A stretch of DNA of 64,000 nt, taken from assembly GCA_946536145.1 (NCBI GenBank), contig CAMNEA010000001.1:1-64000 (forward strand). The letters run 5' to 3'. Positions 1 through 64,000 of this stretch are shown here, piece after piece; position 1 is the first letter of the stretch; each line of letters opens with the position of its first letter. A model generated the notes under the pieces. The model was not told where the DNA came from. It made no database searches and worked only from the letters and a program-made list of their open reading frames with translations. A program made the translations under genes and the position numbers. This DNA is from an uncultured Butyrivibrio sp. Lineage in GTDB: Bacteria; Bacillota; Clostridia; Lachnospirales; Lachnospiraceae.

Positions 1-765
1 AAACAGCTTGGCAGGACGCCGCATAGATCTGTTTCAAGACAGTTTTAAACCAAATAGAGGCGAAAGCGTCGTCCTAGGATTACAAAACGGCATGGCAGGA
101 CGCCGCATAGATCTGTTTCAAGACAGTTTTAAACCAAATTGAGACGAAAGCGTCGTCCTAGGATTACAAAACGGCATGGCAGGACGCCGCATAGATCTGT
201 TTCAAGACAGTTTTAAACCAAATCGAGGCGAAAGCGTCGTCCTAGGATTACAAAACAGCATGGCAGGACGCCGCATAGATCTGTCTCAAGACAGTTATAA
301 ACCAAATTGAGACGAAAGCGTCGTCCTTGGATTACAAAACGGCATGGCAGGACGCCGCATAGATCTGTTTCAAGACAGTTTTAAACCAAATCGAGGCGAA
401 AGCGTCGTCCTAGGATTACAAAACGGCATGGCAGGACGACGGATAGATCTGTTTCAAGACAGTTTTAAACCAAATCGAGGCGAAAGCGTCGTCCTTTGAT
501 TACAAAACGGCTTGGCAGGACGCCGCATAGATCTGTTTCAAGACAGTTTTAAACCAAATCGAGGCGAAAGCGTCGTCCTTAGATTACAAAACGGCATGGC
601 AGGACGCCGCATAGATCTGTTTCAAGACAGTTATTAACCAAATTGAGACGAAAGCGTCGTCCTAGGATTACAAAACAGCTTGTCAGGACGCCGCATAGAT
701 CTGTTTCAAGACAGTTATTAACCAAATCGAGGCGAAGGCGTCGTCCTTGGATTACAAGACGGCTT
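1..765. repeat. 84-bp direct tandem repeat array, nine full copies, cut by the window edge
   Basis: Full units start with GGCAGGACGCC at 10, 94, 178, 262, 346, 430, 514, 598 and 682, an exact 84-bp period. Bases 1-9 are the tail of a further unit, so the array continues to the left. Copies differ at only a few positions. Each unit has an outer inverted repeat, AGGACGCCGC against GCGTCGTCCT, which is 10 bp with one mismatch. Inside it lies a second short stem, GACG or GGCG against CGTC, around an AAAG loop, just before the outer 3' arm. There are no spacers, so this is not CRISPR. The period is a multiple of three, but stops interrupt every frame in several copies. A structured RNA array, or a DNA-level satellite, fits better than a protein. 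Function unknown. Confidence 0.95.
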
Positions 766-1148
766 GTTTGCGGCATTTTTGAATCCTTGATTCAAAAATG
801 CATACCATTCAAAATATTTCCGTCGATAACCTAATTGTGTAGGAGATAATCTCCCTTTTTTTCTTAAGCGACTTATTTAACGAGCCCTGTATGGTGCGAG
901 CGGCGGGAACCCATGGGGGCGGCGGGCCGGCGCGCCAGGGCGACAGACATTGACATACTGACTTGTCAGTCACCCACAATATATGGCGAAAGACCTTTTT
1001 TTTCGGCGCATGCAGCTTATAAGCTCTATAGTGCATACCCAAAGAATTTTTTCAAAAAGCAAAAAAGTGTTAATAAGCACTTGTGGCAGACTCATATGAA
1101 ACAAAATGGAAATTAAGTCATCCAAAAGGCAATCTGTCAGGCGACTCA
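766..1148. other. intergenic region without a convincing gene
   Basis: Between the repeat array and the pseF promoter there is no ORF with family-like sequence; the short ORFs listed here are compositionally random. It holds a 13-bp perfect hairpin at its left end, a GC-rich pocket around 899-946 with several restriction-site-like palindromes, and a small inverted repeat ACTGACTTGTCAGT at 957-970. No tRNA or rRNA was recognised. Confidence 0.6.
773..801. repeat. perfect 13-bp inverted repeat at the end of the 84-bp array
   Basis: GCATTTTTGAATC (773-785) and GATTCAAAAATGC (789-801) are exactly complementary with a 3-nt loop. It starts eight bases after the last repeat unit. There is no T-run after the 3' arm, so it is not a classical terminator for plus-strand transcription, but it could end or protect a transcript of the array. 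Confidence 0.7.
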
Positions 1149-1157
1149 TGTTATAAT
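1149..1157 (+). promoter_or_regulatory. extended -10 promoter for pseF
   Basis: TGTTATAAT is a perfect extended -10 (TGn-TATAAT). No good -35 lies at the usual distance, which extended -10 promoters can tolerate. It would give a leader of about 45-50 nt before the pseF start at 1211. Confidence 0.5.
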
Positions 1158-1210
1158 AATGTCAACAATTATTAGAAAGTGGCAGCAAGGCACGGAAAAG
1201 AGGATAGGAT

Positions 1211-1915
1211 ATGAGAGCTCTGGCAATGATCACGGCAAGAGGAGGCAGCAAAAGAATACCGAGGAAGAATATTAAGAAATTCAACGGAAAGCCGATAATC
1301 GCATATTCTATTGAGGCGGCGAGAAAGTCGGGAGCATTTGAGGAAGTAATGGTCTCAACCGACGATGAGGAGATCGCGGCAATCGCCAAAGAGTATGGAG
1401 CGTCGGTGCCCTTTATGAGAAGTGCCAAGACTTCTAATGACTATGCTACTACCGTTGATGTTATAGAGGAAGTCATCAGAGAGTACCAGGTAATTGACAG
1501 GGAGTTTGACGTCGCTGCCTGTATATATCCGACGGCACCCTTTGTGACTGCCGACAGACTAAGGGAAGCGGTATGGAAGTTGGCAGCTTCGGATGCGGAC
1601 TCGATGATCCCGGTTGTAAGATTCTCATACCCGCCGCAGAGGGCGATGGAGATAAGAAATGGCAGCCTTGTATTTCGCCAGCCCGAATATCTCTCATCCA
1701 GATCCCAGGACCTGACGCCGCACTATCACGACGCCGGACAGTTCTATGTCTTTAAGGTAAAGAGTTTTCGGGATCTTCACGGGATAATGGTGGGAAAGAT
1801 CCTTCCAATGGAACTGTCAGAACTTGAGGTGCAGGACATCGACAATGAAGTGGACTGGAAGCTTGCCGAACTAAAGTATAAGCTGATTCACTCCGATATA
1901 TATAAAAGAAAGTAA
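1211..1915 (+). CDS. pseF: pseudaminic acid cytidylyltransferase
   Basis: Predicted to transfer CMP from CTP to pseudaminic acid, the last step before glycosyl transfer, usually onto flagellin or surface glycans. The 234-aa length is typical for PseF. The N-terminal nucleotide-binding motif ARGGSKRIPRKNIK is at residues 9-22, followed by the conserved YSIEAA and VSTDDEEIA stretches of the NeuA/KdsB cytidylyltransferase fold and a YATT segment near residue 80. The start has an AGAGGATAGG ribosome site just upstream. Flagellar genes follow, which fits flagellin glycosylation, but no other pse gene is adjacent; a PseB-type dehydratase lies 30 kb downstream. A MITE-like element is inserted at the stop codon. 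A general acylneuraminate cytidylyltransferase is the alternative. Confidence 0.88.
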   Translation: MRALAMITARGGSKRIPRKNIKKFNGKPIIAYSIEAARKSGAFEEVMVSTDDEEIAAIAKEYGASVPFMRSAKTSNDYATTVDVIEEVIREYQVIDREFDVAACIYPTAPFVTADRLREAVWKLAASDADSMIPVVRFSYPPQRAMEIRNGSLVFRQPEYLSSRSQDLTPHYHDAGQFYVFKVKSFRDLHGIMVGKILPMELSELEVQDIDNEVDWKLAELKYKLIHSDIYKRK

Positions 1916-2071
1916 ATGGTTACTGTTCAGACAGAAATGCGCACTCTGCTGCGCATTTCGTGAGAAAATGATTCAGTGGTGAGCGCATTCCTTCGACGAA
2001 GTCGAACTTTAATGAATGCGCGAATACGTTACTGGAGCGAGCTGTATGCGAGTGAACAGTAACAGTAAATG
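1911..2071. mobile_element. 145-bp MITE-like element with 11-bp terminal inverted repeats and 8-bp target duplication
   Basis: The core 1919-2063 starts with GTTACTGTTCA and ends with its exact complement TGAACAGTAAC. It is flanked on both sides by AGTAAATG (1911-1918 and 2064-2071), the signature of a target-site duplication. Internally it folds into a 10-bp hairpin (GAAATGCGCA with TGCGCATTTC) and a two-part hairpin (GCGCATTC with GAATGCGC, then TTCGAC with GTCGAA), giving a cloverleaf-like shape. No transposase is encoded. The left duplication contains the pseF stop codon. The first 23 bases recur at 20732. Confidence 0.75.
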
Positions 2072-2107
2072 AATTTATTTACCCTTTTAATATTTTGATA
2101 GTTGCGT

Positions 2108-2113
2108 TATAAT
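2108..2113 (+). promoter_or_regulatory. possible -10 of the mbl promoter
   Basis: A perfect TATAAT lies about 65 bp before the mbl start, just past the mobile element. The region 17 bp upstream (TTTTAA) is a weak -35, so this is tentative. Confidence 0.3.
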
Positions 2114-2177
2114 GTCGAATGGAATTGTATGTTTGTATGTTTTTTTATACTCGCACTGAAAGGGGTAATTAGGGATT

Positions 2178-3170
2178 ATGCAGTATGCAGATATAGGAAT
2201 AGATTTGGGAACAGCATCTGTCCTCGTATATATAAAGGGCAAGGGAGTTGTTTTAAAAGAGCCATCAGTTGTGGCTTATGACAGAGACACTGAGGAGATA
2301 AAGGCGATCGGTGAAGACGCAAGGCTTATGCTTGGACGTACACCCGGCAATATAGTAGCCGTAAGGCCTCTTCGCCAGGGAGTTATCTCCAATTACAAGA
2401 TAACAGAGCAGATGATGAGATACTTCATCAAGAAGGCGATAGGGCGCAGGATCCACAGGAAGCCCTTTATTGCTGTATGTGTTCCCAGCGGCGCTACCGA
2501 GGTTGAGAAGAAGGCTGTTGAGGATGCTACAAGACTCTGCGGAGCAAGGGATGTCAAGACTATAGAAGAGCCCATAGCTGCTGCTATAGGTGCAGGAATC
2601 GATATCACCAAGCCCTGCGGCAACATGATAGTTGATATAGGTGGCGGTACATCGGATATTGCCGTTATTTCGCTTGGCGGAACTGTTGTGAGCACATCGG
2701 TTAAGGTCGCAGGTGACGATTTTGATGAGGCCATTGTCAGATATATGAGGAAGAAACACAATCTCCTTATAGGTGACAGAACTGCCGAAGATATCAAGAT
2801 CAAGATCGGATCAGCATATCCAAGGGCTGAGAACGACTATCTGGATGTAAGGGGAAGGAACCTTGTCACAGGTCTTCCCAAGACTGTAAGAGTTTCTTCC
2901 GAGGAGACCGAAGAGGCACTCAGAGAGCCTACGGCTCAGATCATAGAAGCTATTCACAGCGTTCTTGAGAACACACCTCCGGAGCTTGCTGCGGATATCG
3001 CCGACAGAGGAATAGTTCTGACGGGCGGCGGAGCACTTCTTCGCGGACTCGAGGAGCTTATTTATTCCAAGACCGGTATCAACACAATGACGGCGGAGGA
3101 TCCCATGACTGCCGTTGCTATAGGAACAGGCCGCTATGTAGAGTTCATAGCAGGCTACAGAGAAGACTGA
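2178..3170 (+). CDS. mbl: MreB/Mbl-type actin-like cell shape protein
   Basis: A bacterial actin that forms membrane-associated filaments guiding lateral cell-wall synthesis. The 330 aa match the family length. The actin-fold nucleotide motifs are visible: phosphate-1 DIGIDLGTAS near residues 5-14, phosphate-2 DIGGGTSD at 153-160, and the adenosine motif TGGGALLRG near 282-290. The two following genes are flagellar rod/hook proteins, matching the mbl-flhO-flhP order of Bacillus subtilis, which is why mbl is preferred over mreB; no mreC or mreD is next to it. A ribosome site GAAAGGGG or AGGG precedes the ATG. Confidence 0.9.
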   Translation: MQYADIGIDLGTASVLVYIKGKGVVLKEPSVVAYDRDTEEIKAIGEDARLMLGRTPGNIVAVRPLRQGVISNYKITEQMMRYFIKKAIGRRIHRKPFIAVCVPSGATEVEKKAVEDATRLCGARDVKTIEEPIAAAIGAGIDITKPCGNMIVDIGGGTSDIAVISLGGTVVSTSVKVAGDDFDEAIVRYMRKKHNLLIGDRTAEDIKIKIGSAYPRAENDYLDVRGRNLVTGLPKTVRVSSEETEEALREPTAQIIEAIHSVLENTPPELAADIADRGIVLTGGGALLRGLEELIYSKTGINTMTAEDPMTAVAIGTGRYVEFIAGYRED

Positions 3171-3228
3171 CAGACTCCGTACACGGAATGTACGGCAGTA
3201 GACACATGGAGGGTATTAAGGGGGTTGC

Positions 3229-4059
3229 ATGGTAAAAGGTCTTTACACTGCGTACACAGGAATGATCAATGAACAGCACAGAATGGATGTGCTGACCAAC
3301 AATCTTGCAAATGCCAATACCAATGGTTACAAAAAGGAAGGCGTAACATCACAGTCTTTCAAGGATCAGCTTGCGCTTAAAATTAAAGATTACACTGATG
3401 CCCCGTTCACTGCCCGTGGACTGGGCATTATTAATCCTGGCGTCAAGATCGGTGAGGGATATGTAGACTGGTCCGAGGGACCGATGAAGGAGACGAACAA
3501 TACTTTTGATCTCGCTATCGGGGGCTACGGATTCTTTGGCATAGAGTACACTAACAAGGCGGTAAATATTGAGAGAGATACCGCCGGGCAGCTGGATATT
3601 ATGTATACGAGGGATGGCAACTTTACTCTGACATCCGACGGAACTTTGGTGACACAGGACGGCGACTTTGTTCTGTCGCAGGATGGAGCCCATATTCAGA
3701 TCGACCCAAATCTTCCGGTTGAGATAAATACTCTTGGAGAGATAATTCAGGACGGCGAAGTTGTTGATACCATAGGAAGATTTGACTTTGAAAAGGTAAC
3801 CTATCCGGATGGAAGGATCTCCTATGATACGCTCGAGCACTATGGTGAGAACATGTATATTCCCACTGACGAAGCCGCCGAGATTGAGGCGACGGGGCAG
3901 ATCTATTCGGGATTTCTTGAGCAGTCCAACGTCTCGACTGTGGATGAGATGGTGCAGATGATTGCGACGCAGCGTCACTATGATACCAACCAGAGGATGA
4001 TCACTACAATAGACGAGACGCTTGACATATCAGTCAACCAGCTTGGACGTATGTCGTAA
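3229..4059 (+). CDS. flhO: flagellar basal-body rod/hook protein, FlhO/FlgF type
   Basis: A structural component of the flagellar rod or proximal hook, exported by the flagellar type III system and so without a signal peptide. The N-terminal rod domain is clear: LYTAYTGM at residues 4-11, then LTNNLANANTNGYKK. The C-terminal Flg_bbr_C helix carries YSGFLEQSNVSTVDEMVQM followed by ATQRHYDTNQRM, ending close to the stop as expected. A ribosome site GGAGGG is about 15 nt upstream, with GGGGG nearer. Length is 276 aa. Assignment as FlhO rather than FlgG rests on position after mbl and before a second, more FlgG-like paralogue. Confidence 0.88.
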   Translation: MVKGLYTAYTGMINEQHRMDVLTNNLANANTNGYKKEGVTSQSFKDQLALKIKDYTDAPFTARGLGIINPGVKIGEGYVDWSEGPMKETNNTFDLAIGGYGFFGIEYTNKAVNIERDTAGQLDIMYTRDGNFTLTSDGTLVTQDGDFVLSQDGAHIQIDPNLPVEINTLGEIIQDGEVVDTIGRFDFEKVTYPDGRISYDTLEHYGENMYIPTDEAAEIEATGQIYSGFLEQSNVSTVDEMVQMIATQRHYDTNQRMITTIDETLDISVNQLGRMS

Positions 4060-4076
4060 AGTTTATAAAAAATTTA

Positions 4077-4104
4077 TAAAGTCAATCGGCATCTGAGACG
4101 ATAT
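4077..4104 (+). promoter_or_regulatory. possible flagellar sigma-28 (SigD) promoter upstream of flhP/flgG
   Basis: TAAA at 4077-4080 is followed after 16 bp by GACGATAT, close to the sigma-28 pattern TAAA-N15-GCCGATAA. It lies in the 97-bp gap between the two rod genes, where an internal flagellar promoter makes sense. The spacer is one base long and one core base differs, so it is tentative. Confidence 0.38.
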
Positions 4105-4156
4105 ATATTCAAAGAATGAAAAAACAAAGTCACGGATGACACTGCGGAGGTGACTT

Positions 4157-4984
4157 ATGGTCAGAAGTTTATGGTCGGCAGCAACCGGAATGAATGCTCA
4201 GCAGACTAATGTTGACACCATTTCCAACAACCTTGCCAATGTAAATACCACGGGCTACAAAGCCCAGGGTGCCCAGTTCAAATCCCTTTTATACCAGCAG
4301 TTACAGACTGTAACGACAACTTCAAACGGAGATCCCAAGCCTACGACTTCACAGGTGGGACTTGGTACGCGCACTTCAACGATCAACCAGTTCTTTTCAC
4401 AGGGATCGTTTCAGGAGAGCGCCAATCCCGCATCGGTTGCGATAAGCGGAGACGGATTCTTCAAGATCCAGGCAAATGACGGAGAAACGCAGCTGTTTAC
4501 AAGAAACGGCAACTTCACCTGGGCTCTTAACGGTGAAGGCGGAGGGCTTATACTGACGACTGCTGAGGGCAACAAAGTACTTGACAGCAATGACGGAGAA
4601 ATAACAGTAGATGGAGACAGGGTTGCCAGCCGTATCACCATCGGAGGCGACGGCATGATCTACTATCCTACTGATGACGGCAACACCGAGCAGATAGGCG
4701 GACCTATCGGACTTTGGCAGTTCCCTAACAGAGAGGGACTTCAGAGAGTCGGAGGCGTTGCCTGGCAGCAGACTGCAGCGAGCGGTGAAGCTATGAATGA
4801 GGCTGAAGGCGCAGAGGGCCTTAGGCCAAGCGAGATCGTCCAGGGATATCTGGAAGGGTCCAATGTTAATGTCGCAACAGAGATGGTAAACCTCATCGTT
4901 GCGCAGAGGGCCTACGAGATGAACTCGACAGCGATCCACACCACCGATGAGATGATGCAGACCGCAAATCAGCTTAAGAGATAA
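4157..4984 (+). CDS. flgG: flagellar basal-body distal rod protein, FlhP/FlgG type
   Basis: Predicted distal rod or rod-hook protein. It begins MVRSLWSAATGMNAQQTNVD and continues with ISNNLANVNTTGYKAQGAQF, very close to the FlgG consensus. The C terminus has QGYLEGSNVNVATEMVNLI followed by AQRAYEMNSTAIHTTDEMM, the classic FlgG C-terminal helix. At 275 aa it is full length. A ribosome site GGAGGTGA sits just upstream of the ATG. In Bacillus the equivalent gene after mbl and flhO is flhP; flgG is used here because of the sequence match. Confidence 0.9.
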   Translation: MVRSLWSAATGMNAQQTNVDTISNNLANVNTTGYKAQGAQFKSLLYQQLQTVTTTSNGDPKPTTSQVGLGTRTSTINQFFSQGSFQESANPASVAISGDGFFKIQANDGETQLFTRNGNFTWALNGEGGGLILTTAEGNKVLDSNDGEITVDGDRVASRITIGGDGMIYYPTDDGNTEQIGGPIGLWQFPNREGLQRVGGVAWQQTAASGEAMNEAEGAEGLRPSEIVQGYLEGSNVNVATEMVNLIVAQRAYEMNSTAIHTTDEMMQTANQLKR

Positions 4985-5000
4985 CGGGGGATCCTGATCC

Positions 5001-5414
5001 ATGATCGGATATGATCTTAACGGACTTAGTTCGAGCGCTTTAACTGAATATGCCATGCAGGAGAGCAAAAATGCAAGCACCGCTGCCCTTCAGAAAAAGC
5101 TTGAGAGCACCTCGGAGCACTCCTCGGATGACGAGCTGTGGGCTGCCTGCAAGGGCTTTGAGTCATATTTTCTTGAGCAGGTATTTAAGGAGATGCAAAA
5201 GTCCGTAGACGCATTAAAGCCGGAGAGTCAGGACCGTTCCACCTCAACTCTGGTTGATTATTTTAAGGATCAGACTCTTCAGGAGGTATGTGCTACAAGC
5301 GTAGATAAGCAGAGCAACGGCTTTGCGCAGATGCTCTATGAGAACCTTCGCCGCACGTACGACATACCAAAAGCCGGGGAGGATAAGGCAGAGCCGGAAG
5401 AATCTAATGTGTGA
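5001..5414 (+). CDS. FlgJ-like rod-binding protein without muramidase domain
   Basis: A 137-aa protein matching only the N-terminal rod-binding domain of FlgJ: the CKGFESYFLEQVFKEMQKS helix around residues 50-68 and the C-terminal NGFAQMLYENL segment near 107-117. The glucosaminidase domain of proteobacterial FlgJ is absent, which is common in Firmicutes, so it probably caps or chaperones the growing rod while another hydrolase opens the wall. It follows flgG by 16 bp, with a GGGGGATCC ribosome site before the ATG. The C-terminal tail is charged and probably disordered. A terminator follows, ending the flagellar unit. Confidence 0.78.
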   Translation: MIGYDLNGLSSSALTEYAMQESKNASTAALQKKLESTSEHSSDDELWAACKGFESYFLEQVFKEMQKSVDALKPESQDRSTSTLVDYFKDQTLQEVCATSVDKQSNGFAQMLYENLRRTYDIPKAGEDKAEPEESNV

Positions 5415-5437
5415 TGTTTATATTTACAGTAAATGTG

Positions 5438-5483
5438 AGCCGTCAAAATCTTAAGAAAATCTTAAAGTTTTGACGGCTTTTTT
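5438..5483 (+). terminator. intrinsic terminator after the flagellar genes
   Basis: AGCCGTCAAAA pairs exactly with TTTTGACGGCT, with an AT-rich internal stem (TCTTAAGAAAATCTTAAAG), followed by a T-run. Its 3' arm overlaps the upstream TTG that the ORF track uses for recD2. Confidence 0.85.
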
Positions 5484-5502
5484 GTGTTACACTGATGTGG
5501 TT

Positions 5503-7761
5503 ATGGAAAAGATTAAAGGTTATGTAGATCACATTATATATAAGGGAAATGAGACCGGGTTTGCCGTGCTGAGCCTCGTCATCGGAGATGAGGAGACGGT
5601 TGTCACCGGTACCTTTCGGGACGTCGGTGTCGGCGACACCTTAGAAGTCAGCGGGGAATATGTCACCCATCCCGTGTACGGGCACCAGTTCAAGGCGTCG
5701 GAATATACAATAGTTATGCCGGAGGACACCGTATCCATGCAGAGGTATCTCGGCTCCGGGGCCATCAAGGGTGTGGGTGAAGCGCTTGCGGCGAGGATTG
5801 TCAGGAAGTTCGGCGACGAGACCTTTCGAGTAATAGAAGAAGAACCCGAGCGCCTTGTGGAGATAAAGGGCATAAGTGAGAGGATCGCCATGAGCATCTC
5901 CATGCAGATGGCCGAAAAAAGAGAGATGCGCGATGCGATGATCTTTCTTCAGAAGTATGGCATAGGTGACGCTCTTGCGGTCAAAATATACAATACCTAC
6001 GGCAGCAGGATATATTCTGTCATCAGGGAGAACCCCTACCAGCTTTCGGATGATATAAGCGGAGTCGGATTTCGGACTGCTGATGAGATCGCTGAGAGGG
6101 TCGGCATCGGAGTTGACTCGGATTTCAGGGTAAGGAGCGGCATTCTTTATACACTGCTTCAGGCAGCCGGTGACGGCAACACGTACCTGCCTATGGATAT
6201 ACTTGTGAGCAGGACGCTCGCTGTGCTCCAGACGAGACCTGATTACTATATAAGCGATGACTTGGTCAGAATTCAGATCGGCAATCTTGCCGTGGATAAA
6301 AAGCTTGTGGTCAAGGGCGACGGAGATGTTTACGCGGCGTCCTACTACTATGAGGAGCAGGGCTGTGCAGCCATGCTCGAAGACCTGTGCGTGACGGAAG
6401 AGATGTCTTCAAAAGAGAGGCAGGATCTTCGCGAGCAGATCCTTAAGAACCAGACAGAAGGTGGGATGCAGCTTGACAAAAGACAGCTCGACGCCGTGAC
6501 AGAGAGCGTGACTAACGGAGTAGTGATCATTACCGGTGGTCCTGGCACAGGTAAGACCACAACGATAAATGCCATCATCGGATACTACAGGCGCATGGGC
6601 ATGGATATAATGCTCGCGGCACCTACGGGAAGGGCCGCCAAGAGGATGACCGAGGCCACAGGCTATGAGGCGAAGACCATCCACAGGCTCCTTGAGGTGT
6701 CGGGACAGGTGGATGATGATGAAAAGGGCAGGACAAACGCAGCTCATTTTGAGAGGAACAGAGAAAATCCGCTTGAAGCGGATGCTGTGATAATAGACGA
6801 GATGTCAATGGTTGACATTCATCTGTTCTATGCGCTGCTTAAGGCTCTTTTGCCCGGAATGCACCTTGTGCTGGTGGGAGACAGCTCTCAGCTTCCAAGC
6901 GTCGGACCGGGGCAGGTACTGAGAGACCTGATAGACAGCGGCAGGTTTCCAACGATCTATCTGCAGAAGATATTCAGACAGGCCGAGAAGAGCGACATTG
7001 TCATGAATGCGCACAGGATCCATGACGGCATTAAGCCTGTGCTTGACAATAAAAGCAGGGATTTCTTTTTCCTTGAAAGGGACAACAGCGGCGTGATCTA
7101 CAAGCACATGATAGAGCTTATAAGGGATAAGCTTCCCTCCTACGTAAAGGCTAAGCCCTACGACATACAGGTGCTCACGCCCATGAAAAAGGGACCTCTT
7201 GGGGCGGCGGAGCTTAACGGAGTTCTGCAGAAATGGCTCAACCCGCCGGATCCTTCCAAAAAAGAGTATGCATACAAGGATCATGTTTTTCGCGAGCAGG
7301 ATAAAGTCATGCAGATAAAGAACAATTACCAGATAGCCTGGGAGGTGGTCGGCGATTACAATGTCCCGATAGATTCCGGAACCGGTGTTTTTAACGGAGA
7401 CATGGGCATCATAAAGCAGATAAATGAGTACTCCCAGGAGATGGTGGTGGAGTTTGACGAGAACAAAAGAGTGAGATATCCCTTTTCCGATCTTGACGAG
7501 ATCGAGCTTTCCTATGCCATAACAATTCACAAATCCCAGGGGAGTGAGTATCCGGCAGTTATTCTGCCGATCCTTGGAGGACCCAGGATGCTGCTCGGGA
7601 GAAACCTCCTCTATACAGCGGTCACGAGAGCCAGGAATACGGTCTGCATCCTCGGCAGCAGGGAGACGGTTTTTGAAATGGTGGACAATGACCAGCAGCT
7701 TCGGAGATATACGGGATTAAAGGACAGGATAAAAGAAATAAATGACATATCGGATAAGTGA
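5503..7761 (+). CDS. recD2: RecD-like DNA helicase (RecD2/YrrC family)
   Basis: An SF1B 5'-3' DNA helicase, acting in repair and replication restart without RecB or RecC. Order: N-terminal OB-like region (MEKIKGYVDHIIY), helix-hairpin-helix repeats (GAIKGVGEALAARI, VEIKGISERIA), Walker A GGPGTGKT at residues 345-352, Walker B DEMSMVD near 432, and the C-terminal 2B/UvrD-like motif YAITIHKSQGSEYP near 670. The ORF track begins at a TTG at 5470, but that lies inside the preceding terminator; ATG 5503 gives the family N terminus and 752 aa. No ribosome site is visible before 5503, so initiation may be weak or leaderless. It overlaps comFC by 20 nt. Confidence 0.9.
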   Translation: MEKIKGYVDHIIYKGNETGFAVLSLVIGDEETVVTGTFRDVGVGDTLEVSGEYVTHPVYGHQFKASEYTIVMPEDTVSMQRYLGSGAIKGVGEALAARIVRKFGDETFRVIEEEPERLVEIKGISERIAMSISMQMAEKREMRDAMIFLQKYGIGDALAVKIYNTYGSRIYSVIRENPYQLSDDISGVGFRTADEIAERVGIGVDSDFRVRSGILYTLLQAAGDGNTYLPMDILVSRTLAVLQTRPDYYISDDLVRIQIGNLAVDKKLVVKGDGDVYAASYYYEEQGCAAMLEDLCVTEEMSSKERQDLREQILKNQTEGGMQLDKRQLDAVTESVTNGVVIITGGPGTGKTTTINAIIGYYRRMGMDIMLAAPTGRAAKRMTEATGYEAKTIHRLLEVSGQVDDDEKGRTNAAHFERNRENPLEADAVIIDEMSMVDIHLFYALLKALLPGMHLVLVGDSSQLPSVGPGQVLRDLIDSGRFPTIYLQKIFRQAEKSDIVMNAHRIHDGIKPVLDNKSRDFFFLERDNSGVIYKHMIELIRDKLPSYVKAKPYDIQVLTPMKKGPLGAAELNGVLQKWLNPPDPSKKEYAYKDHVFREQDKVMQIKNNYQIAWEVVGDYNVPIDSGTGVFNGDMGIIKQINEYSQEMVVEFDENKRVRYPFSDLDEIELSYAITIHKSQGSEYPAVILPILGGPRMLLGRNLLYTAVTRARNTVCILGSRETVFEMVDNDQQLRRYTGLKDRIKEINDISDK

Positions 7762-8488
7762 CGCGGTCCTCGATCTCTTTTACCCGGCAAGGTGTCCGGT
7801 GTGCGACGGTGTGATCGGGGCAGTGAAGATGAGCGCAGGAAGGATAAAGAGAAGGCCGCTCATTCACAGGCAGTGCAGGGACAAGATAAGATTCATACAG
7901 GGCGCTAGGTGCCTTAAGTGTTCCAAGCCACTAGCCATCGACCATGAATCGGAATACTGCAGCGACTGCATGAGCAGCAGGCACTTTTTTACAAGAGGGT
8001 TTTCTGTCTTTTCATACAGGAGCATTTCGGGATCGATATACAGGTTCAAGTACATGGGAAGGCGGGAGTACGTAAGGTTCTATGCGGCTGCGACTGAGCG
8101 CCTTCTTGGAGAAAAGCTAAGAAGCCTTGGCGTGGAAGCGATTGTCCCTGTGCCGATGTTTCGGGACAAGGAGATGATAAGAGGTTACAATCAGGCTGCT
8201 GTCTATGCGCAGGCAGTTTCGGCAAAGCTCGGGATCCCGGTATACCCGGATCTGATCAGAAGAGTCAGAAACACAGTCCCGATGAAGGAATTGGACGCGG
8301 CGGGGCGGCGCAATAATTTGAAAAAAGCTTTTAATGTAACACAAAATGATGTAAAATTTAAATGCATATTAGTAATTGATGACATCTACACAACAGGAAG
8401 TACTATTGATGAGATCGCCCATGAGTTACTGATGGCCGGTGTGAAGAAGGTGTATTTTCTTACGCTGTCCATTGGGCAAACTACTTAA
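7742..8488 (+). CDS. comFC: ComF family phosphoribosyltransferase-like protein
   Basis: ComFC/GntX family, linked in competent bacteria to DNA uptake or post-uptake processing; a cytosolic protein. It has the N-terminal zinc-ribbon cysteines (CPVCDG near 19-24, CLKCSK and CSDC before residue 75) and a C-terminal phosphoribosyltransferase fold with the PRPP loop VIDDIYTTGST at 211-221. The 248-aa length is normal. The start overlaps the recD2 end by 20 nt, implying translational coupling. It is followed 17 bp later by a YvyF-like gene, the order seen in Bacillus subtilis. No ComFA helicase is next to it. Confidence 0.87.
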   Translation: MTYRISDAVLDLFYPARCPVCDGVIGAVKMSAGRIKRRPLIHRQCRDKIRFIQGARCLKCSKPLAIDHESEYCSDCMSSRHFFTRGFSVFSYRSISGSIYRFKYMGRREYVRFYAAATERLLGEKLRSLGVEAIVPVPMFRDKEMIRGYNQAAVYAQAVSAKLGIPVYPDLIRRVRNTVPMKELDAAGRRNNLKKAFNVTQNDVKFKCILVIDDIYTTGSTIDEIAHELLMAGVKKVYFLTLSIGQTT

Positions 8489-8505
8489 ATATATGGAGGT
8501 CAATT

Positions 8506-8913
8506 ATGAATCTACGGAACTGTTCAAGGTGCGGCAAGATGTTTAACTATGTACAGGGGCCGCCTATCTGTGACGCCTGTAAAAAAGAGATTGAGGAGAG
8601 TTTCCAGAGAGTCAAGGATTATATTGATGGAAATCCCCGCGCCAGCCTGAAACAGATTTCTGAGGACAATGGTGTTACTGCTAAACAGATTCAACAGTGG
8701 ATACGTGAAGAGAGACTGATGTTCTCTAAGGATTCGCCGCTCAAGCTTGTGTGCGAAAAGTGCGGGGAACCTATTCTTACGGGAAGGTTCTGCACTAAAT
8801 GCAAGGAGACAATGGCCGATACTCTTAATGAGTCATTCGCAAGACCAAGGCCTGCGCTTCAGCGATCTGCCGGCAAGGGTCCTACGGCGGGAATGCGCTT
8901 CCTGGATACATAA
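8506..8913 (+). CDS. yvyF: YvyF-type flagellar operon protein with two zinc-ribbon motifs
   Basis: A small regulator-like protein of the 'flagellar operon protein' family. Cysteine pairs CSRC (6-9) and CDAC (22-25) open the protein, followed by a helix-turn-helix-like stretch with SLKQISEDNGVTAKQIQQWI, then a second pair CEKCG and CTKCK. At 135 aa it is typical. A TATGGAGGTC ribosome site precedes the ATG. In Bacillus subtilis yvyF follows comFC and precedes flgM; here flgM and flgN are not next to it, and membrane proteins of unknown role follow instead. Its exact molecular function is not established in the family. Confidence 0.8.
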   Translation: MNLRNCSRCGKMFNYVQGPPICDACKKEIEESFQRVKDYIDGNPRASLKQISEDNGVTAKQIQQWIREERLMFSKDSPLKLVCEKCGEPILTGRFCTKCKETMADTLNESFARPRPALQRSAGKGPTAGMRFLDT

Positions 8914-8921
8914 GGAGAAAA

Positions 8922-9317
8922 ATGTTAAATGAAGAAAAAGTCATTTTGATGACCAAAATGGCTGCGTTCATAGATCGTGAAGGCAAAAAAAATGATGCCA
9001 TAAATACATATTTCAGGAGCGATTATGTGGGATTTAACGTGATCAAATCCGTCATCAGCGCAACTATTGTATTTGGCATATTTGTCGCAACTTATATTCT
9101 TTGCAATATAGAATTTGTTTTATCCAATCTGTATAACACGGCAAATCTGCTTACTATAGGCAGGAGGTTACTTATATATTACCTCCTGCTTGTTGGCGTG
9201 TATTCTCTTGTATCATATGTCATTTATTCCTTAAGGTACACTAAGATGCGTAAGAGTATGAAGGCATATTATGGAGATCTGAAAAAACTGGCCAGAATCT
9301 ACGAAAAGGAACAATGA
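8922..9317 (+). CDS. small membrane protein of unknown function
   Basis: Not recognised. The 131-aa protein has a polar N terminus, two hydrophobic segments (about residues 42-62 and 82-104), and a basic C-terminal tail (RYTKMRKSMKAYYGDLKKL), so it is probably an inner-membrane hairpin with both ends in the cytosol. The AAGGAG ribosome site lies 4 nt before the ATG. It ends one base before the next membrane gene and sits two genes upstream of cdaA, so a link to cell-envelope or c-di-AMP physiology is possible but only inferred from position. Confidence 0.6.
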   Translation: MLNEEKVILMTKMAAFIDREGKKNDAINTYFRSDYVGFNVIKSVISATIVFGIFVATYILCNIEFVLSNLYNTANLLTIGRRLLIYYLLLVGVYSLVSYVIYSLRYTKMRKSMKAYYGDLKKLARIYEKEQ

Positions 9318-9318
9318 C

Positions 9319-10248
9319 ATGACTACACTTCTTGAATTAAAGCAATACATTAAAAGATTTTATATCAGATATGAAACCTATCTTACATACGTCTGGAAAT
9401 TTGTGCTGGCACTTGTGAGCATAATGCTGATAAACAGTAAGCTGGGGTATATGGATGCACTCACTAACGTTGCCATTGTCATGATGGCATCGCTTTTGTG
9501 CGCAATTCTGCCACCCAATTTTATTGTGCTGATATCTGCGCTGTTTGTGGTGGGACATCTGTACTCGATGGCTCTGGAATGCGCGCTTATAACAGTCATA
9601 ATCTTTTTGCTGATGTTCCTTTTGTATTTCAGGTTCTCACCCAAGGACACGCTGGCGGTTGTACTTACTCCGATCTTCTTCTTTTTGAGGATCCCCTATG
9701 TGATGCCTCTGGCAATGGGACTGCTTGGAACGCCGGCATCGGTTATTTCGGTATCCTTTGGACTTATCATTTCATATATGCTCACATATTTTTCTTCGAA
9801 TACCACAAGCTTTGGAGTGGAAGGTGTCGAGGAGGCTGCCAACAGCTTCCAGACCATAATAAGCGGCCTGATAGGTGACAAGTCGATGATCGTGATGATA
9901 GCGGCTTTTGCCATCACTCTTGTGATAGTCTATGTAATAAGACGTACTTCGGTTGACTATTCCTGGAAGATCGCGGTGGCAACAGGTGCGGTAGCACTTA
10001 TCGTGTTTACGCTGCTGGGAGATATCATGAGTGACACACATATCTCTATACCGGGGGTCATTGTAGGCACTATCATATCCGCTCTTTTGATGCTGGTTGT
10101 CGAGTTCTTTGCGTTTAATCTCGATTACAGCAGGACCGAGAAAGTACAGTTTGAAGATGATGAATATTATTACTATGTAAAGGCGGTACCCAAGGTTACC
10201 GTATCTACTCCCGAGAGGAGAGTAAAGAAGATAAACCGCGCGAGATAA
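9319..10248 (+). CDS. polytopic membrane protein of unknown function, upstream of cdaA
   Basis: Not recognised by family. The 309 aa include about eight to nine hydrophobic segments (first near 25-45, last near 235-260) and a tyrosine-rich acidic stretch DDEYYYYVK before a basic C-terminal tail. The start follows the preceding stop by one base and cdaA begins 9 bp after its end, so the three membrane genes are probably co-transcribed. A role as a partner or target of c-di-AMP signalling is an inference from context only; a transporter is equally possible. Confidence 0.6.
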   Translation: MTTLLELKQYIKRFYIRYETYLTYVWKFVLALVSIMLINSKLGYMDALTNVAIVMMASLLCAILPPNFIVLISALFVVGHLYSMALECALITVIIFLLMFLLYFRFSPKDTLAVVLTPIFFFLRIPYVMPLAMGLLGTPASVISVSFGLIISYMLTYFSSNTTSFGVEGVEEAANSFQTIISGLIGDKSMIVMIAAFAITLVIVYVIRRTSVDYSWKIAVATGAVALIVFTLLGDIMSDTHISIPGVIVGTIISALLMLVVEFFAFNLDYSRTEKVQFEDDEYYYYVKAVPKVTVSTPERRVKKINRAR

Positions 10249-10257
10249 AGGAATGAA

Positions 10258-11124
10258 ATGGAGCAAATAGATTTTATTTTTGACTTCAACAGAACAAGCC
10301 TTCATATGCCAACGATCAGATTCTCTGATGTGCTTGAGGTTCTGATCATAGCCTTTTTGGTATATCACATACTGGTATGGGCAAGGAACACCAGACTATG
10401 GTCCCTCCTTAAAGGGGTCATAGTTATTCTTGTGTTTATATTGGTGTGCGCGCTTTTAAATATGTCGACGATCTTGTGGATCGTTGAGAGAGTATTCAGC
10501 ATTGCTGTCATAGCAATGGTTGTAATCCTTCAGCCGGAACTCAGGAAGGCGCTTGAGGAACTGGGAAGGAAGAACTTTTTTGCCAACTTTTTATCTTTGG
10601 GTGACGTGAAGACTGAGGGCAGGTTTTCTGACAAGACCCTTTCAGAGATCACAAGGGCCTGTGTTGAGATGGCCAAGGTCAGAACGGGAGCCCTTATCGT
10701 TATTGAACAGAATCACCCCCTGACAGAGTATGAGAGAACAGGGATTGATGTTGACGGCATTGTGACCAGTCAGCTTCTGATCAATATTTTTGAGCACAAT
10801 ACCCCTCTTCATGATGGGGCAGTGATCATTCGCGGAGACAGGATCACTGCGGCTACCTGCTACCTTCCGCTCTCGGACAACATGGGGATCGGCAAGGAGC
10901 TTGGAACGAGACACAGGGCAGGTATCGGTGTTTCAGAGGCGACAGATTCATTTACCATAATTGTGTCAGAGGAGACAGGCAAGATAAGTGTGGCTTATGA
11001 GGGGGAACTCGAGAGATCTCTTGACAGTGACAGACTCAGGGAGAGGCTTCGGGTGATCCAGGGCAAGCATGAGGAGGAAGCGCCTATTAAGTACTTCGCC
11101 AGAAAGGCCAAGGTGAAAAAATGA
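10258..11124 (+). CDS. cdaA: diadenylate cyclase CdaA
   Basis: Makes cyclic di-AMP from two ATP molecules at the membrane; controls potassium, osmotic and cell-wall balance in Firmicutes. Three N-terminal membrane helices (about residues 25-45, 50-68, 76-93) lead to the DAC domain with the two hallmark motifs DGA (186-188, in LHDGAVII) and RHR (218-220, in GTRHRAGIG). The 288 aa are full length. The stop overlaps the start of the next gene (ATGA), and that gene is its usual partner cdaR. A glmM gene, often third in this operon, is not present here. Confidence 0.95.
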   Translation: MEQIDFIFDFNRTSLHMPTIRFSDVLEVLIIAFLVYHILVWARNTRLWSLLKGVIVILVFILVCALLNMSTILWIVERVFSIAVIAMVVILQPELRKALEELGRKNFFANFLSLGDVKTEGRFSDKTLSEITRACVEMAKVRTGALIVIEQNHPLTEYERTGIDVDGIVTSQLLINIFEHNTPLHDGAVIIRGDRITAATCYLPLSDNMGIGKELGTRHRAGIGVSEATDSFTIIVSEETGKISVAYEGELERSLDSDRLRERLRVIQGKHEEEAPIKYFARKAKVKK

Positions 11125-12401
11125 AAAAATTGACGGCCAACTGGGGACTCAAACTTGCTTCGCTGATATTTGCCATTGGAGTGTGGTTTCTTGTTACCAA
11201 CATCAATGACCCTATTACATCCGTAAGATATACCAACATTCCGGTAACTCTTAAGAATACGAACCTTATAACGGATAAGGGTCAGGTGTATACGATACTG
11301 GACAACAGTGACGTGATAAGCTCGGTTACGATATATGCGCCGAGATCAATTATCGACTCACTGAGCCAGAACAATGTGGTGGCTACCGCGGACATACAGG
11401 AATTATCAAGCCTTAATACCGCAAGCATCCATGTAGATACCAATAAATACAGCGACAAGATCGAAAAGATAGATACAAGCACGGATGTCGTGAAGCTGAG
11501 CGTCGAGAGGAAGGCGGCCAAATCGCTGGCACTTTCCGCAACAACGTCGGGAGCACTTGCTGACGGATATATGATCGGTGATGTGACAACCGAACAGAAT
11601 ATGGTGAGAATAAACGGCCCTGAGTCGGTGATAAGCAGTATCACATCTGCTACTGTCGATGTCGATGTCACGGGATTTACATCCAATATCGGGACAGACG
11701 CCGATATAGAACTGCTCGATGTCAATGGAAATGTGGTTGATTCTTCGCTTGTCACCATGAACATCAAGACGGTCAGGGTAAGCGTTGTAATATATGAGAC
11801 CAAATATGTGCCTATAACATACAACAAAGTCACGGGCGAGCCCGCAAGCGGATATATGTATACCGGCAGGATAGAGTCAGATCCGGATCAAGTTCTCATA
11901 GCCGGAAGGAGCAATGCTATTTCCTCGATCTCGGAGATCAGAGTCGATGATGCTAATATAGATATATCCGGAGTCACCGGCAATCTGGTATACACCTATG
12001 ACATCACGGACTATCTTCCAAGCGGGATCACCCTGGGGGATAAGGATTTTGGCGGCGCAGTTACTGTGACGGTTTATGTTTCTCCAATAGAGACGAGAAC
12101 TTTTGACGTTAGTGTATCCAATATAAGAGTCGAGGGTGAGGCAGAAGGGCTTAATATTTTTGTTGACGACACAGAGTATGAGACGGTTTCACTCACATTG
12201 CAGGGACTTAAGGAAAAGGTGGATGAAGTGACAGAATCATCCCTGACCGGTACAGTTAGTGTGGAGAATATGATCGCTGCTGCGCAGGATGGCACACTGA
12301 CACCGGGAACGTACAGCGCAGATGTCGAGTGGCAGCTGCCTGATGGCATTACCAGTAAGGGAGTTGTCAGCGTCTATGTCACTGTTGAAGAGGCTGATTG
12401 A
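11121..12401 (+). CDS. cdaR: YbbR-domain protein, CdaA regulator
   Basis: A membrane-anchored extracytoplasmic protein that modulates CdaA. A single N-terminal anchor (LKLASLIFAIGVWFLVTNI, about residues 9-27) is followed by four YbbR-type beta-rich repeats, each with a pattern such as IPVTLKN, ITYNKVTGEPASGY or DVSVSNIRVEG, and PESVISS or RSNAISS signatures. At 426 aa it is in the family range. Start overlaps the cdaA stop by 4 nt. Its stop codon overlaps the -35 box of a predicted promoter for the HPr gene. Confidence 0.9.
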   Translation: MKKLTANWGLKLASLIFAIGVWFLVTNINDPITSVRYTNIPVTLKNTNLITDKGQVYTILDNSDVISSVTIYAPRSIIDSLSQNNVVATADIQELSSLNTASIHVDTNKYSDKIEKIDTSTDVVKLSVERKAAKSLALSATTSGALADGYMIGDVTTEQNMVRINGPESVISSITSATVDVDVTGFTSNIGTDADIELLDVNGNVVDSSLVTMNIKTVRVSVVIYETKYVPITYNKVTGEPASGYMYTGRIESDPDQVLIAGRSNAISSISEIRVDDANIDISGVTGNLVYTYDITDYLPSGITLGDKDFGGAVTVTVYVSPIETRTFDVSVSNIRVEGEAEGLNIFVDDTEYETVSLTLQGLKEKVDEVTESSLTGTVSVENMIAAAQDGTLTPGTYSADVEWQLPDGITSKGVVSVYVTVEEAD

Positions 12402-12426
12402 CAATTTTTGGTACCTACAATACTTT
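12398..12426 (+). promoter_or_regulatory. promoter of the HPr gene
   Basis: TTGACA, a 17-bp spacer and TACTTT. The -35 is perfect and overlaps the cdaR stop; the -10 is weak. It lets the HPr gene be expressed separately from cdaA-cdaR. Confidence 0.5.
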
Positions 12427-12451
12427 ATGAGCTGCATATTCAGAGGAGGTT

Positions 12452-12466
12452 ATGCTTAAGCTATGA
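12452..12466 (+). promoter_or_regulatory. possible 4-codon leader ORF coupled to ptsH
   Basis: ATG CTT AAG CTA TGA ends in an ATGA overlap with the ptsH start at 12463. The only good ribosome site, GGAGG at 12445-12449, is close to this ATG. It could simply be chance spacing. Confidence 0.25.
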
Positions 12467-12726
12467 TAACGAGAAAAGTAATCATAACAAATCCTACGGG
12501 CTTGCACCTTCGTCCTGCAGGAAATTTATGCAAAGTCGCAATGAATTATAAATCACATATCAATTTCAATTACGGCGAGAATACCGCAAATGCAAAAAGC
12601 GTTCTGAGTGTACTCGGAGCCTGCATAAAATGCGGCGACGAGCTGGAGTTTAAATGCGAGGGACCTGATGAGGAAGAGGCCATGGAGGCCATAATTTCGG
12701 CCATTGAAACGGGGCTTGGCGAGTAA
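12463..12726 (+). CDS. ptsH: HPr phosphocarrier protein
   Basis: Carries phosphate from enzyme I to sugar-specific EIIA in the phosphotransferase system. At 87 aa it has normal HPr length; the catalytic histidine is His15 (TGLHLRPAG) and the regulatory serine is Ser46 (NAKS), exactly where HPr kinase would act. The usual Ala16 is Leu. No ptsI is next to it. The strong site AGAGGAGG lies 13 nt upstream, while a 4-codon reading frame starting at 12452 sits 2 nt from that site and ends in an ATGA overlap with this start, suggesting translational coupling. A Crh-like regulator is less likely because His15 is kept. Confidence 0.85.
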   Translation: MITRKVIITNPTGLHLRPAGNLCKVAMNYKSHINFNYGENTANAKSVLSVLGACIKCGDELEFKCEGPDEEEAMEAIISAIETGLGE

Positions 12727-12744
12727 ATTTATATATGTTAGAAT
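12716..12744 (+). promoter_or_regulatory. promoter of the DUF3048 lipoprotein gene
   Basis: TTGGCG, a 17-bp spacer and TAGAAT (five of six matches to the -10). The -35 overlaps the last codons of ptsH. Expected transcription start about 28 bp before the ATG. Confidence 0.45.
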
Positions 12745-12778
12745 CATTAGGTTAAAAATTGAGAGGAAGTTTAATTAA

Positions 12779-13969
12779 ATGAAGAGATATAGTGCTGTTT
12801 TAGCAGCTGGACTTGCTGCTATCATGTTGTTTGGATGCGGTAAGTCGTCTGATGAAGCTGTCACGGGACTTAGTATTGAAAGACTTGAGGACATCAAGGA
12901 GCCGATACCGGTAGAGACCAAAGAGGAGGAGCCGGAGCAGGAGCCTGAAGAGGAAGAAGCAGATGATGAGACACCCCCGCAGGAGGGAATGGTCAGGAGC
13001 TATTTTACCAATCAGTGGGTTGATGAGAAAATAAATACAGAAAGGCCTCTGGCCGTTATGTATCCTATAAATAAAGAGGCTCAGCCTCAGTATGGTCTGA
13101 GTAATGTGGCAGTCTTTTACGAGATCATGGAAGAGGGCAGTATGAGCCGCCAGATGGGTATAGTGGAAGACTGGGAAGGCCTTGAGCGCATAGGTAATAT
13201 CAGAAGTATCAGGGACTATTTTGTATACGCGGCACTTGAGTATGATCCCATTATCATTCACTTCGGTGGACCGGAGCTCTATGTTAAGGAGATACTTACC
13301 CGCTCTGACGTAGATAATCTTAACGGCGTCGGGGGCGTGATGGGTTCAGACTATGGCGCATTCTTCAGGATCCCTGAGGGAAGCAGGTCTGAGCACACAG
13401 CTTTTACCGACGGAGCGCATGTCGCCGCCGGTGCGGAAAAGGCCGGTTTTGCGCGTCAGCACAGGGATAAATTTGAGGGAGAGTCGCACTTTAAGTTTAC
13501 AAGTGCTTCCAAGCCCAATACTCTTGATGACTACTCTGATGCAGTTGATGCCACAGAGATAGATATGTCCGGATGTTTCCCGGTCACCAAGTCGGCTCTT
13601 AAGTATGATGAGTCCAAAGGCGAGTATCTTAAGACACTCTATGGTGTTGCCCAGAAGGACGCACTCACAGGAGAGCAGCTGTCATTTGCAAACGTGGTCA
13701 TACAGAGAGCTTATCATGAGACCCGTGATGACAACGGATATCTTGCATATCAGATGCATGACAAGACCAATGACGGATACTTCATCACCAAGGGAAAAAT
13801 GATCCATATTACATGGGAAAAGACCGGCGATTATTCTCCGACAACGTATTATGATGACAATGGAGAAGAGGTTGTATTTAATACAGGAAGAACAATGATC
13901 TTTGTGGTACAGCTTGAAGGCAAATCCTTCTCCAAATTCAAGGTAAATGGCGCTGAGTACGCAGATTGA
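12779..13969 (+). CDS. YerB-like DUF3048 lipoprotein
   Basis: A secreted, lipid-anchored protein of unknown biochemical role. The signal peptide ends in a lipobox LFGC with Cys20 as the lipidated residue. An acidic linker follows (about residues 45-66, rich in Glu and Asp). The DUF3048 core has RPLAVM near residue 88, QPQYGLSNVAVFYEIMEEG near 102-120, and IRSIRDYFVYAALEYDPI, the family's repeat of a Ser/Arg/Asp surface. The C-terminal half includes a Tyr-rich beta region. Length 396 aa. The ribosome site GAGAGGAAG precedes the ATG. It has its own promoter and is followed by a hairpin. Confidence 0.82.
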   Translation: MKRYSAVLAAGLAAIMLFGCGKSSDEAVTGLSIERLEDIKEPIPVETKEEEPEQEPEEEEADDETPPQEGMVRSYFTNQWVDEKINTERPLAVMYPINKEAQPQYGLSNVAVFYEIMEEGSMSRQMGIVEDWEGLERIGNIRSIRDYFVYAALEYDPIIIHFGGPELYVKEILTRSDVDNLNGVGGVMGSDYGAFFRIPEGSRSEHTAFTDGAHVAAGAEKAGFARQHRDKFEGESHFKFTSASKPNTLDDYSDAVDATEIDMSGCFPVTKSALKYDESKGEYLKTLYGVAQKDALTGEQLSFANVVIQRAYHETRDDNGYLAYQMHDKTNDGYFITKGKMIHITWEKTGDYSPTTYYDDNGEEVVFNTGRTMIFVVQLEGKSFSKFKVNGAEYAD

Positions 13970-13990
13970 TCTATTGTGCACATGATTTTG

Positions 13991-14014
13991 GCGGACGGCG
14001 GATTAGCCGTCCGC
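13991..14014 (+). terminator. hairpin between the lipoprotein gene and rmlD
   Basis: GCGGACGGC pairs perfectly with GCCGTCCGC around a 6-nt loop. The sequence after it (TAATGTG) is not a T-run, so termination would be weak; it may instead stabilise the upstream mRNA. Confidence 0.5.
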
Positions 14015-14070
14015 TAATGTGTTAGAAAAAGGGTGACTTAAAACATATTGTATATTTTGAGGGGGAAATA

Positions 14071-14943
14071 ATGGATAAAATAATAGTTACTGGATGCAAT
14101 GGCCAGCTCGGAAGAGCTATCAACAAGGAACTCGACAGAAACGTGTTTGAAATCGTAAACACTGATGTCTTTGAGGGCGATGGTATCACACCGCTTGATA
14201 TCACCAACGTAGATGCGGTTGTTGAGCTTGCAAGGAGAGTAAAGCCTTCCGCTATAATAAACTGTGCTGCCTACACAGCTGTTGACAAGCAGGAGAGCGA
14301 TGTTGACCTGTCCTATAAGATCAATGCGATCGGTCCCAGAAACCTAGCGATAGCTGCTACTGAAACCGGGGCACAGCTGGTTCATATATCAACAGACTAT
14401 GTCTTTGAGGGAAATGGCACGAGACCTTACACTGAATTTGATAAGACGGGTCCTGTCAGCGTTTACGGCAAGACCAAGCTTGCGGGAGAGGAGATGGTCA
14501 GACAGTTTGCACGGAATTTCTTTATCATCAGGACCGCATGGCTCTACGGTGATGGCAAGAATTTTGTAAAGACAATGCTCTCACTCACAGATAAATATGA
14601 CGAAGTCAGCGTTGTTAAGGACCAGCTGGGCACTCCTACAAGTACCAAGGAACTGGCTAAGGCAATCTGCTATCTTCTTGGGACAGAGAACTATGGGGTT
14701 TTCCACGGCACCTGCGAGGGAGACACCAACTGGGCTGATTTTACTGAAGAGATCTTCAGGATAGCGGGTAAGTCCACAAGGGTCAATCATGTGACAACCG
14801 CCGAGTACACTGCCAGGAATCCGCAGGCAGCTCCCAGACCGGCATACAGCATACTTGAGAATTATATGTTTAAACTTACGTCGGATTTCATGTTTGCAGA
14901 CTGGCACTATGCAATTGAGGAATACCTTAAGGAGATGCTCTGA
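14071..14943 (+). CDS. rmlD: dTDP-4-dehydrorhamnose reductase
   Basis: NADPH-dependent reduction of dTDP-4-keto-L-rhamnose to dTDP-L-rhamnose, the sugar donor for cell-wall glycans. Rossmann motif VTGCNGQLG at residues 5-13, catalytic YGKTK near 131-135, and the family signature STDYVFEGNG near 110-119. The 290 aa are complete, and a GAGGGGGAAATA ribosome site precedes the ATG. The partner genes rmlA, rmlB and rmlC are not in this window. It overlaps the next gene by 1 nt. A dTDP-6-deoxy-talose or similar reductase cannot be excluded. Confidence 0.87.
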   Translation: MDKIIVTGCNGQLGRAINKELDRNVFEIVNTDVFEGDGITPLDITNVDAVVELARRVKPSAIINCAAYTAVDKQESDVDLSYKINAIGPRNLAIAATETGAQLVHISTDYVFEGNGTRPYTEFDKTGPVSVYGKTKLAGEEMVRQFARNFFIIRTAWLYGDGKNFVKTMLSLTDKYDEVSVVKDQLGTPTSTKELAKAICYLLGTENYGVFHGTCEGDTNWADFTEEIFRIAGKSTRVNHVTTAEYTARNPQAAPRPAYSILENYMFKLTSDFMFADWHYAIEEYLKEML

Positions 14944-15398
14944 TGGATTTTTTGAACGGGATATTGGAAAACAGAATTCTGCTCGCATCCTTTTGGGCAT
15001 GGCTTGTGGCACAGTTTCTTAAGACTGTCATATATGTGATCGTCAACAAGAACTTTAATCCGGAGAGGCTTCTTGGCGACGGAGGAATGCCAAGTTCACA
15101 TTCCGCAACGGTAATGGCGCTGGTTACCGCGACTGCTTTTAACTACGGATCGGATACATTCCAGTTTGCGATTGCCGCCATACTCGCACTCATTGTAATG
15201 CACGACGCAATGGGGGTCAGGAGGGAGACCGGCAAGCAGGCCAAGGTCATCAACAACATGATGGACTGGTTTGCGGAGTTTGGAAGTGACCTTCCTCCGG
15301 AAGAAAAACTCAAGGAGTTCGTGGGGCACACTCCCACGCAGGTTTTCTTTGGAGCACTTCTGGGAATAGTTGTAGGTTTTGTGATCTGCGTTATGTAA
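14943..15398 (+). CDS. DUF212 / divergent PAP2-family membrane protein (YuiD-like)
   Basis: A 151-aa membrane protein of the divergent acid-phosphatase/vanadium-haloperoxidase group. It has the GGMPSSHSATVMAL motif (residues 47-60), matching the PSGH core of PAP2 lipid phosphatases, and a second conserved segment MHDAMGVRRETGKQ (about 84-97). Hydrophobic segments surround these. Its substrate is not established; an isoprenoid or phosphatidyl phosphate would fit a role near glycan genes. Start codon overlaps the rmlD stop (TGATG). Confidence 0.83.
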   Translation: MDFLNGILENRILLASFWAWLVAQFLKTVIYVIVNKNFNPERLLGDGGMPSSHSATVMALVTATAFNYGSDTFQFAIAAILALIVMHDAMGVRRETGKQAKVINNMMDWFAEFGSDLPPEEKLKEFVGHTPTQVFFGALLGIVVGFVICVM

Positions 15399-15435
15399 CA
15401 CTCATCTTGCTGACTGCTGGGGGATAGACATCTTT

Positions 15436-17241
15436 ATGCTGACTGTGGCACTCATTTGGCTTTATGTAATAGTCACGACTTACCTGACAGGATATGGTTT
15501 TCTCAAGTCCGTTGCAGGCTGGCCGGGCATGCATCAAAAGAAGGGGGGCAAGGGCTACAAACAATATGACTTCAGATTCAGAGAGAGTTTCATTGTCTGC
15601 GGAATTGCTCTTGTGACTGTCTATGCCCAGATCATAAGTCTTTTTGCAAAAGTAGGGCTTGTGGCGAATCTGGTGCTTATATGCATCTGCGTTGCCATAG
15701 CGGTTTATTACAGGTACGACCTTTATGATGACGCCGCCTATGTTCTGAGAGTGCTCAGGGCGCGTGGCAATATCTACATTTATCTGCTTGTTTTTCTGCT
15801 GATGGCCTACGGCGCATCACACGGGATCATGCACTACGATTCCGATCTGTACCACGCGCAGGCGATCCACTGGCTGGAGGAATATGGGATTGTTCGGGGA
15901 CTTGGGAACCTTCATGTGCGCCTTGCTTACAACAGCGCGGCATTTCCTCTGTCGGCGCTCTATAGCATGAGCTTCTTTGGAGGCAGGTCTTTTCATGTTA
16001 TGTCAGGCTTTTTCGCGCTTCTTCTTGCATGGCAGTGTGTTGATATCAAAAATGTCTGCAGGAGAGGGCATCTTGTTATCTCGGATTTTGCGAGACTGGT
16101 GGCAATATACTATCTGTTCACGGTATTTGATGAGATAGTTGCCCCCGCATCTGATTATTTTCTTTCCACACTTGTATTTTATATTATGATCCACTGGCTG
16201 GACCTCCATGTGAGACATGAGAAGTCGTATGTTCCTTTTATCATGCTATCGCTTCTTGGAATCTATGCCATTACGATAAAGCTTTCGGCCGCGCCGCTTG
16301 TTCTTCTTTGCATAGTGCCTATATACAGGCTCTTCAGGAACAAAAACAGGGAGAAAATGAAAGCTTTTGGCATTTCGGTATTATTGGCATTTATCATTGT
16401 TCTGCCGTTTCTTATAAGGAATGTGGTCATATCGGGCTGGCTCGTTTACCCCGCGACTTTTCTGGATATTTTTGGCTTCTCCTGGAAGATTCCCAAGGGA
16501 CTGGCCGCCTATGACGCTCTTGAGATCAAGACATTCGGAAGAGGTTTCAATGACGTGGCAGCATACGGCCATATGCCGTTTAAGGAGTGGGTTCCTCTGT
16601 GGTTTGAAGGTATTACGGGGATCAACAAGATCATGCTGATCCTGGATATTGTCTCGGTAGTGGTTTTTGTACTTTACACTTTCTACTTCATACTGGTTTA
16701 TGCAAAAGAGAGATCGAATGCGATAAAGAGCAGCGGCTCTGATAAGATATTCAAGATCAGTAACAGAAGTATCCTAAGGATCGCGGATTTTCTCGCAGTA
16801 GGAGCAACGCTCATAGGGTGCCTGATCTTCTGGTTTCTGAGTGCGCCGCTTGTGAGATACGGAGTTGTCTATATATGGCTTACTCCTGCAGTCATCCTTG
16901 GCAGGATGTGTATCCTTGGCATCAGAAGGCTTCCGGACAGGACAAAAGAGATGCTGCTAAAGGCAGTTGCAGTCTGCTTTGCAGCATGGCTCCTGTACAA
17001 GGGCGCAAATGTCGTTATTGAGGATATTCCGAGGTTTAACCCCTCATACCTTATAACCCAGCAGGACTACGGAACCTATGAGACTAAAGAGTTTAAGATG
17101 TCGGATGTGACCGTATACTACCCTGCAGACGGCGATCAGATAGGTTATTATCCATTTCCCGCAGCAACCCATGACCTGACGGGGGAAGTTGAGCTTATAG
17201 GAAAAGATATCAAAGAAGGATTCAAAAGTGTGGAGAACTGA
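15436..17241 (+). CDS. large polytopic membrane protein, GT-C-like (LIC_10190-type)
   Basis: 601 aa with roughly twelve hydrophobic segments and a hydrophilic C-terminal tail of about 60 residues. A luminal loop with HYDSDLYHAQAIHWLEEYG near residues 132-150, followed by GLGNLHVRLAYNSAAFPLS, resembles the acidic catalytic loop of GT-C glycosyltransferases that use polyprenyl-phosphate sugars, and is close to what I recall of the LIC_10190 family. The function is therefore a guess: transfer of a sugar on the outer face of the membrane. It ends 2 bp before a strong bidirectional terminator. Confidence 0.62.
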   Translation: MLTVALIWLYVIVTTYLTGYGFLKSVAGWPGMHQKKGGKGYKQYDFRFRESFIVCGIALVTVYAQIISLFAKVGLVANLVLICICVAIAVYYRYDLYDDAAYVLRVLRARGNIYIYLLVFLLMAYGASHGIMHYDSDLYHAQAIHWLEEYGIVRGLGNLHVRLAYNSAAFPLSALYSMSFFGGRSFHVMSGFFALLLAWQCVDIKNVCRRGHLVISDFARLVAIYYLFTVFDEIVAPASDYFLSTLVFYIMIHWLDLHVRHEKSYVPFIMLSLLGIYAITIKLSAAPLVLLCIVPIYRLFRNKNREKMKAFGISVLLAFIIVLPFLIRNVVISGWLVYPATFLDIFGFSWKIPKGLAAYDALEIKTFGRGFNDVAAYGHMPFKEWVPLWFEGITGINKIMLILDIVSVVVFVLYTFYFILVYAKERSNAIKSSGSDKIFKISNRSILRIADFLAVGATLIGCLIFWFLSAPLVRYGVVYIWLTPAVILGRMCILGIRRLPDRTKEMLLKAVAVCFAAWLLYKGANVVIEDIPRFNPSYLITQQDYGTYETKEFKMSDVTVYYPADGDQIGYYPFPAATHDLTGEVELIGKDIKEGFKSVEN

Positions 17242-17243
17242 TC

Positions 17244-17286
17244 AAAATAACCCCCGTAAGGCAGGAAGTCTTACGGGGGTTATTTT
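17244..17286. terminator. bidirectional intrinsic terminator
   Basis: AAAATAACCCCCGTAAG pairs exactly with CTTACGGGGGTTATTTT, a 17-bp stem with a 9-nt loop, flanked by A-rich and T-rich ends. It lies between the convergent GT-C-like gene and fcl and should work in both directions. Confidence 0.93.
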
Positions 17287-17287
17287 A

Positions 17288-17460
17288 TTTAATAGGAAAT
17301 TCCTCCGAATTTCCTATTAAACAAAAAACGCTCCGCTAAGGATGCGACTTGTGCGCAGATGAATTTTGCAAGCTAAAGCTTGCGCGCACAAGCGCGCAAA
17401 GAGTCGCTTGCGACTCTTTGTTCTGCGCGCTATGCGCGATAATGCCTAAGGCGATATTCT
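17288..17460. repeat. cluster of hairpins in the convergent intergenic region
   Basis: The stretch contains at least four inverted repeats: TTTAATAGGAAATT with AATTTCCTATTAAA (17288-17321, perfect 14 bp), GCAAGCT with AGCTTGC, TTGCGCGC with GCGCGCAA, and AAAGAGTCG with CGACTCTTT. No gene is seen. Such density suggests an extra terminator, REP-like repeats, or a small structured RNA. Confidence 0.6.
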
Positions 17461-17462
17461 TA

Positions 17463-18404
17463 TTATCTCTCGGCCCGAATCGGGTTGTTCAAAAAGTCTT
17501 CGTAGGCAAGCTTTATGCCGTCATCGAGTTCTGTGGTGTAGGTCCAGCCAAGTGCCTTTGCCTTGGATACATCGAGGAGCTTTCTGGGGGTTCCGTTTGG
17601 CTTTGAAGGATCCCATCTGATCTCGCCTGTATAACCGATGATCCTTGCAACCTTCTCGGTGAGCTGTCTGATAGTGAGCTCTTTTCCTGTTCCGGCATTG
17701 ACAGTCTCATTGCCGCTGTAGTTGTTCATAAGGAATACACACAGATTGGCAAGATCGTCAACATAAAGGAACTCTCTTAATGGACTTCCGTCGCCCCAGC
17801 AGGTAACGTATGGAAGATTTGCTTCCTTGGCCTCATGGAATCTTCGTATAAGTGCAGGAAGAACATGAGAGTGAGTGGGGTGGTAATTGTCGTTGGGGCC
17901 GTACAGGTTGGTCGGCATAACTGAAATGTAGTCGGTGCCGTACTGCCTGTTGAGGTACTCGCAGTACTTTAGACCTGATATCTTGGCAAGGGCATAGGCC
18001 TCATTGGTCTTCTCAAGCTCAGAGGTCAGAAGGCAGCTCTCTTTCATGGGCTGCGGAGCCATCCTTGGATAGATGCAGGAAGAGCCGAGAAACTCGAGCT
18101 TTTTGCAGCCGTTTTTCCAGGCGGCATTTATAACATTCATCTCAAGTATCATGTTGACATACATGAAGTCAGCAAGAGCCTGTGAATTGCCCATGATACC
18201 GCCAACCTTGGCAGCTGCGAGGAATACATACTCAGGCTTTTCCTCGGCAAAAAAGTTCTCTACCTGATCCTGCCTTGTAAGATCAAGTTCCCTGTGAGTT
18301 CTGACAACGAGGTTGTTATAGCCCTGTCTTTGAAGTTCTCTTACAATGGCGGAACCAACCATGCCTTTGTGTCCCGCTACATAGATCTTTGATTTCTTTT
18401 CCAT
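17463..18404 (-). CDS. fcl: GDP-L-fucose synthase
   Basis: Converts GDP-4-keto-6-deoxy-D-mannose, the product of Gmd, to GDP-L-fucose by 3,5-epimerisation and 4-reduction. The NADP-binding motif AGHKGMVGSAI is at residues 10-20, the family signature GSSCIYPRMAPQPMKESCLL near 105-124, and the catalytic YALAK motif near 136-140. The C-terminal region LREFLYVDDLANLC is typical. Length is 313 aa. It starts 12 bp after gmd on the same strand, so the two form a GDP-fucose unit that ends at the bidirectional terminator. Confidence 0.93.
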   Translation of the reverse strand: MEKKSKIYVAGHKGMVGSAIVRELQRQGYNNLVVRTHRELDLTRQDQVENFFAEEKPEYVFLAAAKVGGIMGNSQALADFMYVNMILEMNVINAAWKNGCKKLEFLGSSCIYPRMAPQPMKESCLLTSELEKTNEAYALAKISGLKYCEYLNRQYGTDYISVMPTNLYGPNDNYHPTHSHVLPALIRRFHEAKEANLPYVTCWGDGSPLREFLYVDDLANLCVFLMNNYSGNETVNAGTGKELTIRQLTEKVARIIGYTGEIRWDPSKPNGTPRKLLDVSKAKALGWTYTTELDDGIKLAYEDFLNNPIRAER

Positions 18405-18416
18405 AATATCATCCCC

Positions 18417-19508
18417 TTACTTATCAATACCTTTTTCAAGGAACTCTGCCAGGTTGAACTCAATGTGCTCATTGGATCTTTCTACCGCAACCTTGGCCAT
18501 GTCGTGTTCTACCATTATTTTAACAAGTTCTTCAAAAGAAGTCTTCTGCGGATTCCAGTTAAGCTCCTTCCTGGCCTTGGAAGGATCACCCCAGAGGTTT
18601 ACTACATCAGTAGGCCTGTAGAAATCAGGGGATACTTCGATAAGAACCTTGCCTGTGGCCTTGTCATATCCCTTCTCATCTGCGCCTTCGCCCCTGAACT
18701 CAAGCTCAATGCCGGCATAGTGGAACGCAAGCTGGGCAAATTCGCGGACAGAGTGCTGAACACCTGTAGCTATTACGAAATCCTCGGGCTTGTCATTCTG
18801 AAGGATGAGCCACATGCACTCAACATAATCCCTGGCATATCCCCAGTCGCGAAGACTTGAGAGATTGCCGAGATAGAGCTTATCCTGCTTGCCCTGGGCA
18901 ATTCTTGATGCGGCGAGGGTTATCTTTCTTGTGACGAAGGTCTCGCCTCTTCTCTCGGACTCGTGGTTGAACAGTATGCCTGAGCAGCAGAACATATTGT
19001 AAGCTTCGCGGTATTCCTTTACGATCCAGAAGCCGTAGAGCTTGGCAACAGCGTAGGGGCTGTATGGATGAAAAGGAGTTTTCTCGTTCTGTGGTACTTC
19101 TTCAACCTTGCCGTAGAGCTCTGAGGTTGAGGCCTGATAAATCCTGCAGGTGTCTGCAAGACCGCAGAGGCGCACAGCCTCAAGGACCCTTAGGACGCCT
19201 GTTGCGTCAACGTCAGCGGTAAACTCGGGAGAATCAAAAGACACCTGTACATGTGACTGGGCTGCCAGATTGTATATCTCATCGGGCCTTACCTTGGAAA
19301 CAACGCCAAGAATACTCATTGAGTCTCCAAGATCGCCGTAGTGAAGGTGGAAATTCGGCTTGCCCTCAAGGTGAGCGATCCTCTCTCTGAAGTCAACCGA
19401 TGAGCGCCTGATGATACCGTGAACGTCATAGCCCTTCTCAAGCAGAAACTCTGCAAGATATGAGCCGTCCTGTCCTGTAATTCCTGTGATTAAAGCTTTC
19501 TTTGCCAT
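18417..19508 (-). CDS. gmd: GDP-mannose 4,6-dehydratase
   Basis: First step from GDP-D-mannose toward GDP-L-fucose (or GDP-rhamnose/perosamine). The Rossmann motif [18 protein letters not shown] opens the protein, followed by HGIIRRSS, the [16 protein letters not shown] signature and the catalytic YAVAK motif. The C-terminal part has [20 protein letters not shown], a Gmd hallmark. 363 aa, full length. The upstream ribosome site GAAAGG and promoter lie on the minus strand. The divergent AraC gene is a plausible regulator. Confidence 0.94.
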
Positions 19509-19558
19509 ATCATATAACCTTTCGTGTAAAAATTATCGATTTGTGTTACGTTTTTTCT

Positions 19559-19587
19559 ATTATATTTTCATGTTATTGCGTTTTAAA
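19559..19587 (-). promoter_or_regulatory. promoter of gmd-fcl
   Basis: On the minus strand: TTTAAA, a 17-bp spacer and a perfect TATAAT, about 50 bp before the gmd start. The -35 is weak, which fits a promoter that needs an activator. Confidence 0.55.
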
Positions 19588-19607
19588 TTCACTTTCTTGC
19601 CTTTCAT

Positions 19608-19636
19608 TTGCATTATCTTGATGACACAATTATACT
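19608..19636 (+). promoter_or_regulatory. possible promoter of the AraC gene
   Basis: TTGCAT, a 17-bp spacer and TATACT (five of six). It is divergent from the gmd promoter. Transcription from here would place the whole 195-nt hairpin in the leader of the AraC mRNA. Confidence 0.42.
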
Positions 19637-19653
19637 TATTACAAGAGTTGCCT

Positions 19654-19848
19654 GACAAAAGGTTGTCTGCGCATGCCCGGGCTGTACATTTCGAACAAGT
19701 CAGCTGAGCGGGCATATCGTGCTCGTCGGTACTTAGGTGGCGTACTTTGACACCTTAGTACCGCTACGAAGCACGACTGAGTGAGAGCGTCCCCGAAGCT
19801 GACTTGTTCGAAATGTACAGCCCGGGCATGCGCAGACGACCTTTTGTC
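19654..19848. repeat. 195-bp near-perfect hairpin element upstream of the AraC gene
   Basis: The outer arms 19654-19705 and 19797-19848 are complementary over 52 bp with one G-T wobble. Inside, TCGTGCT...CGGTACTTAGGTG pairs with CACCTTAGTACCG...AGCACGA with small indels, so nearly the whole element folds on itself. There is no coding capacity. It ends 23 bp before the AraC start. It may be a non-autonomous mobile element or a leader control structure; no clear target duplication was identified. Confidence 0.85.
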
Positions 19849-19871
19849 TGAGGAACGATACGGAGGAAGAA

Positions 19872-20732
19872 ATGGATCAGAGGCTTTTTCAGGGAGAATT
19901 TGTATCATCGGACAGACTTCTTTATACGCCGTCTGAATTTGCGAGGTCAAACCTTTTATATTTGCAGGAAATTGGAAGACTGAAGGCCAGGAAAACCCAC
20001 ACCAGCAAGAGGCAGAACCTTGACTCCTTCCTGTTCTTTTATGTAAAGAGCGGGAGCGGGATAATAAACTACGGCGGCAAGGATTATCCGGTTCGTGAGG
20101 GCGACTGCGTGTTTATAAACTGCCGCAATCCGTATTTCCACAGGACAAGTGAGAACCTGTGGACACTTGAGTGGATACACTTTAACGGAGTGAGTGTGCT
20201 GTCAGTGTATTTAAAGTATCTTGAGAGGGGAGGACAGCCTGTCTTTCATCCGGACAGCCTTGAGGAAGCATCTTCTATCTGGGACAGTCTCAATGAGGTT
20301 GCGCACTCCGATGACTACATAAGAGACATCAGGATCAATGAGTACCTGTCAAGACTTGAGACACTTCTTATGAGCTTTAGCTGGAATCCTGAAATACAGC
20401 CTGCCGGCAACAATTACAAAACCGTGTTTGCTCTCAAGGAATACATAGATGTCAACTACAGGGAAAAGATAAGTCTTGATAAGCTAGCGGAGAAGTTTCT
20501 GACTAACAAGTATACGCTCTCGAGGAGCTTCAAGGAGCAGTTCGGCACATCAATAATTAACTATCTTCTTATGACCAGAATAACCAGAGCCAAGCAGCTC
20601 CTTCGCTTTACCGATGACACGGTCGAGGAAGTCGGGAATCTGTGCGGAATATCACCACTTTACTACTTCTCAAGGATTTTTAAACAGATAGAGGGCATAA
20701 GCCCCATGGAGTACAGACAGATGTGGAAATAG
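19872..20732 (+). CDS. AraC-family transcriptional regulator
   Basis: 286 aa with an N-terminal cupin-like sensing domain (FYVKSGSGIINYGGKDYPV, about residues 54-73, then GDCVFINCRNPYFHRTSE) and a C-terminal double helix-turn-helix (ISLDKLAEKFLTNKYTLSRSFKEQFG and VEEVGNLCGISPLYYFSRIFKQIEG). The cupin suggests it senses a sugar or other small ligand. An ACGGAGGAAGAA ribosome site precedes the ATG. It is divergent from gmd-fcl and precedes the long glycan operon, so either could be its target. The stop codon overlaps a 23-bp sequence shared with the MITE at 1919. Confidence 0.9.
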   Translation: MDQRLFQGEFVSSDRLLYTPSEFARSNLLYLQEIGRLKARKTHTSKRQNLDSFLFFYVKSGSGIINYGGKDYPVREGDCVFINCRNPYFHRTSENLWTLEWIHFNGVSVLSVYLKYLERGGQPVFHPDSLEEASSIWDSLNEVAHSDDYIRDIRINEYLSRLETLLMSFSWNPEIQPAGNNYKTVFALKEYIDVNYREKISLDKLAEKFLTNKYTLSRSFKEQFGTSIINYLLMTRITRAKQLLRFTDDTVEEVGNLCGISPLYYFSRIFKQIEGISPMEYRQMWK

Positions 20733-20754
20733 TTACTGTTCAGACAGAAATGCG
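20732..20754. repeat. 23-bp copy of the MITE left end
   Basis: GTTACTGTTCAGACAGAAATGCG is identical to 1919-1941. The matching right end was not found nearby, so this is a truncated or solo copy. As at pseF, it abuts a stop codon. Confidence 0.8.
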
Positions 20755-20760
20755 TCAACA

Positions 20761-20789
20761 TTGAAAGAGGCGGGCATTAATTGTAAAAT
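20761..20789 (+). promoter_or_regulatory. promoter of the main glycan operon
   Basis: TTGAAA, a 17-bp spacer and TAAAAT. Both boxes match the consensus at five of six positions. Start of transcription would be about 25 bp before the first glycosyltransferase gene. Confidence 0.6.
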
Positions 20790-20821
20790 AGTACTGTTTA
20801 AATACGCGCGTGGAGATATTT

Positions 20822-21760
20822 ATGAAACTGCTTAGTGTCATAGTTCCCTGTTATAACGAACAGGAAAACATTGCTGATTTTTATAAAGAACTCATGCTCA
20901 ATGGTCCTTTCTTCAAAGACAGGGACATTGAGTTTGAGATTATTTTTGTGAATGACGGATCAAACGACGGAACCGTCCCGGAGATTAAAAAGCTCGCAGG
21001 CAGTGATGAGCGGGTTCACCTGATAAGCTTTTCGAGAAACTTTGGCAAGGAAGCGGCAATCTATGCGGGACTTAAGAGATCAAAGGGAGATTATACGGTT
21101 ATCATGGACTGTGACCTTCAGGATCCGCCATCTCTTTTACCCAGGATGTACGAGTGCCTTGTGGACGAGGGCTATGACAGCGTTGCCACAAGACGTGTAA
21201 ACAGAAAGGGCGAGCCGCCGATCAGATCCTTTTTTGCAAGAATGTTTTACAGGCTGATCAACAAGATCTCCAATGCGGATATTGTGGACGGCGCAAGAGA
21301 CTACCGCATGATGACCCGCCAGTTTGTAGAGGCTGTGCTCTCTGTTGAAGAGTACAACAGATTCTCAAAGGGAATTTTCGGATGGGTAGGCTTCAGGAAC
21401 AAGTGGCTTGAGTTCGAGAACGTAGAGCGGAGAAAGGGCGAGACCAAGTGGTCTTTCTGGAAACTGTTTGTATATGCGATAGACGGCATAATAGCGTTTT
21501 CCACAGCGCCTTTGTCGATAGCTTCATTCCTCGGTGTGCTCTTTTGCGTGGCAGCGTTTGTTTTCATACTGGTCATAATAATCAGGAAACTGACGGTGGG
21601 CGATCCGCACGGACTTGTGGGATGGACATCAACTGCCTGTATCATTTTGTTTGTCAGCGGCGTTCAGCTCTTTTGCCTGGGCATAGTGGGACAGTACCTG
21701 TCGAAGGCTTATCTTGAGGTCAAGAGACGCCCATTGTATATTGTTAAAGAGGAGTTGTGA
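20822..21760 (+). CDS. GtrB-like family 2 glycosyltransferase with two membrane helices
   Basis: Predicted to move a sugar from a nucleotide donor to polyprenyl phosphate on the inner membrane face. GT2 core with VIVPCYNEQEN at the N terminus, FVNDGSNDGT, the acidic DCDLQDPP motif near residue 100, and the DPMS-like segment NKISNADIVDGARDYRMM. Two C-terminal membrane helices follow (about 228-255 and 268-292). The ORF track begins at a GTG at 20810, but GGAG at 20812-20815 serves the ATG at 20822, giving 312 aa. A GtrA-type partner is at 38891. It overlaps the next gene by 1 nt. Confidence 0.87.
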   Translation: MKLLSVIVPCYNEQENIADFYKELMLNGPFFKDRDIEFEIIFVNDGSNDGTVPEIKKLAGSDERVHLISFSRNFGKEAAIYAGLKRSKGDYTVIMDCDLQDPPSLLPRMYECLVDEGYDSVATRRVNRKGEPPIRSFFARMFYRLINKISNADIVDGARDYRMMTRQFVEAVLSVEEYNRFSKGIFGWVGFRNKWLEFENVERRKGETKWSFWKLFVYAIDGIIAFSTAPLSIASFLGVLFCVAAFVFILVIIIRKLTVGDPHGLVGWTSTACIILFVSGVQLFCLGIVGQYLSKAYLEVKRRPLYIVKEEL

Positions 21761-22506
21761 TGGTCAGCATCGTTGTTCCTGTCTACAATGCAGCAAACTA
21801 TATAGCAGATACCATTAAGATGGTGTGTGAGCAGACCTACAGGGACTGGGAACTTATACTTGTGGATGACGCCTCGACTGACAACAGCGTATCTGTAATA
21901 GAAGATATAATAAAGGGGCAGAAAAAGAGGATCCGCCTCATTCGAAAGAGAGTCAACGAGGGGGCAGCAGAGGCAAGGAACACAGGGATAGATGCCTCGG
22001 CGGGCAGGTTTATAGCTTTCCTTGACGCGGATGACGTATGGAAGAGAGACAAGCTAAAGAAGCAGGTCGCCTTCATGGAGGCAACCGGCGCGGCGTTTTC
22101 TTTCCATTCCTACGAATTTGGGGATGAGGCTGCCAATCCCACCGGGAGAATCGTGCATGCTCCCGCGGAACTGAACTTTAAAAAGGCGCTGTCAAGGACG
22201 GTCATCTTTACATCGACTGTGATGTTTGACACGCATATCATTGATATGGAGATCATCCATATGCCCGATGTTCCCAGTGAGGACACCGCCACATGGTGGA
22301 GGATACTAAGGAGCGGATACGTGGCAAAGGGGCTTGATGAGAACCTGGCAATATACAGAAGACCTGCCGGATCACTCTCATCCAACAAGCTTGCGGCAAT
22401 TGGACGGATATGGTTCCTCTACAGGAATATCGCCGACCTCTCGGTGCCGCAGTCGCTATTTTATTTTGGAGGATGGGCAATAAGAGCTACACTTCGAAGG
22501 CTCTGA
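21760..22506 (+). CDS. family 2 glycosyltransferase
   Basis: A soluble GT-A glycosyltransferase, inverting, probably extending the lipid-linked repeat unit. It starts VSIVVPVYNAANYI, has the DDASTDNS loop near residues 35-42 and the metal-binding LDADD near 89-93, followed by VWKRDKL, the layout of YibD-like GT2 enzymes. 248 aa. The ORF track starts at GTG 21757; ATG 21760 is better placed behind the GAGGAG site and overlaps the previous stop as TGATG. Donor and acceptor cannot be read from the sequence. Confidence 0.85.
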   Translation: MVSIVVPVYNAANYIADTIKMVCEQTYRDWELILVDDASTDNSVSVIEDIIKGQKKRIRLIRKRVNEGAAEARNTGIDASAGRFIAFLDADDVWKRDKLKKQVAFMEATGAAFSFHSYEFGDEAANPTGRIVHAPAELNFKKALSRTVIFTSTVMFDTHIIDMEIIHMPDVPSEDTATWWRILRSGYVAKGLDENLAIYRRPAGSLSSNKLAAIGRIWFLYRNIADLSVPQSLFYFGGWAIRATLRRL

Positions 22507-22521
22507 TTTGTCTGATTGTGT

Positions 22522-23928
22522 ATGAAACAAAGAGAATCAAAGAAGAGAATCCTGGTGCTTTTGTTGGCATTTGTCGGTCTGTGTATGCAGACTGCCATTT
22601 ATGCCTGGTTTTGGTTTCAGGTATACTACCCTGAGGTGTCAAAGCCAAGGGTCAGTGTCGACGGATATGCCCTTGGAAACGGACTAAAACTCTTCTTTCG
22701 TGGTCACCTTTTGATAATTGCGATCTATTTCATATTGCTTTTGTTCTTTTCAAACACCTACGGCGGACTTAAGATCGGGTATCTTCGACCGATGGATGTG
22801 TTCTTCTCCCAGATTTTTGCGCTGTTCATGGTGAATTTTATTTCCTACTTCCAGATATCGCTTCTCAACAACTGGCTGGTCCAGTTTGTACCGATGGCGG
22901 AGATATTTGTCCTGCAGCTGCTCATAGCATTTGCGTGGGCGTATATAACCAATACCATTTATATGGGGATATTCCCTCCAAGGGAGCTTCTTCTGGTCAG
23001 CGGGGTATACCCGGCAGATGATATAGAGCGCAAGTTCAACACCAGAAAAGATAAGTACCACATAGCCAAGAAGATGAATATCTCAGAGGGGATTGACGCT
23101 ATATACAAAGAGTGCCTTGGAAATTATGACGGCGTTATCATCTGGGACGTGCCAAGTCAGTTCAGGAACGGGCTTGTGAAATACTGTTATGGCAGAAACA
23201 TAAGGATATATGTCATGCCAAAGATCACGGACGTGCTTCTCAAGGGCTCATCGCAGCTCCACCTGTTTGACACTCCGGTACTTCTTTTAAGGGAGTATTC
23301 TATCAAGATCGAGCAGAGGGCGATAAAGAGATTTTTTGATATAGTGCTCTCACTGCTTCTCATAATAATTACTTCGCCGATAATGCTGATAACGGCAATA
23401 ATCGTAAAAGCCTACGACAAGGGGCCTGTGCTGTACAAGCAGGTGCGTTGCACCAAGGACAGGAAGAACTTTTACATCATGAAATTCCGAAGCATGAGCG
23501 TCGATGCAGAAAAGGACGGAGTTGCAAGACTTGCGTCCAAGAATGACTCGAGGATAACTCCGGTAGGAAAGTTCATAAGATCCTGCAGGATTGACGAACT
23601 TCCGCAGCTGTTTAACATCCTTAAGGGCGAGATGTCTTTCATCGGACCAAGACCGGAGAGACCCGAGATAATCGAGCAGTATCTCAAGGAGATGCCGGAA
23701 TTTGCCTTCAGAATGAAAGTTAAGGCCGGTCTTGCCGGATATGCTCAGGTATATGGCAAATACAACACAACGCCTTATGATAAACTGAAGCTGGATCTTA
23801 CCTATATAGAGAATTATTCCATCTGGCTGGATATTAAACTCATGCTGCTGACGGTGAAGATACTTTTTACGCCTGACAGCACTGAGGGGGTTGAGGAGGA
23901 TCAGACCACAGCCCAGAAGAAAGTGTAA
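22522..23928 (+). CDS. polytopic undecaprenyl-phosphate sugar phosphotransferase (WbaP/CpsE type)
   Basis: Starts a lipid-linked glycan by moving a hexose-1-phosphate from a nucleotide sugar to undecaprenyl phosphate. Four to five N-terminal helices (within about 1-150), a soluble middle region, then the catalytic domain beginning KRFFDIVLSLLL with the membrane re-entrant helix, KFRSMSVDAE, the Asp-Glu dyad at 358-359 (RIDELPQLFNIL) and IGPRPERPE. C-terminal GLAGYAQVYGKYNT is typical. ATG 22522 is chosen over the TTG at 22516 in the track; the ribosome site is weak. It is one of two initiating enzymes in the window. Confidence 0.9.
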   Translation: MKQRESKKRILVLLLAFVGLCMQTAIYAWFWFQVYYPEVSKPRVSVDGYALGNGLKLFFRGHLLIIAIYFILLLFFSNTYGGLKIGYLRPMDVFFSQIFALFMVNFISYFQISLLNNWLVQFVPMAEIFVLQLLIAFAWAYITNTIYMGIFPPRELLLVSGVYPADDIERKFNTRKDKYHIAKKMNISEGIDAIYKECLGNYDGVIIWDVPSQFRNGLVKYCYGRNIRIYVMPKITDVLLKGSSQLHLFDTPVLLLREYSIKIEQRAIKRFFDIVLSLLLIIITSPIMLITAIIVKAYDKGPVLYKQVRCTKDRKNFYIMKFRSMSVDAEKDGVARLASKNDSRITPVGKFIRSCRIDELPQLFNILKGEMSFIGPRPERPEIIEQYLKEMPEFAFRMKVKAGLAGYAQVYGKYNTTPYDKLKLDLTYIENYSIWLDIKLMLLTVKILFTPDSTEGVEEDQTTAQKKV

Positions 23929-23936
23929 GGTGAATA

Positions 23937-24752
23937 ATGGACAGAGATAGACTTCAGATTCTTGTGTCTGCCGTAAACAAAGACCCGGAAAAGCTCATCA
24001 GTGATATGCGGCTGTGTTCTGATGCTGTCATTGTTAATCAGCTGATAGGTGAGGGCGCCCCGGATACTGTCACGGAAGGGGACAGAGAGTATGAGTTTGA
24101 CGGATTTAAAGCACTTGTCTTAAACAGAAGGCAGAAGGGTGTCGGACTATCCAGAAATACAGCCATAGAGAACTCCGACCATGAAATCCTGCAGTTTGGA
24201 GATGACGACATCGTCTATGAGGACGGATATGCGGATCGCATAGTATCGGAGTTTGACGCTCATCCCGAAGCTGACGTACTTTGCTTTAACGTAAGGGCTC
24301 AGGAGGGGCGAACGACATACTGGAACGAGAATTTTGCCAGGGTGTCCTTCAGGAACTACGGAAGATATCCCGCTTACGCGATCTGCGCAAGAAGAGACAG
24401 GCTCATTGAAAGCGGGGTGCGATACTCGCTTCTCTTTGGAGGAGGAGCTCCGTACATGAACGGCGAAGACAGTTTGTTTTTGCACGACTGTTTAAAGGCC
24501 GGGCTGTCGATCTACAGGACGCCTGTCAGCCTTGGAAGGGAGAGACAGGGACAGTCCACCTGGTTTATGGGCTACACGGACAAGTTCTTTTTTGACAGGG
24601 GTGTTCTGTACCACTTCCTCTATGGGAGACTGGCAGGGATCCTTGGATTTAGATTTCTTTTTAACCACAGAAATGATTTTTGCAGGGAAAAAGGCCTGGG
24701 GCGATGCTACAGGCTTTTATGTGATGGAATTAAGCATGGGAGAAGCCTATGA
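23937..24752 (+). CDS. atypical family 2 glycosyltransferase
   Basis: A GT2-like enzyme whose N terminus (LQILVSAVNKDPEKLI) departs from the usual VSIIIPxYN. The rest fits: GVGLSRNTAIENSDHEILQF near residues 66-85, the acidic GDDDIVYEDGY as the metal site, and MNGEDSLFLHDCLKAGL as the catalytic acidic helix. 271 aa, a normal length. A GTGAATA spacer precedes the ATG and it shares ATGA with the next gene. Sugar specificity unknown. Confidence 0.72.
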   Translation: MDRDRLQILVSAVNKDPEKLISDMRLCSDAVIVNQLIGEGAPDTVTEGDREYEFDGFKALVLNRRQKGVGLSRNTAIENSDHEILQFGDDDIVYEDGYADRIVSEFDAHPEADVLCFNVRAQEGRTTYWNENFARVSFRNYGRYPAYAICARRDRLIESGVRYSLLFGGGAPYMNGEDSLFLHDCLKAGLSIYRTPVSLGRERQGQSTWFMGYTDKFFFDRGVLYHFLYGRLAGILGFRFLFNHRNDFCREKGLGRCYRLLCDGIKHGRSL

Positions 24753-25639
24753 AGAAGTCACCTTTTTTCACGATTATAGTTGTGTCATATAATGCCGGGG
24801 ACAAGCTTTTTAATACTCTTGAGAGCATCAGAAAGCAGACCTTTTCCGACTACCGCGTCCTTATCAAGGACGGGATGTCTACCGACGGCTCGATAGAAAA
24901 GCTTAAGGCTCAGTATGAGCCGGGTGCCCTAAAGGATGCAAGGGGAAAGAGATTTGCGCTGGCCGAGAGCTGTGACAACGGTATATACCACGCAATGAAC
25001 ATTGCGGTCGGCTATATAAGGGATGAGGATGAGACATCAGAGGAGCCGGGCTATGTATACTTTTTAAACTGCGGGGATCTCTTCAGCAGCGAGAACGTGC
25101 TTAAGGATGTGCATGATTTTATTGCGGACCGCAATTCCAGGAAGGGAACCACCATACCTGCTATCTACTACGGCGACATCTATGACTGCTCATCATCGAG
25201 CAAAGTCGCCTCGAACCCGGTCATTGATGATTTCGCGTGCTACAGGAATGTCCCAAGTCATCAGGCGTGCTTCTATGACGTAAGGCTGATGCTCAACAAT
25301 CCCTTTGATCTGAAATACAGGGTCAGGGCTGACTATGAGCAGTTCCTCAGATGCTTTTACATCGACAGGGCGGATACGGTTTTTATGCCTCTTACGGTTG
25401 CGGATTACGAGGGCGGAGGCTACTCGGATCAGAATAAAAAGATATCAGAGCAGGAGCGAAGGGAGATAATCGGTAAGTACCTCGACAGATCGAGGATCAG
25501 AAAATACGACCTTCTCCGCGTACTTACGCTCTCGGGACTAAGGACCCACCTTGCCTCCAGTAAGATTACGGCAGGAGCATATAACGCGATCAAGAACGCG
25601 GTGTATACCGCAAGGAACAGGAATAAGCACAAGGAGTAA
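24749..25639 (+). CDS. family 2 glycosyltransferase
   Basis: Starts FFTIIVVSYNAGDKLFNTL with the DGMSTDGS loop and FLNCGDLFSSENV as the metal-binding part, resembling WcaA/WcaE-type colanic-acid enzymes in layout (DNGIYHAMNIAV is characteristic of that group). 296 aa. Overlaps the previous gene by 4 nt. Probably adds one residue to the glycan in the cytoplasm. Confidence 0.82.
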   Translation: MKKSPFFTIIVVSYNAGDKLFNTLESIRKQTFSDYRVLIKDGMSTDGSIEKLKAQYEPGALKDARGKRFALAESCDNGIYHAMNIAVGYIRDEDETSEEPGYVYFLNCGDLFSSENVLKDVHDFIADRNSRKGTTIPAIYYGDIYDCSSSSKVASNPVIDDFACYRNVPSHQACFYDVRLMLNNPFDLKYRVRADYEQFLRCFYIDRADTVFMPLTVADYEGGGYSDQNKKISEQERREIIGKYLDRSRIRKYDLLRVLTLSGLRTHLASSKITAGAYNAIKNAVYTARNRNKHKE

Positions 25640-25645
25640 CGGAAG

Positions 25646-26929
25646 TTGAGAGTTCTATGGCTTTGCAATATCATGCTCCCGGCTTACGCCAGAGCGCATG
25701 GATATAATTATTCGGTGCGGGAAGGCTGGCTCACGGGATGCCTTGGCAGAATTATCCGGGATAAAAAAGATGATGAGAAGATCACGCTCGGCGTGTGCTT
25801 TCCTTCCGGGGATGAACAGACAGAGTCAGGTGAGGTCATCGACGGGATCACTTACTATGGCTTTAAGGAGGATCTGACGCATCCCGAGATATATGACAGC
25901 GCATTGGAGAGCAGATTCCGCACCATACTAAGTGACTTTGGGCCTGATATAGTCCATATATTTGGTACGGAATTTCCGCACTGCCTTGCGATGATAAAGG
26001 CATTTGGCAATCCCGACAGGGTTCTTTTGGGGATTCAGGGAGTATGTGCCCAAATTGCAAGTGAGTATATGGCGAATATTCCGGAGGAAGTACAAAAATC
26101 CGCTACCTTCAGGGACAGACTCAAAGAGGATTCTCTTTTGCAACAGCAGGAGAAGTTCAAAAAGAGGGCTGAGCACGAGAGGGAGGCTATAATGCTCACC
26201 GGCAATGTCAGCGGCAGAACTTCCTTTGACAGGCAGCAGGTTCTTGCGATAAATCCGAAGGTCCGCTACTTTGCGATAAATGAGACCATGAGACCATGCT
26301 TTTACATGGGCAAGTGGGGTGAAAAGAGATCCGTTCCCCACAGTATTTTTTTGTCGCAGGGCGACTATCCTCTAAAGGGCTTCCACTTTATGCTGCAGGC
26401 GATGCCGACGATCCTTGAAAAATATCCCGATGCGCATCTCTATGTTGCAGGGAATAACATCATAGGCAGAGGAGAGAGCAAATACCCGTATTTTTTAAGG
26501 GCCAGTGCCTATGGAAAATATATAAAGGGCCTTATATCCAAAGGGAAGCTTAAAAAGAAGGTTACCATGCTTGGGATGCTGGACGATGCGGGGATGAAAG
26601 AACAGCTCCTTAAGTGCTCGGTATTCGTGTGTCCGTCTGTGATCGAGAATTCACCTAACTCCCTGGCGGAAGCGATGCTTCTTGGAGTGCCTGTCGTGGC
26701 ATCGAGAACGGGAGGCATTCCGGATATGGTACAGCCGGGAAAGGACGGCGTGCTTTTTGAGACAGGCAATCCGTCAGAACTGGCAAAGAGCATTCTGCAG
26801 CTGTGGGACGAACCCGTTATCGCCGCAGTATATGGGGACAATGCCAGCGCGCACGCAAGGATAACCCACAACGCGGACGCCAATTACAGGCGGCTGATGG
26901 AAGTATACCGCGATATATGCGCCCTTTAG
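25646..26929 (+). CDS. GT-B glycosyltransferase (family 4-like)
   Basis: A retaining GT-B glycosyltransferase. The N-terminal half begins MRVLWLCNIMLPAYARAHG; the C-terminal GT1/4 domain has FLSQGDYPLKGFHFML, VTMLGMLDDAGMKEQL, and the donor-binding VCPSVIENSPNSLAEAMLLG (about residues 330-349) with the E-x7-E pattern. 427 aa. It starts with TTG at 25646 behind an AAGGAG site 9 nt away. Specificity unknown. Confidence 0.82.
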   Translation: MRVLWLCNIMLPAYARAHGYNYSVREGWLTGCLGRIIRDKKDDEKITLGVCFPSGDEQTESGEVIDGITYYGFKEDLTHPEIYDSALESRFRTILSDFGPDIVHIFGTEFPHCLAMIKAFGNPDRVLLGIQGVCAQIASEYMANIPEEVQKSATFRDRLKEDSLLQQQEKFKKRAEHEREAIMLTGNVSGRTSFDRQQVLAINPKVRYFAINETMRPCFYMGKWGEKRSVPHSIFLSQGDYPLKGFHFMLQAMPTILEKYPDAHLYVAGNNIIGRGESKYPYFLRASAYGKYIKGLISKGKLKKKVTMLGMLDDAGMKEQLLKCSVFVCPSVIENSPNSLAEAMLLGVPVVASRTGGIPDMVQPGKDGVLFETGNPSELAKSILQLWDEPVIAAVYGDNASAHARITHNADANYRRLMEVYRDICAL

Positions 26930-26951
26930 ACTGATCATGAGAGGATGAAGA

Positions 26952-28160
26952 GTGGTCATCACATTTGTATCCAATTACATAAACCATCATCAGCTCCCAT
27001 TCTGTGAGGCCATGAAAGGTATGGGCGGGGACATCGACTTTTATTTTGTTCAGACCATGCCAATGGAAGAAAAGAGAGTGAACATGGGCTGGGCTGTCGA
27101 TGAGAAGGCCTTTGACTATGTCGTACTCTACTACGAGGACAGAAAAAGGGCTGAGGAACTTATAATAAACAGTGACGTAGTGCTCTTTGGCTGGACAGAG
27201 AACCTTATATCCGATATCGAGAGAAAGAGACTCTCCTCGGGAAAGCTCTCTTTCAGAGTCAGCGAGAGGATATACCGAGAGGGACAGTGGAAGTTTATAA
27301 GCCCCAGAGGACTTATGAACAAGTACCGCGAGCATTTTGTCTACCGCAATAAGAGCGTATACCTTCTGTGCACGGGGGCCTATGTGGCATCTGACTTTAA
27401 CCTGATAAAGAGCTATCCGGGTAAGATGCTGAAGTGGGGGTACTTTCCGGATGCATCAAAGATCTCTTATGCTGAAGGGGAAAAATCACAGGGTGATGCT
27501 AAAGAAGACATCCTGAGGCTGTGCTGGGCAGGCAGACTTATCGAGCTAAAGCACCCCGAGTTTGCTGTTAAAGCCGCCGCGCACCTTAAGAAAAGCGGGA
27601 GAAGGTTCTGCCTTGATATAGCAGGTGATGGTCCTATGAGACCCGCTCTTGAGGCTATGGCAAAGAGAGAGGATCTTTCTGACTGTGTAAATATTCTCGG
27701 TGCTCTGGCGCCGGGCGAAGTTCTGCAGGTGATGGACAGGGCGGACATATTTCTTTTTACAAGCAACTACCTTGAGGGGTGGGGAGCAGTTGTGAACGAG
27801 GCGATGGAGAGGGGGTGCGCTTTGGTTGCGTCCCTCGAAGCGGGGGCGGTGCCGTTTCTTATTGAGGATAAAGTAAACGGACTCACCTACCGGGATGGAA
27901 GATATGATGATTTTGAGAAAAAAGTTGACTATCTGTTTGACCACACAGAAGAGATAAGTACTTTTGCCAATGCTGCAAGGGCGACAATAAAGCGGCTTTG
28001 GAATGCGGAAAATGCCGCCTGTGAACTAGTGGGATTCAGCAGGCAGGCTCTTTTGGGAAAAGAACCGGAGCCCGCAGAAGAAGGGCCGCTTAGCAGGGCG
28101 CAGATCATAAAGCCCCCCGGATTTTTTAGAACCCTTCAGGAAAAAAATCGATTGGAGTAA
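26952..28160 (+). CDS. GT-B glycosyltransferase (family 4)
   Basis: N terminus MVITFVSNYINHHQLPFCEAM; middle segment includes RVSERIYREG, typical of a group of capsule GT4 enzymes. The C-terminal donor domain has LCWAGRLIELKHPEFAV, VNILGALAPGEVLQVMD and LFTSNYLEGWGAVVNEAMERG. 402 aa, with a basic C-terminal tail. The start is GTG at 26952 behind an AGAGG site. Very short gaps to both neighbours indicate one operon. Confidence 0.85.
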   Translation: MVITFVSNYINHHQLPFCEAMKGMGGDIDFYFVQTMPMEEKRVNMGWAVDEKAFDYVVLYYEDRKRAEELIINSDVVLFGWTENLISDIERKRLSSGKLSFRVSERIYREGQWKFISPRGLMNKYREHFVYRNKSVYLLCTGAYVASDFNLIKSYPGKMLKWGYFPDASKISYAEGEKSQGDAKEDILRLCWAGRLIELKHPEFAVKAAAHLKKSGRRFCLDIAGDGPMRPALEAMAKREDLSDCVNILGALAPGEVLQVMDRADIFLFTSNYLEGWGAVVNEAMERGCALVASLEAGAVPFLIEDKVNGLTYRDGRYDDFEKKVDYLFDHTEEISTFANAARATIKRLWNAENAACELVGFSRQALLGKEPEPAEEGPLSRAQIIKPPGFFRTLQEKNRLE

Positions 28161-28164
28161 CCTG

Positions 28165-29382
28165 ATGAATGCTTTTTTAGAGACCGAAGTAACAGTATTT
28201 AAGATCAAAATGCGCATGATAGATCTGCTCTTTTTTGGCGCGATGCTATGCCTTGGGCTTGCGGCAAGGTATCCCCTTTTTAACTACGAGTCAGGGGATT
28301 ACTACTATTTTCTGTCCCACTGGATGGAGGAGTGTCACAATGCAGGAGGCTTTGGGTACATTTCCATCGTTCCGGGAGTGAGCGATAAGAGCACCATTGA
28401 CTACGGATGTATGTATCAGTATATTATTGTGCTGCTTCACTACTTAAGGGGATTAGCCCCGGACATGTACCTTATCAAGTGGGTATCAGTGATATTTGAC
28501 GTGGTATGTGCCATAACGGTATCAAGGATCACCTATGTTGTGACAAAAAATGACCTTACAAAGGCAATGATGGCATTTGGCATAGCGATGTTTCTTCCTA
28601 CGACTGTCCTGAACAGCGCTGCATGGGCTCAGTGTGAATCAATATATACGTCATTTGTCCTTCTTACTTTTCTTTACTTTCTGAAGGGAGATAACAGAAG
28701 GCTTTTCATATACTTTGCGCTTGCGTATTCATTTAAGCAGCAGACTGTGTTTATACTTCCTTTTATGGTCATAATGTGGCTCAAGGGCAGGATCAGGATC
28801 CGATATGCGCTGTGGGTGCCTGTTGTGCTGGGCCTGACAATGATACCGGCTCTGATCGCCGGAAGGTCACCGGCAGAGCTTCTTAGCATCTATTTCAAAC
28901 AAGCCGCGCAGTATACAAGGCTTACGATGAATTACCCCAGCATTTACGCGGTAGTAAGTCCGGATATGGTCACAGGGCTTCGCAGGATCATATTGGCAGG
29001 GACTCTCTCTACAATGGCTTTCTTAGGTATACTTTGCTACTACACTTTTAGCAGGAAATTTGAGATCACGATGGAGTACATGGTCACACTTGCCATATTT
29101 TCAATTGAAGCGGCACTTTTCATGCTTCCCGTGATGCACGAAAGATACGGCTATGTTGCGGAGATACTCTGTATTGTTTACGCTCTGACGCGATACAGGA
29201 GACTGGCTGTGGCATCGGCGCTGTGGTTTATACCTGTTATAACCTATTCGCGTTTTCTGTATGGCTCCACAGTGACAGCGCTTTGGCCGCTGAGCGTCTG
29301 CATGCTTATTGCGATCCTGTTTATCGGCTATGATCTCTACTGCCAGATGAAAATCCCGGAGGGTAAGATAAGTGGGAAATAA
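28165..29382 (+). CDS. GT-C-type membrane glycosyltransferase (ALG6/8-like)
   Basis: A polytopic membrane protein of 405 aa with about ten helices. The first outside loop has the acidic pair in NYESGDYYYFLSHWMEE (about residues 38-54), and further loops hold STIDYGCMYQYI and NSAAWAQCESIY, resembling the eukaryotic ALG6/ALG8 and bacterial GT-C layout. It would use a polyprenyl-phosphate sugar, perhaps that made by a GtrB-like neighbour, and add it outside the membrane. A GGAG site lies 8 nt before the ATG. Confidence 0.7.
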   Translation: MNAFLETEVTVFKIKMRMIDLLFFGAMLCLGLAARYPLFNYESGDYYYFLSHWMEECHNAGGFGYISIVPGVSDKSTIDYGCMYQYIIVLLHYLRGLAPDMYLIKWVSVIFDVVCAITVSRITYVVTKNDLTKAMMAFGIAMFLPTTVLNSAAWAQCESIYTSFVLLTFLYFLKGDNRRLFIYFALAYSFKQQTVFILPFMVIMWLKGRIRIRYALWVPVVLGLTMIPALIAGRSPAELLSIYFKQAAQYTRLTMNYPSIYAVVSPDMVTGLRRIILAGTLSTMAFLGILCYYTFSRKFEITMEYMVTLAIFSIEAALFMLPVMHERYGYVAEILCIVYALTRYRRLAVASALWFIPVITYSRFLYGSTVTALWPLSVCMLIAILFIGYDLYCQMKIPEGKISGK

Positions 29383-30376
29383 ACATACTGTTTCCGTGAT
29401 CGTACCGGCTTACAATATAGAAGATCTGATCGAAAAATGCGTGGACAGCCTTGCAGGGCAGGATTACCCTGCAGAGCTTTTTGAAATAATCCTTGTCGAT
29501 GACGGATCGACCGACTCTACGCCGGATAAGGTGGATGAGCTTTCGAGGAAATATCCAAATGTCAGGGCTATCCACAAGGAAAACGGCGGATCGTCGAGCG
29601 CTAGAAATGCCGGAATAGATATTGCCTGCGGTGAATATATCGGATTTGTAGACAGCGATGACTACGTGTCGGAAAACATGTACTCATCACTTGTTGAGGC
29701 TGCCGTCAGGACGGGAGCCGATATGGTACAGGTTTCCAGAGATGAGATATCAGAGTCGGGAGAAAGGCTCCCCGATGTTGTCGTGCCGCCCGGGGAGGAA
29801 ACTGTTATTTCTCCCGGGGAGCATATGCGCACCCTTCTCATGCATACAGGCGATGCTTCTTTTTGCACCAAGCTTACGCGGAGATCTCTTTTTACAAATA
29901 AGATGAGATTTCCGGAGGGCGAGCTCAACGAGGATTTTTATCTGATGATACATATGCTGCCTCTTGTCAACAGGCTTGTGATCCTTCCCGGGCAGTACTA
30001 CCATGTGTTTTACAGGACGGGCAGCAATTCGAGGAAGAAATCAGAGGACAGGGACTATTTTCCGCCTGTGTTTACGGATATAGTGCGAAATGCTGATGTG
30101 GCTCTTTCTCTTGTAAGGGAAAATTATCCGGAGCTTGTAGAGGTGGCGGAGAGATTCGGATACGTCCAGAGGCTTGATTATCTTTTGCACATACCGATCA
30201 GCCTTATGAATAAGGAAAACAGATTCTACGAAGGGGTTAGTCAAAGAATCCGCGCTGATATGCATAAGATCCTGACCAATAAATATCTGACAGCAAAACA
30301 GAAGGCATACCTTTTTGTACTGTCTTTAAACCCTAAAGCGATAAGGAAATTACATGCGCGTATACGAGGATTATAA
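29372..30376 (+). CDS. family 2 glycosyltransferase
   Basis: VSVIVPAYNIEDLIEKCVDSL opens the protein, with VDDGSTDSTPDKVDEL and ENGGSSSARNAGIDIACGEY, then FVDSDDYV as the metal site near residue 92. This is the standard EpsJ/CpsI-type GT2 layout. 334 aa. Starts with GTG at 29372 behind a GGAGGG site, overlapping the preceding gene by 11 nt; its own end overlaps the next gene by 23 nt. Confidence 0.87.
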   Translation: MGNKHTVSVIVPAYNIEDLIEKCVDSLAGQDYPAELFEIILVDDGSTDSTPDKVDELSRKYPNVRAIHKENGGSSSARNAGIDIACGEYIGFVDSDDYVSENMYSSLVEAAVRTGADMVQVSRDEISESGERLPDVVVPPGEETVISPGEHMRTLLMHTGDASFCTKLTRRSLFTNKMRFPEGELNEDFYLMIHMLPLVNRLVILPGQYYHVFYRTGSNSRKKSEDRDYFPPVFTDIVRNADVALSLVRENYPELVEVAERFGYVQRLDYLLHIPISLMNKENRFYEGVSQRIRADMHKILTNKYLTAKQKAYLFVLSLNPKAIRKLHARIRGL

Positions 30377-31940
30377 GAAGATAAAGTTAATAGCCTTTTG
30401 TGTGATATTTGTGCTATCCCTTTTGGTGAGCATAAGCTATGGCTTTAAAAAGTCCGGGTTTCATGAGGATGAGTATTACACCTATTTTTCGAGCAACAGA
30501 ACCTACGGCCTGTTCCAGCCGGACAGAGAGTGGCAGGACAGACAGACGGTGCTTGATGAATTTGTGGTAAGAGAGGGGGAGCGCTTTAACTACTCCCTGG
30601 TCAGGCTGGTTCAGTCCTGGGACGTACATCCTCCGGTTTACTACTACATATTCCATACGGTGTGCTCGTTTGTCCCCGGGGTATTTACCAAGTGGTCCGG
30701 TATAGCTGCCAATCTTGCGGGCTTTGCGCTGGCGTACCTGTTCTTTTGTCTTCTTATGGAAGAGATGAATACGCCTGCCTGGGTTGAGATCATGACCCTT
30801 ATTTTCTGGGGACTGAATCCCCAGACCGTGTCCTGCAATATGCTTATCAGGATGTACTCATGGCTTGGGGCGGCTGTTCTGGCCTGTGCCTATTTGCATA
30901 TAAAGCTCATAAAGGATTTTGACAACAACGCCCTTGAACCTAAGACTTTTGTGTTAAAGAGTCTGCTGCCGGTGGTGATCGCATCCTTTATTGGATTCCT
31001 GATACAGTATTTCTTTATATTTTTCTTTTTCATAATAGGATTTGAGACTGCCGTATATATTGCCTTTTTCAAAAAGGACATAAAATGTGCGGGCATGTAT
31101 ACATCGGCCTGTGCGCTTTCGATGATCCTGGCGGTACTTTACTATCCCGCGAGCCTTCACCATATGCTTGGGGGATACCGCGGAGGAGATGCCGCGGGGA
31201 GCTTTTTTGACCCCGCAAATACCTGGATGAGGCTCTCGTTCTTTGTGGGACTTTTAAACGATTATGTATTTGCCGGGGGACTCATAGTGCTGGTGCTCGT
31301 CATATTCCTGGGAGTGATCCTTGGGATGAACATGGGGAGTAAAAAAAGGCAGGCAGGGACAGATGCAAGGGTTGTGATCCTTGCAGCAGCGGCAATATCG
31401 TATTTTCTTCTGACCTCCAAGACAGCGCTTCTTGTGGGAGAAGCCTCAAACCGATACGAGATGCCCATATATGCCCTTATAATCTACCTCATTTTTTATG
31501 ACCTGTACCACGTCGCAGCGCGATTTAAAGGAAAAGCTTTGACTTATGTACTGACAGTGGTTATTATAATGCTGCTTGCAAAAGGTCATTTTTATGACAG
31601 ACATATTCTGTTTCTCTATCCCGAGGATGTTGAGAAGATGGAATATGCAAAAGAAAACACAGACAGCGTCGCTGTTGTAATGTTCAACCCTGCAACGCCT
31701 CACAACGTATGGCGTCTTACGGATGAGCTTTTGATGTATGATAAGGTCTACTACATGGATGAGGAGAACCTTGACAGGATAACCGACGGGGAAGTGGCAG
31801 ATGCGGATAAGATAATCCTTTATGCCGCCGATGACGATCTCAAAGAGAAGGCCTTTGACAATCTGCTCTCATCTACGGGACTTGCGACCATGACAAAGAA
31901 GTTTTCCGAAGATATGTGGACTACCTATGAAATAAGGTGA
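30354..31940 (+). CDS. GT-C-type membrane glycosyltransferase (PMT/GT39-like)
   Basis: 528 aa with about ten helices. The first large loop has GFHEDEYYTYFSSNRTYG (Asp-Glu acidic pair, about residues 35-52) and WDVHPPVYYYIFHTVCS near 91-107; the combination of D-E in loop 1 and DxHPPxYY in the same loop is characteristic of the ArnT/PMT/GT39 group. A soluble C-terminal domain of about 100 residues faces outside. Predicted to use a lipid-phosphate sugar. It overlaps the preceding GT2 by 23 nt. Confidence 0.72.
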   Translation: MRVYEDYKKIKLIAFCVIFVLSLLVSISYGFKKSGFHEDEYYTYFSSNRTYGLFQPDREWQDRQTVLDEFVVREGERFNYSLVRLVQSWDVHPPVYYYIFHTVCSFVPGVFTKWSGIAANLAGFALAYLFFCLLMEEMNTPAWVEIMTLIFWGLNPQTVSCNMLIRMYSWLGAAVLACAYLHIKLIKDFDNNALEPKTFVLKSLLPVVIASFIGFLIQYFFIFFFFIIGFETAVYIAFFKKDIKCAGMYTSACALSMILAVLYYPASLHHMLGGYRGGDAAGSFFDPANTWMRLSFFVGLLNDYVFAGGLIVLVLVIFLGVILGMNMGSKKRQAGTDARVVILAAAAISYFLLTSKTALLVGEASNRYEMPIYALIIYLIFYDLYHVAARFKGKALTYVLTVVIIMLLAKGHFYDRHILFLYPEDVEKMEYAKENTDSVAVVMFNPATPHNVWRLTDELLMYDKVYYMDEENLDRITDGEVADADKIILYAADDDLKEKAFDNLLSSTGLATMTKKFSEDMWTTYEIR

Positions 31941-31942
31941 TT

Positions 31943-31971
31943 TTGACCTTTGGGGTAGCCTGTTGTATCAT
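31943..31971 (+). promoter_or_regulatory. internal promoter before pseB
   Basis: TTGACC, a 17-bp spacer and TATCAT; both boxes are five of six. It lies in the 58-bp gap before pseB and gives pseB a start point independent of the upstream operon. Confidence 0.6.
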
Positions 31972-31998
31972 ATATAAAAAAGTTTGGAGATTTATAAG

Positions 31999-33012
31999 AT
32001 GGAAAGATCAATGCTTGACAATAAGACAATTCTTGTGACCGGAGGAACAGGCTCTTTTGGCCACAGCTTTACCAGGTACGTGCTTGAGCACTACAATCCC
32101 AGAAAGCTTATAATCTACTCAAGGGATGAGTACAAACAGTTCACGATGTCCAATGAGAAGATATACAGGGACAACGCCGACAAGATGCGCTTTTTCATCG
32201 GTGATGTAAGGGACGGCGCAAGGCTTGAGAGGGCCTGCGAGAATGTTGACTACATTGTACATGCCGCTGCCCTTAAGCAGGTTCCCGCATGTGAATACAA
32301 TCCCGATGAAGCCATCAAGACCAATATCACAGGCGCGCAGAGCGTTATAAACGCTGCGCTCAATACGGGTGTAAAGAGGGTTGTTGCCCTCTCGACCGAC
32401 AAGGCAGTAAACCCTGTCAACCTCTATGGTGCGACCAAGATGGTTTCTGACAAGCTCTTTATCGCAGCTAATGCCTATGCAGGTGCCAAGGACATCAACT
32501 TCTCGATTGTGCGCTACGGCAATGTGGCAGGCAGCCGCGGATCCATAATCCCGTTCTTCAGAAATCTCATTGAGAAGGGGGAGAAAGAGCTTCCTATCAC
32601 TGATTACAGAATGACAAGATTCTGGATAAGCCTTCCTGAGGGCGTAGAGCTGGTACTCAAGGCTCTTGCTGAGTCCAACGGAGGTGAGACCTTCATCAGC
32701 AAGATACCGTCCTTTAATGTCAAGGATCTTGCAGAGGCAATGTGCCCCGGAATAAAGACCGTGGAAGTTGGAATACGCCCCGGCGAGAAGCTGGATGAGA
32801 TCATGGTAACAACTGAGGATGCACCTTTCACCTATGAATTTGACAAGCATTTCATCGTATATCCGCAGGTCATCTTCAATGAGCGCCAGGCTCCGGATCC
32901 GGCAGGAAGGAAGGTTCCGGACGGTTTCTACTACAGCTCAGGCAACAACACAGAGTGGATGAGCGTCGAAGAGATCAGAAGAAGGCTTTCTGAGGCTGAC
33001 GATATTCACTGA
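31999..33012 (+). CDS. pseB: UDP-GlcNAc 4,6-dehydratase (5-inverting), PseB type
   Basis: First step of pseudaminic acid synthesis: converts UDP-GlcNAc to UDP-2-acetamido-2,6-dideoxy-beta-L-arabino-4-hexulose. GGTGSFG at residues 15-21, Tyr143 and Lys147 in LYGATK, ELPITDYRMTRFWISL in the substrate region, and a C-terminal PDGFYYSSGNNTEWMS that matches PseB proteins more closely than FnlA or CapE. 337 aa when started at ATG 31999, behind GGAG; the track's TTG at 31984 is upstream of that site. It has its own promoter. pseC, H, G and I are not seen; pseF is at 1211. Confidence 0.85.
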   Translation: MERSMLDNKTILVTGGTGSFGHSFTRYVLEHYNPRKLIIYSRDEYKQFTMSNEKIYRDNADKMRFFIGDVRDGARLERACENVDYIVHAAALKQVPACEYNPDEAIKTNITGAQSVINAALNTGVKRVVALSTDKAVNPVNLYGATKMVSDKLFIAANAYAGAKDINFSIVRYGNVAGSRGSIIPFFRNLIEKGEKELPITDYRMTRFWISLPEGVELVLKALAESNGGETFISKIPSFNVKDLAEAMCPGIKTVEVGIRPGEKLDEIMVTTEDAPFTYEFDKHFIVYPQVIFNERQAPDPAGRKVPDGFYYSSGNNTEWMSVEEIRRRLSEADDIH

Positions 33013-33039
33013 GAATTGAAGCTTTTTTGAGCTATCAGG

Positions 33040-33149
33040 CAAAAGTAAGGCCCGGAGGCCGTTGACCGCAAAATACACAATTCTCCGTGGTTTAAAGATC
33101 GCAAAACATTGTGCATTTTCCGGTCAGCGACCTTCGGGTCTTACTTTTG
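33040..33149. repeat. long imperfect hairpin between pseB and the next glycosyltransferase
   Basis: The arms 33040-33080 and 33109-33149 are complementary at 34 of 41 positions; of the seven others, three are G-U wobbles. The outermost arms, CAAAAGTAAG with CTTACTTTTG, pair perfectly. The loop is 28 nt. It could be an attenuator or terminator after pseB, or a decayed mobile element. Confidence 0.75.
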
Positions 33150-33185
33150 GCGGGCTATGGATTTTTCTGATGACAAGGAGTTTTA

Positions 33186-34247
33186 ATGTTGAGGCTTAGC
33201 ATAATTGTGCCGGTTTATAATATGGCTGCTGACGGGAAGCTGGCTTTTTGTCTGGACAGTCTTGTGAATCAGACGATTGAGGGTTCCGAGTACGAGATAA
33301 TTGCCGTTGACGACTGCTCGACCGACGAGTCCTACGAGATCCTTAAGGACTATCAGAGCAGATATCCGGACAGGTTCATAGCACTTCGATCCGATGTCAA
33401 CCTTCACCAGGGAGGTGCCAAGAACATTGCACTTGCCATGTGCAGGGGAGAGTGGATCGGCTTTATTGATTCAGATGACTGGGTTGTTCCCGACTACTAT
33501 GAAAGGCTCCTTGAAAAAGCCGACGAGACAGGGGCAGATATGGTCGGCTGTGACTACTGCCTGACCGATGAGCACAGCTTTAAGGTTGGAAAGATCGTCC
33601 ACAACAACAGCTTTGACCAGACAGGGATCCTGGATACCGACAAGTACAAGAGCCTCATGATAGAGACGGGAAGCCTTGTGGTCAAGATATACAAAAGGAA
33701 GATAATACTCGGAGAATACGAACCCGGCTCGAAGGAGAAGGCTGATATCTTCCCGGAGAACATTTTTTATGAGGACAATGCAGTCAGCAATACCTGGATG
33801 ATCCGTGCAACGCACTTTGAATACATACAAAAGCCGCTATACTTTTATTACCAGCACGGAGCGTCAACTGTCCACAGCATATCAAGGAAGAACCTTGAGG
33901 ACAGGATGGCCGCGGGAAGGCTCCTTGTAAAGAGCGCTAAGGATAACGGGTATTTTGAAAAATACAAAAAAGAGATAGAGTTTCAGTTTGCGGTTCTGTT
34001 CTACATCAACACACTCTTTTCTGCCATGCCGAAGAAATACGCCTTTAAGGGGTGTTACAGCTTCACAAAGGCTCTCGGAAAAGAAATGAAGGAAGCTTTT
34101 CCCGATTTTCAGGAAAATCCTTATTACATGGAAAAGATACACCCCGAGGAGAAAAAACTCATCGGGTATCAGATGAAATCGCACCTGTTTTTTTATATTT
34201 ATTACAGGCTGCTGTGGTTTTACAGGGATACATTGCGCAGGAGATAA
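33186..34247 (+). CDS. family 2 glycosyltransferase
   Basis: GT-A enzyme with LSIIVPVYNMAADGKLAFCL, VDDCSTDESYEIL, LHQGGAKNIALAMCRGEW and FIDSDDWVVPDYY, the metal site near residues 94-99. 353 aa; the C-terminal third is variable and probably contacts the acceptor. An AAGGAG site precedes the ATG. The LHQGGAKN variation of the usual GxSxARN is notable. Specificity unknown. Confidence 0.86.
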   Translation: MLRLSIIVPVYNMAADGKLAFCLDSLVNQTIEGSEYEIIAVDDCSTDESYEILKDYQSRYPDRFIALRSDVNLHQGGAKNIALAMCRGEWIGFIDSDDWVVPDYYERLLEKADETGADMVGCDYCLTDEHSFKVGKIVHNNSFDQTGILDTDKYKSLMIETGSLVVKIYKRKIILGEYEPGSKEKADIFPENIFYEDNAVSNTWMIRATHFEYIQKPLYFYYQHGASTVHSISRKNLEDRMAAGRLLVKSAKDNGYFEKYKKEIEFQFAVLFYINTLFSAMPKKYAFKGCYSFTKALGKEMKEAFPDFQENPYYMEKIHPEEKKLIGYQMKSHLFFYIYYRLLWFYRDTLRRR

Positions 34248-34254
34248 CATATAG

Positions 34255-36003
34255 ATGCGAAAGATTTACAGTAAACTAAGAGTGCTTCTTGATGCGAAGC
34301 AGAAGAGACAGATGGTGGGCATTGTCATAATGATGCTCATAGGCGGCGTGCTGGAATCTCTTGGAATTGCCATGATCGCTCCTGTGATGCAGGTTGTGAT
34401 AGATCCACAGAAGGTTGAGGAGAGCCGCATTCTTTCGGGAATATACAATTTCTTTCATCTGACAAGTACCACCCAGCTCGCGGCGCTGATCATGGTCAGT
34501 CTCGTTCTGGTCTTTGTCATCAAGAATGTATTTCTCTATTTTATGAACGTGGTTCAGCTTCGCTTTGTATATACCAATCAGTTCGCCACTTCCAGGCGCA
34601 TGATGATCAACTTTATGCAAAGACCCTACGAGTACTACCTGGGAGCCGACACGACTGTCATACAGAGGAACATCACCTCGGACGTGAACAATATTTATGC
34701 CCTGATCCTCAGCTGCCTGCAGCTTATAAGTGAGATGATAGTATTTGTGTGCCTTGTGGCGATACTGCTCAGCCAGGACGCAATGATGACCATTACGATA
34801 GCGGCTCTTTTAGTGATAGTGCTCCTTGTGATAAAGTTCTTTATCAAACCTGTCATGGTACAGGCCGGCAAGGACAATCAGGACTACTATTCAGGTCTCT
34901 ACAAATGGATATATGAGTCTGTGGTGGGGATAAAGGAGATCAAGGTTGCAGCCAAGGAGAACTACTTCATAAACGGATATGCCGACTGCGGCTCGGGCTA
35001 TGTGAATGCTGTACAGAAGTACAATCTCTACAATTCGACGCCCAGGCTCCTTATTGAGACAATAGCGATAGCCGGCATGATCGGGTACATGCTTGCAGTA
35101 ATGGCGTCTGGTACGAGCCTTACCCAGCTCCTTCCGCAGCTGACGGTTCTTGCCGCTGCAGCAGCAAGGCTTCTTCCGAGCGCCAACAGGATCAACAATT
35201 ACCTGACTTCGATCGCATACTTTGAACCTTTTCTTGACAATGTAAGTGAAAACCTGCAGGAAGAGATCCACGACTCAAAGATATCCTACAACAGTGAGGA
35301 CTACCGCATAAAGTCAGCGGTTGAAAAACTCCCTGTCAGGGAAGTTATAAGGATGGAGGACATAACCTTTAAATATCCGGGCACAGACAAGCTCATCCTT
35401 GACAAGGCGACGATGGAGATACCGGTGGGCAAATCAGTGGGCGTTGTCGGCGCATCGGGCGCAGGAAAGACTACGATCATAGATGTACTTTTGGGGCTCC
35501 TTCATCCCGAAGAGGGAAGGATCCTTGCTGACGGCGTTGATGTAAATACCAATTACAAGGGATGGCTTAAGAACATTGGCTACATTCCCCAGACTATATT
35601 CATGACCGATTCTACTATCAGGAAGAATGTTGCTTTTGGCGTTCCGGACAGCGAGATAGATGACGCCAAGGTGTGGCAGGCTCTTAAGGAGGCAGCTCTT
35701 GACGACTTTGTAAGAGAGCTCCCGGACGGGCTTGATACGCAGATCGGGGAGAGAGGCATGAGGCTTTCCGGCGGACAGCGCCAGAGGATAGGTATAGCAA
35801 GGGCTCTCTTTGAAGATCCTGAGGTCCTTGTGCTGGATGAGGCGACCTCTGCTCTGGACAACGATACAGAGGCGGCCATCATGGATTCAATAAACAGGCT
35901 GCACGGCAAGAAGACACTTGTTATCATTGCCCACAGGCTTCAGACTATAGAAAAATGTGACATGATTTACAACATAGGGGATGGCAAGGCCACCCTTAAG
36001 TGA
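34255..36003 (+). CDS. ABC-type lipid-linked oligosaccharide flippase (PglK-like)
   Basis: A half-transporter of 582 aa: six membrane helices in the first 320 residues, then an ATPase domain with Walker A GASGAGKTT at 399-407, ABC signature LSGGQRQR at 504-511 and Walker B VLVLDEATSALD. The N terminus (RQMVGIVIMMLIGGVLESLGIAMIAPVM) matches the PglK/WlaB group, which flips lipid-linked oligosaccharides in the Campylobacter N-glycan pathway. The PglF-, PglE- and PglC-like genes 12-17 kb downstream support that reading. No PglB-like oligosaccharyltransferase is seen. Confidence 0.82.
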   Translation: MRKIYSKLRVLLDAKQKRQMVGIVIMMLIGGVLESLGIAMIAPVMQVVIDPQKVEESRILSGIYNFFHLTSTTQLAALIMVSLVLVFVIKNVFLYFMNVVQLRFVYTNQFATSRRMMINFMQRPYEYYLGADTTVIQRNITSDVNNIYALILSCLQLISEMIVFVCLVAILLSQDAMMTITIAALLVIVLLVIKFFIKPVMVQAGKDNQDYYSGLYKWIYESVVGIKEIKVAAKENYFINGYADCGSGYVNAVQKYNLYNSTPRLLIETIAIAGMIGYMLAVMASGTSLTQLLPQLTVLAAAAARLLPSANRINNYLTSIAYFEPFLDNVSENLQEEIHDSKISYNSEDYRIKSAVEKLPVREVIRMEDITFKYPGTDKLILDKATMEIPVGKSVGVVGASGAGKTTIIDVLLGLLHPEEGRILADGVDVNTNYKGWLKNIGYIPQTIFMTDSTIRKNVAFGVPDSEIDDAKVWQALKEAALDDFVRELPDGLDTQIGERGMRLSGGQRQRIGIARALFEDPEVLVLDEATSALDNDTEAAIMDSINRLHGKKTLVIIAHRLQTIEKCDMIYNIGDGKATLK

Positions 36004-36021
36004 TAAGCTACCGGAGGATGT

Positions 36022-37158
36022 ATGGGAGTTACAGGTGTAAAATCAGCAAAAAAGAGAAATCCCGGCATTGAGCTTTTAAGGATTATTTCTATGCTCATGA
36101 TCCTTACTCTGCATTTTAACACTCATACGGGGACGCTGCTTGAGATTGGAGTGCCCGCTACCGGTGTCAATATATTTGCGACTCTCACGGAATCCTTCAG
36201 CATTACCGGAGTCAATGCCTATGTGCTTATAAGCGGATATTTCCTATCAACCGGCAAGGCAAAACCCAGCCGCCTTTTGCAGCTGATCTGTCAGGTATAC
36301 TTTTACACCATACTGATATCACTGGCGATGATGGCTGTCGGAACTTATGCTGTCGACATGGGGAGTAACGCGTACAAGCTTGTGGAGTACATCTTCCCGA
36401 TATCCTCGGAGCACTACTGGTTCATAACTGCTTATGTCATCATGTTTGTCTTTGCTCCCGTTATGAATGCAGCGGTGGATAAGCTGACGAGAAAACAGTT
36501 AAGAGCGGTTATCTTCGGGCTCCTTACGTGGTTTTGTTTTATCAAGAGCATTGTGCCGGTACTGTTTCCCACTGACCACTTCGGCTATGACTACGGATGG
36601 TTTCTGTGTCTCTACCTTATAGCAGCATATATAAGAAAGTATGATCTTGTGCTGTTCTATACAGCAGGAAAGAGTGCTATTGTCTATGCCGTGTCAGTTG
36701 CAGTGATATTTACGATGAGCGTATCCTTGCACTATTATAATCTGCATTTTGGCGGCTTTGCCCACTACTCGGAAGTACCCTTTAATCTGAATTTCTTTTT
36801 TACCCTCACAGGGTCGCTCGGGCTTTTCTCATTTTTCAGGTTCTTCAGAATGAGAGAGGGTGCTGCAGCGGATATTATAAGGACCTTAGGACCTATGACC
36901 TTCGGGGTTTATCTTCTTCATATGCACATTGAGCTCAGGGACAGATGGGTTGACTGGATAGCCAATGTGATAGGGGATATTCCGTACGACAGCGTTGCCG
37001 GCTTTGCGATCCATTATATCTTTACTATACTTATAATGTTCATGGCAGGTATCTTTGTCGACTTTATCTGCAAGACGGTATTTGAGTTTGTCGGGCGCAT
37101 CATGCACGATTCGCGGCTGTTTAAAATGATAAGACACTGGGATGAGACTCTATGCTAA
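36022..37158 (+). CDS. acyltransferase family 3 membrane protein
   Basis: Predicted O-acyltransferase that adds acetyl or another acyl group to surface sugars. 378 aa and about ten helices. N-terminal RNPGIELLRIISMLMILTLHF carries the conserved Arg and His of the family; SEHYWFITAYVIMFVFAPVMN is the usual second motif. It starts behind a CGGAGG site and overlaps the next gene by 7 nt. Confidence 0.87.
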   Translation: MGVTGVKSAKKRNPGIELLRIISMLMILTLHFNTHTGTLLEIGVPATGVNIFATLTESFSITGVNAYVLISGYFLSTGKAKPSRLLQLICQVYFYTILISLAMMAVGTYAVDMGSNAYKLVEYIFPISSEHYWFITAYVIMFVFAPVMNAAVDKLTRKQLRAVIFGLLTWFCFIKSIVPVLFPTDHFGYDYGWFLCLYLIAAYIRKYDLVLFYTAGKSAIVYAVSVAVIFTMSVSLHYYNLHFGGFAHYSEVPFNLNFFFTLTGSLGLFSFFRFFRMREGAAADIIRTLGPMTFGVYLLHMHIELRDRWVDWIANVIGDIPYDSVAGFAIHYIFTILIMFMAGIFVDFICKTVFEFVGRIMHDSRLFKMIRHWDETLC

Positions 37159-38885
37159 GTAGTATCAGAAGTTATTTTTACAGATTCAAGAAAGTACAGG
37201 CACCTCTGGAAAAGTATATTTTTCCTCTGGTGCTTTTGGTGTATCCTCTGATAGGAGTCAACCAGGGACTTGATATCTCAGATACCACCTATGCGCTCAC
37301 CAATTATCAGTACCTTAAGGGCATAGATACAATGTGGGCCATCTCTACCTTTCTTGGGAATATTACGGGGAGCTTTCTTTTAAGGCTTCCGTTTGCGGGA
37401 ACAATGCTGGGAATGAGCATCTACTGCACTCTTTTGATAAGCCTTACTTCTCTTCTTGCATATTACCTGCTGCAGAGGTGGATGCCGGGCTGGATGATCT
37501 TTATAGGGCTTTTTATCGCTGAAAGTATGTGCTGGTGCCCCTCTGTCATACTTTACAATTACCTGACATATCTGTTTTTTACACTGGGCATCATCTTTCT
37601 CTTTATCGGAATGTTTGAGTGGGAGAGAGAGAGAGTCTTTTTGTTTATGGCAGGTGTGTGCTTCGGACTTAACGTTATGGTCCGTTTCCCCAATATAGTG
37701 GAAGCCGCCATGATAACGGTTCTCTGGTTCTATGAGGCTGTCACGGGGGACAGGGTCCTTGCGGCTGTTAAAAAGACCCTGATCTGTATCGGAGGGTATG
37801 CCGCCGGAGTCATTCTTCCGTATATCATTATACTGTTTATGTACGGCCCGGGCGCGTACATTAACATGATAGGAAGTCTTTTTGGTATGACAGGGGCGGC
37901 CTCCGATTATCAGGCGACAGGAATGCTCTCATCAATTGTGCAGGCCTATTTGACGTCGGCTTCCAACATGATGATAATGATACCCTGTATTGCGGCCGGG
38001 ATGGTGATGTTCATGCTGCTTCCCAAAAGATATGTCCTTATTAAGAAGCTTCTGTATATTGCGGGACTACTGGTTCTGGTGCGCTTTTACTTCGGAAGGG
38101 GCGTATTTACGAGGAACTACTATTACTACGACAGTATGTTCCAGGCGGCCATGATGTTTGTGATATTTGCCATAGCGGTACTTGCCATAGGCAGCAGCGG
38201 GATACTCAACGGAAGCCGCCAGGAGCAGACGCTGTCCTTCGGAGCGCTGATGGTGATACTTATAACACCGATAGGCAGCAACAACTATACTTTTCCTGTG
38301 ATAAACAATCTCTTTGTGGCCGCGCCTGTTATGCTGTGGATAACAAGAAGGCTGATGCAGAGAATGGGAGATTCTGATCTTAACTTTCCCTGGCAGGGCA
38401 TGGTGACTATGGTGACAATGGTCCTTATCGTACAGGGGACCCTGTTCCATGCGGGATTTGCATTTGGCGACGGTGATGACGGACAGGTCAGGGACAGCAA
38501 AAGCTGTATCTCCAAGGTGAGTTCCATGTATACCACAGCGGAAAATGCAAAAGAGCTGGATGAACTGTATGACTTTTTGAGTGCCAATGGTTTTTTGGAC
38601 CGCAAAGTGATATTATTTGGTGATATCCCGGGAATAGCCTATGTCTTTGATATGGAGCCCGCGATAGATACGGCATGGCCTGATCTTGACAGCTATTCTA
38701 AAGACAAGTTCCAAAAGCAGCTTGATATTTCCGCTGACGGGGATGAGAGGGAACTTGTTGTCACCTCGACCAGGCTGCCTGAGTATGCCAATACTTTAGA
38801 TAAGTATGATATTTTATTGGACTATATCGGGGTAAATGATTATAATAAAGTCTTCGAGAACGAAAGATATACAGTTTACAACTGA
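37152..38885 (+). CDS. large membrane protein, possible GT-C glycosyltransferase
   Basis: 577 aa, about twelve helices and an extracytoplasmic C-terminal domain of about 100 residues. The first loop has NQGLDISDTTYALTNYQYL, where an acidic residue lies as in GT-C enzymes, followed by WAISTFLGNITGSFLLRL. Family not recognised with certainty. It overlaps the acyltransferase stop and is followed within 6 bp by a GtrA-like gene, so the pair may act together in modifying the glycan outside the membrane. Confidence 0.6.
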   Translation: MLSSIRSYFYRFKKVQAPLEKYIFPLVLLVYPLIGVNQGLDISDTTYALTNYQYLKGIDTMWAISTFLGNITGSFLLRLPFAGTMLGMSIYCTLLISLTSLLAYYLLQRWMPGWMIFIGLFIAESMCWCPSVILYNYLTYLFFTLGIIFLFIGMFEWERERVFLFMAGVCFGLNVMVRFPNIVEAAMITVLWFYEAVTGDRVLAAVKKTLICIGGYAAGVILPYIIILFMYGPGAYINMIGSLFGMTGAASDYQATGMLSSIVQAYLTSASNMMIMIPCIAAGMVMFMLLPKRYVLIKKLLYIAGLLVLVRFYFGRGVFTRNYYYYDSMFQAAMMFVIFAIAVLAIGSSGILNGSRQEQTLSFGALMVILITPIGSNNYTFPVINNLFVAAPVMLWITRRLMQRMGDSDLNFPWQGMVTMVTMVLIVQGTLFHAGFAFGDGDDGQVRDSKSCISKVSSMYTTAENAKELDELYDFLSANGFLDRKVILFGDIPGIAYVFDMEPAIDTAWPDLDSYSKDKFQKQLDISADGDERELVVTSTRLPEYANTLDKYDILLDYIGVNDYNKVFENERYTVYN

Positions 38886-38890
38886 CAGAT

Positions 38891-39388
38891 GTGAAAGAGA
38901 GGATCAACAAAACAGTTATGCAAGAAACCCGGAAGAAGGATATTTTTGACAAGATCATGTCACTGCCCGTTTTGAATATTTTTGAACCGTTTTATACCAA
39001 ACACAAGGAAGGACTGATGTACCTGTTTTTTGGAGGACTTGCTTTTTTCCTGAGCATTTTCCTCTTCTGGTTCATGGACAGCGTGTTGCATATCAATGAG
39101 GTGGTCAACAACACCATAGACTGGGTGATATGTGTCGCTTTCCAGTTTTTTACCAACAGGACATGGGTATTTGACGGCAAGGTAGAGACAAAGGCTGATT
39201 TCATTAAGCAGGCCGGATCATTTACTGCAGGAAGACTCTTTACACTGGTGGTCGAGGATCTTCTGATATTTATTTTCATCACCCTCTTGGGACTTCCCAA
39301 GATGCCGGTGAAACTGGCGGCAACCTTTGTCGTGATCGCACTCAATTATGTTATAAGCAAGCTGATCGTCTTCAGAAAGAAGGACTGA
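38891..39388 (+). CDS. GtrA-family membrane protein
   Basis: 165 aa, four helices with the GtrA pattern: YLFFGGLAFFLSIFLFWFM near 44-62, AFQFFTNRTWVFDGK near 84-98, GRLFTLVVEDLLIFIF and ATFVVIALNYVISKLIVFR. GtrA proteins are thought to help flip or deliver polyprenyl-phosphate sugars made by GtrB-like enzymes; two GtrB-like genes are in this cluster (20822, 42914). The start is GTG at 38891 or the ATG at 38918; the ribosome site does not decide. Confidence 0.85.
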   Translation: MKERINKTVMQETRKKDIFDKIMSLPVLNIFEPFYTKHKEGLMYLFFGGLAFFLSIFLFWFMDSVLHINEVVNNTIDWVICVAFQFFTNRTWVFDGKVETKADFIKQAGSFTAGRLFTLVVEDLLIFIFITLLGLPKMPVKLAATFVVIALNYVISKLIVFRKKD

Positions 39389-39420
39389 CTGTAGATGGGC
39401 ATATGCCTGGGAGGTAATAT

Positions 39421-40557
39421 ATGCGTATAAATTTTAATGTTCCGCCTTATACGGGAAAAGAATTCGAGTATATAAAGGAATGCGTTGAGAATCAGAAGAT
39501 CTGCGGCGATGGTCCGTACACAGCCAAGGACAATGAATGGATCGAAAAAAAGACGGGAGTGCATAAGGCTCTTTTGACAACATCCTGCACTCATGCCACG
39601 GAGATGTCCGCCATCCTGATGGACATAAAGGAGGGCGATGAAGTCATAATGCCTTCGTATACCTTTGTTTCAACCGCAAATGCGTTTGTCCTTCGAGGAG
39701 CGAAGGTTGTCTTTGTTGACATAAGACCTGATACCATGAATATTGATGAGAACCTTATAGAGAAGGCCATTACGCCCAGAACCCGCGCTATAGTTCCGGT
39801 GCACTATGCAGGTGTTGCCTGTGAGATGGATACTATCATGGACATAGCAAAGAGGCATGGTCTGTATGTGGTTGAGGATGCGGCCCAGGGCGTTATGTCG
39901 ACCTACAAGGGTAAGGCTCTTGGTTCTATTGGCGACTTTGGAAACTACAGCTTCCACGAGACCAAAAACTACAGCATGGGCGAGGGCGGAGCGCTTCTTC
40001 TTCGCGATGAGACCTTTGCCGATGACGCCGTGATCATAAGGGAGAAGGGCACGAACAGAACCCTTTACAAGCTTGGCAAGGTTGACAAATACAGCTGGAT
40101 AAGCCCCGGCTCATCCTATCTTCCAAGCGATATGAACGCAGCGTATCTGTACGCGCAGCTTCAGATGGCTGATGAGATCAACGAAGACAGAATGGATCAC
40201 TATAACCGCTACATGAGTGAGCTTAAACCCCTTGAGGAAAAAGGGCTTATCGAGCTTCCTTATGTGCCGAAGGAGTGCGTTCACAATGCGCACATGTTTT
40301 ACATAAAGTGTAAGGATTTTGAGGAGAGAAAGGGACTTATCGAATACCTGACGGGGCACGATATCCTTCCTGCTTCTCACTATGTGCCGCTTCATTCATC
40401 AAAGGCGGGACTGAAATACACGGAGTTTTTCGGGGAGGACAGATATACTACGAAAGAGAGTGAGAGACTCCTTCGCCTGCCCATGTATTACAGGCTTACC
40501 AATGATGACCTCGATGAGGTTGTAATGAGGATCAGGGAGTACTACAGGTTTACTTAA
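39421..40557 (+). CDS. wecE: dTDP-4-amino-4,6-dideoxygalactose transaminase (WecE/RffA type)
   Basis: A PLP-dependent aminotransferase making dTDP-Fuc4N from dTDP-4-keto-6-deoxyglucose. It is strikingly like enterobacterial WecE: SYTFVSTANAFVLRGAKVVFVDI, PVHYAGVACEMDTIM, VEDAAQGVMSTYKGKALG, and the PLP-lysine segment SFHETKNYSMGEGG. The C terminus has GEDRYTTKESERLLRLPMY. 378 aa. A GGGAGG site precedes the ATG. The dTDP-glucose dehydratase that would feed it (RmlB) is not in the window; rmlD at 14071 uses the same precursor route. The GNAT gene at 42359 is a candidate to acetylate its product. Confidence 0.9.
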   Translation: MRINFNVPPYTGKEFEYIKECVENQKICGDGPYTAKDNEWIEKKTGVHKALLTTSCTHATEMSAILMDIKEGDEVIMPSYTFVSTANAFVLRGAKVVFVDIRPDTMNIDENLIEKAITPRTRAIVPVHYAGVACEMDTIMDIAKRHGLYVVEDAAQGVMSTYKGKALGSIGDFGNYSFHETKNYSMGEGGALLLRDETFADDAVIIREKGTNRTLYKLGKVDKYSWISPGSSYLPSDMNAAYLYAQLQMADEINEDRMDHYNRYMSELKPLEEKGLIELPYVPKECVHNAHMFYIKCKDFEERKGLIEYLTGHDILPASHYVPLHSSKAGLKYTEFFGEDRYTTKESERLLRLPMYYRLTNDDLDEVVMRIREYYRFT

Positions 40558-40573
40558 GAGTTGGAGACTTGTT

Positions 40574-42337
40574 ATGGAGAAAACGCCAAAGAGCTTTAAC
40601 ATAATAGCTTCCTTTCTGGCTGTGGCTTTGCTCATGGCAGGAGCAGCTCTTTTTGGCGACTACTATTTTGACCTCAATGACGATGTGCTGATGAAGGATA
40701 TTCTCTCCGGTGTTTACACAGGTGTACCGGAGGGCAATAACATACAGATGCTGTATCCTGTAAGCGCCCTTATTGCTCTTTTTTACAGAGTCTGTAACGG
40801 CCTTGACTGGTACGGCATCTTTTTGTGTTTTTTGCAGTATCTGTGCGTATTTATCGTGGCTTTTAAACTTATCGAGGGAAGGACAGGCAAACTGCAAAAG
40901 GTGTCGGTACTTACAGCGCTGTTTTTCTTTATGGCAGGATGCATCGGGTCACACTTTCTGTTTGTGCAGTATACCTTTACCTGCGGATTTTTGTCTGCGG
41001 CGGCAGTGGTTCTTATCTTTACTCATGATGCGGGAGACAGAAATCTTGTATATGCAGCTCTTCTGATCGCGGCTGCATATAACCTGCGCTCCGAGATGCT
41101 GCTCCTGACTCTTCCTGTAGTTGGCGTTGCCCTTTTGATAAAATGGGCGCTTACCGGGAAGGAGTTTATGGCGTATGTCAGGTTTTGCATAGCTCTTTTG
41201 TGTGTTATCATCATCTCGCAGACGGTGCACAGGATAGCGAATTCTCCGGAGGACTGGAGGGAGTTTAACCATCTCTTTGATGAGAGAACAGAGCTGTACG
41301 ACTTTCAGTACATCCCGGAGTATGACGGTAACAGGGAGTTTTATGAGAGCATCGGACTTTCCGAGAGTGAGCAGCAGCTTCTTGTAAACTACAACTTTGG
41401 CATAGATGATGAGATAAATGCAGATACTCTTTCGGCGGTTGCAGACTATGCCGCTCAGATACGAACCGATGAGACGCCGCTTACAGAGCAGCTTAAAAAT
41501 GCGTTATCTTTGTATCTGTACAGGCTAAGGCACATTTCGCTTCAAAAGAGCTATCAGTATCCGATGACGGATTTTCCCTGGAACATAGTGGCGATCATCC
41601 TGTACATCTGTGTAATCTGCTGCTACGCTTTTAATAAAGAGATCCGCAGGGACAAAAAGAAGATTCTGGTACCTGCAGCGCTTCTTATCACACTTTTTGC
41701 GTGCAGATCGGCTCTGTGGCTGTTTATCATAGTAAGAGGAAGGGATCCCATCAGGATAACGCATCCTCTGTATCTGATGGAGATAGTGACCCTGACCGGG
41801 ATGCTCCATCTGAGGGAAGACGGGGAAAAGAAGGCAAGGGCTGCGGCTATTTTGCTGTGCGGTCTGATTTCGGCGATATCAGTTCCCAACCAGATATCCG
41901 TCATAAGAGCCGAAATGCAGGCCAGAGACAAGATGCGTGATCACTACGAAGCTCTGTATGATTACTTTGCGGATAACCCGGACGGGTTTTACTTTATAGA
42001 TGTCTACACGTCGGTCTCCTTAGGAGAGGATATGTCGGAGGGAGAGACAACCTTCTCGGAGAAGATGTTTGAGAATGTGGACAACAGCTTTGGCAACCAC
42101 GACCTGATGGGTGGATGGGCATCTAAGAGCCCTCTATACTATAGCAAGATAAGAAGAGCCGGATTTGAGAACATGCAGGATGCACTGCTTGAAGAAAACG
42201 TATATATGGTTCAGAATGTGTCCGGTGATACTGAATGGATCAGGAACTATTACAGCGAAAAAGGCATAGACATAGCCATGGAAAGAGTGGATGTGATAAA
42301 AGACGCCTTCGCTGTCTATGAGATAACTAAGAGATAA
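40574..42337 (+). CDS. large membrane protein, possible GT-C glycosyltransferase
   Basis: 587 aa with about eleven helices and a soluble C-terminal region of about 140 residues. The first loop DLNDDVLMKDILSGVYTGVPEG (about residues 33-54) has an acidic pair where GT-C enzymes have theirs; QMLYPVSALIALFYRV follows. Family name unknown to me. It sits between wecE and a GNAT gene, so it may handle the Fuc4N-type sugar, but that is context only. Confidence 0.6.
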   Translation: MEKTPKSFNIIASFLAVALLMAGAALFGDYYFDLNDDVLMKDILSGVYTGVPEGNNIQMLYPVSALIALFYRVCNGLDWYGIFLCFLQYLCVFIVAFKLIEGRTGKLQKVSVLTALFFFMAGCIGSHFLFVQYTFTCGFLSAAAVVLIFTHDAGDRNLVYAALLIAAAYNLRSEMLLLTLPVVGVALLIKWALTGKEFMAYVRFCIALLCVIIISQTVHRIANSPEDWREFNHLFDERTELYDFQYIPEYDGNREFYESIGLSESEQQLLVNYNFGIDDEINADTLSAVADYAAQIRTDETPLTEQLKNALSLYLYRLRHISLQKSYQYPMTDFPWNIVAIILYICVICCYAFNKEIRRDKKKILVPAALLITLFACRSALWLFIIVRGRDPIRITHPLYLMEIVTLTGMLHLREDGEKKARAAAILLCGLISAISVPNQISVIRAEMQARDKMRDHYEALYDYFADNPDGFYFIDVYTSVSLGEDMSEGETTFSEKMFENVDNSFGNHDLMGGWASKSPLYYSKIRRAGFENMQDALLEENVYMVQNVSGDTEWIRNYYSEKGIDIAMERVDVIKDAFAVYEITKR

Positions 42338-42358
42338 TTAAGAAAAGAGACTTTGGAA

Positions 42359-42898
42359 ATGACTGATGAAAAAGAGATTCTGATAAAAGGCGATAAGGTA
42401 TCACTAAGGCTTATGACAGATGATGATACGGACCTCATTGTGAGCTGGAGAAACAACGAGCGTGTAAGAGGCAATTTTGTTTACCGCGAGAAGTTCTCAA
42501 GGAGTACGCATGTAAGATGGATAGAGGAGAAGGTAAAGACCGGTAAGGTTGTACAGTTCATCATCTGCGAAAATGATAGTGATTACCGCCCGGTTGGAAG
42601 CGTCTATTTCAGAGATATCGACAGGGAAAAGAGATGTGCCGAATACGGTATATTCATCGGAGAGGACGATGCCGTGGGTAAAGGCTACGGGAATGAGACG
42701 GTGATACTTGCCGTGAACTATGCAAAAGAGCACCTTGAACTGGATGAGGTGATCCTGAGGGCGTTTGTCTACAATACAGCGGCTATCAGCAGCTATGAAT
42801 ACGCGGGCTTTGTCAAGGTAAAGGATCTGCCGGCCGTAGAGTGCAGCGATGGGCAAAAAAATGATATGATACTTATGAAGAAAACGTTCTTACGATGA
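42359..42898 (+). CDS. GNAT family N-acetyltransferase
   Basis: 179 aa RimJ/RimL-like GNAT: VSLRLMTDDDTDLIVSWRNN at the N terminus, FIGEDDAVGKGYGNETVIL (the acetyl-CoA loop, near residues 100-118) and NTAAISSYEYAGF near the C terminus. In glycan clusters such proteins acetylate amino sugars, as PseH and WecD do. Candidates here are the wecE product or the PseC product, although pseC is not seen. ATG 42359 is preferred over the TTG at 42353 in the track. Confidence 0.82.
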   Translation: MTDEKEILIKGDKVSLRLMTDDDTDLIVSWRNNERVRGNFVYREKFSRSTHVRWIEEKVKTGKVVQFIICENDSDYRPVGSVYFRDIDREKRCAEYGIFIGEDDAVGKGYGNETVILAVNYAKEHLELDEVILRAFVYNTAAISSYEYAGFVKVKDLPAVECSDGQKNDMILMKKTFLR

Positions 42899-42913
42899 AA
42901 GGCCGTACAACCT

Positions 42914-43861
42914 ATGGACAGGAAACTTTTGAGCTTTGTCATTCCGTGCTACAGATCGGAGAAGACCCTTGAATCTGTCGTGACGGAGATAGAAAACAAC
43001 ATGGATAAAATGCCGTCACTGGACTTTGAGATCATTATGGTCAATGACGGATCTCCTGATGATACCTGGAACGCAATATGCCGTATAGTACAGGCGAGGG
43101 ACTCCTTTGAAGTTCTTGGGATTAACCTTGCCAAAAACTTTGGACAGCATGCGGCTCTTATGGCGGGGCTTAAGGCCTCGAAGGGAGACTACGTCATCTG
43201 TCTTGACGATGACGGACAGACCCCTGCGGATGAGGCGTGGAAACTGATAAGGGCGCTGGATGAGGGTGCGGATGTTGCGTATGCAAGGTATGGCCGCAAG
43301 CAGCACAACCTGTTTAGGAATTTCGGGACATTAATGAATGAGTGGATGGCGACGGTGATGCTTGGAAAGCCCAGAGAATTATACGTATCCAGCTATTTTG
43401 CCGCGCGCCGCTTTGTTGTAAACGAGATGCTGAGGTATGAGAGTTCATATCCCTATGTGATAGGCCTTGTTCTTCGCACAACGAGAAATATCGTAAATGT
43501 GGATGTCAATCACAGAAAGAGGGAAGTAGGAAAGAGCGGCTACAGCCTGGCAAAGCTCTTCGCGCTTTGGATCAACGGCTTCACGGCGTTCAGCATCAAA
43601 CCTCTTCGCATTGCGACCGTATCGGGTGCAACCCTTGCGCTGTTTGGGTTTGCCTACGGTATTTACACCGTGATCAAAAAGTTTGTAAATCCTCTCGTGC
43701 CCGTCGGCTTTTCTGCGCTCATGAGCGCAATAATGTTCATAGGTGGCATGATAATGCTCATGCTCGGAATGATAGGTGAGTACCTGGGAAGGCTCTATAT
43801 TTCCCAGAACAAAAATCCACAGTATGTGATTCGGGAGACGACCCGCGATGAAAAGAAATGA
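42914..43861 (+). CDS. GtrB/ArnC-like family 2 glycosyltransferase with two membrane helices
   Basis: Predicted to make a polyprenyl-phosphate sugar. FVIPCYRSEKTLESVV, VNDGSPDDTW, AKNFGQHAALMAGLKASKGD and the acidic LDDDGQTPADEA motif (near residues 97-108) are the ArnC/GtrB layout. Two helices end the protein (about 235-258, 270-292), followed by RLYISQNKNPQYVIRE. 315 aa. It overlaps the next gene by 14 nt, so the following DUF6020 protein may use its product. Confidence 0.87.
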   Translation: MDRKLLSFVIPCYRSEKTLESVVTEIENNMDKMPSLDFEIIMVNDGSPDDTWNAICRIVQARDSFEVLGINLAKNFGQHAALMAGLKASKGDYVICLDDDGQTPADEAWKLIRALDEGADVAYARYGRKQHNLFRNFGTLMNEWMATVMLGKPRELYVSSYFAARRFVVNEMLRYESSYPYVIGLVLRTTRNIVNVDVNHRKREVGKSGYSLAKLFALWINGFTAFSIKPLRIATVSGATLALFGFAYGIYTVIKKFVNPLVPVGFSALMSAIMFIGGMIMLMLGMIGEYLGRLYISQNKNPQYVIRETTRDEKK

Positions 43862-45470
43862 TGATGCAGCGGCCTGGCTTATGTCAGGCTTGTTTGGCAT
43901 TTTGACAAGTGCATTTTTTATATTCGGATATCAGCTCGAAACCATGGATCACATCGATCTTTCCAACAAAAATGTGATCACGCTTTTTTGTGTGATGTTT
44001 CTTGTGATAACTCTTGACGCAAAACATGTTTTCAGGGGATATGACTATGCAAGGCAAAGCGGCACAAAGCTCTTTGGATTTATACCGCTCCCGAAGCCTT
44101 CGGCGGATGAGCCTGTTACGCGAAGGGACTTTTTGATAAACCACTTATCACTCATAGCGATGGGGATCCCTGTCCTTTTAGCCGAGTTCCCCGGATTTTT
44201 TGTCTATGACGCTCAGGAGGAATTAAACGAAGTCCTGACAAGAACCTTTTCCACCCATCACCCGCTTTTGCATGTGCTTCTTCTGGGCGGGATTATAGCA
44301 CTTGTGCATAAGATATGCGGATCCTGGAACGCCGGGATCTTTGTGTATATACTTCTTCAGCTGATCATCATGACTGCGGTATTTGCCTACGCCATAACCT
44401 GTCTTCAAAAGAGGGGCACGGGCAGGAAGCTGCGGATACTGTTTCTTGTCTTTTACGGAATGTTTCCGACTATCGTGATGTACAGCCTTTGTTCCTGTAA
44501 GGACGGGCTGTTTTCGGCACTGCTGCTCCTTCTTACGGTTTTTCTTATTGAGCTGGTAAAAGACAGGGACGCATTTGTTTCTGACAAAAAGAAAGTCGCA
44601 TTATTTGTGGCATGCGCGGTTTTGATGCCGCTGTTTCGGCACAACGGATTCTATGCATATCTGGTTTTTGTGCCCTTTGCGCTTATCTATTTCAGAAAGA
44701 GCCTCTCAAGAGTCCTGGTCATAATGCTGATCCTTCCGGTTGTGCTGTATCTTGCAGTTTCGGCGGTGCTCGCAGGCGCTTTTTCTTCTGAGGGGACGCA
44801 CCATCAGGAGACTCTGACGGTGCCGATAATGCAGCTTGCAAGGGTTTATACTTATGAAGGGGACAGTATCGCACCCGGGGATAAAGAGATCATAGAGAGC
44901 TACATACCTGCAGACAATCTTGCGAAATATACGCCAAGACTCTCGGACCTTGTAAAGGTGGATTTTAATAATGAACTCTATGAGAAGGACAGCGCGGCAT
45001 TTTGGGGTGTATGGGGAAGGCTCTTTTTAAGCCATCCTATGACATACCTCAACGCATGGTTTCTTACGTCCTATGGCTATGTCTATCCGCCGGCGGCATT
45101 TAACGTATACAAGGGAAACAGCGTTTATACCTTCACCTATGATGAGAGTTCATATTTCGGATATGAGGTTGAACCTCCGGGAGTGAGGATTTCTCTTATC
45201 CCGGCGATAGACAGACTGTACAGATATCTGTCGATAGGACCTCTACATGCAGAGCACCCCGTGCTTTATCTCTTTTTCGCGCCGGGACTGTATGTGGTTA
45301 TTTACATGTTTGTGTTTGCGTACAGACTTTCCAAGAAGCGGTTTTCATCGGTCCTTCCTTTTCTGCCGATGATGCTCACCTTCTGTACTGTGCTGCTTGG
45401 TCCCACATATCTGATAAGATATGTGCTTTATCTGTGGCTCACCTTCCCGCTTCTTTGCGTGTTTGATTAA
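43848..45470 (+). CDS. DUF6020-family membrane protein
   Basis: 540 aa, about twelve helices, with the DUF6020 signature EFPGFFVYDAQEELNEVL followed by FSTHHPLLHVLLLGG (about residues 105-143), a family common in Firmicutes glycan clusters and likely of the GT-C fold. The acidic YDAQEE and histidines THHP could be catalytic. A later loop SLCSCKDGLFSALLL is also typical. It follows a GtrB-like enzyme with an overlap, suggesting a donor-maker and transferase pair. Biochemical role unproven. Confidence 0.72.
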   Translation: MKRNDDAAAWLMSGLFGILTSAFFIFGYQLETMDHIDLSNKNVITLFCVMFLVITLDAKHVFRGYDYARQSGTKLFGFIPLPKPSADEPVTRRDFLINHLSLIAMGIPVLLAEFPGFFVYDAQEELNEVLTRTFSTHHPLLHVLLLGGIIALVHKICGSWNAGIFVYILLQLIIMTAVFAYAITCLQKRGTGRKLRILFLVFYGMFPTIVMYSLCSCKDGLFSALLLLLTVFLIELVKDRDAFVSDKKKVALFVACAVLMPLFRHNGFYAYLVFVPFALIYFRKSLSRVLVIMLILPVVLYLAVSAVLAGAFSSEGTHHQETLTVPIMQLARVYTYEGDSIAPGDKEIIESYIPADNLAKYTPRLSDLVKVDFNNELYEKDSAAFWGVWGRLFLSHPMTYLNAWFLTSYGYVYPPAAFNVYKGNSVYTFTYDESSYFGYEVEPPGVRISLIPAIDRLYRYLSIGPLHAEHPVLYLFFAPGLYVVIYMFVFAYRLSKKRFSSVLPFLPMMLTFCTVLLGPTYLIRYVLYLWLTFPLLCVFD

Positions 45471-45491
45471 GAAATGCAGGTGTGCTATCAT
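45463..45491 (+). promoter_or_regulatory. internal promoter before the polymerase/ligase gene
   Basis: TTGATT, a 17-bp spacer and TATCAT with a TG extension (TGCTATCAT). It overlaps the end of the DUF6020 gene and would drive the 45547-onward block that contains the Pgl-like genes. Confidence 0.5.
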
Positions 45492-45546
45492 ATTTTGACG
45501 GTTTTTAGGAGGAATAACTATTCCTGTTGCCATATAAGGGGACTTT

Positions 45547-48213
45547 ATGAGAAAAATAATCAGTAAAAGCACAGCCATAAGATATGTTGTGCTTATTTTT
45601 GCACTCATCGGTATACTGGCCATATGGCCCTGCAGGATTTTCACCGGTTTACTTGAGACGTCTGGAGGCGGAACCATCGTCGATGGACCGCAGCTGGTTA
45701 ATTTTGAGTACGGCAATTACATGCAGGAATTTATAGCTCAGTACGACAGACTCAGCTCGGTGGATGTTTTCGTTGAATACATGAGTGGAGGCAGATACAT
45801 TTCCTGTATTCTATATGATGAAAACGGCGCGATAATCTTTAAGACTTATGTAGATACCGCTGATCACCATATTCCCGGATATTTAAACATACCGATGGAG
45901 ATCAATCTGGAAGTCGGCAAAACCTATGCGCTCAAGGTCAAGGAGTGCCGATCCAAGTTCTTCATTGCTTTTGAGGATATACCACAGGACAGTGCCTATA
46001 TAGGTAATCTGACATCGGATTACCAGCTGGTCGAGGGCAGACATCTGGCGGCGCGCTATAACTGGCGGATTCCCGTATCAAGGAACAGATCGCTTCTTTT
46101 CATCGGGATCATAGGAGTTGCAGCCGTATTAATCTGTGCTTTGAGCGGGCTTTATTATAAGAGGAATCCGGACAGGAACAGTCTGATGACAGTCGGCGAC
46201 GTTGTCAAATACACAGCCAATCCGGTTGCGGCACTTTTCTTTGGTGCTCTCATGGTAATGGTATTCCCGCTAAAGATCTTTGATTCGAGGCCGCTTGACA
46301 TAGTCTTTTATGAGCTCGGTCTTGCCATGGCTGCTGCAATCGTATTTTATGCAATAAACCACAAGGCTGTTAAACACGAGATTGGAATAAGTTTCTGGCA
46401 GAGCCTCAAAAATGAGGACAGGCTCAGGTACATACTGATAATGTTTTCCATGGCAATGGTTATATGGTATGGTTCATCATACATGAATGACCTCTATGAC
46501 ATTTTCCACTATCTCTCGGAGAGACGAATGGCCATTTGGCTGATAGTGATGATGCTTCTGACATTTTCCTTCAAAGAGGTCTTTAACCTGTATAACCTCG
46601 TATGGATCATCGGATCCGTCAGCTATGGAGCGCGTTTCTATGCTCTTCACAGGATGGCGGAGACAGAGAAGGAATACGATCTTAACAATCTGGTGCTCAA
46701 GTATAATGTGATCATCGTTGTGCTTGGTGGGCTGCTTGTCATTAACCTGATCAGGGTTATTGTCAGTGCAGTCAGAAATCTGGTATCAGGAGGAGAGCAT
46801 GAGGGGAAAGAGCGGGTGCGTCCCACAGTTTTTGGCATTATGCTCTTTGTATTTCTCGTGATGATAGTTGTCCTTCGAAACACAAGGGTTTGGGGGATAT
46901 ATCTTGCCATCACCTTTATCGCGTTTTATATAAGACTTGCTGTCTGGGATAAAAAGAGAGATTATTACAAGATCCTCTCCGGCGGTCTTATGATGAATTT
47001 TGCAATATCACTACTTTACAGCTACCTGCACAGATACTTTACCGGCTACGTGAGCGGAAGGTTTGCGTTTATCTTCCACACGGTGACCGTCACTGCCGAA
47101 TACCTGACATTTATGGGGGCGGCAGTATGCGTTCTGCTTGTTGTAAAGATAGTATCCCTTCCCAAGGGAACAGGTCTTAAAGAGATCTTTGTGTCTGCCT
47201 GGAAAGAGATGACCCTGTTTGGGTTTATCATGTCATATGCCATCTTTACTGTATCGAGGACTGCGTATGTGGCTATCGCAGTGGTCGCTCTGCTGGTGGT
47301 GTGCGTGGTAATGTTCTGGCACAGGAGGGATTTTTTAAGGATCATAGGAGTGTTCGTGCTCTCGCTCATCCTGTGTTTCCCTGCAGCATTTACGCTTCAG
47401 AGAATACTGCCTACAATCTCCGCAGACCCGGTATTTTACCCTATCGATGACGCTGATGAGTTTGTAAGGGGCGGAGCTGACTGGGACAGCACCAACTTTA
47501 TGTGTGTCGAGAGGTTCGTCAATCTTTTTGAGAGCAAGATCCTTGGCATGGATGTCGGCATGTATGAATATCCGATTGACAGGAACAACTATGCCGATGA
47601 CGGCAGAGGGGAGCTTCTTTATGACGACTATGGAAGAGAGATTGACAATGACGAGGATAACGGCGGCGGAGATGTACAGGAAGGCACTGATGATCAGGGC
47701 AGGATATCTGACATAACTGATCCGGACAATGAGGAGCCTGACTATCTTGCATCTCTTGGAATCACAAGGGCTGAGCTTATTATGCTGGCTACGGAACTTG
47801 AGGGATATGTCGATCTTTCCAATCCGCTTGATGTCATATCGAACGGAAGGCTCAGCATATTCAGATCGTATATGCAGCAGCTTAATCTGTGGGGGCATGA
47901 GGAAATGGGAGCGATGCTCTCAAACGGAGAGATCGCGATCCATGCGCACAACACCTATATTCAGGTGGCTTACGACCACGGGATACCTGCAGGAATTCTT
48001 TTCCTTACAGTACTTATCATGGCACTTGTGTGTGGTATAGGTTATTATAGAAATAGCAGACAGACAGATCCGCTGTCTTTGATAACTCCTGCCATTGTGA
48101 TCGGATTTATGGTTGCGGGTGTGTCTGAGTGGGTTTTCCAGTACAGCAATCCCATGACAATTGCGCTCATGCTAGCCATAGCACCACTTACCTTTAAGGT
48201 CAGAGAAAAATGA
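45547..48213 (+). CDS. O-antigen polymerase/ligase-like membrane protein
   Basis: 888 aa, unusually large. An N-terminal helix and a beta-rich extracytoplasmic domain (about residues 35-175) precede twelve or more helices. The Wzy/WaaL-type signature lies near the C terminus: a long outside loop rich in Asp, Glu and Gly (about 640-730), then NGRLSIFRSYMQQLNLWG and HAHNTYIQVAYDHGIPAGI. This loop-plus-HNxYL pattern is that of the Wzy_C ligase/polymerase family. It would polymerise repeat units or attach finished glycan. Stop overlaps the next gene (ATGA). An AAGGGG site precedes the ATG. Confidence 0.72.
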   Translation: MRKIISKSTAIRYVVLIFALIGILAIWPCRIFTGLLETSGGGTIVDGPQLVNFEYGNYMQEFIAQYDRLSSVDVFVEYMSGGRYISCILYDENGAIIFKTYVDTADHHIPGYLNIPMEINLEVGKTYALKVKECRSKFFIAFEDIPQDSAYIGNLTSDYQLVEGRHLAARYNWRIPVSRNRSLLFIGIIGVAAVLICALSGLYYKRNPDRNSLMTVGDVVKYTANPVAALFFGALMVMVFPLKIFDSRPLDIVFYELGLAMAAAIVFYAINHKAVKHEIGISFWQSLKNEDRLRYILIMFSMAMVIWYGSSYMNDLYDIFHYLSERRMAIWLIVMMLLTFSFKEVFNLYNLVWIIGSVSYGARFYALHRMAETEKEYDLNNLVLKYNVIIVVLGGLLVINLIRVIVSAVRNLVSGGEHEGKERVRPTVFGIMLFVFLVMIVVLRNTRVWGIYLAITFIAFYIRLAVWDKKRDYYKILSGGLMMNFAISLLYSYLHRYFTGYVSGRFAFIFHTVTVTAEYLTFMGAAVCVLLVVKIVSLPKGTGLKEIFVSAWKEMTLFGFIMSYAIFTVSRTAYVAIAVVALLVVCVVMFWHRRDFLRIIGVFVLSLILCFPAAFTLQRILPTISADPVFYPIDDADEFVRGGADWDSTNFMCVERFVNLFESKILGMDVGMYEYPIDRNNYADDGRGELLYDDYGREIDNDEDNGGGDVQEGTDDQGRISDITDPDNEEPDYLASLGITRAELIMLATELEGYVDLSNPLDVISNGRLSIFRSYMQQLNLWGHEEMGAMLSNGEIAIHAHNTYIQVAYDHGIPAGILFLTVLIMALVCGIGYYRNSRQTDPLSLITPAIVIGFMVAGVSEWVFQYSNPMTIALMLAIAPLTFKVREK

Positions 48214-50156
48214 GTAATAAAGAACCCTTTAATTATCAAAAACTATACAGAAGAATAGGGCTGATCCTGTACGATGTTATCTGCATCATTGGAGCGAGCT
48301 TCCTCGCTATTCTTATAAGATACGAGTTTAGCTTTGATTCGATCCCCGATCATTTCATGACTCCGGTGACGACTTTTCTGCCGATAAACATTGCGATCAC
48401 CATTGCGATCTTTTATCTGTTCAAGCTATATGACAGCCTGTGGGCGTATGCCGGAGAGAGGGAGATGCAGAACCTTGTCATGGCATGCACACTTTCCGGA
48501 GTGCTGAATGCCATCGGACTTCAGTTTTTTAAGTCTGATACCCAGCCGGTGCCGCAGAGCTACTACTTTTTGTATACATTTCTCCTTATCACGGGGATTT
48601 TTGTCAGCAGGTTCTCCTACAGGTTTTTCAGGAGCAAGAAGCATATAGCCGGAAACCGCAACAACAGTAAGGCCGTGATGATCATAGGAGCAGGTGAGGC
48701 TGCGAACATCATCATCAAGGACATCCAGATAAGCAACTATTCGACTATGTCCATAAAGTGCATCATTGATGATGACACCAACAAATGGGGCAAATACATC
48801 CAGGGCATCAGGGTTGTAGGCGGCAGGGAGAAGATTGTCGAGTGCGCCGATCTCTACGACATAGATGAGATCATCGTGGCAATTCCTTCGGTGTCGAGGG
48901 CTGAGCTCAAAAAGATCCTTGATATCTGCAAGAATACGAACTGCAAGCTAAGATCCCTTCCCGGAATGTACCAGCTGGTGAACGGAGAGGTCAACGTATC
49001 CCGTCTTCGTGATGTGGAGGTAGAGGATCTTCTGGGAAGAGACCCTGTTATGGTGGATATGGACTCCATAGCGGGCTATGTCAAGAATAAGGTTGTAATG
49101 GTCACGGGAGGCGGCGGATCCATCGGATCCGAGCTGTGCAGGCAGATTGCCGGACACTTCCCCAAGCAGCTGATCATACTCGACATATATGAGAACAACG
49201 CGTACGAGATACAGCAGGAATTAAAGAGCAAATATCCGGATATGGATCTGGTTGTTCTCATAGCTTCCGTAAGGAATACGCGAAGGATAAACCTGATCTT
49301 TGAGACATACAGGCCGGACATCGTTTATCATGCCGCTGCCCACAAGCACGTTCCTCTTATGGAGGACAGTCCGACAGAAGCCATCAAGAACAACGTCTTT
49401 GGAACCTGGAAGACAGCAATGGCAGCAGCAATGAACGGAACGCGCAAGTTTGTCATGATATCCACGGACAAGGCCGTCAACCCCACCAATATCATGGGAG
49501 CCAGCAAGAGGATCTGTGAGATGATCATCCAGACCTTCAACAAGCACTATGACACTGAGTTTGTGGCGGTAAGGTTCGGAAATGTGCTCGGATCCAACGG
49601 ATCTGTAATACCTCTTTTCAAAAAGCAGATCGCGGCGGGAGGTCCTGTAACCGTGACAGACCCTGAGATCATAAGATACTTTATGACCATATCAGAGGCT
49701 GTATCATTGGTACTTCAGGCAGGAGCCTTTGCGAAGGGCGGAGAGATCTTTGTCCTTGATATGGGAGAGCCGGTCAAGATCCTTGACCTTGCGGAGAACC
49801 TCATCAAACTCTCCGGATACAAGGTGGGAGAAGACATAAGGATCGAGTTTACGGGTCTTCGCCCCGGAGAGAAGCTCTATGAGGAGATGCTCATGGATGA
49901 GGAGGGACTTCAGGATACCGAGAACAAGATGATCCACATCGGCAAGCCTATCGATATGGACGAGATGAGATTCTTTAGCCAGCTCGAGAAGCTGAATGTG
50001 GCTGCAAAAGAGGAATCGCCGAATATCAGAGACCTTGTAAAAGAGATAGTTGAGACATATCATCCGGATGTTCACAGATATACCATGACAAGGGAGAGGA
50101 AAGAAGCACTCGCCAAGACCTCCGAGATGATCAATAAAGATGCTGCCGGTCAGTGA
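48210..50156 (+). CDS. pglF: membrane-bound UDP-GlcNAc 4,6-dehydratase (PglF/WbpM type)
   Basis: Makes UDP-2-acetamido-2,6-dideoxy-alpha-D-xylo-4-hexulose, precursor of bacillosamine and QuiNAc-type sugars. Four N-terminal helices (about 10-145), a CoA-binding-like Rossmann domain (MIIGAGEAANIIIKDI), then the SDR domain with GGGGSIG at 300-306. The catalytic Tyr is replaced by Met429 in MGASK (Met429, Lys433), as in PglF and WbpM. 648 aa. The aminotransferase and small phosphoglycosyl transferase follow, the order expected of a bacillosamine-type pathway. Confidence 0.87.
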   Translation: MSNKEPFNYQKLYRRIGLILYDVICIIGASFLAILIRYEFSFDSIPDHFMTPVTTFLPINIAITIAIFYLFKLYDSLWAYAGEREMQNLVMACTLSGVLNAIGLQFFKSDTQPVPQSYYFLYTFLLITGIFVSRFSYRFFRSKKHIAGNRNNSKAVMIIGAGEAANIIIKDIQISNYSTMSIKCIIDDDTNKWGKYIQGIRVVGGREKIVECADLYDIDEIIVAIPSVSRAELKKILDICKNTNCKLRSLPGMYQLVNGEVNVSRLRDVEVEDLLGRDPVMVDMDSIAGYVKNKVVMVTGGGGSIGSELCRQIAGHFPKQLIILDIYENNAYEIQQELKSKYPDMDLVVLIASVRNTRRINLIFETYRPDIVYHAAAHKHVPLMEDSPTEAIKNNVFGTWKTAMAAAMNGTRKFVMISTDKAVNPTNIMGASKRICEMIIQTFNKHYDTEFVAVRFGNVLGSNGSVIPLFKKQIAAGGPVTVTDPEIIRYFMTISEAVSLVLQAGAFAKGGEIFVLDMGEPVKILDLAENLIKLSGYKVGEDIRIEFTGLRPGEKLYEEMLMDEEGLQDTENKMIHIGKPIDMDEMRFFSQLEKLNVAAKEESPNIRDLVKEIVETYHPDVHRYTMTRERKEALAKTSEMINKDAAGQ

Positions 50157-50183
50157 GGCATTTTATGTAAGGAAGTGATAAAT

Positions 50184-51455
50184 ATGGAACTTAAGCCCTT
50201 TGAGAAAAAACTTTATCTTGCATCACCAACAATGCATGGCGATGAACTGAAATTCATGCAGGAGGCCTATGAGACCAACTGGATGTCAACAGTAGGCGCC
50301 AATATAAACGAATCTGAGAAAATGGTTGCGGAAAAGATCGGATGCAGAGACGCTGTTGCGCTCTCGTCAGGAACTGCCGCTCTTCATCTGGCTATCAGGC
50401 TCGCGGGTGAGCGTCTCTACGGTCAGCCAAAGGTTGCGCACGGGTGCCTTGAGGGCAAAAGAGTATTCTGCGCAGACATGACTTTTGATGCCACGGTGAA
50501 TCCCGTTGCCTATGAGGGCGGAGAGGCAGTTTTTATTGATACTGAAGAGGACACCTGGAATATGGATCCGGTGGCACTTGAGAAGGCCTTTGATATATAC
50601 CCGGATGTTAAGCTGGTTGTGATCGCGCACCTCTACGGGACACCCGGCAAGATGGATGAGATAAGGGATATCTGCGACAGACACGGCGCGCTTATTGTTG
50701 AGGATGCGGCCGAATCCTTCGGGGCTTCCTACAGGGGCAGGCAGACAGGTATTTTCGGAGACTACGGGATAATCTCTTTTAACGGCAACAAGATCATAAC
50801 AGGATCCGCCGGAGGGATGTTCCTTACAGACAACGTTGAGGATGCGCACAGGATTCGCAAGTGGTCAACCCAGTCAAGAGAGGATGCCTCCTGGTATCAG
50901 CATGAGGAGTTAGGATTCAACTACAGGATGAGCAATGTGGTGGCAGGCGTCGTGAGGGGACAGATGCCGTATCTTGAGGAGCACATAGCCCAGAAAAAAG
51001 CAATCTATATGCGCTACAAGGAAGGTTTTAAAGACCTGCCGGTTTCGATGAATCCTTATGATGAGGCAAATTCAGAGCCCAACTTCTGGCTGTCCTGCAT
51101 GATCATTGACAGGGATGCAATGTGCAGACAGGTGCGAGGTGAGAAGGACGCTCTCTACGAGGCTGAGCCCGGCAAGAGCTGCCCCACACAGATACTTGAG
51201 ACCATCGCCAAATACAATGCTGAGGGGCGCCCTATATGGAAGCCTATGCATATGCAGCCCATATACAGGATGAATCCGTTTATTACAAAGAGCGGAAACG
51301 GCAGGGCAAGGAGCAATGCCTACATAAAAGAGCAGGGCATTACAGACGTGGGAGCCGATATATTTGAGAGAGGTCTTTGCCTTCCAAGTGACAACAAGAT
51401 GACTCCTGATCAGCAGGATATGATCATTGAGATTATAAAGAGATGCTTCGCATAA
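50184..51455 (+). CDS. UDP-4-amino sugar aminotransferase (PglE-like)
   Basis: PLP-dependent DegT/DnrJ family enzyme. It follows a PglF-type dehydratase, so it probably makes UDP-4-amino-4,6-dideoxy-GlcNAc. Motifs: NWMSTVGANINESE, ALSSGTAALHLAIRL, VEDAAESFGASYRGRQTG and the PLP lysine at Lys203 in NGNKIITGSAGG. The insertion near residues 70-80 (LYGQPKVAHGCLEGKRV) is found in this PglE-like group. 423 aa from ATG 50184; the track's GTG at 50175 lies inside the ribosome site AAGGAAGTG. Confidence 0.85.
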   Translation: MELKPFEKKLYLASPTMHGDELKFMQEAYETNWMSTVGANINESEKMVAEKIGCRDAVALSSGTAALHLAIRLAGERLYGQPKVAHGCLEGKRVFCADMTFDATVNPVAYEGGEAVFIDTEEDTWNMDPVALEKAFDIYPDVKLVVIAHLYGTPGKMDEIRDICDRHGALIVEDAAESFGASYRGRQTGIFGDYGIISFNGNKIITGSAGGMFLTDNVEDAHRIRKWSTQSREDASWYQHEELGFNYRMSNVVAGVVRGQMPYLEEHIAQKKAIYMRYKEGFKDLPVSMNPYDEANSEPNFWLSCMIIDRDAMCRQVRGEKDALYEAEPGKSCPTQILETIAKYNAEGRPIWKPMHMQPIYRMNPFITKSGNGRARSNAYIKEQGITDVGADIFERGLCLPSDNKMTPDQQDMIIEIIKRCFA

Positions 51456-51456
51456 T

Positions 51457-52110
51457 ATGAAAAATACATTTTACGCCAAATATATAAAGAGAGTACTGGA
51501 TATCCTGATAGCGCTTGTGATAATCGTTCTCTTTTCCTGGCTGTATATTATCCTGGCCATACTGGTTCGGGTAAAGCTCGGAAGCCCCATTCTGTTCAGG
51601 CAGCCAAGACCCGGAAGGGGAGAGAAGATCTTTGATATGTACAAGTTCAGGACCATGACCGATGAACGGGACAGTGAGGGCAGGCTCCTTCCGGACAGCA
51701 AGAGACTGACCGGCTTTGGTAAGCTCCTGAGAAAGACCAGTCTCGACGAGCTTCCGGAGATCTTCTGCATACTAAAGGGAGATATGAGCTTTATAGGTCC
51801 GAGGCCACTGCTTGTTGAATATCTTCCCTATTACACTGAGAGGGAGAAACTTCGCCACACTGTAAGGCCGGGACTTACCGGACTTGCCCAGGCAAGTGGG
51901 CGCAACACCGTGGACTGGGACACGAGGTTCGAGCTCGATGCGACATATGTTGAGAACCTGAGCTTTCTCATGGATCTCAAGGTTATCGGCATGACCTTTA
52001 AGACAGTATTTGGCCACACCGAACAGGTCGCAGAAGATACCAACAAGGTAGAGGGCAACTTTGCGCAGATAAGACAGGAGAGGCTTGATAGGACAGGCAG
52101 ACTTAAATGA
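51457..52110 (+). CDS. small phosphoglycosyl transferase (PglC-like)
   Basis: Monotopic enzyme that moves a phospho-sugar to undecaprenyl phosphate. 217 aa with a re-entrant N-terminal helix (KRVLDILIALVIIVLFSWLY, residues 11-30), then PRPGRGEKIFDMYKFRTMT and the catalytic Asp97-Glu98 dyad in TSLDELPEIFCILKGDMSFIG. GLTGLAQASGRNTVDW is the typical C-terminal part. It lacks the polytopic domain of the other initiating enzyme at 22522. It starts 1 bp after the aminotransferase stop. The substrate is probably the bacillosamine-type sugar made just upstream. Confidence 0.9.
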   Translation: MKNTFYAKYIKRVLDILIALVIIVLFSWLYIILAILVRVKLGSPILFRQPRPGRGEKIFDMYKFRTMTDERDSEGRLLPDSKRLTGFGKLLRKTSLDELPEIFCILKGDMSFIGPRPLLVEYLPYYTEREKLRHTVRPGLTGLAQASGRNTVDWDTRFELDATYVENLSFLMDLKVIGMTFKTVFGHTEQVAEDTNKVEGNFAQIRQERLDRTGRLK

Positions 52111-52125
52111 AAAGGAGGGTAGTCA

Positions 52126-53109
52126 ATGTCAACTAATATTCTGATACTTAGTGCCGGAACAAGGAACAAGGTAGTTCAATATTTCAAAAGGGAAATGGCC
52201 GGAAAGGTAATTGCAACTGACTGTTCCGACCTTGGCCCCGCAGTATATGATGCCGACAAGGCTGAGATGGTATCACGAATCGACGCCCCCGGCTATATTG
52301 ATGAGATCATAAGGATCTGCAAAAAGGAAAAGGTAAGCGGTGTCTTTAGTCTTATTGACCCGGAGCTGTCGCTTCTTGCAAAAAACGCGGACAGGTTCAC
52401 ATCTATTGGCGTTACTCCGATCGTCTCATCTTATGAGCTGTGCGAGACGAGTCTTGACAAGTTCAGAATGTACGACATGCTCTGCAAGCTCGGAATTCCG
52501 ACTGCCAGATGCTATCCTTCAATTGACATATTTGAGGCCTCAAGACAGGCTGGGGAGACAGACTTTCCTGTATTTGTGAAGCCTCAGAAGGGAAGCGCCT
52601 CCATCAATATCAACGAAGTCAGATCCAGGGAGATGCTGACAGCTCTTTTCCATGACTTCGACGGACTTATGATACAGGACTACATGCATGGTCAGGAGTA
52701 CGGCGCTGACGTCTACATAGATATGATATCCGGAAAATGCGTCTCGATATTCCTCAAGAAAAAGATCAAGATGAGGGCGGGTGAGACTGACAAGTCCGTT
52801 TCCTGCAGGAACGACAACCTCTTTAAGCAGCTCGCAACCTTCGTTGAGACCGTGGGCTACAGAGGGATGATCGATATTGACCTGTTCTACAATGAGGATG
52901 AGGACACCTGGTATCTGTCCGAGGTCAATCCGAGATTTGGCGGCGGCTACCCGCACGCCTATGAGTGCGGAGTCAACTTCCCCAAATTTATAATAAACAA
53001 CCTCGAGGGCAGAGAGAACCCGGTGAGTATAGGAGACTACAGGGACGGAATCTATATGATGAAGTACAACGAGCTTAAGGTTATGCCTGAGGAGAGTCTT
53101 GCGGAATGA
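52126..53109 (+). CDS. ATP-grasp ligase of glycan clusters
   Basis: 327 aa ATP-grasp protein, carbamoyl-phosphate-synthase-like fold. N-terminal ILSAGTRNKVVQYFKRE domain, then the ATP-binding FPVFVKPQKGSASININEV (about residues 145-165) and QDYMHGQEYGADVYI, and the metal-binding end MIDIDLFYNEDEDTWYLSEVNPRFGGGYPH. Such enzymes form an acyl-phosphate and attach it to an amine. No PglD acetyltransferase is present in the pglF-pglE-pglC block, so this enzyme may acylate the 4-amino sugar with an amino acid or other acid. The strong AAGGAGGG site precedes the ATG. Confidence 0.8.
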   Translation: MSTNILILSAGTRNKVVQYFKREMAGKVIATDCSDLGPAVYDADKAEMVSRIDAPGYIDEIIRICKKEKVSGVFSLIDPELSLLAKNADRFTSIGVTPIVSSYELCETSLDKFRMYDMLCKLGIPTARCYPSIDIFEASRQAGETDFPVFVKPQKGSASININEVRSREMLTALFHDFDGLMIQDYMHGQEYGADVYIDMISGKCVSIFLKKKIKMRAGETDKSVSCRNDNLFKQLATFVETVGYRGMIDIDLFYNEDEDTWYLSEVNPRFGGGYPHAYECGVNFPKFIINNLEGRENPVSIGDYRDGIYMMKYNELKVMPEESLAE

Positions 53110-54209
53110 AAAAAGCACTGATACTTGCCAACTCATCCAGCGGCCTCTATGATTTTCGGAATGAACTTCTTACCGGCCTTATGGATGAGGGCTTTGAAGT
53201 GGTGATAAGCCTTCCTGATGACATGAAGGTAAGAGAGCTGAAAGAAGAGGGCTGCAGGGTAATACATACCGAGATCAACAGACGCGGAGTCAATCCTGTT
53301 CAGGATATGGCTCTGTTTGGCGCTTATAAGAAACTGCTTAAAAGCGTTAGGCCGGACATAGTCATCACCTACACGATCAAGCCCAACATCTATGGAGGAT
53401 TTGCCTGCAGGATGCTCAGAATCCCCTATATATCGACAATCACGGGACTGGGTTCAACTTTTGAGAGGGGCGGCGTGCTCCTTAAACTGATCGTATTCAT
53501 GTACAGAACATCGCTTAAGGCCTGCCGATGCCTCTTTTTCCAGAATGAAGAAAACAGGAAGATCTTTGAGCAGCATGGCATCAGGGGAATGAAGGCCGTC
53601 ACGGTGAGCGGCTCAGGCGTGAACCTTGAAAAGCACAGGTTTGAGCCTTACCCCGGGCATAGGGGAGACATCACAAGGTTCCTGTATATAGGGCGCCTTA
53701 TGAAGGAGAAGGGGACAGAGGAACTTCTCTACTGCGCGAAAAAGGCTCACGATAAATACGGCGACAGAGTCTCGTTTGCAGCCGTCGGATACTCTGAGGA
53801 GGACTTTGAGGAGCAGGTAAAAGAGGCCGAGAGCCAGGGCTATTTTAAGACAATTCCCTATCAGAAGGACATCCATCCCTATATAAAAGAGGCCGATGCG
53901 GTAGTTCATCCGTCCTACCATGAGGGAATGAGCAACGTGATCATGGAGGCGGCATCAACCGGGAGACCTGTGATCACCTGTGACATAAGCGGCTGCAGAG
54001 AAATAGTTCAAAAGGATGTGTCGGGATTTCTGTGCAGACCCAGGTCAAAGGAGTCGCTCTATGAGGCCATCGAGAGGTTTGTCGAGCTTCCAAAGGATGC
54101 CCGTGCGGGGATGGGAAAGGCTGCCAGAGCGTACGTTGAGCAGAAATTTGACAGGCGTAGTATAATACATACGTATATTAGTGAGATAAAAGCGATAGTT
54201 AAAGACTGA
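53106..54209 (+). CDS. GT-B glycosyltransferase (family 4, PglA-like)
   Basis: 367 aa. N-terminal ALILANSSSGLYDFRNELL, then TEINRRGVNPVQDMALF and YISTITGLGSTFERGG, close in layout to PglA-type GalNAc transferases (the NP and GLGS landmarks). C-terminal FLYIGRLMKEKGTEELL and HPSYHEGMSNVIMEAASTGRP form the donor site. Overlaps the ATP-grasp gene by 4 nt. It may add the second sugar, for example GalNAc made by the downstream epimerase. Confidence 0.8.
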   Translation: MKKALILANSSSGLYDFRNELLTGLMDEGFEVVISLPDDMKVRELKEEGCRVIHTEINRRGVNPVQDMALFGAYKKLLKSVRPDIVITYTIKPNIYGGFACRMLRIPYISTITGLGSTFERGGVLLKLIVFMYRTSLKACRCLFFQNEENRKIFEQHGIRGMKAVTVSGSGVNLEKHRFEPYPGHRGDITRFLYIGRLMKEKGTEELLYCAKKAHDKYGDRVSFAAVGYSEEDFEEQVKEAESQGYFKTIPYQKDIHPYIKEADAVVHPSYHEGMSNVIMEAASTGRPVITCDISGCREIVQKDVSGFLCRPRSKESLYEAIERFVELPKDARAGMGKAARAYVEQKFDRRSIIHTYISEIKAIVKD

Positions 54210-54245
54210 GGGATAAATCCCATTCATGATTTGGAGGAAATTTTA

Positions 54246-55562
54246 ATGGATCTTTATGAGAAGCTCCTTGCCGGAGAAGAAAAGCTTTCCCTTGTGGGAC
54301 TTGGTTATGTCGGAATGCCGATAGCGGTTGCCTATGCCAAAAAGATTAAGGTTGTGGGCTATGACTTCAATGCACAGAAGGTTGAACTTTACAAAAAGGG
54401 GATAGACCCCACAAGAGAAGTCGGCGACGACGCGATAAAAGAGACAACGGTTGAGTTCACCGCAGACCCTGAGAAACTGCGTGAGTGCAAGTTCCATGTT
54501 GTTGCTGTTCCGACACCGGTCAACGATGACCACACGCCGGATCTTACACCTGTTGAGGGAGCAAGCCACACACTCGGCAAGTACCTGACAAAGGGATCAA
54601 TAGTTGTGTACGAGTCCACTGTATATCCGGGAGTTACCGAGGATATCTGCGTGCCGATACTTGAGCAGGAATCGGGACTTAAGTGCGGCGTGGACTTCAA
54701 GATCGGATATTCTCCTGAGCGTATCAACCCCGGCGACAAGGTTCACAGGCTTGATACCATCACCAAGATAGTATCCGGAATGGATGAGGAGACCCTTGAC
54801 ACTGTTGCGAAGGTCTACTCGCTTGTTGCGCTTGCAGGCGTATATAAGGCTCAGTCCATCAAGGTTGCCGAGGCTGCCAAGGTAATCGAGAACAGCCAGA
54901 GAGATATCAACATAGCCTTTATGAACGAGCTTTCAATGATCTTCCATAGAATGGGAATTGATACAAAGAGCGTACTTGAAGCTGCGGGCACCAAATGGAA
55001 TTTCCTTCACTTCTTCCCGGGGCTTGTAGGCGGACACTGCATCGGTGTTGACCCCTACTACCTCACCTACAAGGCAGAGGAGCTCGGATACCACTCGCAG
55101 ATCATACTTTCCGGAAGGCGCATCAATGACGACATGGGCAAGTATATTGCAGAGGCCTGTGTAAAGAGACTCATTGCCAACGATATCCCGGTCAAGAACG
55201 CGAAGGTTGCGATCCTTGGCTTTACCTTCAAGGAGAACTGCCCTGATACGAGAAATACTAAAGTAATCGATATATACAAAGAGCTTGGAGAGTATGGCAT
55301 CACTCCCGTTGTCGTTGATCCCCAGGCTGACTCTGATGAAGCCAGAAGGCTCTACGGAATAGAGTTCGATGATATATCTGCAGTTAAGGACATGGATGCA
55401 GTCATCATGGCAGTATCCCACAATGACTTTAAGGACTACACTCCTTCTGACATCGGGAAGTTCTTTAACCCTGCGCGCAAGACCAAGGTATTCCTTGACA
55501 TCAAGGGCCTCTATGACATGAACGATTATCAGGAGCCGGAATTTGACTACTGGCGACTATAA
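54246..55562 (+). CDS. UDP-N-acetyl sugar 6-dehydrogenase (WbpO/TviB-like)
   Basis: Oxidises a UDP-N-acetylhexosamine, probably UDP-GalNAc, to its uronic acid. LSLVGLGYVGMPIAVAYAKK is the NAD site, VAVPTPVNDD and YESTVYPGVTED follow, and the catalytic Cys265 lies in GGHCIGVDPYYL. C-terminal GFTFKENCPDTRNTKVIDI is typical. 438 aa from ATG 54246 behind GGAGG; the track's TTG at 54231 overlaps that site. A WbpP-like epimerase follows, as in the Vi antigen and Pseudomonas O6 clusters. Confidence 0.88.
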   Translation: MDLYEKLLAGEEKLSLVGLGYVGMPIAVAYAKKIKVVGYDFNAQKVELYKKGIDPTREVGDDAIKETTVEFTADPEKLRECKFHVVAVPTPVNDDHTPDLTPVEGASHTLGKYLTKGSIVVYESTVYPGVTEDICVPILEQESGLKCGVDFKIGYSPERINPGDKVHRLDTITKIVSGMDEETLDTVAKVYSLVALAGVYKAQSIKVAEAAKVIENSQRDINIAFMNELSMIFHRMGIDTKSVLEAAGTKWNFLHFFPGLVGGHCIGVDPYYLTYKAEELGYHSQIILSGRRINDDMGKYIAEACVKRLIANDIPVKNAKVAILGFTFKENCPDTRNTKVIDIYKELGEYGITPVVVDPQADSDEARRLYGIEFDDISAVKDMDAVIMAVSHNDFKDYTPSDIGKFFNPARKTKVFLDIKGLYDMNDYQEPEFDYWRL

Positions 55563-55591
55563 GGATTGCGAGAGCGTAAGCGGAGCAATCC
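55563..55591 (+). repeat. short hairpin between the dehydrogenase and epimerase genes
   Basis: GGATTGC pairs with GCAATCC around a 15-nt loop that contains CGTAAGCG. It sits 29 bp before the epimerase start and may adjust expression between the two genes. Small and possibly incidental. Confidence 0.4.
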
Positions 55592-55619
55592 GTATAGTTG
55601 TATTTTGAAAGGATTTATT

Positions 55620-56594
55620 ATGAGCTTTAAAGAATTAAAATTTCCGGAAGACTCTGTCTTCCTTGTCACCGGCGGAGCCGGCTTTATAGGATCCAACATA
55701 TGCGAGGCTCTTCTTGATATGGGATACACTGTGAGATGCCTGGACAATCTCTCAACAGGGCACATCGAGAACATTGAGCCTTTTATGGACAATCCGAAAT
55801 TTACCTTCCTGAAAGAGGATATAAGGGACTTTGACGCATGCCTTAAGGCTACCGAGAAAGTGACCTATGTTCTCAATGAAGCTGCCTGGGGAAGCGTTCC
55901 AAGGAGCATTGAGATGCCTCTTTTGTATGAGGAGATCAATATAAGAGGAACCCTCAACATGATGGAGGCTTCAAGGCAGAACGGCGTAAAGAAATTTATC
56001 TATGCCTCAAGTTCATCCGTCTACGGAGATTCCACCACTCTTCCCAAGAGAGAGGGACAGGAGGGCAATGTACTTTCGCCCTATGCTCTGACCAAGAAGA
56101 CTGACGAGGAGTACGGCAAGCTCTACAAGAGTCTGTACGGCCTCGACACCTATGGACTTAGATACTTCAATGTCTTTGGAAGAAGACAGGATCCCAATGG
56201 CGCCTATGCTGCTGTTATCCCCAAGTTCCTCAAGCAGCTCATGAACGGGGAGGTACCTACCATCAACGGAGACGGCAAACAGTCGAGAGACTTTACCTAT
56301 GTCGACAATGTTATCGAGGGGAATCTCAGGGCCTGCCTTGCGCCGTCAGAGGCGGCTGGTGAAGCCTACAACATAGGTGCAGGCGGAAGAGAATTTCTGA
56401 TCGATGTTTACCACCATCTGACAGACGCCCTCGGAATGGATGTGGAGCCGATATACGGACCTCCCAGAAAGGGCGATATCAGGGATTCAAATGCTGATAT
56501 CTCCAAGGCCAGAAAGAACCTTGGATACGATCCGTCCTATGACTTCAAGGCGGGAATAGAGCTTGCCATAGACTGGTACAAAAAGAACCTGTAA
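55620..56594 (+). CDS. UDP-GlcNAc C4-epimerase (WbpP/TviC-like)
   Basis: Interconverts UDP-GlcNAc and UDP-GalNAc. GGAGFIGSN near residues 17-25, the WbpP-family SVPRSIEMPLLYEEINIRGT near 91-110, and catalytic YALTKK (Y in LSPYALTKK). 324 aa from ATG 55620 behind GAAAGG; the track's start at 55566 lies within the upstream hairpin. With the preceding dehydrogenase it would supply UDP-GalNAc and UDP-GalNAcA. A GalE-like or other epimerase role is possible. Confidence 0.86.
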   Translation: MSFKELKFPEDSVFLVTGGAGFIGSNICEALLDMGYTVRCLDNLSTGHIENIEPFMDNPKFTFLKEDIRDFDACLKATEKVTYVLNEAAWGSVPRSIEMPLLYEEINIRGTLNMMEASRQNGVKKFIYASSSSVYGDSTTLPKREGQEGNVLSPYALTKKTDEEYGKLYKSLYGLDTYGLRYFNVFGRRQDPNGAYAAVIPKFLKQLMNGEVPTINGDGKQSRDFTYVDNVIEGNLRACLAPSEAAGEAYNIGAGGREFLIDVYHHLTDALGMDVEPIYGPPRKGDIRDSNADISKARKNLGYDPSYDFKAGIELAIDWYKKNL

Positions 56595-56607
56595 GGAATC
56601 ATTTGAT

Positions 56608-57345
56608 ATGCGCATTGCGATAAGAATGGATGATATAACTGCGGATATGGATTGGAAGAAGTTCCACAAGGTCAAGGAACTTCTGGATGCCCATGGGATC
56701 AGGCCTCTTATCGGCGTTGTGCCGGAAAACCGCGACAGGAAGCTGCATATAGAAAAGCCAAGAGAGGACTTCTGGGAGTATGTGCAGGGTCTTCAAAGAA
56801 GCGGCTGGACAATAGCAATGCACGGGTATAATCATCTCTATACCACAAGGGACGGAGGTCTTTTCCCCATAGGATCCAAGTCCGAATTTGCGGGGCTTTC
56901 GCTGCAGAGGCAACTGGAGATGATAAAGAAGGGAAAAGAGATCCTGAATGGCCATGGGATAACCACTGATATATTCATGGCTCCGTCGCACTCCTTTGAC
57001 AAAAACACGCTTATGGCGCTTAGGCAAAACGGCTTTGGCATCATAACGGATGGCTTCGGAACCCATCCCTACAGGGAAAGGGGAATGATCTTTTATCCGA
57101 TATCGCTTCAAAGAAGCAGGAGCCTTGAGGATAAAAGAGACGGTCTTGTGACCTTTGTATACCACGCTTCGACCATGGACGACAAGGACTTTGAGAAGCT
57201 TAAAGACCTTCTTTCTACAGGCAAGGTGGTATCCTATGACGCGTACAGGGACATGGATATAGGCAAAAGATGGTTTGGGGAGCGCGCTTTGCAGTATCTG
57301 CTCGCGATAGGGAAGAGAACTTTGGTATCAATGCGAAAGAGATGA
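56608..57345 (+). CDS. DUF2334 polysaccharide deacetylase-fold protein
   Basis: A NodB-homology (TIM-barrel) protein of 245 aa. RMDDITADM at residues 6-14 supplies the first acidic pair, MHGYNHLYTT near 72-81 the metal histidines, and APSHSFDKNTLMALR a later motif. No signal peptide, so it would act in the cytoplasm, perhaps on a sugar nucleotide or lipid-linked precursor. A second deacetylase-fold gene lies at 62096. Substrate unknown. Confidence 0.77.
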   Translation: MRIAIRMDDITADMDWKKFHKVKELLDAHGIRPLIGVVPENRDRKLHIEKPREDFWEYVQGLQRSGWTIAMHGYNHLYTTRDGGLFPIGSKSEFAGLSLQRQLEMIKKGKEILNGHGITTDIFMAPSHSFDKNTLMALRQNGFGIITDGFGTHPYRERGMIFYPISLQRSRSLEDKRDGLVTFVYHASTMDDKDFEKLKDLLSTGKVVSYDAYRDMDIGKRWFGERALQYLLAIGKRTLVSMRKR

Positions 57346-57368
57346 CAGACAGATAAAGGGAAGACCGT

Positions 57369-58823
57369 ATGGAAGAAAGCTACGGACAGATCCGTGTTCT
57401 CCACGTGCTTGGAGTGCTGGGTCTTGGCGGCGCAGAGTGCCGCATTATGGATCTATACAGAAACATGGATAGGGACAGGATACAGTTTGATTTTCTTGTT
57501 CATTATCCTGCTGACAAAACAGGAAAGAAGAGTCCGACCTCTGATGAACTGATGGCAGTTCGGGAGCCGGACTATTTTGATAATAGTGTACTTAAACTTG
57601 GGGGAAGGATATTCTGCCTCCCGAGGTTTACCGGGACAAATCTTGCAGCCTACAGGGCAGCGATAAAGAAGTTTTTTGACGATCATAAAGATGAGTGGAA
57701 GGTAGTGCAGGGACATATGACCAGTACTGCTTCGATCTACCTGCCTATTGCGAAAAAGGCGGGTGTCCCGATCTGCATCGCCCATGCAAGAAGCGCCGGG
57801 GTTGACAACGGGCTGAAGGGATTTGCTACGAAGATGCTGCGCTCATCCCTCAAAAGACCCGGGGTGACAGACTTTAATTTTGCCTGCTCAAGAGAAGCCG
57901 GAATATCGGTTTTTGGCCAGAACCAGCTTGACGCGGGGAGAGTTAAGATCATACCCAATGCGATTGACCTTGGACGATTTGCGTATAATGAGAAGATCAG
58001 GGAAAAGATAAGGCAGGAGCTTGGCGTAAGCAACGCACTGGTGATCGGCCATGTCGGTAGCTTTCGCTATGCCAAGAACCACGAGTTTCTGATCGAGGTC
58101 TTTTCGCAGCTCGTCAGACTCGTTGACAACGACGATCTCAATCAGTACAGTATGCTCCACGGTATGCGGATAAGGCTTCTGATGCTTGGAAAGGGACCTC
58201 TTCTTGATGAGATGAAAAAACTTGCGGAAAAGCTGCATGTGCGCGACAGATGTATCTTTGCGGGCAACAAGTCAAATGCAAGCGACTACTATCAGGCAAT
58301 GGATTATTTCTGTTTCCCTTCAAGATATGAGGGGCTCCCGGGGAGTGTTATAGAGGCACAGGCCGCCGGACTTCAGTGCCTTGTCTCTGACAGTGTGACA
58401 TCTGAAGTGAATGTAACGGAGCTTGTATCAATGAGGAGCATAAAGTCCGAGCCAAGGGACTGGGCGAGGAAGATCCTCGATGACCTTATGCTTTGGGAGG
58501 ACCATCAGACGGACGCTCTCGAAGAAGAGATAAGGCTCAATCGCACACTGACCCAGATCGCAGGTGAGCGAAGAGAGAGCATGTTTGAAAATGAAGACAC
58601 TCCCGATTTTGATGTCCTTGACGACGGATGGGGATTTGAGAAGGTAAATGTGGCTGATACTGAAAGGAGCCTGCCCAGGCAGGGGCGCAAGGCCATAGAA
58701 TTCTCTATAGGAGACAGATCGCAGAGCTCAGGCTATATAATCGGCAAGCTAAAGAGCGCGGGCTTTGATGTGAAGTCTCAGGCCAGGATGATGACACTGT
58801 TTTATGAAAGCGGAAGATTTTAA
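57369..58823 (+). CDS. GT-B glycosyltransferase (family 4, EpsF-like)
   Basis: 484 aa, longer than usual: the standard GT4 body ends near residue 395 and a charged tail of about 85 residues follows. VLHVLGVLGLGGAECRIMDL at the N terminus and FDFLVHYPAD are typical of EpsF-like enzymes; IGHVGSFRYAKNHEFLIEVF and FPSRYEGLPGSVIEAQAAGL are the donor half. A GGGAAG site precedes the ATG. The tail's role is unknown. Confidence 0.84.
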   Translation: MEESYGQIRVLHVLGVLGLGGAECRIMDLYRNMDRDRIQFDFLVHYPADKTGKKSPTSDELMAVREPDYFDNSVLKLGGRIFCLPRFTGTNLAAYRAAIKKFFDDHKDEWKVVQGHMTSTASIYLPIAKKAGVPICIAHARSAGVDNGLKGFATKMLRSSLKRPGVTDFNFACSREAGISVFGQNQLDAGRVKIIPNAIDLGRFAYNEKIREKIRQELGVSNALVIGHVGSFRYAKNHEFLIEVFSQLVRLVDNDDLNQYSMLHGMRIRLLMLGKGPLLDEMKKLAEKLHVRDRCIFAGNKSNASDYYQAMDYFCFPSRYEGLPGSVIEAQAAGLQCLVSDSVTSEVNVTELVSMRSIKSEPRDWARKILDDLMLWEDHQTDALEEEIRLNRTLTQIAGERRESMFENEDTPDFDVLDDGWGFEKVNVADTERSLPRQGRKAIEFSIGDRSQSSGYIIGKLKSAGFDVKSQARMMTLFYESGRF

Positions 58824-58837
58824 GAGACGGGTAATTG

Positions 58838-60037
58838 ATGAAAACGAGTAAAAAGAATCTCATGCTGATGGTGCCAATGCTGCACCAGGGCGGTTTTGAG
58901 AGGGTTTGTATAAAAACGGCAAGGCTGCTTAAGGACTATTACAATGTGTGCATACTTATCTTCAGTTCCAGAGATATCAATTTTGATATTACAGGGCTGG
59001 AGGTCATAGACATTGATGTTCCTGCCAGAAAGGGACTTGTCAATAAAGTAATAAATGTTTTTAAGAGAGTGAATAAGGTAAAGCGTATAAAGAAAGAGCG
59101 CGGTATCGACATTGCCTACAGCTTTGGGAGCAGTGCCAACTATGTCAACGTCCTCTCAAAGGGGAAGGAGAGCGTGCTCACGGGACTTAGGTGCCAGACA
59201 GACATGGACAACAAGAGGGAGGTAAAGCTCTTTTGCAGGCGTTCCGCCCAGGTTCTGTCCTGCTCCAAGGAGATTGTGAGGCAGCTACTTTCAGACTACA
59301 ACTACAACAGGAGCACCTTTATCTACAATCCTCTGGATGTTGAGGATGTCAAAAATAAGGCCGCTGAGACCATAGATGACTTTCCTTTTGCCGGTGATAA
59401 CATAAAGACCATCTCCTGCATGGCAAGGAATGACCACATCAAGGGTATCTGGCACCTTGTGAAGGCATTTTACCTTGTCCAGGTGCGACACCCCGAGTGC
59501 AGGCTCTTGGTAATGGGTGCAGGCAACTGGGACAGGTACAAAGAGATGGCCAAAAAACTCGGTATCAGGGACAAGGTGGCTTTTATGGGACTTAAGAAGA
59601 ACCCATTTCCCTATGTGGCAGCATCCGACATATATGTGTGCTCGTCCAACAGAGAGGGATTCCCCAACGCAGTGCTCGAGGCGATGGCCCTTAAAAAGCC
59701 GGTCATCTCAGCTGACTGCAAGACTGGACCCAGGGAGATACTCCTGTCTGAAGATGAGTATGAGGATCTGATAAAGAGAATACCGGACGGAAGCAGCATA
59801 ACTGAGCCTTTACGCGGCGAATACGGAACCCTCATCCCCGATATGGATGACAATGAGGATTTTGATCCCGAGAATATCATTGAGGAGGAACGTATGCTTT
59901 CCAAGGAGATCATACGGCTTCTTGACGATGAGGAGCTATTGAAGAGGTGTGAAAAAAAGTCCTGCGAGAGGGCGCTCTGTTTTACTCCCGAGAGGTACAG
60001 GGAGAGTATCCATGAGATTTTGAAGAGGTATGAATGA
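58838..60037 (+). CDS. GT-B glycosyltransferase (family 4)
   Basis: 399 aa. LMLMVPMLHQGGFERVCIKTARLL at the N terminus; YSFGSSANYVNVLSKGKESVLTGLR in the acceptor half; VAFMGLKKNPFPYVAASDIYVC and SSNREGFPNAVLEAMALKKP as the donor site, with CKTGPREILL after it. This resembles GalNAc/galactose-type transferases of Firmicutes capsules. ATG 58838 is chosen over the TTG at 58835. The stop overlaps the next gene by 4 nt. Confidence 0.85.
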   Translation: MKTSKKNLMLMVPMLHQGGFERVCIKTARLLKDYYNVCILIFSSRDINFDITGLEVIDIDVPARKGLVNKVINVFKRVNKVKRIKKERGIDIAYSFGSSANYVNVLSKGKESVLTGLRCQTDMDNKREVKLFCRRSAQVLSCSKEIVRQLLSDYNYNRSTFIYNPLDVEDVKNKAAETIDDFPFAGDNIKTISCMARNDHIKGIWHLVKAFYLVQVRHPECRLLVMGAGNWDRYKEMAKKLGIRDKVAFMGLKKNPFPYVAASDIYVCSSNREGFPNAVLEAMALKKPVISADCKTGPREILLSEDEYEDLIKRIPDGSSITEPLRGEYGTLIPDMDDNEDFDPENIIEEERMLSKEIIRLLDDEELLKRCEKKSCERALCFTPERYRESIHEILKRYE

Positions 60038-60972
60038 TGCACTATAAGGTAGTTGTATTTGGAGTAAAAGACACATCTGAAAATATCATAGAGTTTATAC
60101 AGGAAGAGATCTGCAGCGTCGATCTTGTCATTACGATCGCGGGCAAGGTTCTGCAGCACAACCAGGTATCCGGATACAAGGGCCTGTCGTCACTTACGGA
60201 AAGGTTTGGGATCACGGTCTTTGAGGCAGACAGCTATTTTTTAAGCGACGAAAAGACAAGGACATTTATTAAAGAGAACACCTTTGACATAGGAATTGTG
60301 ATGGGCTGGCAGAGGCTTATCCCCAAGGAGGTGCTTGACGCATTTAAGGTTGGCATCTTCGGCTTTCATGGCAACTGCGGATATCTCCCCTTTGGCAGGG
60401 GCAGGTCTCCTTTAAACTGGTCGATGATCCTCGGGGATACCAGGTTTAATTTAAATCTCTTTAAGTACGACGAACACGCCGACAGCCCCAACGTCTTTGC
60501 GACGCAGATGTTCCAGATAAATGAGCACGACGATATCAGAACTGCACAGTACAAGAACATGATATGCTCCAAGAATCTGATAGCACGGCTTCTTAAGACA
60601 TATCTGGAAAAGGGCGAGGTCGAAATACACACTGATTCAAAAGACTTCGATTCATGGTACAATAAACGTACAGCCGCAGATGGAAAGATTGATTTTCACG
60701 ACAGGACGAGGAATATCTACAACCTCATAAGAGGGGTTGCAGCTCCTTTCCCCGGGGCTTTCTGCTATGCGGACGAGGAAAAAGACGACAGAAAGGTCAG
60801 GATATGGCAGGCACATCCCTTCGATGAGATGATAGATTTCTCAGGCTATGCGCCCGGAGAGGTTGTCGATATATTTGACAATAAGCTGGTTGTAAGGACT
60901 GTGGACGGCTCCCTTCTCATAGACAGATTCGAGTCTGAAGCAGAAATTGTAAAGGGCACGGTACTAAAGTAA
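60034..60972 (+). CDS. sugar N-formyltransferase-like protein, altered catalytic motif
   Basis: A 312-aa protein with the ArnA/FMT two-domain layout: Rossmann N-terminal part (KVVVFGVKDTSENIIEF), active-site loop FGFHGNCGYLPFGRGRSPLNW (residues 109-129) and a C-terminal OB-like part with RTAADGKIDFHDRTRNIYN and PFPGAFCY. It would pass a formyl group from N10-formyl-THF to a 4-amino sugar. Family enzymes use an Asn-x-His pair plus Asp; here the Asn position is Gly110, while His112 and Asp150 remain, and Asn114 might compensate. The wecE or PglE-like products are candidate substrates. Overlaps the preceding gene (ATGA). Confidence 0.8.
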   Translation: MMHYKVVVFGVKDTSENIIEFIQEEICSVDLVITIAGKVLQHNQVSGYKGLSSLTERFGITVFEADSYFLSDEKTRTFIKENTFDIGIVMGWQRLIPKEVLDAFKVGIFGFHGNCGYLPFGRGRSPLNWSMILGDTRFNLNLFKYDEHADSPNVFATQMFQINEHDDIRTAQYKNMICSKNLIARLLKTYLEKGEVEIHTDSKDFDSWYNKRTAADGKIDFHDRTRNIYNLIRGVAAPFPGAFCYADEEKDDRKVRIWQAHPFDEMIDFSGYAPGEVVDIFDNKLVVRTVDGSLLIDRFESEAEIVKGTVLK

Positions 60973-60974
60973 GA

Positions 60975-62084
60975 ATGAAGAGTATTGCATTTCACTTAAA
61001 CTGTCTGGTCCAGGGCGGAGCCGAGAGAGTGGTATCCAATCTGGCGAATCAGTTTGCAAAAGAAGGCATAAAGGTATATGTCGCCACAGAGTGGTACGAC
61101 AAGGATGAGTTCGAGCTGGATGAGAGAGTTACCAGGGTTCATGTGGGACTCAGAGAGGGCGATGAGAAGAAAAGCCGGATCACCAAGTTCTTTTTAAGGG
61201 TAAAGTACCTTAAGGAGTTCGTTAAAAAGTATCACCCGGATGTGCTTGTGGCCTTTGCCCAGAGAGCCAACTACAGGGCACTCATGGCAGCGGGCTCAAG
61301 CGATGTGCCAACGATAGTCTGCTGCAGGACAGATCCTAAGGGACACTACGACCACTTATCCGACAAGATTCAGATCCACGCCCTGTTCCCAAAGGCTGCA
61401 GGCGCGGTTTTCCAGACTAAAGGACAGAGAGAGTTTTTTAAGCCCTATCTGCAGGACAATTCGACGATCATACTAAATCCGGTCAACCCCAAGTATTTTG
61501 GAGCAGTGCACCCGGATGTCAAGGAAAAGACAGTAGTTCATCATGCAAGGCTGGTGGATTTCAAAAATCAGCCGCTGCTTTGCGAGGCATTTGTGGAAGT
61601 CCACAAGAGGCACCCCGATTATAAGCTTAAGATATACGGGCCGGATTCTTTTGACGGGACAAAAGAGATCCTTGACCGCATAATAAATGAGAATCACGCA
61701 GAAGACTATATCCTTCTCATGGGAGGATCCGATGAACTTGAAAAGATAATCCCCAAAGGGGAGGTATACGCCTTCACTTCAGACTGGGAGGGGCTTCCAA
61801 ACTCGCTCCTTGAAGCCATGGCGATGGGAATGCCGATCGTCGCGACCGACTGCCCCTGCGGAGGCCCCGCAACCGTTATCAGGGACGGGGAGAATGGCCT
61901 TCTGATCCCGATAAAAGACAAAGAGGCTCTGACAAGGGCGCTGTGCAGACTCATTGAAGATAAGGAACTTGCCGCGCGCCTTGGAAGGGAAGCTGCCAGG
62001 ATAGAGGAGATAACCAACGCTCATGCCATTTTTGTGCAGTGGAGGGACTACCTCGACAAGGTAATAAATGATTTCAAAAAGTAA
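60975..62084 (+). CDS. GT-B glycosyltransferase (family 4)
   Basis: 369 aa with FHLNCLVQGGAERVVSNLANQFA at the N terminus, FAQRANYRALMAAGSSDVPTI in the acceptor half, then VVHHARLVDFKNQPLLCEAF, YAFTSDWEGLPNSLLEAMAMG and TDCPCGGPATVIRDGENG as the donor half. It is in the same subgroup as the 58838 enzyme, so the two probably arose by duplication or add similar residues. It starts 2 bp after the formyltransferase stop. Confidence 0.87.
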   Translation: MKSIAFHLNCLVQGGAERVVSNLANQFAKEGIKVYVATEWYDKDEFELDERVTRVHVGLREGDEKKSRITKFFLRVKYLKEFVKKYHPDVLVAFAQRANYRALMAAGSSDVPTIVCCRTDPKGHYDHLSDKIQIHALFPKAAGAVFQTKGQREFFKPYLQDNSTIILNPVNPKYFGAVHPDVKEKTVVHHARLVDFKNQPLLCEAFVEVHKRHPDYKLKIYGPDSFDGTKEILDRIINENHAEDYILLMGGSDELEKIIPKGEVYAFTSDWEGLPNSLLEAMAMGMPIVATDCPCGGPATVIRDGENGLLIPIKDKEALTRALCRLIEDKELAARLGREAARIEEITNAHAIFVQWRDYLDKVINDFKK

Positions 62085-62095
62085 GGAGCTAAGAG

Positions 62096-62857
62096 ATGTT
62101 TTCGTTTAATGATTACAGGGAGATAATCAGGATAATAAAGGAAACCGGAAGATACTGCACCTTTGATGAAGCCAAGGACAAGGACGAGTTCATCATCATG
62201 AGGCACGATGTGGAATACTCCGTTGACAGGGCCTATGCTCTTTCCAAGGTTGAGGAGAGCATGGATTTCAGATCGACATTTTTCTTCCAGTGGACCAACA
62301 ACTCCTACAACATACTCTCGAGAAAGAACAGGGATATCCTCACCGATATGCATGAGAGAGGTCAGAACATCGGTCTTCACTTTGCGCTTAACGGAATGAC
62401 TGACATGAGGACGATACGTGACAGGATAAAGCAGGAGATCAATATGCTCAGCGATATGCTGGGATTTGAGATAAATTCTTTTTCCATTCACAGACCTTCA
62501 CCGAGCGTTCTTGCTGAGGACATCAAACTAAACGGAATACTGAACGCTTATCAGGACGAATTCTTTACATTTGATCCCAAGGCGTCGCCGCAGTCACAGC
62601 TCGAAGTAAAATATATGTCGGATGCCAATCACATCTGGAGATACGGCTACCCCGACGAAGAAACCATAAATAAACACGACAAGATCCAGATCCTGACACA
62701 TCCGTTTGCCTGGACCAAAAAGGGATATGACAATCTGGACAACTACAAGACACTGGTAAATGAGAAGTACAAGGAGCTCATCGATTCGATAGACAATGAG
62801 TGCAAGGACTTTGGACCGATCAGGGATGAATTTGACATTAAGCCTATAGACATCTAA
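62096..62857 (+). CDS. polysaccharide deacetylase-fold protein
   Basis: 253 aa with a NodB-like barrel: RHDVEYSVDRAYALSK (residues 36-51) supplies the aspartate, GLHFALNGMTDM the metal histidine, and SIHRPSPSV the later motif. No signal peptide. An AAGGAG site precedes the ATG. This RHDVD-type subgroup is common beside AsnB and GT4 genes in glycan clusters. The substrate is unknown, and a non-deacetylase role is possible because the metal site is incomplete compared with NodB. Confidence 0.7.
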   Translation: MFSFNDYREIIRIIKETGRYCTFDEAKDKDEFIIMRHDVEYSVDRAYALSKVEESMDFRSTFFFQWTNNSYNILSRKNRDILTDMHERGQNIGLHFALNGMTDMRTIRDRIKQEINMLSDMLGFEINSFSIHRPSPSVLAEDIKLNGILNAYQDEFFTFDPKASPQSQLEVKYMSDANHIWRYGYPDEETINKHDKIQILTHPFAWTKKGYDNLDNYKTLVNEKYKELIDSIDNECKDFGPIRDEFDIKPIDI

Positions 62858-62870
62858 GGAGAATGATAAA

Positions 62871-64000
62871 TTGTGCGGGATCTGCGGATACGTATCTAAA
62901 AAGAGAATAACACAGGAAGATCTGCGGATCATGAACGACACCATGTACCACAGGGGGCCGGATGATGCCGGAGTCGAGATATATGAGGGAGCTGATGGTT
63001 ATGCCATAGGCTTTGCCCATAGAAGACTTGCTATCCTCGATCTTTCCCCGATGGGGCATCAGCCGATGCACTCAGAGGACAAGAGGATATCTGTGGTGTT
63101 TAACGGAGAGATATACAATTTCCTCGAACTTAAGGAGGAACTGACCGGCTACGCCTTCAAATCCTCCTGCGATACCGAGGTTCTGATCGCGGCATACCTT
63201 AAGTGGGGCATTGACATGGTTGATCACATCCACGGAATGTTTGCGATAGCAATCTATGACAGGGAGAGCGGCGACGTGTACCTGATACGCGACAGGATAG
63301 GCAAAAAGCCTCTGTTCTACTGGATTGATGGCAGCAACATTGTCTTTGCGTCGGAGCTAAAGCCCATACTTAAATGTCCCGGTTTTAAGCCGGAGATAAG
63401 ACGGCAGATAATACCAAGGTTTTTGTATCAGCAGTACATCGCGGCGCCGGAGACTGTATTTACCGATGTTTACAAATTAGAAGCCGGAAGCGTTCTTAAG
63501 TTCAGCGGCGGTGAGATCAAAAAGTGGAAGTACTGGAATATCAAAGATGTGTACAGAAAGATGTCTTCTGATCCTGTAGGAAGCTACGAAGAGGCGAAAG
63601 AGGAACTCAAGATAAGACTGAAAAATGCAGTCGTTTCAAGGATGATAGCTGATGTGCCGCTTGGAACGTTCCTCTCCGGAGGGTATGATTCTTCGCTTGT
63701 TACTGCCATCGCGCAGGAGTTTTCGGATAAGCCCGTCAAGACTTTCTGCATAGGATTTGATATTCCAAGCTACAATGAGGCAGAATATGCGAAGGAGATA
63801 GCCTCCTACCTTGGAACCGACCACACGGAGCTCTACATCACGGAAAAAGAGATGTTTGACCTTGTGGCGAGCATTCCGCAGTACTACGATGAGCCCTTTG
63901 CTGACAACTCACAGATACCGTCAATGCTGGTGTCGAGGCTTGCCAAAAAGGATGTTACCGTTGCTCTTTCAGGTGACGGAGGAGACGAGTTCTTCTGCGG
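62871..64000 (+). CDS. asnB: asparagine synthase-like amidotransferase, truncated by window end
   Basis: Glutamine-dependent amidotransferase. TTG start at 62871 behind AAGGAG, so it was missed by the ORF track. Met1-Cys2-Gly3 puts the glutaminase nucleophile at Cys2; YHRGPDDAG, RLAILDLSPMGHQPM and VFNGEIYNF follow. The synthetase domain has the PPi loop LSGGYDSS and the ALSGDGGDEFF segment near the edge. In surface-glycan clusters such enzymes (for example WbpS) amidate uronic acids; the WbpO- and WbpP-like genes here would provide one. At least 376 codons are present; the family usually has 600 or more. Confidence 0.87.
   Translation, partial: MCGICGYVSKKRITQEDLRIMNDTMYHRGPDDAGVEIYEGADGYAIGFAHRRLAILDLSPMGHQPMHSEDKRISVVFNGEIYNFLELKEELTGYAFKSSCDTEVLIAAYLKWGIDMVDHIHGMFAIAIYDRESGDVYLIRDRIGKKPLFYWIDGSNIVFASELKPILKCPGFKPEIRRQIIPRFLYQQYIAAPETVFTDVYKLEAGSVLKFSGGEIKKWKYWNIKDVYRKMSSDPVGSYEEAKEELKIRLKNAVVSRMIADVPLGTFLSGGYDSSLVTAIAQEFSDKPVKTFCIGFDIPSYNEAEYAKEIASYLGTDHTELYITEKEMFDLVASIPQYYDEPFADNSQIPSMLVSRLAKKDVTVALSGDGGDEFFC

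Follow-up and report, generated by a model that had tools for sequence, protein, structure and literature searches.

The tandem array that opens the window (the whole stretch of 64,000 nucleotides analysed, G000:C1:1-64000) is one locus of a non-coding, intergenic repeat family present at 12–13 places in the same genome. This family is probably a new, species-specific set of BIME-like extragenic palindrome clusters, which spread and were then expanded and homogenised locus by locus. BIME-like clusters are best described from Proteobacteria, where their formation is attributed to a RAYT transposase. Here, clustered palindromes occur in a probable Gram-positive anaerobe of the gut or rumen; their spacing is rigid, no RAYT gene linked to them was found, and the sister species searched show no trace of them. 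They provide a second case for asking how palindrome clusters arise, spread and turn over, and the genus is well suited to such a study since its other species carry intergenic repeats of different kinds (a 112-bp array in one, and the dispersed repeat RE2 in about half of the genus). Nothing on repeats in Butyrivibrio, the probable genus judging by gene content, was found in the literature searched.

The array reported at the left edge by the first-pass annotation is real. Tandem Repeats Finder (TRF) places it at positions 1–763, with a period of 84, 9.1 copies, 93% matches, no indels and a score of 1316, and it is the sole tandem array that TRF detects in the 64 kb. Since the array meets the start of contig C1, the nine units are a minimum, and because it begins at base 1 it probably breaks the assembly at this point (2.9 Mb in 112 contigs, with an estimated completeness of 73%). 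Its parts are as follows.

1–763, + strand: tandem array, 9.1 × 84 bp (TRF), truncated where the contig begins
14–21, + strand: first visible right arm, GGACGCCG; the remainder of its core is off the contig
68–105, + strand: core 1, GTCGTCC-N23-GGACGCCG
106–151, + strand: 46-bp spacer from core 1 to core 2; the spacers of the window array are ~90% alike
152, 236, 320, 404, 488, 572 and 656, + strand: starts of the cores that follow core 1
404–441, + strand: core with right arm GGACGACG, a perfect palindrome; hairpin fold with z −3.25
740–762, + strand: terminal half core, where the array meets the tail of RE2
758–803, + strand: RE2 tail, GGCTTGTTTGCGGCATTTTTGAATC..GATTCAAAAATGCAT, 98% identical to L081 (contig C2) 5217–5262

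In each unit the left arm reads GTCGTCCy and the right arm rGGACGmCG; together with the loop between them they span 38 bp, and the 46-bp spacer comes next. The arms are nearly invariant across loci and the spacers are variable. The inverted repeat described earlier (AGGACGCCGC with GCGTCGTCCT, one mismatch) is found in nearly every unit, while the inner stem CTGTTTCAAGACAG, also described, exists but has been lost from most window units. On its right side, the array is followed by the 3′ tail of RE2 and then by the region upstream of a cytidylyltransferase gene (1211–1915, Pfam CTP_transf_3), with MreB-like and flagellar-type genes beyond. The window array is tied to nothing in these neighbours, and the proposal of a single-locus satellite associated with glycan and flagellar genes is contradicted by the occurrence of the family in 12–13 unrelated intergenic places. 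A motif, GGCGGGAACCCATGGG, is common to two intergenic regions that lie beside arrays, at window positions ~903–918 and at L016 ~5977–5992.

BLAST within the genome revealed further arrays on contigs C3 and C17, the latter diverged, and the pattern GTCGTCCN{15,35}GGACGCCG has 21 matches in the genome against none for the reversed control. Covariance models (R1 and R2) were built from the 84-bp units, antisense self-matches being left out of the counts. With R2, 42 matches to a whole unit or part of one (E<1e-3) were obtained in 13 stretches distributed over 12 contigs (C1, C2, C3, C16, C17, C20, C28 with two, C60, C66, C71, C83 and C105). Over 80–135 bp the end of C83 matches the start of C60 at 96–99% identity; both may belong to one broken array, which is why the number of arrays is given as 12 or 13. 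Core-to-core intervals are 84 bp in 31 of 34 cases and 83 bp in the other three. Solitary 84-bp units were not found in the genome; all complete arrays lie between ORFs, most have at least two units, and several carry a core at both ends (core-spacer-core). Some arrays are at contig ends and others are mid-contig, and the presence of diverged arrays inside other contigs excludes an assembly artefact. A role as a cis-regulatory element was rejected given the mixed orientation of the arrays relative to neighbouring genes, both directions being seen.

Sequence similarity is distributed unevenly between and within loci. Within an array, units share 92% identity (86% when the C1 array is left out), compared with 60% between arrays and 27% for shuffled units; spacer identity is 82–90% within arrays and falls to 56% between them. 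High identity within arrays combined with low identity between them is a sign of homogenisation inside each locus. In addition, the C1 and C3 arrays end on their right side in the same half core joined to the same RE2-type tail, a shared junction that suggests copying of a composite piece, and at least seven arrays have an RE2 copy no more than 300 bp away, forming repeat mosaics.

These patterns point to a mechanism in which units would multiply and be homogenised in place, by slippage or by unequal recombination between repeats, and composite pieces (array plus RE2 tail, as at C1 and C3) would have reached further intergenic positions as copies, possibly with the help of a trans-acting transposase that targets the hairpins. 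Neither a target duplication nor a terminal repeat has been established for the element as a whole. In the cell, the arrays would be mainly mobile DNA, tolerated because they avoid genes. By analogy with E. coli BIME-2, secondary effects may arise from hairpins formed in RNA at the ends of transcripts or from proteins that bind the palindromes, and the candidate roles would then be those known for BIMEs, namely gyrase or IHF binding and effects at transcript ends; binding of Pol I is a further BIME characteristic. An odd feature of the family is that unit length is fixed to within one base despite a difference of 40% between units of different loci; compensated indels or plain inheritance of the period could be the cause.

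The family appears to be confined to this genome. Unit searches of relatives, as proposed in the first-pass annotation, found no array in 36 congeners by BLAST, and the exact pattern and the covariance model found none in all 78 other species of the genus. With laxer filters, model R2 detected no array in 19 of the nearest congeners (best sister match E 0.049), nor was any array found in a sample of 145 genomes from the order, which included a few congeners. The only match of R1 in the genus, in G009 (E 0.096), falls in apparent coding sequence and was rejected as a distant homologue. Pattern scans of 84,980 GTDB species gave only chance-like matches; the exact two-core pattern matched eight times, singly, in unrelated taxa mostly known for high GC, and these matches are judged to be chance. 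No similar DNA was found in phages, plasmids or IMG/VR, and a horizontal source in phages or plasmids was accordingly rejected.

Comparison of gene neighbourhoods provides further information. The gap between oad and glgX measures 109–530 bp in 12 sister species versus 1598 bp in this genome, where it holds an 84-bp array, so the extra sequence was probably gained here. Four relatives possess the gene that neighbours the C2 array and show no comparable array next to it. In three sisters the oad-glgX gap holds a different element, which forms a 112-bp tandem array of 2.8 copies in G002 (L104 ~66–383, positions within the gap sequence) and is present as one copy each in G003 and G016, with TIR-like ends TGATATAnGGATT. 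GlgX proteins of sister species are 90–93% identical. Had the family arisen after the sisters branched off, less divergence between the arrays of one genome would be expected; even so, the sisters carry no such arrays. Rapid evolution, disappearance from the sisters, or acquisition of a family that was already diverse could each account for this.

The folding of the units bears on whether the arrays act as RNA. Since arm orientation alternates, each right arm has two possible partners, the left arm behind it across the core loop (22 nt in the 38-bp core, range 17–22 nt, with stems of 8–13 bp) and the next left arm beyond the 46-bp spacer; the arms themselves, of 8–9 nt, form no hairpin of their own. 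The 'conserved fold' announced earlier stands for the arms, which are conserved across loci, but not for the typical window core, which forms no hairpin (z −0.28). A single 84-nt window unit folds no better than its shuffles (z −0.9), and two 63-nt arm-spacer-arm stretches of the window fold moderately (z −2.1 and −3.2). At eight other loci core hairpins in the loop register reach z −2.4 to −7.1, and pairing in the spacer register ranges across loci from z ~0 to −6.4. A C-G/U-A exchange occurs at the loop-side end of the arms (core columns 8–30; 13 and 10 of 27). In the spacer register, 20 cells are changed on both sides, a number equalled in 1 of 500 shuffles, and the covariation score is higher than in any of the 500 shuffles or of the slid controls, with the caveat that related sequences can beat such shuffles without any structure. 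Moreover, most stem pairs never vary and are thus uninformative about pairing. For these two reasons, covariation constitutes moderate evidence for palindromy and no proof of RNA. A tandem structured RNA, in which the arrays would be transcribed as a string of hairpins serving as sRNA, sponge, transcript stabiliser or terminator, agrees with the core hairpins of the eight other loci and with this covariation. It is nevertheless decidedly improbable, considering the two mutually exclusive pairings, the unfolded core typical of the window, the inconsistent orientation to genes and the failure to find a shared promoter. Nor does the window array match any Rfam family, at gathering score or at E≤1, in line with the earlier statement that no known RNA family is involved.

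Near-invariant arms flanked by spacers that diverge to 56% identity would also be expected of phased protein-binding arrays, the arms being the site of a putative DNA-binding protein and all sites lying on one face of the helix, with a nucleoid, gyrase or partition-like role. Because 84 bp corresponds to eight turns of B-DNA (8.0 turns of 10.5 bp), and the intervals hardly depart from this value, this explanation is a live rival; the location of the arrays between genes, in both orientations, is consistent with it as well. However, no candidate protein is at hand, the period may be mere inheritance from a common ancestor, and absence from all close sisters speaks against an essential chromosome function, so that phased binding is considered unlikely. 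A bolder version, which we regard as a long shot, is that a putative species protein recognises the inverted arms every eight turns and that selection holds the 84 bp while spacers change almost freely, the sites being lineage-specific, chromosome-organising or defence-related, and unrelated to REP/RAYT. The period is also divisible by three, and some arrays have one open frame, as a live or decayed coding repeat of 28 codons (VV[PL]E..K...GRRK...) would require. Yet the open frame differs from array to array, the three 83-nt units break the frame and stops are not depleted (p 0.41–0.82, alignment columns permuted, best frame); in the window array no ORF runs through, stops being present in all six frames; the long ORF that the first-pass annotation named as a refuting observation was not seen. 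A coding repeat was rejected on the permutation test and the broken frame, and is given very little credence. Finally, the repeat-spacer layout with 38-bp repeats and the position of several arrays at contig ends could suggest a CRISPR-like array or an assembly artefact. Both were rejected: spacers within each array are copies of one another (82–90% identical, none unique), consistent with the absence of spacers noted earlier for the window array; arrays differ between loci, and several are mid-contig. This last explanation is scarcely credible.

The reading as BIME-like palindrome clusters rests on comparison with known repeats. REPs are extragenic palindromes of 20–40 bp with stems of 5–13 bp, present in more than 100 copies per genome, that carry an unpaired GTAG or CGTC tag at one end and a loop of 4–5 nt (CGTC) or 2–20 nt (GTAG) (PMC3733652, PMC2817692). 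GTAG REPs are linked to a RAYT gene flanked by repeats (PMC3733652, PMC2817692), and Firmicutes are not among the phyla given for CGTC repeats (PMC3733652). The 38-bp core, the stem of 8–13 bp and the position between ORFs agree with this description, but the loop of 17–22 nt is outside the CGTC range and at the limit for GTAG, CGTC lies inside the paired arm with no unpaired tag, and 42 unit matches in a genome ~73% complete compare with more than 100. Given the missing tag, the long loop, some 40 copies and the lack of a detected RAYT, assignment to REP proper was rejected. Only one Y1_Tnp transposase was found in the MAG (73% complete); it is the TnpA of an ordinary IS200/IS605 pair without flanking cores (G000:C4:21364-21732), with a TnpB-like ORF on one side and an RE2 copy, instead of arms, on the other, which lends no support to a RAYT link.

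The closest likeness is to BIME-2 and modular BIMEs of E. coli and Stenotrophomonas, in which regularly spaced palindromic elements alternate in orientation and modules are arranged head to tail (PMC2817692). Like these, the 84-bp arrays are intergenic and species-specific, with alternating inverted arms in head-to-tail modules of 83–84 bp, in few to many copies. They differ in having homologous spacers of constant length and arms of 8–9 nt without their own hairpin, that is, they are not built from REP elements (PMC2817692), and in the lack of a detected RAYT and the probable Firmicute host. With CGTC-tagged REPs, including Neisseria dRS3, they share the CGTC motif, the palindrome, the extragenic location, the absence of a dedicated transposase and the mosaics with other repeats, but CGTC is in the stem, the loop is 17–22 rather than 4–5 nt and the units are always clustered (PMC3733652). 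CRISPR arrays have the same repeat-spacer-repeat layout ending in a repeat, with unique spacers instead of mutual copies. Mycobacterial interspersed repetitive units (MIRU/VNTR) are intergenic tandem units of 50–100 bp at a dozen or more loci, with copy numbers that differ from strain to strain. As dispersed intergenic minisatellites at about a dozen loci the 84-bp arrays resemble them, but they have a palindromic core, strong divergence between loci and no small ORF in the unit.

Other repeats were encountered as well. RE2 is an intergenic hairpin element of ~123–147 bp with the layout CCCGCACC.GCTGCGGG-TTTCGTGAGAACATGAT-GCAAACAAGCC..CGACG.AGTCG..GGCTTGTTTGC-hairpin, and copies are located at window 758–803 (partial, without Rfam match), L048:227-373, L082:4623-4900 and L084. 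Within the genus, 38 of the 79 genomes contain it, some with more than 20 copies, and it is possibly a genus-wide structured repeat. A look-alike with other stems is present at window positions 1925–2065 (GCGCACTCTGCTGCGC-ATTTCGTGAGAAAATGAT-...CGACGAAGTCG...GAATGCGC), as if the layout and the TTTCGTGAGAA motif had been kept and the stems changed. A tandem family with a 74-bp period (L016:5331-5598 and L082:3963-4158) is common to the C17 and C20 loci, where its orientation relative to the 84-bp arrays is opposite. Lastly, two adjoining 34-bp tandem arrays at L047:10282-10497 appear to be reverse complements of each other (TGAGTC..GGGGACGTTACAGTTCGACTC).
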